A stretch of DNA of 38,181 bases, taken from positions 1-38,181 of the forward strand of contig JAOABX010000017.1 in NCBI GenBank assembly GCA_026418175.1. The letters run 5' to 3'. The stretch is from Flavobacteriales bacterium (GTDB lineage Bacteria; Bacteroidota; Bacteroidia; CAIKAF01). The position numbers and the translations under genes are program-made. The notes under the pieces were generated by a model, which was given only the letters and a program-made list of their open reading frames with translations, was not told where the DNA came from and ran no database searches. Below, piece by piece: positions 1 to 38,181 of the stretch (positions within the stretch are counted from its first letter, which is position 1; every line of letters starts with the position of its first letter).

Positions 1-370
1 AATCAATATTGCCTTTACTAAGCTTAATTTTTTTTATTTCCCATTGGCCGGATATAATTGTCCATAAATCAAAACCAATGTAGGCGTCTTTTACTTCTAC
101 AACCGGAGTACTTTTATTTACTTTGTTTTCATAAATTTTAATGTGTTCCAGGTCAATAGATATGTATGGAAAGTTTTGAAAAATGGAAACATGTGAATCT
201 TTTATTTCTATGCGGCCAGCATAATTTTCATTCATGGCTGTAAGCAACCTCTGAACTATTGCATCTTGCTTTATGTATAGAATACCTACTAAAATGCCAC
301 AAAACATTGTAAATACAATTGGAACAAGTACCACAAGCCGTATCCATTTATTTCTTATCATCGCAGTCAT
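1..370 (-). CDS. AsmA-like family protein, N-terminal part (cut by window edge)
   Basis: I translated this by hand on the minus strand. It stays open from an ATG at 370-368 to the window edge, giving about 123 residues. There is one N-terminal membrane segment (about residues 9-33). It is followed by an AsmA-type pattern: 'NFPYISIDLEHI' around residue 75, then 'VEVKDAYIGFDLW' and 'IKKIKLSKGNID', the repeating strands of the AsmA/TamB-like fold. AsmA-family proteins are large and inner-membrane-anchored and span the periplasm; they are linked to lipid or outer-membrane-protein homeostasis. A second in-frame ATG lies at 361-359. A -7 box sits 17 nt before the first ATG. The gene is divergent from the RND operon. 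The family call rests on pattern recognition of a fragment, so function is open. Confidence 0.72.
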   Translation of the reverse strand, partial: MTAMIRNKWIRLVVLVPIVFTMFCGILVGILYIKQDAIVQRLLTAMNENYAGRIEIKDSHVSIFQNFPYISIDLEHIKIYENKVNKSTPVVEVKDAYIGFDLWTIISGQWEIKKIKLSKGNID

Positions 371-386
371 TCCATATTATTCCATG

Positions 387-394
387 CAAATTTA
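387..394 (-). promoter_or_regulatory. Bacteroidota -7 box for the AsmA-like gene
   Basis: Read on the minus strand this is TAAATTTG, a full match to TAnnTTTG, 16 nt before the start codon. The nearest TTG further upstream is 26 nt away, longer than the usual 17-23 nt, so the -33 element is weak. Confidence 0.45.
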
Positions 395-482
395 CAGGAT
401 GCTAGTAGATATTCTTGATACAAATTTTATTTATCAACACATTTCATAAAATTACTTCTTTTAACATTTTTATATTAACGAT

Positions 483-516
483 TTGGATATTCCCATTAGT
501 TCTATTTATACCTTTG
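483..516 (+). promoter_or_regulatory. Promoter of the RND efflux operon
   Basis: TTG at 483-485, a 23-nt spacer, then TACCTTTG at 509-516. This fits the Bacteroidota sigma-ABfr consensus TTG-N17-23-TAnnTTTG. Predicted transcription starts near 523, which leaves only about a 13-nt leader before the ATG at 536. No operator palindrome was seen. Confidence 0.6.
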
Positions 517-535
517 CACACCATATGTTAACGAT

Positions 536-1675
536 ATGTTAAGGAGAGAATTAAAAAATCTAATATTCAGCACGTTGGTTGTTTTATCTGGTCTGGTGGC
601 TTGCAAGTATAAGAACCATGATATTTCTGAGCAAAATGTTCAAAATGAATTTCAGGTTATAAAAGTAATTCGCAAAGATGTGGTAACAAACCTGGAATAT
701 GTTGCCGATATACAAGCTGTGAAAAATGTAGAAATTCGGGCACGCGTAGAAGGTTATCTTGACCATATTTTGGTGGATGAAGGGAATACCGTAAAAAAAG
801 GACAAGTTCTGTTTAAAATTAATGATGAAGAATATAGGGCAGCTATGAACAAAGCGAGAGCAAATCTTAAAGTTGCCCAAGCTGAAGCACAGTCTGCGCA
901 AATAGAATTAGATAGAGTTAAGTTATTAGTAGAAAAAAATGTAGTTGCCAAAACAGAACTTGATTTGGCACGAGCAAAATTGAGCATTGCAGAAGCAAAT
1001 ATTGAAGAAGCATTAGCTGAAGAATCGCATGCAGCTATAAGACTATCAAATACAGAAATTAAATCTCCCTTTGATGGTACTATTGATCGAATTCCTTTTA
1101 AGGTTGGAAGCTTAATTAGAGAAGGTGATTTACTTACATCTATATCTGACATTAATTCGGTGTACGCTTATTTTAGTGTATCAGAAGTGGAGTATCTGGA
1201 ATATTTTCGTTCAAATAAAGATGATTCATTATTTAATCAGAAAGTTGAATTGGTTTTGGCAGATGGTTCTGTATATCCTATCAAAGGAAAAATTGAAACC
1301 ATGGGAAGTGAATTTGAGCAAGCTACAGGGGCTATAGCTCTCCGTGCTATTTTTAATAACCGAGAAAATTTATTGAAGCATGGTTCCACGGGTAAAATTC
1401 GATTAAAAGAATCAATCCGGAATGCTTTATTGGTTCCGCAGCGTTCAACCATGGAAATTCAAGATAAATTGTTTGTAATGGTGGTTGAAAACAATATGAC
1501 TAAGTTAAAAAGTTTTGAGCCTTTGCAGCGTTACGGACATTTTTATATTGTAAAATCCGGGCTTACCGAAAATGATGTAATTGTTTATGAAGGAATTCAA
1601 AATTTACAGGAAGGCTCAATGATACAACCTGTAATGATTAGCGAACAAGAAGTATTTAGTAAAAGCATCAATTAA
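536..1675 (+). CDS. RND efflux periplasmic adaptor (membrane fusion protein), lipoprotein
   Basis: AcrA/MexA-type adaptor of 379 residues that would bridge the inner-membrane RND pump and the outer-membrane channel. The N-terminus has a hydrophobic stretch ending in a lipobox (LVAC, Cys23), so it is probably lipid-anchored. A lipoyl-like hairpin half follows at about residues 63-100 ('VEGYLDHILVDEGNTVKKGQ'). Next come an alanine-rich helical hairpin (about 100-165), the second lipoyl half ('SPFDGTIDRIPFKVGSLI', about 178-195) and beta-barrel and membrane-proximal domains. It is the first gene of a three-gene operon; only 5 nt separate it from the pump gene. No regulator gene lies next to it in the window. 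The substrate cannot be told from the sequence. Confidence 0.93.
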   Translation: MLRRELKNLIFSTLVVLSGLVACKYKNHDISEQNVQNEFQVIKVIRKDVVTNLEYVADIQAVKNVEIRARVEGYLDHILVDEGNTVKKGQVLFKINDEEYRAAMNKARANLKVAQAEAQSAQIELDRVKLLVEKNVVAKTELDLARAKLSIAEANIEEALAEESHAAIRLSNTEIKSPFDGTIDRIPFKVGSLIREGDLLTSISDINSVYAYFSVSEVEYLEYFRSNKDDSLFNQKVELVLADGSVYPIKGKIETMGSEFEQATGAIALRAIFNNRENLLKHGSTGKIRLKESIRNALLVPQRSTMEIQDKLFVMVVENNMTKLKSFEPLQRYGHFYIVKSGLTENDVIVYEGIQNLQEGSMIQPVMISEQEVFSKSIN

Positions 1676-1680
1676 AACCC

Positions 1681-4600
1681 ATGCTGAAAACTTTCATAGA
1701 ACGCCCGATTTTATCGTTGGTAATATCTTTGTTAATTGTTTTGTTGGGCTTGCTAGCTTTAATTGGCTTGCCCATTACACAGTTTCCTGAAATTGTTCCC
1801 CCATCAGTAACAATTACTACCAAATATACAGGTGCAAATGCTGAGGTTTGTGCCAAGTCAGTTGCTACCACCATTGAACGTGCTGTAAATGGGGTGCCTG
1901 GTATGACTTATCTTTCATCCGTTTCAAATAATACAGGAACTACCATTATTACGGTTTTTTTCAAAGTAGGTACTGATCCGGATTTAGCTTCTGTTAATGT
2001 TCAAAATCGGGTAGCAACTGTGCTGGATGAAATGCCGGAAGAAGTACTTAAAGCCGGTGTTCAAACAGAGAAAGAGGTAAACAGTATGCTGATGTATCTA
2101 AATTTATTCAGCGAGGATTCAACCGTGGATGAAAAGTTTGTTTACAACTTTGCTGATATAAATATTTTACCTGAATTAAAAAGAATTGATGGAGTAGGAT
2201 ATGCTGAAATCATGGGGTCGAAAGATTATTCCATGCGAGTATGGCTAAAACCTGAAAAGCTTTCCGCGTATCAGCTTAGCACTGATGATGTGATTCGAGC
2301 AATTCGTGACCAGAATTTAGAGGCTGCACCCGGCAAAACCGGTGAAAGCTCTGACAAAATGAATCAATCAACACAATACGTGTTACGTTATACAGGAAAG
2401 TTTATTGACCAGGAGCAATATCGTAATATAATAATAAAAGCCAATCCCGATGGTTCATTTTTAAAGCTAAAAGATATTGCTGATGTAGAATTTGGTGCTT
2501 TAAGCTATCATATGGATTCAAAAACAGACGGACGCCCGTCTGCATCTATTATGATTAAACAGCGACCAGGTTCTAATGCGCGGGAAGTAATTCAAAACAT
2601 CAAAAAAAGAATGTCATACCTGGAAAAAACTACATTTCCTCCAGGAATGAAGTTTAACATTGCCTATGATGTTTCACGCTTTCTTGATGCTTCGATTGCT
2701 GAAGTTATTAAAACCTTAATTGAAGCTTTTATTCTTGTGTTTTTAGTTGTATTTATTTTCTTACAAGATATTCGTGCTACAATAATATCTGCTTTATCCA
2801 TTCCGGTGGCATTGATAGGTACCTTTGCATTTATGCAATTGATGGATTTTTCCATTAACCTGCTCACATTATTTGCCTTGGTACTGGCTATCGGAATTGT
2901 TGTAGATAATGCGATTGTAGTAGTGGAAGCCATTCACGCTAAAATGCATGAAAAACACCTGGGAGCAAAAGAAGCTACATTGGAATCTATGAGTGAGATT
3001 GCTTCTGCCATTGTGGCTATTACGTTAGTAATGTCTGCAGTGTTTGTTCCAGTAGCATTTCTATCCGGTCCGGTTGGAATTTTTTATCGTCAGTTTTCTT
3101 TAACCTTGGCTATAGCCATTGTTATTTCAGGTATTAATGCATTAACTCTTACGCCGGCACTTTGTGCATTATGGCTTAAACCACCCGGACATGAAGTTTC
3201 ATTCGGTGCACTTAACAGATTCTTTCAATCATTTAACAAAGGGTATGAAAAGCTTACATCACGTTACAAATCGGTTATTGAGCGATTTAGCCCCAAAAAA
3301 CGATATACTTTGTTAATGCTTTTAGTGGCTTTATTAGGAGTATTTGGTCTAAATAAAATTTTATCCAAAGGATTTATTCCCACGGAAGATCAAGGAATTA
3401 TTTATATTTCAGTAAACACTCCGCCAGGTGCTACACTGGAAAGAACCGGACGTGTGCTAGATGAAATTACTGAATTAGCGAGCCAGTTTCAAGAAGTTGA
3501 AAACGTAACAACCCTTGCCGGCTACAGTATCATTACAGAATCTGCGGGGGCATCGTATGGTATGGGAATTATTAACTTAAAACCTTGGGATAAACGCAAT
3601 AAAAAAGTAAACAAATTAATTGAAGAGCTTTATGAAAAATGTGTACATATAAAAGATGCATCCATTGAATTTTTTCCGCCACCTACTGTTCCTGGATTTG
3701 GTAATACCAGTGGATTTGAATTGCGGTTAATAGATAAAACAGGAAGTGGTAATCTTAAAAATTTGTATGATGTAGGAAACGAATTTATCAATAATATTGT
3801 TGCTACTCCTCAGGTTGAAAATGCGTTTACTAATTTTAATCCTAATTTCCCTCAATACCTGATTAAGGTAGATTATGAAATGGCTGCCAAGAAAAACATT
3901 AGTGTGGATGAAGCTATGAATACTCTTCAAACGCTTGTTGGTAGTTATTATGCCAGTAATTTTGTTCGTTTTGGGCAAATGTATAAAGTGATGTTACAAG
4001 CGGCTCCTCAATACAGAACAGCTCCTGATGATATATTAAAATATTACATGAAAAACCGCGATGGAGAGATGGTTCCATTTTCAACATTTATCCGCATGGA
4101 AAAAGTATATGGGCCAGAACAAATTACCCGTTATAACATGTTTAATGCCATTATGATTAACGGAGATGCAGCTCCCGGATATTCTAGTGGTGATGCAATT
4201 AAAGCCGTTGAACGTGCTGCATTGAAATTACCAAGAGGTTATACATACGAATGGTCGGGAATGACCAGAGAAGAAGTAATTTCAGGAAATCAAACAACTA
4301 TCATATTTATTATTTGCTTGATATTTGTCTATTTAATATTAGCTGCACAATATGAAAGTTTCATGCTTCCGCTTTCTGTAATTCTATCATTGCCCGTTGG
4401 TATCTTCGGTTCTTACCTTTCTTTGAAATTAATGGGATTACAAAATAATATCTATGCACAGGTAGCATTGATTATGCTTATTGGACTGCTTGGTAAAAAT
4501 GCCATTCTTATAGTAGAGTACGTATTGCTAAAGCGGAAAGAAGGTAAAGATATGCTGCAAGCTACCATCGAAGGGTCAGTAGCTCGTTTCAGACCTATTC

Positions 4601-4797
4601 TTATGACTTCTTTTGCATTTATTGCTGGGCTTATTCCGCTGGTTGTTGCTACGGGTGCTGGAGAATTGGGGAATCGATCCATCGGAACTACTGCTGCAGG
4701 AGGTATGTTTATAGGTACTATTTTGGGGTTGATAATGATTCCGGGATTGTATATTGTTTTTGCCAGTATAGAAAATCGTTTAAGTAGAAAAAAATAA
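1681..4797 (+). CDS. RND multidrug efflux permease (HAE-1/AcrB type)
   Basis: Proton-driven inner-membrane pump of 1038 residues, the usual AcrB-family length. It starts with 'MLKTFIERPILSLVISLLIV' (TM1), followed by the porter domain with 'GLPITQFPEIVPP' near 29-41. TM4 carries 'GIVVDNAIVVVE' (D409, N410). The C-terminal half has 'GLLGKNAILIVEY' with K939, which corresponds to the relay lysine K940 of AcrB. In AcrB the TM4 pair is Asp-Asp (407/408); here the second position is Asn. The gene lies 5 nt after the adaptor gene and 7 nt before the outer-membrane factor gene, so the tripartite pump is co-transcribed. Family assignment is certain; substrate range is unknown. Confidence 0.96.
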   Translation: MLKTFIERPILSLVISLLIVLLGLLALIGLPITQFPEIVPPSVTITTKYTGANAEVCAKSVATTIERAVNGVPGMTYLSSVSNNTGTTIITVFFKVGTDPDLASVNVQNRVATVLDEMPEEVLKAGVQTEKEVNSMLMYLNLFSEDSTVDEKFVYNFADINILPELKRIDGVGYAEIMGSKDYSMRVWLKPEKLSAYQLSTDDVIRAIRDQNLEAAPGKTGESSDKMNQSTQYVLRYTGKFIDQEQYRNIIIKANPDGSFLKLKDIADVEFGALSYHMDSKTDGRPSASIMIKQRPGSNAREVIQNIKKRMSYLEKTTFPPGMKFNIAYDVSRFLDASIAEVIKTLIEAFILVFLVVFIFLQDIRATIISALSIPVALIGTFAFMQLMDFSINLLTLFALVLAIGIVVDNAIVVVEAIHAKMHEKHLGAKEATLESMSEIASAIVAITLVMSAVFVPVAFLSGPVGIFYRQFSLTLAIAIVISGINALTLTPALCALWLKPPGHEVSFGALNRFFQSFNKGYEKLTSRYKSVIERFSPKKRYTLLMLLVALLGVFGLNKILSKGFIPTEDQGIIYISVNTPPGATLERTGRVLDEITELASQFQEVENVTTLAGYSIITESAGASYGMGIINLKPWDKRNKKVNKLIEELYEKCVHIKDASIEFFPPPTVPGFGNTSGFELRLIDKTGSGNLKNLYDVGNEFINNIVATPQVENAFTNFNPNFPQYLIKVDYEMAAKKNISVDEAMNTLQTLVGSYYASNFVRFGQMYKVMLQAAPQYRTAPDDILKYYMKNRDGEMVPFSTFIRMEKVYGPEQITRYNMFNAIMINGDAAPGYSSGDAIKAVERAALKLPRGYTYEWSGMTREEVISGNQTTIIFIICLIFVYLILAAQYESFMLPLSVILSLPVGIFGSYLSLKLMGLQNNIYAQVALIMLIGLLGKNAILIVEYVLLKRKEGKDMLQATIEGSVARFRPILMTSFAFIAGLIPLVVATGAGELGNRSIGTTAAGGMFIGTILGLIMIPGLYIVFASIENRLSRKK

Positions 4798-4804
4798 TAC
4801 AACA

Positions 4805-6262
4805 ATGTGCTTGTTTAATAAGGTTCAATTATACATTTCTCTGCTTTTATTTGTTTGGGTTTTAGGTTGTGCTGTTCCAAAAGAGCTTGTGGTGAAAGAA
4901 ACGTTAACCATGCCCAATACTTTTTATATGCCTGCAGATACTGTAATGCCGGGTACGAAAAATAATGTACTCATTTCTTGGAGGTCATTTTTTAAAGATA
5001 CCTTGTTAATACAACTTATAGACTCTGCTTTAATTAATAATTTGGATATCCGCATTGCTGAACAACGATTGTTTGCAGCTTCAGCACTTTTTAAAGCAAG
5101 TCGCAATCAGCTTTTCCCCAATCTTGATTTACAATTAAGTGCCGGTTTGACCAGGTTTGGAAGAAACACGATTGATGGGGTGGGTAATTATGATGTAAAT
5201 TTTTCTCCCAATATTACTCCTGACCAAAAAATTAGTAATCCTGTTCCAGATTTTTATGCTGGGTTTCATACCAGCTGGGAGATTGATATATGGGGAAAGC
5301 TGCGAAACAAAAAGAAAGCTGCTTATTTTCGCTATCTTTCTACTCAAGATGGCATACAGTATTTACGTACCCAAATTATAACACAAATTGCTCAATTATA
5401 TTATCAACTTATTGCTATAGATACGGAAATAGAAATAATTCGAAGGAATATTGATTTACAGCAAAAAGCATTTGATGTAATTCTGATACAGAAAGAAAGT
5501 GGAAAAATTAATGAGTTGGCAGTAAAACAATTTAAAGCCCAACTATTGCAAATACAAAGTTTAATGTATGCCAAAACTCAGGAGCAGGTTTTGATTGAAA
5601 ATGCTCTGAATACACTAACTGGAAGATTTGCACAACGCGTGATACGAAAAGATTCATTGGATATACGCGACCTTCCTACACAACTCAATGCCGGAGTACC
5701 ATCAGATTTATTACTCAACCGGCCGGATGTAAGAAGCAGTTATAATGATTTTCTTGCTTCAAAAGCAGAGTTTAGAGCAGCCAAGGCGGCCTTTTATCCC
5801 AGCTTAATTATTGGAGGCAATATTGGAATTAATAGTTTTAATCCATCTACTTTTTTTAGCCTTCCAGGCTCACTTGCCTTTAATATATTGGGTGGATTAA
5901 CGGCTCCATTACTTAATCGAAATCTTATTATGTTTCAATATCGGCAGGCTTTTGCACAAAAAAATGAATCATTTCATTTGTATCATAAAAAACTACTAAC
6001 TAGCGTAGAAGAAGTAATTAATGAATTAAATCGTTATAGAAATTATGAACAGATAGCACGGCTGAAAATGGAAGAACTTTCTTTAATGCGTGATGCCCTT
6101 CAAATTTCTAATCAATTGTTTTTTACAGGATATGCAAGCTATCTGGAAGTGCTAATGACAAGACAAAATTTATTAAATTCTGAAATTGAACTCACAGAGG
6201 CCAATTTGCAACAATTTATTTCATCCATTCAATTGTATCGTGCATTAGGTGGAAGCAATTAA
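4805..6262 (+). CDS. RND efflux outer-membrane factor (TolC/NodT-like lipoprotein)
   Basis: 485 residues, the outer-membrane channel of the tripartite pump. The signal peptide ends in a lipobox (VLGC, Cys22), as in NodT/OprM-type factors. The body shows two repeats of long helices and beta-strands: a first block with 'ALINNLDIRIAEQRLFAASALF', and a second with 'LLNRPDVRSSYNDFLASKAEF' and 'AKAAFYPSLIIGG', the classic OEP signature. 'SYLEVLMTRQNLLNSEIELTEA' near the C-terminus is also typical. It is the last gene of the operon and faces the next gene convergently. Confidence 0.93.
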   Translation: MCLFNKVQLYISLLLFVWVLGCAVPKELVVKETLTMPNTFYMPADTVMPGTKNNVLISWRSFFKDTLLIQLIDSALINNLDIRIAEQRLFAASALFKASRNQLFPNLDLQLSAGLTRFGRNTIDGVGNYDVNFSPNITPDQKISNPVPDFYAGFHTSWEIDIWGKLRNKKKAAYFRYLSTQDGIQYLRTQIITQIAQLYYQLIAIDTEIEIIRRNIDLQQKAFDVILIQKESGKINELAVKQFKAQLLQIQSLMYAKTQEQVLIENALNTLTGRFAQRVIRKDSLDIRDLPTQLNAGVPSDLLLNRPDVRSSYNDFLASKAEFRAAKAAFYPSLIIGGNIGINSFNPSTFFSLPGSLAFNILGGLTAPLLNRNLIMFQYRQAFAQKNESFHLYHKKLLTSVEEVINELNRYRNYEQIARLKMEELSLMRDALQISNQLFFTGYASYLEVLMTRQNLLNSEIELTEANLQQFISSIQLYRALGGSN

Positions 6263-6369
6263 TAAAATACAATTCAACTTGATTCATTCTTTCTATTTAT
6301 CACTAAATGCATTATTTCATTGTAAATTGTAAATAGATCGACTTAATTTATAAATAAGCCGTGCCGTAA

Positions 6370-6410
6370 AGCTTTTAAATGTTAATAAGATGACATTTCA
6401 ACTTAAAGCT
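6370..6410. terminator. Possible bidirectional hairpin between convergent genes
   Basis: Two nested inverted pairs are visible: AGCTTT (6370-6375) with AAAGCT (6405-6410), and AAATGT (6377-6382) with ACATTT (6393-6398) around a 10-nt loop. The arms are AT-rich and asymmetric, and no long U-tract follows. It lies just before the stop codon of the minus-strand gene and after the RND operon. Weak candidate. Confidence 0.25.
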
Positions 6411-6412
6411 AC

Positions 6413-8940
6413 TTATCTTATCAAGTTGATAAATCCAAAGTAATCTTTTTCAATGTTCTTATAGTCAGTAATTCTGATTTTGTAAATATAAGTACCGGTG
6501 GGTAATGGTTTTGTTGAATTCAGTTCTGTTCCATCCCAACCAGCTTCCTGCTTGTTGGAATAAAACAATTCTCTTCCCCAACGGTCAAATATCCACATTT
6601 CTACCATTTGTATTCCATATCCTCTTACTACAAATAATTCATTCAATTCATCTCCATTGGGAGAGAATGAATTTGGAATAAACACAAAATGTTCACCGTA
6701 AACTTTGATACACTTACGTTCTACATCTGTACATCCACTGCCCGAAGTAACCAATAATTCAATACAAAATTCACCGATTGAATTGTATGTATATGTAGGG
6801 CTAAATTCATTACTACCGTTTCCATCGCCAAAATCCCATTGGTAAGTTGAACCATCCTGGCTTATATTTACAAACAAAATGGTGGGACTATTAATGGGGA
6901 CACTATCTGAACTTGGCTCAAATGCAGCTATGGGTGACGGAAATACAGTAATATAACCTGGAAAGTTTTGTGAAGAAGAGCAACCATTTGAAGTAACTAC
7001 ATCCAGTTGAATGTTGTATTGTCCATCATTACTAAAACAATAATTGGGGGTTTGACTGGATGAAATTATCTGGTTGTTGCTTTTCCAGCTCCAATTTACT
7101 ATACTGGCATTGGTTACTGTTGATTGATCAAAGAAATTTACACACAGCGGCTCACATCCTTCGGTAATATCAGAAGTTATATTAATTACAGGGTTGTAAT
7201 GAACCACAACATTTTGGGTAACCGAGGCTGTACAACCTTTGTTAGTAGTAACTGTTAATGTTACCGGGTATGTTCCTCCAGAAGGAAATGTGTGGCTTAC
7301 AGCATTGGTCCCTGATGGGGTAACCGGGCTTACACTCCAGTTACTGTTGCTTATAGTGCCTGTACTTACCGAAGAGGTATTGGTTAAAATAGTATTATTT
7401 CCTTCGCATACTTCATTGCTGGTAAATGAAGCTACCGGTAAGGGGTTAACTTCAACCGTTGCTGAACTGGAGGAAATACATCCATTGGAATCTGTTGCTG
7501 TAACTGTATAAGTTGAACTTACAGGGGGTGTTACTGTAATAAAGGAAATAGAATCACCGGTATTCCATATATAACTAACTCCTCCAGATGCGGTAAGTGT
7601 TGTAATATCATTTAAACAAATATCTAAGTCACCATCAATTGTAACAATTGGAAGTGGATTAACATTAACAGTAGCAGTAGCAGTAGACGTGCAACCACTA
7701 AGATTATAAGATACAGTATAAGTTTGTGTATTTGTGGGAGATACTGTTATTGTATTTCCAGTACCACCATTGCTCCAAGAAAATGTACCACCAGGCACAT
7801 TTGCATCAGCAGATATTACTACGGTGTTTCCAACGCAAATTGAAGTATCATCCGGTACTATAGTCAGATTAGCACTTGCACCAACTTGTACATTTACCGT
7901 AGCAGAGGCAGTTACGCATCCGTTTGTACTTGAAACTGTTACTGTATAATTACCAAATTGATTGGCACTGATGTTAGGAATAGATGGATTTTGCTGGGTA
8001 GATGAAAAGCCATTGGGACCTGTCCAACTATATGTGTATGGAGATGCTCCACCAACAATATTTGAAACTGATAAATTTAAAGTTTGGCCTATGCAAAGGG
8101 GAGAGTTGCTAGATGCATTAAACGAGATAGGCGATGGAACTGTTATAATAACTTGACCATTTCCGTTATTAAAACCCTGTGTACAGGTTCCACCTGCAGG
8201 GGTTAGGCTTGAGCCGCCACCTCCACCACCTCCGCCCAGCGATCCGCTGGCAAAGCAATCACTACCACCGCCGCCACCGCCATAAAAACCACCGCCGCCA
8301 CCTCCACCGGGGCCCAAATTATAACAAGGATCAGATCCGCCTGCCCCACCATTTCCCAAAGAACCTGGTTGTCCGGGATTTCCGCTTGATATCCATGGTG
8401 GTCCCCCGTTCCCACCAGCTACTTGCGAGCCGCCAGATCCACCTTGTCCATATGGGCCACTACCAGCTGTTCCACTGGCACAGCCTCCTACACCTCCTTG
8501 GGCATCTGTATTTCCTCCACCCATACCACCCCCTCCGGCTGCAACTACTATTCTGTTTCCTAAACCGTAAGGAGCGATTCTAATATCAGATGCTCCACCT
8601 CCACCACATGATTCATTCCCTGCTCCGCTAGCTGTACTGCCAGCTCCTCCTCCATTCCATCCGGCTCCAGGGCAATTTCCCATACCTCCTACTCGAATTT
8701 CCAGACCTGGCCGGGAGTTACATTTAAATTTGCCTGTACCCTGGCCCCATTCCCACCATTAGGCCCACCACCTTTAGCTCCGCGAACATCTACCTGAATA
8801 CAATATACACCAGGCGGAACTGTGTAGGTTTGCACGTTGCCAGTGTAATTAAATGTTGTAGTTTGTGCCCAATGTATTCCGGGTAAAAAAAATATAAATC
8901 CAATAAGTTGAAATAACTTACTTGTAAAGAATTTTTTCAT
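6413..8940 (-). CDS. T9SS type-B secreted glycine-rich/PKD-repeat protein, interrupted by a frameshift
   Basis: Two minus-strand frames join into one protein if one base is restored near 8696-8700. The first frame starts at the ATG at 8940 (a TTG precedes it) and stops after 'GQVWKFE'. The second resumes as 'RVGGMGNCPGAGWNGGG'. The repaired length is 842 residues. A signal peptide ends near 'HWAQ' (25/26). Residues 27-269 are a glycine-rich domain of the ALK/LTK-GRD type: it opens 'FNYTGNVQTYTVPPGVYCIQ', has 'GGGASDIRI' and closes 'NNGNGQVIITV'. Several Ig-like/PKD modules follow, each ending in a 'GC' turn; the last has 'YQWDFGDGNG'. The final ~90 residues ('FIPNSFSPNGDELNELF', 'IFDRWGRELF', 'GWDGT', 'PTGTYIYKI') are a gliding-motility-associated type-B T9SS sorting domain. 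Likely a cell-surface or secreted adhesin-like protein; its ligand is unknown. Confidence 0.88.
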
Positions 8941-8973
8941 CAATTTATATTATAATTAAATATAATTATTTTA

Positions 8974-8981
8974 CAAACTTA
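8974..8981 (-). promoter_or_regulatory. -7 box for the glycine-rich protein gene
   Basis: Reads TAAGTTTG on the minus strand, a full TAnnTTTG match, 33 nt before the ATG at 8940. No TTG lies at the usual distance upstream. Confidence 0.4.
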
Positions 8982-9090
8982 CAATTTTTTATCTAAGACT
9001 AAAATAAATCAAAAATGGTTGTATCAACGATGAATTATTATTGTAAATTATTGATAATAAATGTTCATATAGTTACTCAAAGAGAATTTG

Positions 9091-9098
9091 TACCTTCG
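9091..9098 (+). promoter_or_regulatory. Probable -7 box of the purB operon
   Basis: TACCTTCG, seven of eight bases matching a TAnnTTTG-like box, lies 17 nt before the purB ATG. This is the same spacing as seen for the RND operon and the DUF445 gene. No clear -33 TTG. Confidence 0.4.
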
Positions 9099-9115
9099 GG
9101 GTTTGAATACATTTT

Positions 9116-10471
9116 ATGAGCATCATGAATGAGTTGATGGCATTATCGCCGGTTGATGGAAGATATTACAAGCACACACGGGTTTTGTCTGACTATTATT
9201 CTGAATTTGCGTTAATCCGCTACAGAATTAGAGTAGAAATAGAATATTTTATTTCGTTGTGTAATATACCATTAGAACCATTAAAAGATGTGCCAAAGGA
9301 AGTATACACAGAACTTAGAAAAATCTATGAAACATTTACAGAAGCCGACGCACTGGAAGTAAAAGCCATCGAAAAGGAAACCAATCATGATGTAAAAGCG
9401 GTAGAGTATTTTATCAAGCGTCGGTTTGATTTGTTAGGAATAAGTGGATACAAAGAATTTATTCATTTCGGCCTTACTTCGCAAGATATCAATAATACAG
9501 CCATTCCTTTGTCTATCAAAGATGCCAATGAAAATCTCATTTATCCGGCATTACAAAACCTGATGAATCGTATTCGGGTGCTTGCAGAAGAATGGAAACA
9601 TGTGCCCATGTTGGCACGCACTCACGGCCAGCCTGCTTCGCCCACCCGACTAGGAAAAGAGTTTTATGTTTTTTTTGAGCGGTTAGTTAAGCAATTTGAA
9701 CTTATCATGGAAATTCCATACGGTGCTAAAATGGGAGGGGCTACCGGTAATTTCAATGCGCATCATGTAGCTTTCCCAGAGGTTGACTGGATTTCATTTG
9801 CTGACCATTTTGTAAATGTAGAACTAGGTTTATGTAGAAGCAAAACTACCACTCAAATAGAACATTATGATTATTTAGCAGCTTGGTTTGATGGCATGAA
9901 GCGTATCAATACCATTTTGATAGATTTATGCCGCGATGTATGGGCTTACATATCCATGGAATATTTTAAGCAAAAAATATCCAAAAACGAAGTGGGGTCG
10001 TCTGCCATGCCACACAAAGTAAATCCTATCGACTTTGAAAATGCAGAAGGGAATCTTGGAGTTGCCAATGCATTGTTTGAATTCCTTTCAGCGAAACTTC
10101 CAATTTCTCGATTGCAGCGAGACCTTACTGATTCAACTGTGTTACGAAATGTGGGAGTGCCCGTAGCGCATACGTTAATTGCTTTAATTTCTATTCAAAA
10201 AGGGTTGGATAAATTATTATTGAATGAATCTGCCATACAGAAAGATTTAAATCAACATGTGGCTGTGGTGGCAGAGGGTATACAAACTATTTTACGCAGC
10301 ATCGGATATCCCAATCCCTATGAAAAATTAAAAGAGCTTACACGCACCAATGAAGAATTGAGCTTAGACAGGATAAAAGACTTTGTAAATGGCTTAGATG
10401 TAAGTGATGATGTAAAACAACGTTTGTTGTCTATCACTCCTGCAAATTACACCGGGATTAATACCTTTTAA
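9116..10471 (+). CDS. purB: Adenylosuccinate lyase
   Basis: Fumarase/aspartase-superfamily enzyme of 451 residues. It cleaves SAICAR to AICAR, and adenylosuccinate to AMP, in purine synthesis; it is cytosolic and tetrameric. The N-terminus 'LMALSPVDGRYYKHT' is the PurB opening. 'ARTHGQPASPTRLGKE' (about 165-180) and the signature loop 'GSSAMPHKVNP' with S295/S296 are intact; the loop serine is the catalytic acid/base in the family. An ATG at 9116 is followed by a second in-frame ATG three codons later; the first fits the short distance to the -7 box. The length is close to E. coli PurB. It heads an operon; the ABC transporter gene begins 2 nt after its stop. Confidence 0.97.
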   Translation: MSIMNELMALSPVDGRYYKHTRVLSDYYSEFALIRYRIRVEIEYFISLCNIPLEPLKDVPKEVYTELRKIYETFTEADALEVKAIEKETNHDVKAVEYFIKRRFDLLGISGYKEFIHFGLTSQDINNTAIPLSIKDANENLIYPALQNLMNRIRVLAEEWKHVPMLARTHGQPASPTRLGKEFYVFFERLVKQFELIMEIPYGAKMGGATGNFNAHHVAFPEVDWISFADHFVNVELGLCRSKTTTQIEHYDYLAAWFDGMKRINTILIDLCRDVWAYISMEYFKQKISKNEVGSSAMPHKVNPIDFENAEGNLGVANALFEFLSAKLPISRLQRDLTDSTVLRNVGVPVAHTLIALISIQKGLDKLLLNESAIQKDLNQHVAVVAEGIQTILRSIGYPNPYEKLKELTRTNEELSLDRIKDFVNGLDVSDDVKQRLLSITPANYTGINTF

Positions 10472-10473
10472 GT

Positions 10474-12285
10474 ATGGGTAAGTTCCGGAGAATGATAAAA
10501 TACCTTGTTCCTTACCGGATGCAGATAGCCGGTTTTGGTTTGTTAACCGTACTTTCTATTCTTTTGAGTGTGGTATCAGTCACACTGGCTATTCCCTTTT
10601 TACAAATTCTTTTTGACAGGGTACAGGCTCCACAACAAATGCCTGATTTTACATTTACCGTTAAAGGACTCATGCAAACCTTGTATTACTGGATGGGTAA
10701 AAGCATGGGAGGGATTGAAAAATCTTCCATGTTGGCTTTGATTTGCACCGGCATGGTATTGTTGTTTTTTCTGAAAAACCTCACGGTTTACTTATCGCTC
10801 CATGTATTAGCGCCTATGCGTACGGGTGTGATTTATGATTTACGAAAAAAAATGTATGATAGAATTTTGGAACTACCCCTTTCGTATTTTTCAGAACAAA
10901 AAAAAGGGGATATAATGACCCGAATGTCGGCCGATGTAGTAGAAATTGAGTGGAGTATCATGAATTCTCTCATTTCACTTATGCGAGACCCATTACTCAT
11001 TATAGCTTACCTAGTAATGATGTTTATTTTCAGTCCGCAACTTACGCTTTTTGCTTTCATTTTACTTCCGGTGAGTGCTTTTATTATTGCCCGCATTGGT
11101 AGAAGTTTAAAGCGGGCTTCATTCTCCGGACAAAAGATTTTAAGCGATCTTATGATTATTATTGAAGAAACACTTGGTGGAATGCGCATTGTAAAAGCAT
11201 TTCAGGCTGAAGACCTGTTACGAAAAAAATTTCATCAACAAAACGATCAGTTTAAGGTGTTGGGTAATAGTATTTTTCGAAAACGATCACTTTCTTCACC
11301 ACTAAGTGAATTTTTAGGAAGTATTGTTATTGCTGTTATCATGTGGTTTGGGGGCAAACTGGTACTCGATGTAAAGCTTGATCCAGAAGTTTTCATTACT
11401 TATATTGCCATGTTTAGCCAGGTGATTTCGCCGGCAAAGGCTGTTTCATCTACCTTCTATAATCTTCAAAAAGGCATCGCCTCGATTGATCGAATTGAAG
11501 AAATATTGAATGCAGAAAATACATTGAAAGAACACCCAGACCCCATTTCATTAAAATCGTTTGAACACAGCATTGAATTAAAGCAAGTGGTGTTTAGTTA
11601 CACTAATCAGCCGGTTTTAAATAATGTATCGCTTGTAATACCTAAAGGTAAAACCATAGCATTGGTAGGAGCTTCAGGAGCCGGAAAATCTACCATGGCA
11701 GATCTAATTGCTCGATATTATGATGTAACCGGAGGAAATATTCTTATTGACGGGCACGATGTAAAGCAAATTAAGATTACAGACCTTCGAAATTTAATGA
11801 GCATTGTTTCACAACAACCTATTCTATTTAATGATACAGTTGCTGCCAACATAACATTTGGTGATCCAAGCCCAAACATGGAACGAATGAAGCTTGCTGC
11901 AAAATTGGCGTATGCCGCTGATTTTATTGAAGCATTACCCAATGGATATTTTTCTTCCATTGGCGATCAGGGGAATAAATTGAGTGGAGGCCAGCGACAA
12001 CGTATAGCTATTGCACGTGCACTATACAAAGATGCACCCATTTTAATTTTAGATGAAGCCACCTCTGCCTTGGATGCTGAAAGTGAAAAAATTGTGCAGC
12101 AAGCTATTCAAAATTTAACCAAAAACAGAACAGTGATTGTAATTGCTCACCGACTAAGTACCATACAGCATGCAGATGAAATTATTGTTTTAGATCGCGG
12201 AGAAATTATTGAACGGGGAACGCATGCTGAACTGGTAAAAATGAATGGAGCTTATAAACGGATGGTTGAACTAAATACATTTTAA
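10474..12285 (+). CDS. msbA: MsbA-type ABC exporter (fused permease and ATPase)
   Basis: 603-residue half-transporter: an N-terminal six-helix exporter domain (about 1-340), then a nucleotide-binding domain. The NBD has Walker A 'GASGAGKST', the signature 'LSGGQRQRIAIARAL', Walker B 'ILILDEATSALD' and the switch histidine in 'VIVIAHRLSTI'. All catalytic residues are present, so it should work as a homodimer. In Bacteroidota, proteins of this size and pattern are usually annotated as MsbA-like lipid A-core flippases; a different lipid or drug substrate cannot be excluded. It lies between purB (2 nt) and the PLP-lyase gene (1 nt), so the three are almost certainly co-transcribed although their functions are unrelated. 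Confidence 0.85.
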   Translation: MGKFRRMIKYLVPYRMQIAGFGLLTVLSILLSVVSVTLAIPFLQILFDRVQAPQQMPDFTFTVKGLMQTLYYWMGKSMGGIEKSSMLALICTGMVLLFFLKNLTVYLSLHVLAPMRTGVIYDLRKKMYDRILELPLSYFSEQKKGDIMTRMSADVVEIEWSIMNSLISLMRDPLLIIAYLVMMFIFSPQLTLFAFILLPVSAFIIARIGRSLKRASFSGQKILSDLMIIIEETLGGMRIVKAFQAEDLLRKKFHQQNDQFKVLGNSIFRKRSLSSPLSEFLGSIVIAVIMWFGGKLVLDVKLDPEVFITYIAMFSQVISPAKAVSSTFYNLQKGIASIDRIEEILNAENTLKEHPDPISLKSFEHSIELKQVVFSYTNQPVLNNVSLVIPKGKTIALVGASGAGKSTMADLIARYYDVTGGNILIDGHDVKQIKITDLRNLMSIVSQQPILFNDTVAANITFGDPSPNMERMKLAAKLAYAADFIEALPNGYFSSIGDQGNKLSGGQRQRIAIARALYKDAPILILDEATSALDAESEKIVQQAIQNLTKNRTVIVIAHRLSTIQHADEIIVLDRGEIIERGTHAELVKMNGAYKRMVELNTF

Positions 12286-12286
12286 T

Positions 12287-13591
12287 ATGAAAGGAAGATT
12301 TAGCTGGTGGCCCGACTGGATTCGCCGAAAAAATGCATATGCACGAACCAATTCACTGCAAATGGATGTAGATCGATTTAATGCTGTTTGTGCCGGAGTT
12401 GGATTACCCAACATTCATCAAAAATCAACTTTTAAATTTAAGGATGTAGCAGATGGGGCAGCTCGTTTTTTAGGGGTTTCACCTTCAGGAGAAAAGCCTT
12501 ATGCACGTATTTATACCCGATTGGGAAATCCCAACACAGAATATTTGGAAAAAGTTTTGTTTCAATTAGAATGTGATCATATAATTTATAACGCATTATC
12601 TGCCGATGAAAAAACTCCCACTATTGCTTCGCTGGTTTCCGCATCCGGAATGGCGGCTATTACTACGGTAATTTTAGGGTTTGTTCGTCCAGGCGATTGC
12701 ATTATAGTTGGCAATGTGTATGGATGCACTGATTCATTTATGCGATTTTTACAAAATAGGTTTGGTGTGGATGTTGTTTTTGTAGATGCTACCAATCCTG
12801 AGAATATTCGTTTAGTTATGCAGCAGCATCCTAATACGGTTGCAGTATTTATTGAAACACCTGATAATCCTACATTGCAGCTTTGTGATATATCAGCCAT
12901 TTCAGCAATTACTGAGCCTGAAGAAGTCATGCTTATTGTTGATAATACATTTTGTTCTCCCTATTTACAACAACCTTTTCGCTTGGGTGCTGATGTGGTT
13001 GTTCATTCATTAACCAAATACGTTAATGGACATTCGGCTTCCATAGCCGGAGCTGCTTTGGGGCCATATGAGTTTTTTAGTAAAGAAGTCTATCCAGTCT
13101 ATAAAGATTTAGGGCCAACTCCTTCTCCTTTTGAAAGTTGGTTGAACAGTTTGACCATTCAGGAAATGGGTGTACGTATGGAGCATCAATGCAAAACAGC
13201 ACAAAAACTAGCTGAATTTTTAGAACAACATCCAGGGGTGAGTAGGGTATGGTATCCCGGATTACAAAGCCATCCACAGCATGCATTGTGTAAAAAACAG
13301 ATGAGACATGGCGGAGCCGTTATTTCATTTGAATTAAAAGGAGGCTATCAGGCCGGAGTAAATTTGATGAATTATTTTGCCCGTCCAGATACTCCGATGG
13401 AGCTGGCAGTAAGTCTGGGTTCTGTGATTAGTTATATTGAGCATCCTGCCAGCATGACCCATGCTGTAGTACCCGAAGAAGACCGATTAAAACGTGGAAT
13501 AACAGATTCTTTAGTTCGCCTTTCTGTAGGAGTAGAGGGCTTTTCTGTATTAAGAGATGCGCTTGATAAAGGAATTCAATTAGCCGGATAG
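12287..13591 (+). CDS. Cys/Met-metabolism PLP enzyme (cystathionine gamma-synthase / methionine gamma-lyase family)
   Basis: Fold-type I PLP enzyme of 434 residues. The PLP lysine is K244 in 'VVHSLTKYVNGHS'; the cofactor aspartate lies in 'MLIVDNTFCSPYLQQP', and 'ASGMAAITTVI' marks the phosphate-binding turn. The C-terminal 'LVRLSVGVEG' substrate-carboxylate motif is intact. Members carry out gamma-replacement or gamma/beta-elimination on homoserine, cystathionine or methionine derivatives; sequence alone does not separate these. The N-terminus is longer than in the bacterial enzymes of about 390-400 residues and has a basic, tryptophan-containing start ('MKGRFSWWPDWIRRKNAYAR'). Last gene of the purB operon; its stop is only 4 nt from the stop of the convergent next gene. 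Confidence 0.88.
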   Translation: MKGRFSWWPDWIRRKNAYARTNSLQMDVDRFNAVCAGVGLPNIHQKSTFKFKDVADGAARFLGVSPSGEKPYARIYTRLGNPNTEYLEKVLFQLECDHIIYNALSADEKTPTIASLVSASGMAAITTVILGFVRPGDCIIVGNVYGCTDSFMRFLQNRFGVDVVFVDATNPENIRLVMQQHPNTVAVFIETPDNPTLQLCDISAISAITEPEEVMLIVDNTFCSPYLQQPFRLGADVVVHSLTKYVNGHSASIAGAALGPYEFFSKEVYPVYKDLGPTPSPFESWLNSLTIQEMGVRMEHQCKTAQKLAEFLEQHPGVSRVWYPGLQSHPQHALCKKQMRHGGAVISFELKGGYQAGVNLMNYFARPDTPMELAVSLGSVISYIEHPASMTHAVVPEEDRLKRGITDSLVRLSVGVEGFSVLRDALDKGIQLAG

Positions 13592-13595
13592 TATT

Positions 13596-14183
13596 TTAAT
13601 TATCCCTAAACCGATAGTTGACACCAATCGATAAGCTTACTAAATCTGGAAAACCTGGCACAAAACTTATCGATAAATCCCAGGCTCGGTAAAAGTTAAA
13701 TCGGTATTCAAACTCTCCTCCATACCATAAAAATTTATATTGAATAAAATCATCTTTATCACCAATAAAACGATTTCTATTAATATAACCATCAAGGGTA
13801 TGCCAATTTCTTCGAAAGATAAAGGTGGGGCCAATTCCACCATATAAAGCATGCTTCTTTATTTTAAATATTTTTGCTCGAATACCAGCATGTAAAAAAC
13901 CTCCCCATTGAGCTGCGCAATCAGCATATTGGGCAATACCAAATTTAAATGACAGTGCATCTTCTACCACAAATTTTTCGTAAGATAACACCACACCTAA
14001 ATTCATTACCAAATATCCTTGGGGATCTAATTTATGAGGCATAAGGTGTGCATTATCTTTTTCTCCTAATGGATGAATGCTAAGCCCAAAAAATTTTATT
14101 CCAAAATTATCTTGGGCCCAGGAGTGAGAATGATGTAAAGCGATTAGAAACCCTAATAATAAATATCTACATCTATTTGACAT
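13596..14183 (-). CDS. Predicted small outer-membrane beta-barrel protein, unknown function
   Basis: 195 residues. A signal peptide (about 1-24, ending 'HSWAQ') is followed by amphipathic strands rich in aromatic residues, for example 'YLVMNLGVVLSYEKFVV', 'GGFLHAGIRAKIFKI', 'HALYGGIGPTFIFRRN' and 'WYGGEFEYRFNFY'. The last strand, 'LVSLSIGVNYRF', ends two residues before the C-terminus, as in barrel proteins recognised by BamA. I do not recognise a named family. An 8- to 10-stranded barrel would fit the length. It stands alone, with a possible -7 box 134 nt upstream. Confidence 0.7.
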   Translation of the reverse strand: MSNRCRYLLLGFLIALHHSHSWAQDNFGIKFFGLSIHPLGEKDNAHLMPHKLDPQGYLVMNLGVVLSYEKFVVEDALSFKFGIAQYADCAAQWGGFLHAGIRAKIFKIKKHALYGGIGPTFIFRRNWHTLDGYINRNRFIGDKDDFIQYKFLWYGGEFEYRFNFYRAWDLSISFVPGFPDLVSLSIGVNYRFRDN

Positions 14184-14828
14184 TTAAATTGAATTAATTT
14201 TAAAATAAAAGGTATATAATTAAAATTGAATTTCAAGAATTCATCGGGTTTCAGTGATAAAAATAATAATATTATTTATTTTAAGTATAACAGTTAAAAT
14301 TGGTTTTTTGTACTTCCAAATGTAGAAAGTAAATGATTTGATTGGACGGCATAATTATTTTAAACGACAAGAATTCTGTTAATTATTCTTTTTGAATTGT
14401 ACATTATATAGTTTAGTGAATATCATTAATAATATCAACTTCGTTGTAATATGATAAAATTTTCCACTGTGTATAAAAAACAAAGTTGGTCAAGAAGATT
14501 TTAGCTAAAGAGTGTTATATAGTTTTTAAAAAGTATAACTACTTCTTACAGTGGGTTCATTATTATAAAAATTGAAATGGAAATTTAATAACTTGTATTT
14601 TACTTCATTATCATCATTGAACTGAATTTAAAATCATATGGATGATATTCTACATCGGTGGAATTGAAAATTTTTATTAAAATACCTTGAAGGTTTATAC
14701 TAAATATTAATGCAGTAACAATGGAACTAATAAGTGTAAATAATGTGATGAGAAATAAATAAAATGAAAGGTAAATGGGCTTGAGGGATGTAAAATAAAT
14801 AAGAACGTTAAGAATATTTTAATATATG
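14184..14828. other. AT-rich gene-free stretch of about 645 nt
   Basis: No reading frame that looks like a gene in any frame: stops are dense and the longest ATG-started frames I followed are under 20 codons. No tRNA-like fold, tandem repeat, IS end or convincing hairpin was seen. The only element noted is a minus-strand TACATTTG box at 14317-14324. It could be decayed coding DNA or hold an unrecognised RNA. Confidence 0.5.
14317..14324 (-). promoter_or_regulatory. Possible -7 box for the beta-barrel gene
   Basis: TACATTTG on the minus strand matches TAnnTTTG but lies 133 nt before the ATG and has no TTG at -33. It would give a long AT-rich leader; chance occurrence is quite possible. Confidence 0.25.
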
Positions 14829-14902
14829 CGGTCTGGACGGGACTCGAACCCGCGACCCCGTGCGTGACAGGCACGTATTCTAACCAGCTGAACTACCAGA
14901 CC
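14829..14902 (-). tRNA. tRNA-Asp (anticodon GTC)
   Basis: The minus strand folds as a cloverleaf of 74 nt: acceptor GGTCTGG pairs with CCAGACC, discriminator G at 14829, anticodon stem CGTGC/GCACG around the loop CTGTCAC (anticodon GTC), and T-arm GGGTTCGAGTCCC. The 3' CCA is not encoded and must be added. The gene stands alone. Confidence 0.97.
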
Positions 14903-14920
14903 GTTTAACTTTTGAGGACG

Positions 14921-14950
14921 CAAAAATAAGCATTTTTTAATTCATTCCAA
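14921..14950 (-). promoter_or_regulatory. Promoter of tRNA-Asp
   Basis: Minus strand: TTG at 14950-14948, a 19-nt spacer, then TATTTTTG at 14928-14921. Both elements and the spacing match the Bacteroidota housekeeping promoter, the cleanest example in the window. The start point would be about 12 nt before the tRNA 5' end. Confidence 0.65.
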
Positions 14951-14979
14951 AAAAAATCAAAAATTCTAATCGCGCTTTT

Positions 14980-14987
14980 TATCTTTG
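14980..14987 (+). promoter_or_regulatory. Possible -7 box for the coiled-coil/UbiB-type kinase operon
   Basis: TATCTTTG is a full match to TAnnTTTG. It would start a transcript near 14994 with a leader of about 135 nt before 15129. No TTG at -33. No closer box precedes the gene. Confidence 0.35.
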
Positions 14988-15128
14988 AAATATGACGTTT
15001 ATCATAGGTCTTGGTTTAATTATATTGTAATATTGCATTTGTTATATAAATTGATACATGAAGCTGTAAATGCTTAAATCTAATAAAAACATATTAAGTA
15101 ACTACGGTTTTTTTTTTAAAAATACATC

Positions 15129-15434
15129 ATGTCTAGCATTTTTGAGCAAATACTTCGGTTTGGATTAACCATGAGTCTCATGGATAGGGAATTGTTTGTT
15201 AGTAAGGTATCTGAATTTTTGGAACAGTATCGCAATGACCCAGAAATGATGGAAAAAATATCTCAGCGGCTTTACCAGTATTTGGAAGAAGTAAAGCAAC
15301 GAATGGAAATGAAAGACCTAATTAGTTCAGCGTTAGAAAGCAGAAATTTACCCACCAATGAAGATGTAAGGGCCTTGACGAAAGCTATTGAAAAATTAAC
15401 TCAAGAATTACAAAAAAATAGACCAACTGAATGA
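15129..15434 (+). CDS. Small coiled-coil protein, phasin/UbiK-like, coupled to the UbiB-type kinase
   Basis: 101 residues, highly charged, without signal peptide or membrane span. The first third is an amphipathic helix ('FEQILRFGLTMSLMDRELFV'), the middle is acidic helix, and residues ~78-97 ('NEDVRALTKAIEKLTQELQK') form a heptad-like coiled coil. The 'LPTNEDVRALTKAIEKL' pattern resembles the C-termini of phasin-like (PhaI/PhaF) proteins, and the overall plan recalls UbiK, a trimeric coiled-coil accessory factor of ubiquinone synthesis. Its stop overlaps the start of the kinase gene (ATGA), so the two are translationally coupled. Inference: an accessory or localisation partner of that kinase. 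No homology could be tested. Confidence 0.72.
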   Translation: MSSIFEQILRFGLTMSLMDRELFVSKVSEFLEQYRNDPEMMEKISQRLYQYLEEVKQRMEMKDLISSALESRNLPTNEDVRALTKAIEKLTQELQKNRPTE

Positions 15435-17086
15435 TATTTAGAATTTGGGAATATCGATTGTATTATTTACAGATACTTCGTGCTCTTCAGATTATTAACA
15501 TCCTGATTAAAAACGGGATAATTGAATGGATGGGGGGGAACAAATATTTACGCCGACTGGTTCCCCAAAAATATTTTAATAATGGGGTGATGCGTTCCAC
15601 ACCTGAACGCATACGAATTATCCTAGAAGATTTAGGGCCTACGTTTGTTAAATTCGGTCAAATTCTTGCTGACCGGCCGGATTTGATTAATGAGCCTTTG
15701 CGTATAGAGTTTAAAAAATTGCAAAGCAAGGCACAACCCATGAGCGATGAAATGGCAATTGCGCTAATTGAAAAAGAATTGCGGGCTCCTATTGCTGATG
15801 TTTTTGAAAGTTTTGACAGGAATTGCTTTGGCTCTGCTTCCATTGGTCAGGTATATAAAGGAGTTTTAAAAGATGGCCGGGAAGTTATTGTAAAAATTCA
15901 GCGTCCGAATATTGAGACAAAGATTAAATCAGATTTATATCTGATGCGTTTTTTGGCTAAAAAACTTGTACAAGCTTATCCGGGCTTGGCTTCTATTGAT
16001 ATTGAAGGCTTTGTGGAAGAGTTTGGGAATATCATCATGTCAGAACTTGATTACTTTGAAGAAGCTTCCAATGCTCAGCGTTTTTATGATATGTTTAAAG
16101 ACTTTCCGCAATGTAGAATTCCGAAAGTATATATGGAATTATCTACTAAAAAATTGCTGGTCATGGAATATATGAGCGGAATTGAGCCTGATAAAATTGA
16201 GGAATTGAAAGCTGCGGGGCTTGATCCGAAAATTATTGCCAATACCGGAACACATATTGTATTAAAAATGATTTTGAAACATGGTTTTTTTCATGGTGAT
16301 CCTCATGCCGGAAATATTTTTATACAGCCGGGTAATGTAATTGCTTTGGTTGATTTTGGAATGGTAGGAATACTTAAACCCCGAGAAATGAACTTTCTAG
16401 CTAGTTTTACATTGGGTTTTGCAACTATGAATGCACGCATGATTACAGATTCTTTAATTACGCTTTGCGGTAAAAAGTATTATTCCATGCATGAAGAACT
16501 TCAATTTAGCATTCAGGATTTATTAAATAAATATGAGCCTATTCCTTATGAAAAAATGGATTTTACAAAAATTCTAAATGAATGTGTGCAAATCATCATT
16601 CGTCATCAACTTAAAATACCATCCAGTATTTATTTATTGCTTAAATCGCTTGCTACGATTGAAAAATTTGGTAGCCGCCTTGACCCTGATATATCACTGA
16701 GTGTAATTATAAAACCCTATGCTGAAGAATTGATTAAACAAAAGTATTCAGTAAAAATGATAGCCAATGAACTGTTTGATACAGTTCGTGATTATGCAGC
16801 ATTTATTCGTGATTTTCCCGGGGAAGTGAATGAAATTTTATATAAGATTAAAGAAGGCAAGCTTATTCATGAAATAAACTTACAAGATAAAGCAGCATTT
16901 GCACGTGCTGCCAAAGAATTCAGCCAACGGCTGGCACTGGTTATGATTATTGGTTTTATGGTAGTTAGTGCAACTATTTTGATTGTATTTGATCCTGATT
17001 CTAGTTCTGGTAAAATGTTATTTATAATCTCTGGCATTTTTGCCACGTGGACACTTATTCGTTTAATGTTAAGGACAAGAATTTAG
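15431..17086 (+). CDS. UbiB/ABC1/AarF-family atypical kinase
   Basis: 551 residues. It has the hallmark motifs of the atypical ABC1/ADCK/UbiB kinase family: KxGQ as 'VKFGQ' (K74-Q77), an alanine-rich loop 'GSASIGQVY' in place of the usual glycine loop, catalytic 'HGDPHAGN' (H288-N295) and metal-binding 'VDFG' (D308-G310). Two C-terminal membrane helices follow ('LALVMIIGFMVVSATILIVF' and 'MLFIISGIFATWTLIRLML'), as in UbiB. The family supports isoprenoid-quinone synthesis or lipid trafficking through ATPase activity. Bacteroidota generally make menaquinone, so the substrate here is unclear. The start ATG overlaps the stop of the small coiled-coil gene. Confidence 0.92.
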   Translation: MIFRIWEYRLYYLQILRALQIINILIKNGIIEWMGGNKYLRRLVPQKYFNNGVMRSTPERIRIILEDLGPTFVKFGQILADRPDLINEPLRIEFKKLQSKAQPMSDEMAIALIEKELRAPIADVFESFDRNCFGSASIGQVYKGVLKDGREVIVKIQRPNIETKIKSDLYLMRFLAKKLVQAYPGLASIDIEGFVEEFGNIIMSELDYFEEASNAQRFYDMFKDFPQCRIPKVYMELSTKKLLVMEYMSGIEPDKIEELKAAGLDPKIIANTGTHIVLKMILKHGFFHGDPHAGNIFIQPGNVIALVDFGMVGILKPREMNFLASFTLGFATMNARMITDSLITLCGKKYYSMHEELQFSIQDLLNKYEPIPYEKMDFTKILNECVQIIIRHQLKIPSSIYLLLKSLATIEKFGSRLDPDISLSVIIKPYAEELIKQKYSVKMIANELFDTVRDYAAFIRDFPGEVNEILYKIKEGKLIHEINLQDKAAFARAAKEFSQRLALVMIIGFMVVSATILIVFDPDSSSGKMLFIISGIFATWTLIRLMLRTRI

Positions 17087-17180
17087 AATTTTTTTAGATA
17101 ACTTGAGTTGCCAGTTTTGGCGGTTGTTATTTCTAATTAAATTTTCCTGTTGTTTCTTACGAATTGAAATTTTACTTATT

Positions 17181-19025
17181 CTAGCCAATCATCACATATG
17201 CATTAGGGTATTTGTAATTAGTACTAATAACTTTTTTACTCAGTGCAAAAGCTAAGGTTAATACACCTACTCTTCCAATAAACATGGAAGCAATAATCAC
17301 TATACGACCGCCGGTAGAAAGCTCTGCAGTTATACCAGTAGAAAGTCCTACGGTTGCAAATGCAGATACTTCTTCAAATACCAGTTTAATTAAAGGAATT
17401 TGAGGGTCGGTAATTGATAAGATAAAGGTTCCGGTAAATACAACCGACAGCGAGAAAAGAAAAATGGAAAATGCTTTGTAAAGTAATTCAGAAGAAATGG
17501 TATGCCGATAAACTTCTACCAGCTTTTTACCACGGATTGTAGCTAATGCAGATAAAAATACTACAGCAAATGTGGATGTTTTTATTCCTCCACCTGTACC
17601 GCCGGAAGATGCTCCGATAAACATGAGTAATAAAAAGAATAATAATACTGGTGTAGAAAGAATACTGATATCGGTAGTATTGAAACCGGCAGTTCGAGTA
17701 ATGACACTTTGAAACAACGATGTTACAATTTGACCTAATCCTCCCTGGGTTTGCAAGCCACCTTCAGCTAATTGCAATGGATTTATAGTTTCATTAATAT
17801 AAAATACTATTGCCCCTAAAACAATTAGTATAGCAGAAGTAAAAAGAGAAAGGCGGGATGTAATTTGAAGGCGTTTCCATGGATAGCGCAGTCGTTCTCG
17901 CATGTTTTTAGGGTCAAACATATCGTTCAGTATCGGAATTCCAATTCCTCCAAGAAATACAAGAATCATAATTACCACGTGCAAAAAATACGATTCTCTT
18001 ACAATAGGTTCAAAAAGACCATTTGTAAATGTTGAAAAACCTGCATTGTTAAAAGCAGATATGGAATGAAAAATTGAAAAAAATATTTTTTGACCCAGAG
18101 ATTCAAATGGTGTACGTGAGTCCCAGGTAAGAAAAATAAGTATGGCACCTAACGATTCTATAAGCAGGGTAAGTGTAACAACCCGTTTCAGCAAGCTGTG
18201 AGTGCTTGATAAAGAGTCATAACTCATAAAATCTTTGATAATGGTATGATGCCTTAATCCTACTCCTTTTTTTGAAAATGCTGCAAAAAATGAAGCAAAT
18301 GAAATAATATTTAAACCTCCCAACTGAATTAGTATCATCAACAATACGATGCCCTTATCGCTAAAATAGGTTGCTGTATCAACAACAATTAACCCAGTAA
18401 CACATGAGGCGCTGGTAGCAGTAAAAAAAGCATCCAAAAAGTTCATGCCCATACCGTCGGCTGTCATTTCAGGCATCATTAAAAGGCCTGTACCACCTAA
18501 TATTAAAAGCAAAAAGGAAGCAATGAAAAGCAAAGAGGGATTAACCTTTAAATATGTAAGTCGTTGACTAGCTCTGCCAAATTCAATAAGAACAATTAAC
18601 AAAAGACAAATTTGAGTAAAAACGGCAAACATTTCTAAAGCGCTATCTGTAGCTAGTCCTTCAAAAAGCAATCTGAATAGAGGCTGATTAAAAAAGAAAT
18701 AGCTAATTAGGTCTAGAAACAAAATCAGCAAAAAGCTCCCTTCAAACCAATTCTTTCGTATGAATTTACCGGGTTCAAAATCATAAAAAAATCGAATAAA
18801 AAAACTTATGATGTAGAAAATAAAACTCGACCGAATTAGAATGATTTGTGTTGTAATGTAATCTTCTTGCTGCGGATAACCATAAAAGTAAACTAGTGAG
18901 CCCACCATGAACGATGAAACAAATAGCCTTAAAATACGCAAAACATTAAGTACCCGGTTTTTGGCCGGATAAATAAAAAGGTTAATGTTTTCTCTGAACT
19001 TTTGAATGGCCTTATTGATGGGCAC
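17181..19025 (-). CDS. trkH: TrkH/KtrB-family potassium uptake protein with extended N-terminus
   Basis: 614 residues, an integral membrane K+ translocating subunit. The core (from about residue 165) has four MPM repeats. Each carries the selectivity-filter glycine: 'ATSASCVTGLIV', 'ISAFNNAGFSTF', 'VITRTAGFNTTD' and 'VSAFATVGLSTGI'. E. coli TrkH is about 480 residues and KtrB about 450. The extra ~160 residues here are N-terminal and hold about four hydrophobic segments. The frame has no ATG before residue ~41, inside the first membrane segment, so GTG at 19025 is the likely start. The cytosolic TrkA/KtrA nucleotide-binding partner is not in the window. It lies 42 nt downstream of the aminotransferase gene on the same strand. 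Confidence 0.92.
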   Translation of the reverse strand: MPINKAIQKFRENINLFIYPAKNRVLNVLRILRLFVSSFMVGSLVYFYGYPQQEDYITTQIILIRSSFIFYIISFFIRFFYDFEPGKFIRKNWFEGSFLLILFLDLISYFFFNQPLFRLLFEGLATDSALEMFAVFTQICLLLIVLIEFGRASQRLTYLKVNPSLLFIASFLLLILGGTGLLMMPEMTADGMGMNFLDAFFTATSASCVTGLIVVDTATYFSDKGIVLLMILIQLGGLNIISFASFFAAFSKKGVGLRHHTIIKDFMSYDSLSSTHSLLKRVVTLTLLIESLGAILIFLTWDSRTPFESLGQKIFFSIFHSISAFNNAGFSTFTNGLFEPIVRESYFLHVVIMILVFLGGIGIPILNDMFDPKNMRERLRYPWKRLQITSRLSLFTSAILIVLGAIVFYINETINPLQLAEGGLQTQGGLGQIVTSLFQSVITRTAGFNTTDISILSTPVLLFFLLLMFIGASSGGTGGGIKTSTFAVVFLSALATIRGKKLVEVYRHTISSELLYKAFSIFLFSLSVVFTGTFILSITDPQIPLIKLVFEEVSAFATVGLSTGITAELSTGGRIVIIASMFIGRVGVLTLAFALSKKVISTNYKYPNAYVMIG

Positions 19026-19067
19026 CGGATGAAAATTTGAAGTTGTTGTACAAATTATTTATCAAAA

Positions 19068-20261
19068 TTAAGATAATTTTTCCAGTGATTTTTTTACTCT
19101 TTCTGCAGCCATTACCAAATCTTTTTCAGAGGTGGCGTATGAGATACGAATGTATCCTTCAGCCCCAAATGCAGAACCCGGAACTGTGGCTACATGTGCA
19201 TCATGCAGTAAATACATACATAAGTCATCGGCAGTTTTAATGATTTTATTTTCTGATTTTTTTCCAAAATAGGAAGTAACATCTGGAAAGAAATAAAATG
19301 CACCGGGAGGAAGATTGAGTTTTAAGCCTGGAATTGAACTTAATAGTTCATACATTATGTTTCTTCGTTTTAAAAATGCTTCTTTCATATAATCCATGGC
19401 AGATGGATGAGCCAAAAGTGCTGTGATAGCTGCTCGTTGTGTAATTGAACAGGTAGCTGATGTGAATTGCCCTTGAATTTTGATGCAAGCTTTGGCAATA
19501 TCTTCCGGAGCGCCCATGTATCCAAGTCTCCATCCCGTCATGGCAAAGCCTTTACTTAATCCATTGATGGTTACTACTCGGTTTTCAAGCCCTGTCAATG
19601 TGCCAATGCTTTCATGTTTGCCTATAAAGTTTATGAGTTCATAGATTTCGTCAGAAATGATGGTAATGTTTGGATATCTGCGAAGCACTTCTGCAATGCC
19701 TTCTAATTCTTCGCGAGTATAAAGTGAACCGGTTGGATTACTGGGGCTGCTGAAAATTATTACTTTACTTTTAGGAGTTATTGCTGCCTCCAGTTGTTGT
19801 GGTGTAATTTTAAAATCTTGTTCAATGGGAGCATATATTTCAACCGATTTTCCACCTGCCAACTTTATAATTTCACGGTAACTTACCCAGTATGGCGCTG
19901 GAACAAGCACTTCATCGCCCACATTTACCAGTGCTAACATGGCATTGGCAATGCATTGTTTTGCTCCTGTTGATACCACAATTTGGTTATTATTGAATAC
20001 TAAACCATTATCCCGTTCAAATTTTATACGTATTGCTTCCAATAAATCATCATAACCAGGTACCGGGGTATAATGCGAATAATTATTGTCAATAGCTTTT
20101 TTTGCAGCTTCTTTAATAAAGTCAGGAGTATCAAAATCCGGTTCCCCCAGGCTAAGATTTATAATGTCATATCCCTGAGCTTTTAATTCACGGCTCATTC
20201 TTGCCATAGCTAGGGTTTCAGATTCTGCCATGTTGAGAACCCGCTGAGAAATACGTTGCAT
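19068..20261 (-). CDS. PLP-dependent class I aminotransferase (aspartate aminotransferase-like)
   Basis: 397 residues from the ATG at 20261; a TTG two codons upstream is less likely. Fold-type I, subgroup I-gamma. 'LSLGEPDFDTP' near 36-46 is typical of aspartate/prephenate aminotransferases. 'STGAKQCIANAM' binds PLP phosphate, 'SSPSNPTGS' holds the cofactor asparagine, and 'ISDEIYELI' the pyridine-ring Asp with Tyr. The Schiff-base lysine is K237 in 'NGLSKGFAMTGWRLGY'. It most likely interconverts aspartate and oxaloacetate, possibly with broader aromatic or prephenate activity. trkH follows after 42 nt and may be co-transcribed. Confidence 0.92.
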   Translation of the reverse strand: MQRISQRVLNMAESETLAMARMSRELKAQGYDIINLSLGEPDFDTPDFIKEAAKKAIDNNYSHYTPVPGYDDLLEAIRIKFERDNGLVFNNNQIVVSTGAKQCIANAMLALVNVGDEVLVPAPYWVSYREIIKLAGGKSVEIYAPIEQDFKITPQQLEAAITPKSKVIIFSSPSNPTGSLYTREELEGIAEVLRRYPNITIISDEIYELINFIGKHESIGTLTGLENRVVTINGLSKGFAMTGWRLGYMGAPEDIAKACIKIQGQFTSATCSITQRAAITALLAHPSAMDYMKEAFLKRRNIMYELLSSIPGLKLNLPPGAFYFFPDVTSYFGKKSENKIIKTADDLCMYLLHDAHVATVPGSAFGAEGYIRISYATSEKDLVMAAERVKKSLEKLS

Positions 20262-20324
20262 ATTCAAAAAATAATTTACTACAAGTGTAATAAAATATTT
20301 GGGCTCACAAAATGTTTGAGTAGT

Positions 20325-20353
20325 TTGAGCTTTTGGGTTTTTATATAGGTTTC
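20325..20353 (+). promoter_or_regulatory. Promoter for the membrane protein/cytochrome c peroxidase pair
   Basis: TTG at 20325-20327, an 18-nt spacer, then TAGGTTTC at 20346-20353 (seven of eight bases of TAnnTTTG). It lies 40 nt before the ATG, in the divergent gap with the aminotransferase gene. Confidence 0.4.
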
Positions 20354-20393
20354 GCCTTTTTTTTATTAATTTGTAAATAATTATGCGAAGTTT

Positions 20394-20924
20394 ATGGATG
20401 TGCTATTTGCTTTTTTGGAGATTTTAAAATATATCTTGCCATCGATAGTAGTTTTTTTAACTGCCTATTACTTAATTAAACAATTAATGAAATCTCAGGA
20501 GCGGCGAATGCTGCTTGAATTGCGTAAAAAAAGCACTGATAACTTGAATCCCATACGCTTACAGGCTTATGAACGCGCCGTTCTATTTTTAGAACGTATT
20601 ACTCCCAACAGTTTGGTGATGCGTATTTTTAATAATCGAATGAGTGCCAGGGATCTTCATACCGAACTTCTTTCTACCATTCGTAATGAATACGAGCATA
20701 ACATTACTCAACAGATATACATGAGCCAAGGTGCATGGGAAGCCTTAAAGCGAGCTAAAGAAGAAACTATAAAAATGGTTAACATAGCAGCCAGTAAAGT
20801 TGATGACTCAGCGCCAGGTATTGAACTCAGCAAGGTATTATTGGATATGTGCATGCAACTGGATAAACTTCCAACACAAATGGCTATTGATATCATCAAA
20901 GAAGAAGTAAAGTCGTTTTTTTAA
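20394..20924 (+). CDS. Membrane-anchored cytosolic protein of unknown function (DUF7935-like)
   Basis: 176 residues. One N-terminal membrane helix (about 10-30, 'ILKYILPSIVVFLTAYYLI') is followed by a soluble helical domain. Conserved-looking stretches are 'NPIRLQAYERAVLFLERITP', 'LHTELLSTIRNEYEHNITQQIY' and 'LDKLPTQMAIDIIKEEVKSFF'. I believe this is a family found widely in Bacteroidota (possibly DUF7935), but I cannot verify that. No catalytic motif is visible. Its stop is 2 nt before the start of the di-heme peroxidase gene, so they form an operon; a functional link is inference only. Confidence 0.75.
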   Translation: MDVLFAFLEILKYILPSIVVFLTAYYLIKQLMKSQERRMLLELRKKSTDNLNPIRLQAYERAVLFLERITPNSLVMRIFNNRMSARDLHTELLSTIRNEYEHNITQQIYMSQGAWEALKRAKEETIKMVNIAASKVDDSAPGIELSKVLLDMCMQLDKLPTQMAIDIIKEEVKSFF

Positions 20925-20926
20925 GC

Positions 20927-21967
20927 ATGAAACGTCAGTTATTTTATTTCACATTTTTGGCATTGCTAAATAATTCGTGCAGCAGGGATGAATCTCAAGC
21001 TACACCTTATCCGCTTCAAATTCCGCAAGGGTTACCCTCCATGGTTATTCCGGCAGACAATCCGCTCACGGTGGAAGGAGTTGAATTGGGAAGAAAATTA
21101 TTTTACGATCCAATACTATCAAAAAACAACATTCAGTCGTGTGCCTCTTGCCATTTGCAATCGCTGGGGTTTACTGACCATGGTTTACGGTACAGTGTTG
21201 GTGTTGATGGTATTGAAGGAACCAGAAATTCGATGCCATTAATCAACTTAGGCTGGTCACCAAGATTTTTTTGGGATGGAAGGGCATTAACCTTAGAGCA
21301 ACAAATATTTCAGCCGGTTACAAATCCGATAGAAATGAATACCACTTGGCCGGAGGTTGAAGGTAAATTGAATACACATGCTGAATATCCCAATTTATTT
21401 TACAAAGCGTTTGGTATAGAACGTATTGATTCTGTACATGTAGTAAAAGCTATTGCTCAGTTCATACGTACCATGATTTCAGGCAATTCAAAGTTTGATA
21501 AGTTTTTACGTCAACAGGCAGTTCTTACCCCTTCTGAAATGAATGGTTTGAATATTTATACTACTGAAAAAGGCGATTGTTTTCATTGTCATGGATTTGA
21601 TGGTTCAGGGCAGTTTACAGATTTTTCATTTCATAATAATGGTTTGGATACTGATGCTGAAATGACGGACTTAGGTTTAATGATTGTAACTGGTAATCCT
21701 GGCGATAAGGGAAAATTCAAAACTCCTACATTACGGAATATCGAAGTTACTGCTCCTTACATGCACGATGGAAGATTTGCTACCCTGGAAGAAGTCATTG
21801 AACATTATGATTCAGGGGGTAAACCTTCTTCTACTGTTGACCCGTTAATGAAGCATGTGGGTACGGGATTAAATTTAACTGCGCAGGAAAAGCAGGATTT
21901 AATTAATTTTTTAAAAACATTGACGGATGAGGAGTTTTTAACTGACCCAAGATTCAGTGCCCCATAA
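20927..21967 (+). CDS. Di-heme cytochrome c peroxidase (CcpA/MauG family), probable lipoprotein
   Basis: 346 residues. Two c-type heme motifs are present: 'CASCH' at C72-H76 and 'CFHCH' at C218-H222, plus the family motif 'APYMHDGRFATLEEVIEHYD'. Such enzymes reduce H2O2 with electrons from cytochrome c in the periplasm; MauG-like oxidation of other substrates is an alternative. The N-terminus is short and hydrophobic and ends in 'LLNNSC' (Cys18), a non-canonical lipobox, so it is probably a lipoprotein. The last 14 nt overlap the 3' end of the convergent phosphoesterase gene. Confidence 0.92.
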   Translation: MKRQLFYFTFLALLNNSCSRDESQATPYPLQIPQGLPSMVIPADNPLTVEGVELGRKLFYDPILSKNNIQSCASCHLQSLGFTDHGLRYSVGVDGIEGTRNSMPLINLGWSPRFFWDGRALTLEQQIFQPVTNPIEMNTTWPEVEGKLNTHAEYPNLFYKAFGIERIDSVHVVKAIAQFIRTMISGNSKFDKFLRQQAVLTPSEMNGLNIYTTEKGDCFHCHGFDGSGQFTDFSFHNNGLDTDAEMTDLGLMIVTGNPGDKGKFKTPTLRNIEVTAPYMHDGRFATLEEVIEHYDSGGKPSSTVDPLMKHVGTGLNLTAQEKQDLINFLKTLTDEEFLTDPRFSAP

Positions 21968-22481
21968 CTTCCTCGGATGATTTTTGTCCTCGAATGCCTA
22001 ATTCTATCGCTTGTAAATTTTTAACTTCTCCTTGCATTATTTGAAATTTAAGTAATGTGATGATTTTATGCCATCCCTGATTTCCTGCTGCTCCGGGGTT
22101 CATACATAACCAGCGGAATTTACTGTCATATTGAACTTTTAATATATGAGAATGACCACAAACAAAGAGCCCTGGTTTCTCTTTCATTAAAATAGAAAAC
22201 GCTTGCTTATCATATTTACCCGGGTATCCTCCAATGTGTGTAATAAACACTTTTAATCCTTCAATAAAAAAAATTAGATTTTCAGATGTTCTTTTGCGTA
22301 CGGCATTTCCGTCAATATTACCATATACAGCTCGCAATGGTTTGAATTTTTCAAGTTCTTCAATGACTTCTATCGAGCCTATATCACCGGCATGCCAAAT
22401 TTCGTCGCAATTTTCAAAGTGATGAAACACCCTTGGATGAAGCGTGCCATGCGTATCGCTTAAAAGTCCAATGGTTTTCAA
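21954..22481 (-). CDS. YfcE/MJ0936-type metallophosphoesterase
   Basis: 175 residues. All calcineurin-like phosphoesterase motifs are in order: 'LLSDTHG' (D9, H11), 'WHAGDIG', 'VYGNIDG' and 'CGHSH'. The family hydrolyses phosphodiesters with two metal ions; the physiological substrate is usually unknown. The start must be TTG at 22481: it gives the family's standard N-terminus (MKTIGLLSDTHG), and the frame is closed by a stop seven codons upstream with no ATG between. It begins 4 nt after the batE stop, so it is the last gene of the Bat operon. Its 3' end overlaps the cytochrome c peroxidase gene. Confidence 0.88.
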   Translation of the reverse strand: MKTIGLLSDTHGTLHPRVFHHFENCDEIWHAGDIGSIEVIEELEKFKPLRAVYGNIDGNAVRKRTSENLIFFIEGLKVFITHIGGYPGKYDKQAFSILMKEKPGLFVCGHSHILKVQYDSKFRWLCMNPGAAGNQGWHKIITLLKFQIMQGEVKNLQAIELGIRGQKSSEEVMGH

Positions 22482-22485
22482 TTTT

Positions 22486-23244
22486 TTAAGGTATTTGCAC
22501 TAATGCGGTGTTTTCAGCTTTAAGCCAACCAATTTTTTCTCCTTCAAATGATATTTTCATCCATTGGTCTTTAGATTGAATAATATCAACCGATGAACCA
22601 CCATGCAGGATAAATAATACCGTAGAGTTTTCAGAGGGTTCGCTGTAAACATTTACACTTGAACTCATTATTACTGCTTCAGGAGTATGTAATTCAGCAA
22701 ATTGCCATTGGGCAAACCCAAATGAAATACCGGCAGGTATTAAAAACAAAAACGATAGTAGAAATAAAACTTTTTTTAATTGAATTTGCGATACCAGATA
22801 AACTGCAACAAACGAAAAGACTGCTAAAAACAACCATAAAATTTGTAACCACGCCCATCCATCCATACTTAAGGAGTATCTGATGGTGTGTAATATTTTA
22901 GACAATCCCACTTCGGTATAATCTGTTTTTTTATCTATTAACATTTGTTGGGTTATTTTCAAATTAAACCTAGCATCTGAATTTTTGGGATTAATGCGAA
23001 GTGCCTTTTTGTAATTCAAGACAGCTTCAGCATATCGGCCGGTTTTATAAGCTGCATTTGCTAAATTATAATACAACACTTCGGAAACAATTCCTTGTTT
23101 AATTAGTTTCTCATACATTGAATATGCTTCTTCATATTTCCCTTCGCTATAGAGCAAATTGGGGTCAGCTATGGAAATGGTTTTTCCAATTCCTTCAATC
23201 GCTATTTTTAAAAGTAGAGTCAATATCAAAAAATACTTTTTCAT
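22486..23244 (-). CDS. batE: BatE: TPR and SH3-domain membrane protein
   Basis: 252 residues. A hydrophobic N-terminus (signal) is followed by two TPR-like repeats (about 30-105; 'YYNLANAAYKTGRYAEAVLN', 'ALRINPKNSDARFNLKI'). Two membrane helices lie at about 132-180, and a bacterial SH3-like domain at about 190-250 ('SVNVYSEPSENSTVLFIL', 'WMKISFEGEKIGWLKAE'). This plan matches BatE of the Bacteroides aerotolerance operon. The TPRs probably mediate contacts within the Bat complex on the periplasmic side. Its ATG overlaps the batD stop by 4 nt. The 'NPKNSDARFNLKITQQML' stretch closely resembles the last TPR of BatC. Confidence 0.85.
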   Translation of the reverse strand: MKKYFLILTLLLKIAIEGIGKTISIADPNLLYSEGKYEEAYSMYEKLIKQGIVSEVLYYNLANAAYKTGRYAEAVLNYKKALRINPKNSDARFNLKITQQMLIDKKTDYTEVGLSKILHTIRYSLSMDGWAWLQILWLFLAVFSFVAVYLVSQIQLKKVLFLLSFLFLIPAGISFGFAQWQFAELHTPEAVIMSSSVNVYSEPSENSTVLFILHGGSSVDIIQSKDQWMKISFEGEKIGWLKAENTALVQIP

Positions 23245-25073
23245 GCGAATAATTGTTTTTCAATCGTAGTAATGATATCGGCAGTTTCATTATAAATATC
23301 CGTTTGAGCTTCGTTTCCTGGTGGTGCAAACCTTGCCATTTCACAACTTTCTAATACAGCCAATAACCGTTCAATTAATTCTTTTGGAATGGATTTTTGT
23401 TGCAGCGTTTCCTGAATTCTATCTTTATTAATGGCAGCATATTCAATACCGAATTTATCACGTAAATACTGAAGTAGTGCTTTATTGATTTCTTCAAAAT
23501 AGGCATCTTTTTGATTTTCATCCAGCATTTTTTTGGCAGTTTTTAGTCTTTTTACAGCTACACTGCTCGCTTTTTTAATTCGTATTTCATCAGGATTTTT
23601 GGAATAAAAAAACAGTTTTTTTCTAAAGACGAGTATGAGGGCAATAAGTAAAAATGGAACAATGGTTAAAATAAAGTATAGGGCAGACCTGAAAAAATAA
23701 TTTCCATCCCATGTTCTCACCTCATTCTTATCATCAATGTATCGTATGTCTTGTCCAACAAATTCAACTTCCCGATTAGCCGATACTAACGGGTTGGCAA
23801 CCACAGTGCCATTAACTTTTAGCTTAATGGAATCAGAGCTAAGCTCGATGTATTTTTTTTGTTTCGGATCAAAATAGCTGAATTTAATGGGGCCAATTGT
23901 ATAGTTTCCACCATTTCTGGGTATGATTAAATATTCAAAAGTTTTACTTCCAGTAACTCCAGTTGATGTGATTTTATATTTATCATTCACTTGTGGGTCA
24001 TATACTTCAAATGAATTAGGAAAAACAATGGATGGTTTTTCAATCAACATAAGGTTACCTTCGCCGGCAATTGTTACTTTGAGTGTGGCTGCATCATTTG
24101 CTTCCAGTTCTGTTTTGTCAATGTCCACTTTTAAGGTAAATTTCCCAACAGCATTTGTAAATGAGGCTGGTCTGTTTTCTTCCGGAAGTGGTAATACATT
24201 GAAGGTTATTTTTCCACTTTTTAAGTTTAGTCGTTCTTCTTTAACCTGACCGCCATAAAAAAAATCATCCCAGATATTTCCTGTACGTATTACCTTTTGC
24301 ACCAAAATACGGGCAGTTACCGGGTCGAAAATTAATTGACCAGAACGTTGCGGTATTAATATCGATTTGCGTAATGTAGCAACATTTAAGCGTTTACCAT
24401 TTACAATTTCCTGACGAAAGCGGGTATCTACAGCATCATCTACATCTTGTACCCAGCCTCCTTTAATTTCGGGATATTTAATCTCTTCGAGTGAAACACT
24501 GTTATAGGCAGAAACTAATTGAATTGTAAGGGCTATAGGTTCGCCCTCATATACTGAATTTCTATTTGCAGTGGCGGTTATATATGCATCATTTCCGGAT
24601 GAATTTCCAGCTGTTGGTGGTGGCACTGTTTGCATGTTTCCGGATGACGATGGGGTATTATTGCCTGCGCTAACGTTTCCTTCAACGACCTCTATTTCTA
24701 TTGCATTTGATTTAATAATTGAATTATTGGCAGAAATAGATGCCGGTTGTATAGTAAACTTACCGGTTTTATTTGCCGATATATAATAACTTACCTCAAA
24801 CGACTGTGAAAACTGCCCATTAATGATCGTGGTACTTTGTGATTGATAGGGGCCACCTACTATGGAAAAACCTTCCAGTGGTGCTATTCGAAAATCTTTG
24901 AGCGGAAGATTTTCGAGTTTATAAGTAAGTTTAAATCGTTCGCCTACTGCTACTTTTGATTTGCTTACATAGGCATTGAATGATTGTGCCTGCATGAATG
25001 GACTTATGCATATCATGAAAAGAAATATCCATACATGGCAAACCATTTTACCAGTCTTTTTCTGTGCTTCCAT
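23241..25073 (-). CDS. batD: BatD aerotolerance protein
   Basis: 610 residues. A signal peptide (about 1-30, 'SPFMQAQ') is followed by several periplasmic Ig-like beta-sandwich domains. The first opens 'FNAYVSKSKVAVGERFKLTY', the usual BatD start. A serine/glycine/proline-rich linker lies near 138-160, a membrane helix at about 458-480, and a cytosolic helical tail ('AYFEEINKALLQYLRDKFGI', 'LLAVLESCEMARFAPP'). BatD is a core part of the Bat system, which protects against oxygen or envelope stress in Bacteroides and is also found in Leptospira; its biochemistry is unresolved. The first 26 nt overlap the end of batC, and the last 4 overlap batE. Confidence 0.9.
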   Translation of the reverse strand: MEAQKKTGKMVCHVWIFLFMICISPFMQAQSFNAYVSKSKVAVGERFKLTYKLENLPLKDFRIAPLEGFSIVGGPYQSQSTTIINGQFSQSFEVSYYISANKTGKFTIQPASISANNSIIKSNAIEIEVVEGNVSAGNNTPSSSGNMQTVPPPTAGNSSGNDAYITATANRNSVYEGEPIALTIQLVSAYNSVSLEEIKYPEIKGGWVQDVDDAVDTRFRQEIVNGKRLNVATLRKSILIPQRSGQLIFDPVTARILVQKVIRTGNIWDDFFYGGQVKEERLNLKSGKITFNVLPLPEENRPASFTNAVGKFTLKVDIDKTELEANDAATLKVTIAGEGNLMLIEKPSIVFPNSFEVYDPQVNDKYKITSTGVTGSKTFEYLIIPRNGGNYTIGPIKFSYFDPKQKKYIELSSDSIKLKVNGTVVANPLVSANREVEFVGQDIRYIDDKNEVRTWDGNYFFRSALYFILTIVPFLLIALILVFRKKLFFYSKNPDEIRIKKASSVAVKRLKTAKKMLDENQKDAYFEEINKALLQYLRDKFGIEYAAINKDRIQETLQQKSIPKELIERLLAVLESCEMARFAPPGNEAQTDIYNETADIITTIEKQLFA

Positions 25074-25779
25074 CTCCTTTTCCTTTTTCTTTTTGCTGGT
25101 TTTTTAATTCTTTTTCTCTGTTTTTAAGCGCATTTAAGATGCGTTCTGCTTCTTCGCGACTCATTTGATTTTTTTGTTCCTGCGGTTGGTTTTGTTGTTC
25201 TTTTTTGTCTTCATTCTTGTTATCTTGATTATTATTTTGTTGTTGCTGATTTTGTTGTTGTTCTTTGTTTTGTTTATCTTGATTTTGCTGCTGCTGTTGC
25301 TGTTGTTGCTGTTGCTGTTGTTTTAACATTTTTAGAGCATACGAAAGATTGTATCGTGCATCTTCATTGTTTGGATTGGCTTTAAGGGATTGTTTGTATG
25401 CCTCAATTGCTTTTTGAAATTCACGTTTTTGAAGCATGGAATTTCCCAGGTTGTAATATCCTTTTGATTTTAAATCATCGTCTTTCAGCTCCTGAATGGC
25501 TGCCTGGTAATGAAACATGGCTGAATCGAAAGCCGATTTTTTATAATAGGTATTCCCTAAATTGAAATGCCCTATCGGATTTTTGGGATCTTTCGTTAAG
25601 GCTTTTTGATAAAAATCAATCGCCTTATCAATATTTCCTTTATTATATTCCTGATTCCCTTTTCGTAATGCAGGTCGTGTATTCTTCCCAAAAATACTTT
25701 GTGCCTCAGAAGTTTTTATACTAAGTAATACCACTATACAAAGCAGTGAACTCAAATATGTAATCTTTAGCGTATTCAT
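25048..25779 (-). CDS. batC: BatC: TPR protein with glutamine-rich C-terminus
   Basis: 243 residues. A signal peptide (1-~27, 'SEAQS') is followed by three to four TPRs at about 35-150 ('NPIGHFNLGNTYYKKSAFDS', 'KGYYNLGNSMLQKREFQKAI', 'NPNNEDARYNLSYALKML'). Then come 12 consecutive glutamines (154-165) and a Q/N/K/E-rich, probably disordered tail. BatC is the soluble periplasmic TPR partner of the VWA proteins. The gene overlaps batB upstream by 4 nt and batD downstream by 26 nt, so translation is tightly coupled. The low-complexity tail is common in Bacteroidota BatC, but its length here is worth comparing. Confidence 0.88.
   Translation of the reverse strand: MNTLKITYLSSLLCIVVLLSIKTSEAQSIFGKNTRPALRKGNQEYNKGNIDKAIDFYQKALTKDPKNPIGHFNLGNTYYKKSAFDSAMFHYQAAIQELKDDDLKSKGYYNLGNSMLQKREFQKAIEAYKQSLKANPNNEDARYNLSYALKMLKQQQQQQQQQQQQNQDKQNKEQQQNQQQQNNNQDNKNEDKKEQQNQPQEQKNQMSREEAERILNALKNREKELKNQQKEKGKGDGSTEKDW
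25285..25320 (-). repeat. Twelve-codon CAA/CAG tract in batC
   Basis: Twelve Gln codons in a row, mixed CAA and CAG, so not a perfect triplet repeat. Flanking codons continue a Q/N-rich stretch. Slippage in units of three would change the length without breaking the frame. Confidence 0.9.
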
Positions 25780-26831
25780 TTTTTTTTTATTTGAGTCTGT
25801 TTAGGGGTAAACATATCTATTCGGCTCATTAGTCCACTGGCTTTTTCCCCCAGCATAATTTCAATACCTAATAACAAGATTGCAAAAATAAGAATCCACT
25901 GAAAGCGGTCTTCGCCTTCTTCGTGACGTTTCATGGCAACTACCTGTTTTTCCATTCGGTCAATTTCTTTTTTAATTTGATCGAGTGCTGTGGTGGGGTT
26001 GTTGCCTTTTACATAAATTCCTCCACCGGTAGCAGCCAATTGTTGTAGCATGGCTTCGTTGAGCTTTGTAATAACGGTTTGGTTGTTTTTGTCTGTTTTA
26101 TACCCTTTTAATTGTCCGTTTTCATACACGGGAATTGGTACTCCTTGTGGAGATCCAATTCCAACGGTATGGATGTATATCTGTTTTTCTCTGGCTTTTT
26201 GAGCTATCTCAAGGGCTTGCCCTTCATGATCTTCTCCGTCTGAAATAAGTATTATGGCTCCACTTCCTTTGCGTTCTTCAGGGAGAGTATTGATAGCCAT
26301 TTCTAATGCAGCACTTAAGGATGTTCCTTGCGTATTTACATCATCCGGAGAGATGGTTTGAACTGTCATTTTTGCTGTGGCATAATCAATTGTTATGGGT
26401 ACTTGCTTACGAGCAGTTCCGGCAAAAACAACAATCCCGATGCGGTCTCCTTTGAGTTGGTCAAGCAAAACGCTGATGGCTTGTTTGGCCCGTTCCAAAC
26501 GATTGGGTTTTATGTCTTCAGCCAGCATGCTGTTAGATACATCGAGGGCAATGACAATATCAGCACCTTCAGTTTTTACTTCCTGAACCTTCATTCCCAA
26601 ACGAGGCCTGGCCAAAACAATTATAAGTAAAGAATAACTAATGATAAAAAGTATGTGCTTTGCAATTATTTTCCCCCTTGAGAACTGAGGGAACATGGTA
26701 TTTTGTAATGGAGCTGATGCAAATTTTAACATGGATTTCTTTTTCCATCGCAAAAAAAGCAGCAGTAGCAAAATCCAAATCGGTACTGCCAGCAATCCCC
26801 AAAACATATATGAATTAGAAAAAGAAATCAT
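25776..26831 (-). CDS. batB: BatB: membrane VWA protein
   Basis: 351 residues. N-terminal membrane helices (about 8-28 and 57-75) flank a short loop, then comes a von Willebrand A domain (about 90-290) with an intact MIDAS: 'ALDVSNS' (D97, S99, S101), 'GTSLSAAL' and 'ILISDGEDHEG'. A C-terminal membrane helix follows ('FQWILIFAILLLGIEIMLG'). It would expose the VWA domain to the periplasm and form a complex with BatA. Its start is 1 nt after the batA stop, and it overlaps batC by 4 nt. Confidence 0.92.
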   Translation of the reverse strand: MISFSNSYMFWGLLAVPIWILLLLLFLRWKKKSMLKFASAPLQNTMFPQFSRGKIIAKHILFIISYSLLIIVLARPRLGMKVQEVKTEGADIVIALDVSNSMLAEDIKPNRLERAKQAISVLLDQLKGDRIGIVVFAGTARKQVPITIDYATAKMTVQTISPDDVNTQGTSLSAALEMAINTLPEERKGSGAIILISDGEDHEGQALEIAQKAREKQIYIHTVGIGSPQGVPIPVYENGQLKGYKTDKNNQTVITKLNEAMLQQLAATGGGIYVKGNNPTTALDQIKKEIDRMEKQVVAMKRHEEGEDRFQWILIFAILLLGIEIMLGEKASGLMSRIDMFTPKQTQIKKK

Positions 26832-26832
26832 A

Positions 26833-27840
26833 TTATGGAATTTGTTTATAAAAAGTTAAACGTAATATCCATTCAATGATTAAAAGCATAGTACCTGAAA
26901 ACACTATCCACCAAAACTTATCAGGACGGTTATGAAACTCCATTACTTTTACAATGTTTTTTTCTAATTGGTCAATCTCTTTATATATTTCACGCAATTT
27001 CGATTCATTTTCGGCCCTGAAATATTTTCCTCCGGTCATTTCGGCAATCTGTTGCATCATGGGTTCATCGATTTCTACATCTACATAGTCAAAAATATAT
27101 TGACCATTTGCAGCTCTAGCAACCGGCGATTTTGCTTTTCCTTTTTTTCCTACTCCAATGGTATAAACCCTGATACCAAAAGTTTTTGCAATTTCAGCGG
27201 CAGTGGTAGGTGAAATAACACCGGCATTATTTACCCCATCAGTTAGCAATATAATTACTTTGCTTTTTGAGTCGCTATTCTTAAGTGATGAAACAGCAGT
27301 GGCCAGTCCCATACCTATTGCAGTTCCATCAGGAAGCATCCCGTCTTTCAAAGCTTGCAGTTGAGAAATTATTGCTCCCTGGTCGGTAGTGAGTGGGCAT
27401 ACAGTCATGCTTTCTCCTGAAAATGCTACCACCCCAATTCGATCATTCGGCCTTTCACTTACAAATTCTTCGGCAATTTTTTTTGAAGCTTCCATGCGGT
27501 TGGGACTAAAATCTTGTGCCAACATACTTACTGAAACATCCATGGATAGTACAATATTAATGCCTTCCGTTGTAGTTTCTGTGGTGCCAATATGACCTTG
27601 TGGGCGAGCCATGGCTACAATAAATAAACTTAAGGAGAGCATGCGTAAAATAAATGGAATGGCGAGGGTTTTTTGGCGCAGTGTTTTTGGAAGAGTTAAG
27701 GCAGTTTTTCCTTGAGAAAAAATCAAGGAACTGCCGGATGTCTTTCTTTTCCAAATATACCAGCCAATCATTCCTGGAATGAAGAGCAATAGCCAAAGAA
27801 ATTCCGGATTGGCAAATGTTATGTCAATCGAAGATTTCAT
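26833..27840 (-). CDS. batA: BatA: membrane VWA protein
   Basis: 335 residues, same plan as BatB: membrane helices near 12-30 and 60-78, a VWA domain (about 90-285) with MIDAS 'SMDVSVS' (D101, S103, S105), 'GTAIGMGLATA' and 'ILLTDGVNNAG', and a C-terminal helix ('FWWIVFSGTMLLIIEWIL'). BatA and BatB are paralogues and are thought to act as metal-dependent protein-binding scaffolds driven by the MoxR ATPase. It overlaps the upstream BatD-like gene by 4 nt. Confidence 0.92.
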   Translation of the reverse strand: MKSSIDITFANPEFLWLLLFIPGMIGWYIWKRKTSGSSLIFSQGKTALTLPKTLRQKTLAIPFILRMLSLSLFIVAMARPQGHIGTTETTTEGINIVLSMDVSVSMLAQDFSPNRMEASKKIAEEFVSERPNDRIGVVAFSGESMTVCPLTTDQGAIISQLQALKDGMLPDGTAIGMGLATAVSSLKNSDSKSKVIILLTDGVNNAGVISPTTAAEIAKTFGIRVYTIGVGKKGKAKSPVARAANGQYIFDYVDVEIDEPMMQQIAEMTGGKYFRAENESKLREIYKEIDQLEKNIVKVMEFHNRPDKFWWIVFSGTMLLIIEWILRLTFYKQIP

Positions 27841-28775
27841 GTTGTTTCATTCCCTTTTAATGCTGTAATTTCAATAAATATAAAAGCCTGCTTATAAGCT
27901 TCTTCATGTTCATTTTCCAAAGGTTGTGCTTTGGCAAATTTAACCAGGTCTGCAAGCCGCAATAAACGTGTGATTGCAGTAATGCTTTCACTGGAACAAT
28001 CGGTTAAGCGCAGGGCATGCAATATTTCTTCGGTAGTCATTTCAGTGGCATCAATACTAAAACGCAAATGCAAATAGCGACGAATAATATCTGTTAATTC
28101 GATATAATAATTTTTTACTTGGCCTTGTTGCCACAACCGCTTGGCTTTTAAAGCTTCTAATTCTCTGAGTGCGATGATATGTGCCGGTTCAACAACTATT
28201 GGTTCAAATTTTACTTCCGGTTGTTTTTTTCTTCTTTTTTGTATCCAGAAATATAAGCCAATGCCTAAACCTATAATAATTAAAAACAGTAGTATGTAAG
28301 GCACCAATTCTTCAATGATAAGTGGTACTTCCAGCGGGTTGGTAATATCTTTAAATCCCTTCAAGGTGTCAACCGGGACAGTGGCAGAATAAAGTAATAA
28401 TGAATCAGTAAATATGGTAATGGTATCATTGCCACTGAAATACATAAATGAGAAGGGAGGAATTGTAAACACTCCGGAATCAAAAGAAGTAACAAGCAGG
28501 TCTTGCTTATAACTGATATTTTTTTTGTCTTCAGTAAAAGTAGTATCTATTTTTCCTTGTTTAACCAATTCTATTTTAGAACCAATATTTTCGGTGATTG
28601 CCGGCCAAATAATTGCGGTACGATCGTCATGGCTTGCCTGTAAAGTTAATTTGGCTTGCTGCCCTACTTTAATTTCCGAGGGTTCGATGGTTGCCCTCAC
28701 AGTAGCCTTTTGTGCTAATGCAAGGAGGCTCAAGCAGCCAATTATAACAGTTGTAAAAATTGCCTTCGTTTTCAT
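27837..28775 (-). CDS. BatD-like/DUF4381-like membrane protein of the Bat operon
   Basis: 312 residues. A signal peptide (1-~21, 'LLALAQ') is followed by a periplasmic beta-sandwich ('ATVRATIEPSEIKVGQQAKL'), which resembles the opening of BatD ('NAYVSKSKVAVGERFKL'). A membrane helix lies at about 158-177 ('YILLFLIIIGLGIGLYFWIQ'). The cytosolic helical tail ('VKNYYIELTDIIRRYLHLRF', 'LRLADLVKFAKA') matches the pattern of the BatD tail. It looks like a shortened BatD paralogue. Its ATG overlaps the DUF58 stop (TAATG) and its end overlaps batA by 4 nt. The position between DUF58 and batA is conserved in many Bacteroidota operons. No function is established. Confidence 0.8.
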   Translation of the reverse strand: MKTKAIFTTVIIGCLSLLALAQKATVRATIEPSEIKVGQQAKLTLQASHDDRTAIIWPAITENIGSKIELVKQGKIDTTFTEDKKNISYKQDLLVTSFDSGVFTIPPFSFMYFSGNDTITIFTDSLLLYSATVPVDTLKGFKDITNPLEVPLIIEELVPYILLFLIIIGLGIGLYFWIQKRRKKQPEVKFEPIVVEPAHIIALRELEALKAKRLWQQGQVKNYYIELTDIIRRYLHLRFSIDATEMTTEEILHALRLTDCSSESITAITRLLRLADLVKFAKAQPLENEHEEAYKQAFIFIEITALKGNETT

Positions 28776-29650
28776 TATCGTTTACTTTCTCTTTTTTTAA
28801 ATAATGCATGCAAAGGCTGTATGTAATTTTTGTGTGTATCAATGTAGGCATGGTCTATCCCGTTACGTACAAAAAAACTTTGCAATTCATCAGCTTTTTT
28901 TCTACATAATGCCAGGTATGTATTGCGTACTTTTTTGCTCGATGTATCAATCCAGGTGATGAGTCCTGATTCAGCATCCTTTATTTTTATTAGCCCGGCA
29001 TCGGGTAATTGTTGTTCTACAGGGTCTTTTAATTGAAGGCAAATCAAGTCATGTTTTCGGGACGCTATTTTTAATGCATCTTCAAACCCCTCATCCAAAA
29101 AATCTGAAATTAAAAACGCCGTACTTTTCTTTTTAACTGCAAACGTGAAATGTTTTACTGCAGCTGCAATATTTGTTCCTTTGTTTTGCGGATTAAAATT
29201 TAATATATCTCTGATGATACGAAGTACATGACTTTTGCCTTTCCGTGGAGGAATAAATAGTTCTACTTGGTCTGTAAATAAAACGGCACCAATTTTATCG
29301 TTATTTTGAATGACTGAGAAGGCTAATACAGCTGCAATTTCAGTAAGCAGTTCGCGTTTGCTGGCTTTACCGCTACCTGTGTCTTCAGAGCCACTCATGT
29401 CTAGCAAAAGCATTACCGTTAGTTCCCGTTCTTCTTCATAAATTTTTACATACGGATGATCAAAACGTGCCGTTACATTCCAATCTATATTTCTCACATC
29501 ATCGCCAAACTGATATTCCCGTACTTCGCTAAATGACATGCCCCTTCCTTTAAAAGCACTGTGGTACTCACCTGAAAATAATTCATTGGTAAGCCCTTTG
29601 GCTTTAATTTCAATACGCCGTACTTTTTTTATGAGTTCGTTTACCTCCAT
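28775..29650 (-). CDS. DUF58 protein (VWA-like, MoxR-associated)
   Basis: 291 residues, no membrane segment. The DUF58 hallmark 'GRGMSFSEVREYQFGDDVRN' then 'IDWNVTAR' (about 35-62) precedes a VWA-like fold with MIDAS-type 'LLDMSGS' (D84, S86, S88). Members almost always neighbour a MoxR ATPase. Here the DUF58 protein probably links the cytosolic ATPase to the membrane Bat proteins. The gene lies 42 nt after moxR and shares one base with the next gene (TAATG). Confidence 0.9.
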   Translation of the reverse strand: MEVNELIKKVRRIEIKAKGLTNELFSGEYHSAFKGRGMSFSEVREYQFGDDVRNIDWNVTARFDHPYVKIYEEERELTVMLLLDMSGSEDTGSGKASKRELLTEIAAVLAFSVIQNNDKIGAVLFTDQVELFIPPRKGKSHVLRIIRDILNFNPQNKGTNIAAAVKHFTFAVKKKSTAFLISDFLDEGFEDALKIASRKHDLICLQLKDPVEQQLPDAGLIKIKDAESGLITWIDTSSKKVRNTYLALCRKKADELQSFFVRNGIDHAYIDTHKNYIQPLHALFKKRESKR

Positions 29651-29692
29651 GATATATCAGCCTGTAATTGATTGATTGATACAGGAGAATGC

Positions 29693-30685
29693 TTATGGAA
29701 CTTCAACAGAATTCAAAATTTCTCGAATCAAGTCTTCGGTGGTAATATTTTCTGCTTCGGCTTCATAGGTTAAACCAATACGATGGCGCATTACGTCAAA
29801 TGCTACAGCCCGAACATCTTCCGGAATAACATATCCGCGGCGCTTTATAAAAGCGTAGGCTTTGGAGGCCAATGCCAGATTTATGCTGGCACGGGGAGAG
29901 CATCCAAAGCTTATTAATTCTTTGTATTTAGCCAGGTTATAATCTTCCGGTTGGCGAGTTGCATATACCAAATCAACAATATATTTTTCAATTTTTTCAT
30001 CCATGTAAACCTCTTTCACCAACGTACGAGCTTTCAGTATATCATCCGGATGAAGAATACGATTTACTTTTGGAAATTCTTTCCCGATATTGAGACGAAT
30101 AATTTTTTGTTCTTCTTCTTTTTTAGGATATCCAAGCACTACCTTGAGCATAAATCGGTCCACCTGTGCTTCAGGCAACGGATAAGTACCTTCTTGTTCT
30201 ACCGGATTTTGGGTAGCTAAAACCAAAAATGGTTCAGGTAACGTAAAGGTATTTTCGCCAATGGTAACCTGGCGTTCTTGCATCGCTTCAAGCAGGGCAC
30301 TTTGTACTTTGGCCGGGGCGCGGTTTATTTCGTCTGCCAATATGAAATTGGCAAAGATGGGTCCTTTTTTTACAGAAAACTCTTCTTTTTTCTGATTATA
30401 AATTACTGTTCCAATCAAATCGGCGGGTAATAAATCCGGCGTAAATTGAATACGGCTGAATTGAGCATCTATGGTTTGAGCCAGCGATTTAATAGCCAGC
30501 GTTTTGGCTAATCCGGGCACGCCTTCCAATAAAATATGGCCATTAGATAGTAACCCAATCAGTAGCCGTTCTACCATGTATTTTTGGCCAATAATTACTT
30601 TGTCCAGCTCAGTCAGCAAAATATCAATAAAAGCACTCTGCTCCTGAATTTTTTCATTAATCAGCCGAATATCGGTAATCTCCAT
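29693..30685 (-). CDS. moxR: MoxR-family AAA+ ATPase
   Basis: 330 residues. Walker A 'GVPGLAKT' (55-62), Walker B 'ILADEINRAP' (D118, E119), sensor 1 'VLATQNPVEQEGTYPLPEAQ' and the lid domain with 'SPRASINLALASKAYAF' (sensor 2 Arg) are all intact. MoxR proteins are hexameric chaperone-like ATPases that work with VWA-domain partners to mature or load metals or cofactors. It heads the nine-gene Bat operon, with a -7 box 27 nt upstream. Confidence 0.95.
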   Translation of the reverse strand: MEITDIRLINEKIQEQSAFIDILLTELDKVIIGQKYMVERLLIGLLSNGHILLEGVPGLAKTLAIKSLAQTIDAQFSRIQFTPDLLPADLIGTVIYNQKKEEFSVKKGPIFANFILADEINRAPAKVQSALLEAMQERQVTIGENTFTLPEPFLVLATQNPVEQEGTYPLPEAQVDRFMLKVVLGYPKKEEEQKIIRLNIGKEFPKVNRILHPDDILKARTLVKEVYMDEKIEKYIVDLVYATRQPEDYNLAKYKELISFGCSPRASINLALASKAYAFIKRRGYVIPEDVRAVAFDVMRHRIGLTYEAEAENITTEDLIREILNSVEVP

Positions 30686-30711
30686 AATTGATGCATTTAA
30701 TTGAATGAAGG

Positions 30712-30719
30712 CAAAAATA
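30712..30719 (-). promoter_or_regulatory. -7 box of the Bat operon
   Basis: TATTTTTG on the minus strand, a full TAnnTTTG match 26 nt before the moxR ATG. It has the same sequence as the tRNA-Asp box, but here no TTG lies at the expected -33 distance. Confidence 0.45.
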
Positions 30720-30804
30720 AATTATTTAAAAGTTCCTCTTATTGCGGAACAAATGGACTGCGGTTAATTTTTGTTAAGCATTAGTGGCAATTTTCGCTCT
30801 ATAA

Positions 30805-31419
30805 CTACTTAAAAAACTGTATAAAAATTACCTGTACTACCCCTACAAAAAAGCCCAAAATGGCACCTGTGAGTTCAATAAATCGGAATTCTTTTTTCAA
30901 TATTCCCTGAATCAATTCTTCTAATTTGGCGGGCGAAAGTTGAGCTACCCTATCTGTGATGATTTCTTCTACATCAAACTTTTTTTCAATTTCTTCAATA
31001 ATTCGTTCAATCACTTCAGGCGCAATACGTTCAACTTCAGAAAGGATATCTATTTTAATTTGATTTCGTCGGTTTTTCCCAAAAAACACAGATGTGATGG
31101 GATATTTTTGTGGAAAGGTAGTTTCCAGGTATTCATCAATTTTTTCTTCTATAAAAAGCTTCATGGCTTCCAGGTTGCCTTCTTCCATGATTTTGTTTTT
31201 AATGTCGTGGGTAGTGAGTAACTCCAAGGCTACCATTTTTCCAATTTTTTCAGCCAGTTTATTTTGTCTTTTGGGAAAAATCCCCTGAAGTTTTGTTATG
31301 CCTAGGTCAACAGGTTTTTCAGGCTTAAAAAGGAGTTTTACTGCCACCCAGTTAGTAAACCACCCAATAATACCTGTCATTAGAGGGGTGAGATAAATCA
31401 GTATGTCAGCAATCGCCAT
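30805..31419 (-). CDS. DUF445 family membrane protein
   Basis: 204 residues from the ATG at 31419 ('MAIADILIYLTPLMTGIIGW'). A TTG at 31440 extends the frame by seven codons, but it lies inside the -7 box and is rejected. There is a first membrane helix with 'GIIGWFTNWVAVKLLFKP', the DUF445/YheB hallmark, then a long helical domain ('GIFPKRQNKLAEKIGKMV', 'LAEKIG'). A final membrane helix lies at the C-terminus ('ILGFFVGVVQVIFIQFF'). Function is unknown; the family is found in diverse bacteria. It is a single gene, 119 nt after the end of the moxR frame. Confidence 0.85.
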   Translation of the reverse strand: MAIADILIYLTPLMTGIIGWFTNWVAVKLLFKPEKPVDLGITKLQGIFPKRQNKLAEKIGKMVALELLTTHDIKNKIMEEGNLEAMKLFIEEKIDEYLETTFPQKYPITSVFFGKNRRNQIKIDILSEVERIAPEVIERIIEEIEKKFDVEEIITDRVAQLSPAKLEELIQGILKKEFRFIELTGAILGFFVGVVQVIFIQFFK

Positions 31420-31437
31420 AGTGGAAATTTGTGAAGC

Positions 31438-31445
31438 CAAAGTTA
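31438..31445 (-). promoter_or_regulatory. -7 box of the DUF445 gene
   Basis: TAACTTTG on the minus strand, a full match, 18 nt before the ATG at 31419. It decides the start: an upstream TTG would sit within the promoter. Confidence 0.5.
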
Positions 31446-31547
31446 TTAAACTATTTGTTTAAAGAAATTTTAACAAAATGTAGTTATTAACAGCAGGTTA
31501 AACGCATCTCCATATTTTTTTTAGAGAGATAGGTTGTGAAAAACAGT

Positions 31548-31555
31548 TACATTTG
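31548..31555 (+). promoter_or_regulatory. -7 box of the alpha/beta hydrolase gene
   Basis: TACATTTG, a full match, 19 nt before the ATG at 31575. No TTG at the expected -33 position. Confidence 0.45.
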
Positions 31556-31574
31556 AGGCCGAATAATATTAACG

Positions 31575-32501
31575 ATGGCGGGAAGTTTCAGAAATAAAAT
31601 TATCAAGCTTTTTTTCAAAGTTACTAAGCTGCTTATTTATCGGCATGATTACACGCCTGAAAAGTACCGGAAAGGGATGGATTTTTTTACATGGTTTTTA
31701 AGAAAACCTCGGGGTGTAAAATATGAACTAGAAATGGTGGGTCACATGGATGCTTTATGGATACGCCCTAGCAATATTGATAATGACAGCGTAATATTGT
31801 ATTTACATGGTGGGGGATATGGCATGGGGTCAATTAAATCACATAAAAAAATGGCAGGGAGAATTGCCCGTTCCTGCAAAACCCAATGTCTGATTATAGA
31901 ATATCGGTTGGCACCAGAACACCCCTTCCCTGCAGCTGTTGAAGATGCATTTTTTGCTTACGCATGGCTATGTAACAAAGGCTTTCGTCCAGAAAAAATT
32001 GTGATAGGTGGAGATTCTGCCGGTGGAGGATTAACTTTAGCTACTTTATTAAAAATTAAGGAAATGGGGTTGGCCCAACCTTTGGCCGCATTTTGTTTAT
32101 CTCCGTGGGTTGATTTATCTGCATCTTCGCCAGAAATGGATAGTTATCAGGAACAGGATCCATTTATAGATAAAGAAAGTATAAAAATTTGGGGACATCG
32201 TTATGCCGGTGAAAATGTAAAGCATCCCCTAGCAAGCCCATTGTATGCTGATTTAAGAGGCATAGCCCCTGTGCTTGTACAAATTGGAACTTCTGAAATT
32301 CTATTATTTGAAAATCGGGCATTGTATAAAAAGGCAATGGAGCAAGGCTTAGATTTTCAGTATGTAGAATTTCCGGATATGATACATGTATTTCAGGTGT
32401 TTGGTGGATTCTTACCGCAGGCAGACCAAGCAATTGAACAAATTGGAAAATTTGTAATGGAGCGTGCTAAAGCTTCCCAAGCCTCTACTACTACCGCCTG
32501 A
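31575..32501 (+). CDS. Alpha/beta hydrolase, HSL-type carboxylesterase
   Basis: 308 residues. It has the oxyanion-hole motif 'HGGGYGMGS' (H78-G81), nucleophile elbow 'GGDSAGGGL' (S148), acid region 'PVLVQIGTSEILLFENR' and the catalytic His in 'PDMIHVFQVFGG'. This is the hormone-sensitive-lipase/acetyl-esterase (Aes) family, which cleaves short acyl esters. There is no signal peptide; the N-terminus is basic ('MAGSFRNKIIKLFFKVTKLL') and might associate with the membrane. It has its own promoter; the next gene starts 58 nt later. The natural substrate is unknown. Confidence 0.9.
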   Translation: MAGSFRNKIIKLFFKVTKLLIYRHDYTPEKYRKGMDFFTWFLRKPRGVKYELEMVGHMDALWIRPSNIDNDSVILYLHGGGYGMGSIKSHKKMAGRIARSCKTQCLIIEYRLAPEHPFPAAVEDAFFAYAWLCNKGFRPEKIVIGGDSAGGGLTLATLLKIKEMGLAQPLAAFCLSPWVDLSASSPEMDSYQEQDPFIDKESIKIWGHRYAGENVKHPLASPLYADLRGIAPVLVQIGTSEILLFENRALYKKAMEQGLDFQYVEFPDMIHVFQVFGGFLPQADQAIEQIGKFVMERAKASQASTTTA

Positions 32502-32559
32502 TTAGTAGGTAAATTGGTTTTTTTTTATCAATTTCACCGCATAATCCTACGTAATAATT

Positions 32560-34968
32560 ATGCGTATTATTAAATTTTTACTTTTTGCCTTGCTTACAGC
32601 AGGTTTATTTCATGTTATGGAATTTGGAGTTGGACCGTTGCCTGCACTAGGTAAGTTTTTAAGCCCATTTTCAGGATTTTGGCAAAATGCTGAATCAAAG
32701 AATGCAAAAATTCCGGCTACACTCGAACTAGAAGGTTTGTTAGAAGATGTAAAAGTTGTTTTTGACGATCGCATGGTACCGCATATTTTTGCAAAAAATG
32801 AACATGATTTATTTTTTGCTCAAGGATACATCACCGCCTCGCATCGCCTATGGCAAATGGAATTTCAAACACATTTTGCTGCCGGGAGAATTTCAGAAAT
32901 TGTAGGTGAAAAGGCCATAGACTTAGACCGAATGCAACGCCGCAAAGGATTACTTTATGCAGCAGAGTTGACAGTTGAGGCTTTTGAACGTGATTCGTTG
33001 GCAAATTCCATTTTGCAAGCATATTCTGATGGGGTAAATGCATACATTAAATCATTAAATTATAAACACCTTCCTTTGGAATATAAATTACTTAATTATA
33101 AACCAGAACCGTGGAGTAAGTTAAAGTCTGCATTATTATTGAAATATATGGCCGATATGCTTACGGGCAATTCTAATGATATTGAGTTAAGTAATGCTGT
33201 GGCATTGCTTGGCTATGAGGTTACTGAATTGATTTATCCTGATTTTCCTGACTCACTGATTGATCCAATTATACCTAGAGATGTGGTATTTAATCAGGCT
33301 ACCGCTAAATTAGATACACCAGCAGTACCGGGTTTGGGAATTCAAATTCCGATAGAACCGGAAAAAATTTCTGAAAACATTGGTAGTAATAATTGGGCAG
33401 TAAATGGAAATAAAACGGCTACCGGTGCTCCCATTTTATGCAATGACCCCCACCTTCAATTGAACCTTCCTTCCATTTGGTATGAGGTGCAACTTTCAAC
33501 CCCCCAATTTAACGTTTATGGTGTTAGTCTACCGGGTGCACCAGCTGTAATCATTGGATTTAATAATGAAATTGCTTGGGGAGTAACCAATGGTACCCAG
33601 GATGTGAAAGATTGGTATAAAGTGAAATTTAAAGATGCTTCACGTAAAGAATATTTGTTTGACGGTACTTGGAAGCAAACCACGGTTCGTATAGAAGAAA
33701 TAAAAATCAAAGGGAAAAAACCATTTTATGATACTGTAGTGTATACACATTTTGGTCCGGTGGTGTATGATGCTTCTCTTACAAAAGATACTTCTGCTAT
33801 TAATCTTGCGGCCCGATGGACCGGCTTAGAACCATCTAACGAATTGATGACTTTTTATTATTTGAATCGTGCAAAAAATTATACCGATTATTTAAGAGCC
33901 ATTGAAACATTTCAGTGCCCTGGGCAAAACTTTGTTTTTGCATCTGCATCGGGTGATATAGCTATTTGGCAACAAGGGAAATTTCCTTTAAAATGGCCCA
34001 AGCAAGGTAAGTATGTAATGGATGGCTCTTCTTCTATCTATCAATGGCAGGGGTATATTCCACAAGCAGAAAACCCACATGTACTTAATCCTTCACGAAA
34101 TTTTGTTAGCTCGGCGAATCAACATCCCACAGATGCTACTTATCCATATTATTACAACGGCTTTTTTGAATTTTACCGTAATCGTCGTATCAATGAACGT
34201 TTGGCGATGATGCAAAAAATTACTGTAGAAGACATGATGAAGTTGCAAAATGATAATTTTAACCTGCAAGCCGCCGAAAGTTTGCCATTAATGTTGAAAT
34301 TATTGGGTGATGTTACTGAAGGGGCTGAATACATAGAAATACTTGAAAAATGGAATTATATGAATGATGCGCTGGCAGAAGCCCCCGCAATTTATGAAGA
34401 ATGGTTTGCACATCTTGATAGTTTAATTTGGGATGAACTGCATATTCAAGGTAAAATGATTGAAATCCCGCAGGAATTTTACACTATATGGATGATGCAC
34501 AATTATCCGCATCATAGCATCTTTGATATTAAATCTACTACAGATAATGTGGAAACCCTGGAAGATTTAATTCAATTATCCTTTCATAAAACCCAAAAAT
34601 CTTTAAATTATTGGAAAGAAGTGCATAAGGAAAATCTCACCTGGTATAACTATAAATCCACATCGGTACAGCATTTAGCACGGTTAATTCCATTTTCTCA
34701 AACAAACATTCAAATTGGAGGGAATAAGCGAATTGTCAATGCCTGCGATAGCCGTTGGGGGCCATCCTGGCGGATGATAGTTTCGTTGGAAAAACCTGTA
34801 AAAGCATATGGCGTGTATCCGGGTGGTCAGTCAGGAAATCCTGGAAGCCCATATTATACCACAGGCATTGAAAAGTGGAGCAAGGGTGAGTATTTTACAT
34901 TAAACTTTATGCAACATGCAGAAGAAATTTCTTCAGGCATGACACAGCAAATTTTAAAACACAAGTAA
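32560..34968 (+). CDS. Penicillin acylase family Ntn hydrolase (secreted or periplasmic)
   Basis: 802 residues. An N-terminal hydrophobic segment (signal or anchor, about 3-22) is followed by the alpha-chain region ('VVFDDRMVPHIFAKNEHDLF', 'AQGYITASHRLWQME'). 'NIGSNNWAVNG' marks the autocatalytic cleavage site; S276 would become the N-terminal nucleophile of the beta chain. 'CNDPHLQLNLPSIWYEV' and 'VYPGGQSGNPGSPYY' near the end are further family signatures. Family members deacylate beta-lactams, N-acyl-homoserine lactones or other amides; which applies cannot be told here. The next gene begins 1 nt after its stop, so it is co-transcribed with kdsD. Confidence 0.92.
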   Translation: MRIIKFLLFALLTAGLFHVMEFGVGPLPALGKFLSPFSGFWQNAESKNAKIPATLELEGLLEDVKVVFDDRMVPHIFAKNEHDLFFAQGYITASHRLWQMEFQTHFAAGRISEIVGEKAIDLDRMQRRKGLLYAAELTVEAFERDSLANSILQAYSDGVNAYIKSLNYKHLPLEYKLLNYKPEPWSKLKSALLLKYMADMLTGNSNDIELSNAVALLGYEVTELIYPDFPDSLIDPIIPRDVVFNQATAKLDTPAVPGLGIQIPIEPEKISENIGSNNWAVNGNKTATGAPILCNDPHLQLNLPSIWYEVQLSTPQFNVYGVSLPGAPAVIIGFNNEIAWGVTNGTQDVKDWYKVKFKDASRKEYLFDGTWKQTTVRIEEIKIKGKKPFYDTVVYTHFGPVVYDASLTKDTSAINLAARWTGLEPSNELMTFYYLNRAKNYTDYLRAIETFQCPGQNFVFASASGDIAIWQQGKFPLKWPKQGKYVMDGSSSIYQWQGYIPQAENPHVLNPSRNFVSSANQHPTDATYPYYYNGFFEFYRNRRINERLAMMQKITVEDMMKLQNDNFNLQAAESLPLMLKLLGDVTEGAEYIEILEKWNYMNDALAEAPAIYEEWFAHLDSLIWDELHIQGKMIEIPQEFYTIWMMHNYPHHSIFDIKSTTDNVETLEDLIQLSFHKTQKSLNYWKEVHKENLTWYNYKSTSVQHLARLIPFSQTNIQIGGNKRIVNACDSRWGPSWRMIVSLEKPVKAYGVYPGGQSGNPGSPYYTTGIEKWSKGEYFTLNFMQHAEEISSGMTQQILKHK

Positions 34969-34969
34969 C

Positions 34970-35374
34970 ATGAAACTGATCGTTAAAATAATACTAATTG
35001 CAGCCCTATGCATTGCCGGATTGATGTTCTTCCCTTGGTACACTATCATGGCTGTTCCTTTTGTGTTGAATCTTTTCATTAAAACAAATGGCGCCGGTGC
35101 ATTTTTTAGCGGGTTTGTACCCGTAGCAATCATTTGGCTGATTCAGTCAATTCTTATTCATACAAGTACCGAAGGAATTCTTACATCAAAAATTGCTTCT
35201 GTTTTACCCTTAGGAGGAAGTGCCGGAGCATTGATAGTGCTAACAGCATTGCTGGGAGGGATATCCGCCGGATTGGCCGGATATACCGGGAATGCCCTTA
35301 GAAACATAATTATCTCTCCGAACAAAAAGAAAAAAAGCCGATACGGAAGACCTGATTACATGTACCGTTCATGA
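34970..35374 (+). CDS. Small polytopic membrane protein, unknown function
   Basis: 134 residues with about four hydrophobic segments ('IILIAALCIAGLMFFPWYTI', 'AGAFFSGFVPVAIIWLIQSI', 'VLPLGGSAGALIVLTALLGG', then a Gly/Ala-rich helix). It ends in a basic tail ('NKKKKSRYGRPDYMYRS') that is likely cytosolic. I recognise no family. It begins 1 nt after the acylase gene and its stop overlaps the kdsD start (ATGA), so it is translationally coupled to Kdo synthesis. A role in the envelope is plausible but unproven. Confidence 0.75.
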   Translation: MKLIVKIILIAALCIAGLMFFPWYTIMAVPFVLNLFIKTNGAGAFFSGFVPVAIIWLIQSILIHTSTEGILTSKIASVLPLGGSAGALIVLTALLGGISAGLAGYTGNALRNIIISPNKKKKSRYGRPDYMYRS

Positions 35375-36333
35375 GTGATGTAGAAAAAACCATCAGTCGC
35401 TTTCAAAAAGCCATGCTTATTGAAAGCGATGCTATTAAAGTTGCTGCCCAAAGGGTAGGAGAAGAAGTGCATCATGCAGTTCAAACTATTTTAAAGAGTT
35501 CTGGAAAAGTTGTAGTAAGCGGCGTAGGCAAATCGGGCATTATAGCGCGTAAGATAGCTGCTACATTTTCCAGCACCGGCACTCCTGCCATGTTTTTGCA
35601 TGCAGGAGAGGCATTTCATGGAGATTTAGGGGTTTGTCATCCGGGAGATGTGGCATTGCTTATTTCTCATTCGGGGACTACGGTAGAGCTGGTACGCCTT
35701 ATCCCGATTTTAAAGGCTATGCAGTTGAAAGTAATTGCTATCGTAGGAAATATTCAATCCCCGATTGCCCGCGATGTTAATATTGTACTGAATGCAGGGG
35801 TTAGTTGTGAAGCTGATCCGCTGAATATGGTTCCAACTTCAAGTAGTACATTAGCCTTAGCCATGGGCGATGCCCTGGCCGTTTGCTTGATGGAAGCAAG
35901 AAATTTTTCACGCGATGATTTTGCAAAGTTTCATCCGGGAGGACAGCTTGGCAAAAATTTATTGTACAAAGTACACCAGGTAATGCATCCGTTAGAAAAA
36001 GTAGCCCGAGTAACTCCGAATACTCCCATAAAAGAAGTTATTATTGCCATGACACATTTTCCGCTGGGTGCTGCTTGTGTTGTAAATGAGCAAAATCAAC
36101 TGGTGGGGTTGATAACTGATGGTGATATACGAAGAAAACTCGGCGAGTGGGATGAGATTTCTGGAAAAACCGCAGCAGATGCAATGACTCAATATCCATC
36201 TACCATTTCGAGAGATGAAACTTTGATTCAGGCCATAGAAATGATGGAAAATCGTAAATCAGCAATTTCAGTTTTACCAGTTGTTCAAAACGGCATTTTG
36301 GAAGGCCTTATTCGTATTCACGATGTTTATTAA
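35371..36333 (+). CDS. kdsD: D-arabinose 5-phosphate isomerase (KdsD/KpsF)
   Basis: 320 residues. It converts ribulose 5-phosphate to arabinose 5-phosphate, the first committed step to Kdo. An N-terminal SIS domain ('VVSGVGKSGIIARKIAATFS', 'ALLISHSGTTVELVRL', about 40-175) is followed by two CBS domains ('VMHPLEKVARVTPNTPIKEV' onward, and 'AMTQYPSTISRDETLIQAIE' onward). The active-site stretch 'HAGEAFHGDLG' and the 'KFHPGGQLGK' linker are typical. The length matches E. coli KdsD. kdsA follows 15 nt later, so two successive Kdo enzymes are co-transcribed. Confidence 0.95.
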   Translation: MSDVEKTISRFQKAMLIESDAIKVAAQRVGEEVHHAVQTILKSSGKVVVSGVGKSGIIARKIAATFSSTGTPAMFLHAGEAFHGDLGVCHPGDVALLISHSGTTVELVRLIPILKAMQLKVIAIVGNIQSPIARDVNIVLNAGVSCEADPLNMVPTSSSTLALAMGDALAVCLMEARNFSRDDFAKFHPGGQLGKNLLYKVHQVMHPLEKVARVTPNTPIKEVIIAMTHFPLGAACVVNEQNQLVGLITDGDIRRKLGEWDEISGKTAADAMTQYPSTISRDETLIQAIEMMENRKSAISVLPVVQNGILEGLIRIHDVY

Positions 36334-36348
36334 AAATAAAAATTATTT

Positions 36349-37155
36349 ATGAATTCCATGTTTCTTCATCCATATGTTACCTGGAGCAGTGATAAAAAAC
36401 TGCTGATTGCTGGCCCCTGTGTGGTAGAAAGCAGGGAGCTATGCCTTCATGTTGCCACGTACATGAAAACATTGGCTGAAGAGCTTGGATATACCTATGT
36501 TTTCAAGGCTTCTTACGATAAGGCCAATCGAACCTCTGCTCACTCTTTTCGGAGTATTGGTTTTGATGAATCCCTAAAAATACTTGAAGAAATAAGCCGT
36601 TCAATGCAAATTCCGGTTATTACCGATGTACATGAATCGAATGAAGTACCTGCTGTGGCACAGGCTGTGGATATGCTTCAAATACCTGCATTTTTATGCA
36701 GGCAAACTTCGTTATTGCTGGCTGCCGGTGCAACCGGTAAACCAGTAAATATTAAAAAAGGTCAATTCATGGCTCCTGCTGACATGCAATTTGCTGTAGA
36801 AAAAGTTAAATCTACCCGAAATAATCAGGTGTTTTTAACCGAACGGGGAACTTTTTTTGGATATAATAATTTAGTAGTTGATTTTCGCTCAATACCAGAA
36901 ATGAGAAAATACGCTCCTGTAATTTTTGATGTTACTCATAGCATACAGCAACCAGGAGCATTGGGTGGAAAAAGTGGTGGAAATCGAGCAATGGCACCCT
37001 ATCTTGCCAGAGCCGCTGCTGCAGTTGGGGTAGATGGATTTTTTATTGAAACACACCCGGAGCCTGACAAGGCACTCAGTGATGGCCCCAACATGATACC
37101 GCTTCACGAAATAAAAAAAATGTTAATCGATTTGATGGAAATATCAAAATGCTGA
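36349..37155 (+). CDS. kdsA: 3-deoxy-8-phosphooctulonate synthase (metal-dependent type)
   Basis: 268 residues. It condenses phosphoenolpyruvate with arabinose 5-phosphate to Kdo 8-phosphate. 'LLIAGPCVVESREL' (18-31), 'FKASYDKANRTS' (52-63), 'TERGTFFGYNNLVVDFRS' and 'VTHSIQQPGA' are family motifs. Cys24, His197, Glu234 and Asp245 align by motif with the four metal ligands of the Aquifex enzyme; the metal-independent E. coli enzyme has Asn in place of the Cys. It directly follows kdsD, the enzyme that supplies one substrate. Cytosolic. Confidence 0.95.
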   Translation: MNSMFLHPYVTWSSDKKLLIAGPCVVESRELCLHVATYMKTLAEELGYTYVFKASYDKANRTSAHSFRSIGFDESLKILEEISRSMQIPVITDVHESNEVPAVAQAVDMLQIPAFLCRQTSLLLAAGATGKPVNIKKGQFMAPADMQFAVEKVKSTRNNQVFLTERGTFFGYNNLVVDFRSIPEMRKYAPVIFDVTHSIQQPGALGGKSGGNRAMAPYLARAAAAVGVDGFFIETHPEPDKALSDGPNMIPLHEIKKMLIDLMEISKC

Positions 37156-37172
37156 ACTTACCTCATATTTCT

Positions 37173-37180
37173 TATATTTG
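37173..37180 (+). promoter_or_regulatory. -7 box of guaB
   Basis: TATATTTG, a full TAnnTTTG match, 27 nt before the guaB ATG. A CTG at 37152-37154 lies 18 nt upstream and could stand in for the -33 TTG. Confidence 0.45.
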
Positions 37181-37207
37181 CACGCAATTTAACAATTGCA
37201 TTTTTTT

Positions 37208-38181
37208 ATGAATCCACTAGATTACAAGTTTGTGGGTGAAGGTCTTACATTTGATGATGTGCTGGTTGTTCCGGCTTATTCAGAAGTACTTCCTAACCAG
37301 GTGAATGTTTCTACCCGATTTACCAAAAATATCCGAATCAATGTGCCGGTATGTTCTGCAGCAATGGATACGGTTACAGAGGCCGATTTGGCTATAGCTA
37401 TAGCTCAGGAAGGCGGAATTGGCGTGCTTCATAAAAATATGACCATTGATGAACAGGCTAAAATGGTGCGTAAGGTAAAACGCGCTGAAAGTGGCATGAT
37501 CATCGATCCGGTAACATTGAATGCCAATGCTCATGTTTGCGATGCACTTAACTTAATGCGTGAATATAAAATAGGAGGAATTCCAGTAGTTGATGATGCA
37601 GGGAAATTGGTAGGAATTGTGACCAATCGAGATCTGCGATTTGAGAAAAATCTCCTTCGTCCTATCAACGAAGTAATGACCAGCGAAAATTTGATTACCA
37701 CTAATACAATTCCAGATTTATATAAAGCAGAAGAGATTTTACAAGAATATAAAATTGAAAAATTGCCAGTTGTAGATAAGGATAATAAATTGATAGGCCT
37801 TATCACATATAAGGATATTATAAAGATGAAAGAAAGGCCCAATGCATCCAAAGATGAATTAGGGCGATTACGTGTTGCCGCAGCCGTAGGAGTTGGAAGA
37901 GATACGTTTGCCCGTATGGAAGCTTTGGTATCTGTGGGGGTTGATGCCATTGTCATTGATACAGCGCATGGCCATTCTAAAGGTGTAATTGAAATTGTAA
38001 AACAAGCCAGAGTAAAATTTCCTTCGTTGCAAATTGTTGCAGGTAATATTGCTACCGGTGAGGCTGCCGTGGCACTAGCCGAAGCCGGAGTAGATGCCGT
38101 AAAAGTGGGGATTGGCCCAGGTTCAATTTGTACTACTCGTATTGTAGCAGGGATTGGGGTTCCGCAGCTCAGTGCAGTAAT
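37208..38181 (+). CDS. guaB: IMP dehydrogenase, N-terminal two thirds (cut by window edge)
   Basis: I translated this by hand; 324 codons are open to the window end. The enzyme oxidises IMP to XMP with NAD+, the entry to guanine nucleotides. It opens '[20 protein letters not shown]', the usual GuaB start. A CBS-domain pair lies at about residues 95-215 ('[20 protein letters not shown]', '[20 protein letters not shown]'). The catalytic loop '[11 protein letters not shown]' places the nucleophile at Cys308, close to Cys305 of E. coli. A start at the ATG at 37208 fits both family N-terminus and promoter distance. The C-terminal flap lies outside the window. Confidence 0.96.

Follow-up and report, generated by a model that had tools for sequence, protein, structure and literature searches.

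In E. coli, ubiJ (1625-2230) of the ubiE-ubiJ-ubiB arrangement lies directly upstream of ubiB (2227-3867), with a 4-nt overlap between both genes (locus L045). UbiJ has an SCP2 lipid-binding domain and a C-terminal coiled coil, and UbiK is encoded by a separate gene of the BMFP family elsewhere in the genome, the whole system serving ubiquinone and not menaquinone. UbiJ is described as binding UbiK via C-terminal coiled coils, and it is through UbiJ-UbiK2 that the Ubi metabolon is said to contact the membrane (PMC9499169). UbiK homologues are reported to be trimeric coiled coils with a membrane-fusing activity in vitro (PMC3107778). In yeast, the UbiB-family ATPase Coq8 is proposed to draw precursors of CoQ out of the membrane, and an influence on CoQ distribution is described for Cqd1 and Cqd2 (PMC8346625). 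A conserved, clade-specific small partner gives a direct handle on the role of UbiB-family ATPases in bacteria devoid of ubiquinone. Mycobacteria, with the UbiB-family proteins MSMEG_1954 and Rv3197, are among the organisms lacking ubiquinone.

Phasins are described as joining a helix that binds surfaces to a zipper through which they oligomerise (PMC3574117, PMC5658603). In P. putida PhaF, the helix is reported to be amphipathic and the oligomerising element to be a leucine zipper (PMC3574117). The window considered here, i.e., the whole stretch of 38,181 nt that was analysed, originates from a Flavobacteriales bacterium and carries a small gene overlapping a gene of the UbiB family. A UbiB with a small accessory protein is a known arrangement, and what appears to be new, judging from sequence, is an accessory from the phasin superfamily. 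No description of a phasin-UbiB/AarF pairing was found among the matches listed by a literature search whose scope excluded subscription papers and database annotation, and the search returned no paper joining a phasin with UbiK or YqiC.

The small gene and its UbiB neighbour

The features of the locus are as follows.

13596-14183, minus strand: 195-aa ORF without Pfam match at E ≤ 1e-4, upstream of the pair
14828-14902, minus strand: tRNA-Asp (GTC), in the long gap upstream of the pair
15129-15434, plus strand: phasin-superfamily small protein, type C partner of UbiB (ORF, ATG start, 101 aa)
15366-15410, plus strand: codons of the C-terminal heptad V80-L83-I87-L90-L94 (alignment A1, column counts)
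15431-15434, plus strand: ATGA stop/start overlap of both genes (sequence)
15431-17086, plus strand: UbiB/ABC1-family atypical kinase/ATPase (ORF, ATG start, 551 aa; PF03109)
15650-15661, plus strand: KxGQ motif (KFGQ, residues 74-77); K74 and Q77 invariant in 32/32 rows of alignment A4
16292-16315, plus strand: catalytic-loop motif HGDPHAGN (residues 288-295); D290 and N295 invariant in 32/32 rows of alignment A4
16352-16360, plus strand: DFG (residues 308-310); D308 and G310 invariant in 32/32 rows of alignment A4
16889-17071, plus strand: C-terminal helical hairpin (residues 487-547), with model helices 487-520 and 525-547

Both ORFs lie where the initial annotation had placed a 101-residue gene in ATGA overlap with a UbiB-family gene. 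Its description of the pair as translationally fused has to be abandoned, as two separate proteins are encoded and the overlap is limited to a stop and a start codon. This overlap is exactly -4 throughout the genus (genomes G000, the present one, G001, G002 and G003), and the spacing in the other pairs of the same type ranges from a short overlap to a 6-nt gap. Compared with its closest relative in G001, the small ORF displays 41 differences over 303 nt, distributed as 9/2/30 over codon positions 1/2/3, with a dN of 0.043 and a dS of 0.905. Judged on these codon-position differences and rates, it is a genuine protein gene under purifying selection and not a chance frame. A difference of a single base close to codon 25 puts the ubiB gene of G001 out of frame (L008/L037, around position 1000), which represents either an assembly error or a broken gene.

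About 140 nt upstream of the small gene, the sequence TATCTTTG at 14980-14987 matches TAnnTTTG, a promoter element of Bacteroidota, and is a candidate promoter. Downstream of the pair, a TrkH gene stands in convergent orientation. At 20394-21967, the window also includes a DUF7935 gene and, 2 nt further on, a gene for a di-haem cytochrome c peroxidase of the MauG family. At the nine other loci of the same type, little of the window beyond the pair is conserved outside G001: an ABC-transporter match of 29% in G321, three matches to an ORF at the edge of the window (about 22% or less), and an antisense frame inside ubiB. Since so little else recurs, the conserved unit, as far as gene content tells, is the pair and not a larger cluster.

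The 551-aa protein matches PF03109 (ABC1) with an E-value of 1.5e-75 and 253.9 bits for a cut-off of 22.9, and reaches 363.1 bits against TIGR01982, the equivalog of ubiquinone UbiB, below its cut-off of 487.55. Its structural model (pLDDT 82.9) finds its best match in COQ8A (Z 27.9, rmsd 4.2, 364 residues aligned). Residues 74-77 (KFGQ) are those we take to be the KxGQ motif. Kyte-Doolittle 19-residue peaks of 2.87 from residue 501 and 1.92 from residue 529 coincide with the modelled C-terminal hairpin, which is likely to be a membrane anchor.

The small protein scores 30.5 bits against the Pfam phasin model PF05597, above the cut-off of 28.8, and the six-frame search of its own genome yields this gene, narrowly above cut-off, as the single match. 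It remains below the cut-off of NCBIfam PHA_granule_1 (TIGR01837; 24.3 bits for 94.7). BMFP (PF04380) is absent from its Pfam matches even at E up to 10, and the genome as a whole contains no BMFP match, the E. coli control being positive. Nor does the genome match PhaC_N (PF07167), for which the Caulobacter control is positive, class III synthases without PhaC_N being outside this search. By these models, the small protein is a member of the phasin superfamily and not of UbiK/BMFP. The initial annotation had called it phasin/UbiK-like: the first half of this name is retained, and the second does not apply to family membership, at the level of the protein or of the genome. As a functional analogy, "UbiK-like" holds for a small helical protein with a C-terminal heptad, and for 12/32 A/C partners (types defined below) it also covers a weak likeness in sequence.

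Heptad positions 80, 83, 87, 90 and 94 are hydrophobic in 10/10 aligned proteins of the type. N-terminal segments of the partners are mostly no more amphipathic than shuffled sequences (median p of 0.09, 0.34 and 0.26 for types A, B and C defined below), so membrane binding is deduced for the partner from its family alone. An AF2 model built from 32 sequences is poor (pLDDT 57). Searched against PDB sequences, the partner profile retrieved scattered coiled coils alone (best E 7e-4), which were dismissed as noise.

Conservation of the pairing in the class

Sixty relatives, the own genome included, were searched with the single sequence. The small protein is found in the own genome and in G001, G002, G003, G006 and G052, which are exactly the six genomes possessing a UbiB of at least 48% identity. 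The survey was extended to 395 genomes of the class, in which UbiB occurs at 93 places in 81 genomes. Five places, in G195, G247, G368, G148 and G070, were left out as truncated or broken, and the remaining 88 were examined for small upstream ORFs, from which three partner profiles, A, B and C (the type of the window), were built. Type A is present at 32 loci, type B at 15 and type C at 10, whereas 31 have no partner, including L096, scored with just 290 nt of upstream sequence. Matches to the profiles at E ≤ 0.01 were obtained for 74 of the 2585 ORFs of the examined loci, overlapping loci included, and all stand directly upstream of UbiB, the one exception being the extra copy of a tandem type-A pair in L022. 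Closely spaced pairs of phasin-like genes were seen in L022 (G039), L133 (G368) and G016:C20, with no adjoining UbiB seen in G368 and G016.

Because upstream ORFs served as seeds of the profiles, a fair test of linkage has to be genome-wide. In the six frames of the 395 genomes, profile C gives 10 matches at E ≤ 1e-34, each of them immediately followed by a type C UbiB, all ten UbiBs belonging to one clade. The next five (1.5e-7 to 5.2e-5; G178, G232 twice, G148 and G081) are upstream of UbiBs from another clade, and the sixteenth (G368, E 1.9e-4) is a phasin gene with a second one close by and no UbiB within the 2.7 kb examined. Five weaker matches (E 2.6e-4 to 8.6e-4) fall within long ORFs and were attributed to coiled-coil noise. 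With profile B, 15/15 matches at E ≤ 1e-8 are upstream of type B UbiBs. In a sample of 395 genomes from the phylum, the sole match beyond the gene itself is placed 58 nt upstream of a UbiB. The initial annotation had made its proposal depend on the small gene accompanying most UbiB homologues of relatives: the type C pairing is kept at 10 of the 13 UbiBs of its clade, and a related partner is present at 57 of all 88 loci, so the refutation it had set does not materialise. For the three other type C UbiBs (G287, G390 and G317), profile C finds no partner anywhere in the genome, so the partner is dispensable or replaced there. In G071, the type C ubiB (L046/L114) is interrupted by one in-frame TAG, its partner gene being intact.

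In the 60 relatives, the genes nonetheless co-occur. Of the 23 genomes whose UbiB is long (E ≤ 1e-60 in the UbiB search), 17 carry a partner gene of type A or C, versus 1 of the 37 that lack a long UbiB (Fisher p of 4e-9 by genome, 1.7e-6 by genus and 1e-4 by family). Among the six long-UbiB genomes devoid of such a gene, four carry type B, leaving G036 and G054. The 27 type A or C phasin genes of these relatives comprise 15 adjoining UbiB, 11 elsewhere and 1 at a contig end (G001). The 11 distant genes, like the three partnerless type C UbiBs, speak against a strictly obligate association.

In the UbiB tree, type B loci are set apart from all other rows by a branch with full support (15/15 rows), type C loci belong to a 13-member clade with three partnerless members, and type A is spread over several clades. 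This tree was quickly built and has long branches, and no conclusion is drawn from how clades B, C and E. coli UbiB connect. Within these bounds, the partner type follows the UbiB clade. Indeed, G000, G002, G003, G006 and G071 each have one C pair and one A pair, each partner being with its own UbiB clade. Profile-profile comparison connects A with B (1.2e-7) and A with C (5e-8), the B-C comparison being unconvincing (E 0.007). Partner and UbiB distances correlate within types A, B and C (r of 0.81, 0.81 and 0.96, respectively), with 0/2000 permutations as high, which indicates that partner and UbiB descended together and were not reassorted, and does not imply contact.

Short UbiB paralogues of about 440 aa show another association. 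At 6/7 of loci L030-L036, L034 being the exception, an overlapping upstream gene (-4 nt) codes for a TetR-like protein. In the own genome, the short UbiB (L039, G000:C25) has an overlap of -10, and the upstream protein matches TetR_C_23, Pfam being run on this protein only. The third UbiB, a short paralogue, is associated with a different kind of partner. Among 256 plasmid records with a UbiB match, four neighbourhoods were examined and contain no A, B or C partner by profile, and a type A partner used as query has no match among plasmids. No natural partner-UbiB fusion was found, as no UbiB open frame exceeded 622 aa in the class search.

Proposed role and alternative readings

The menaquinone background assumed by the initial annotation fits with a menA gene in the own genome. 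The pair is probably a two-part machine for hydrophobic membrane molecules such as vitamin-K-like quinones. We put at about one in two the probability that its cargo is menaquinone, a precursor or some other isoprenoid lipid and that the partner acts as membrane-surface subunit. The substrate, whichever of the three it may be, is proposed from the family alone. The two-gene operon would associate a membrane-anchored ATPase of COQ8/UbiB type, ended by a C-terminal hairpin, with a dedicated helical partner of the phasin superfamily. The latter would oligomerise through its C-terminal heptad, lay its N-terminal helices on a membrane or lipid surface and dock on UbiB. UbiB may then spend ATP to lift hydrophobic isoprenoids, most likely menaquinone or a precursor, from the bilayer, with the partner keeping hold of either the lipid or the membrane surface. 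The pair would thereby fill the role played beside UbiB by UbiJ-UbiK in E. coli, with unrelated or distantly related parts. Apart from the genomic linkage, this reading is favoured by the COQ8A-like fold, by menA, by the action proposed for Coq8, by the membrane role of UbiJ-UbiK2 and by the menaquinone loss reported in Salmonella without the UbiK homologue YqiC (PMC5056187). The unlinked or missing partners, the weak N-terminal amphipathicity and the poor AF2 model of the partner weigh against it.

Both genes could also be operon neighbours only, co-expressed because both products act on membranes, and never come into physical contact. This is rather unlikely, even if a type-A phasin lies elsewhere in seven relatives (G004, G005, G008, G009, G018, G024 and G056) whose long UbiB of the type-A clade has no adjacent partner. 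Against it, every strong match to types B and C in the 395 genomes stands next to UbiB, and the distances of partner and UbiB correlate (r 0.81-0.96), although common descent alone suffices for the latter.

Slightly less probable again is a regulatory pair, in which the small protein, instead of working at a lipid surface, is an inhibitor, an activator or a phosphorylation substrate of UbiB and translational coupling sets the stoichiometry. Overlapping genes and clade-specific partner types fit any obligate partner, and partner sequences evolve faster than those of UbiB (mean distances of 0.59 versus 0.44 in type C), as is often the case for regulators, whereas the phasin-family sequence suggests action at the surface of a lipid or polymer and not in signalling.

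A divergent UbiK orthologue serving menaquinone synthesis is improbable. The loss of the UbiK homologue YqiC in Salmonella is described as removing menaquinone (PMC5056187), and BMFP at E ≤ 0.1 matches 12/32 A/C partners, weakly (best E 2.6e-6), as well as 2/11 B partners, the NCBIfam UbiK model matching 5/32. The phasin model at the same threshold matches 22/32 A/C partners and 11/11 B partners. The window protein has no BMFP match, nor has its genome, and E. coli UbiK matches BMFP and does not match PF05597. Because coiled coils cross-match readily, as in the PDB search, the weak BMFP matches are, at the level of sequence models, a lead and not membership. A true PHA-granule phasin sitting in the operon by chance is the least credible reading, since the PF05597 score above cut-off is opposed by a TIGR01837 score far from its threshold (24.3 vs 94.7) and by a genome without PhaC_N, class III synthases being outside that search.

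Returning to the lipid-moving pair, a broader proposal is offered tentatively, at somewhat less than even odds: in menaquinone-using Bacteroidia, phasin-superfamily proteins may have turned into obligate, clade-matched subunits of several UbiB/COQ8-type ATPases, in a general machine that mobilises lipids in place of UbiJ-UbiK, and phasins and UbiK/BMFP may belong to a single family of coiled-coil proteins of lipid surfaces. The pairing suggests that coiled-coil accessories beside UbiB are a general design and not a peculiarity of the proteobacterial ubiquinone complex.

Comparison with known systems

The window pair reproduces the E. coli layout, with a gene directly upstream of ubiB overlapping it by 4 nt, and the small protein can be likened to UbiJ by the putative C-terminal coiled coil encoded at this place, whereas it is devoid of the SCP2 domain. 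With PhaF-type phasins (PF05597), it shares the family score, helicity and a short zipper-like heptad. It differs from them by its size of 101 aa, the lack of a long C-terminal tail, a genome without PhaC_N and a fixed genomic link of its gene to UbiB. The UbiB of the window shares its fold, KxGQ, catalytic loop and DFG with COQ8A/ADCK3 and with yeast Coq8, Cqd1 and Cqd2, from which it differs in being bacterial, in having a C-terminal hairpin as likely anchor and in being accompanied by a partner gene of phasin type. The mycobacterial MSMEG_1954 and Rv3197 have a UbiB-family fold like that of the window UbiB (Z 21-24), with 22-26% identity.
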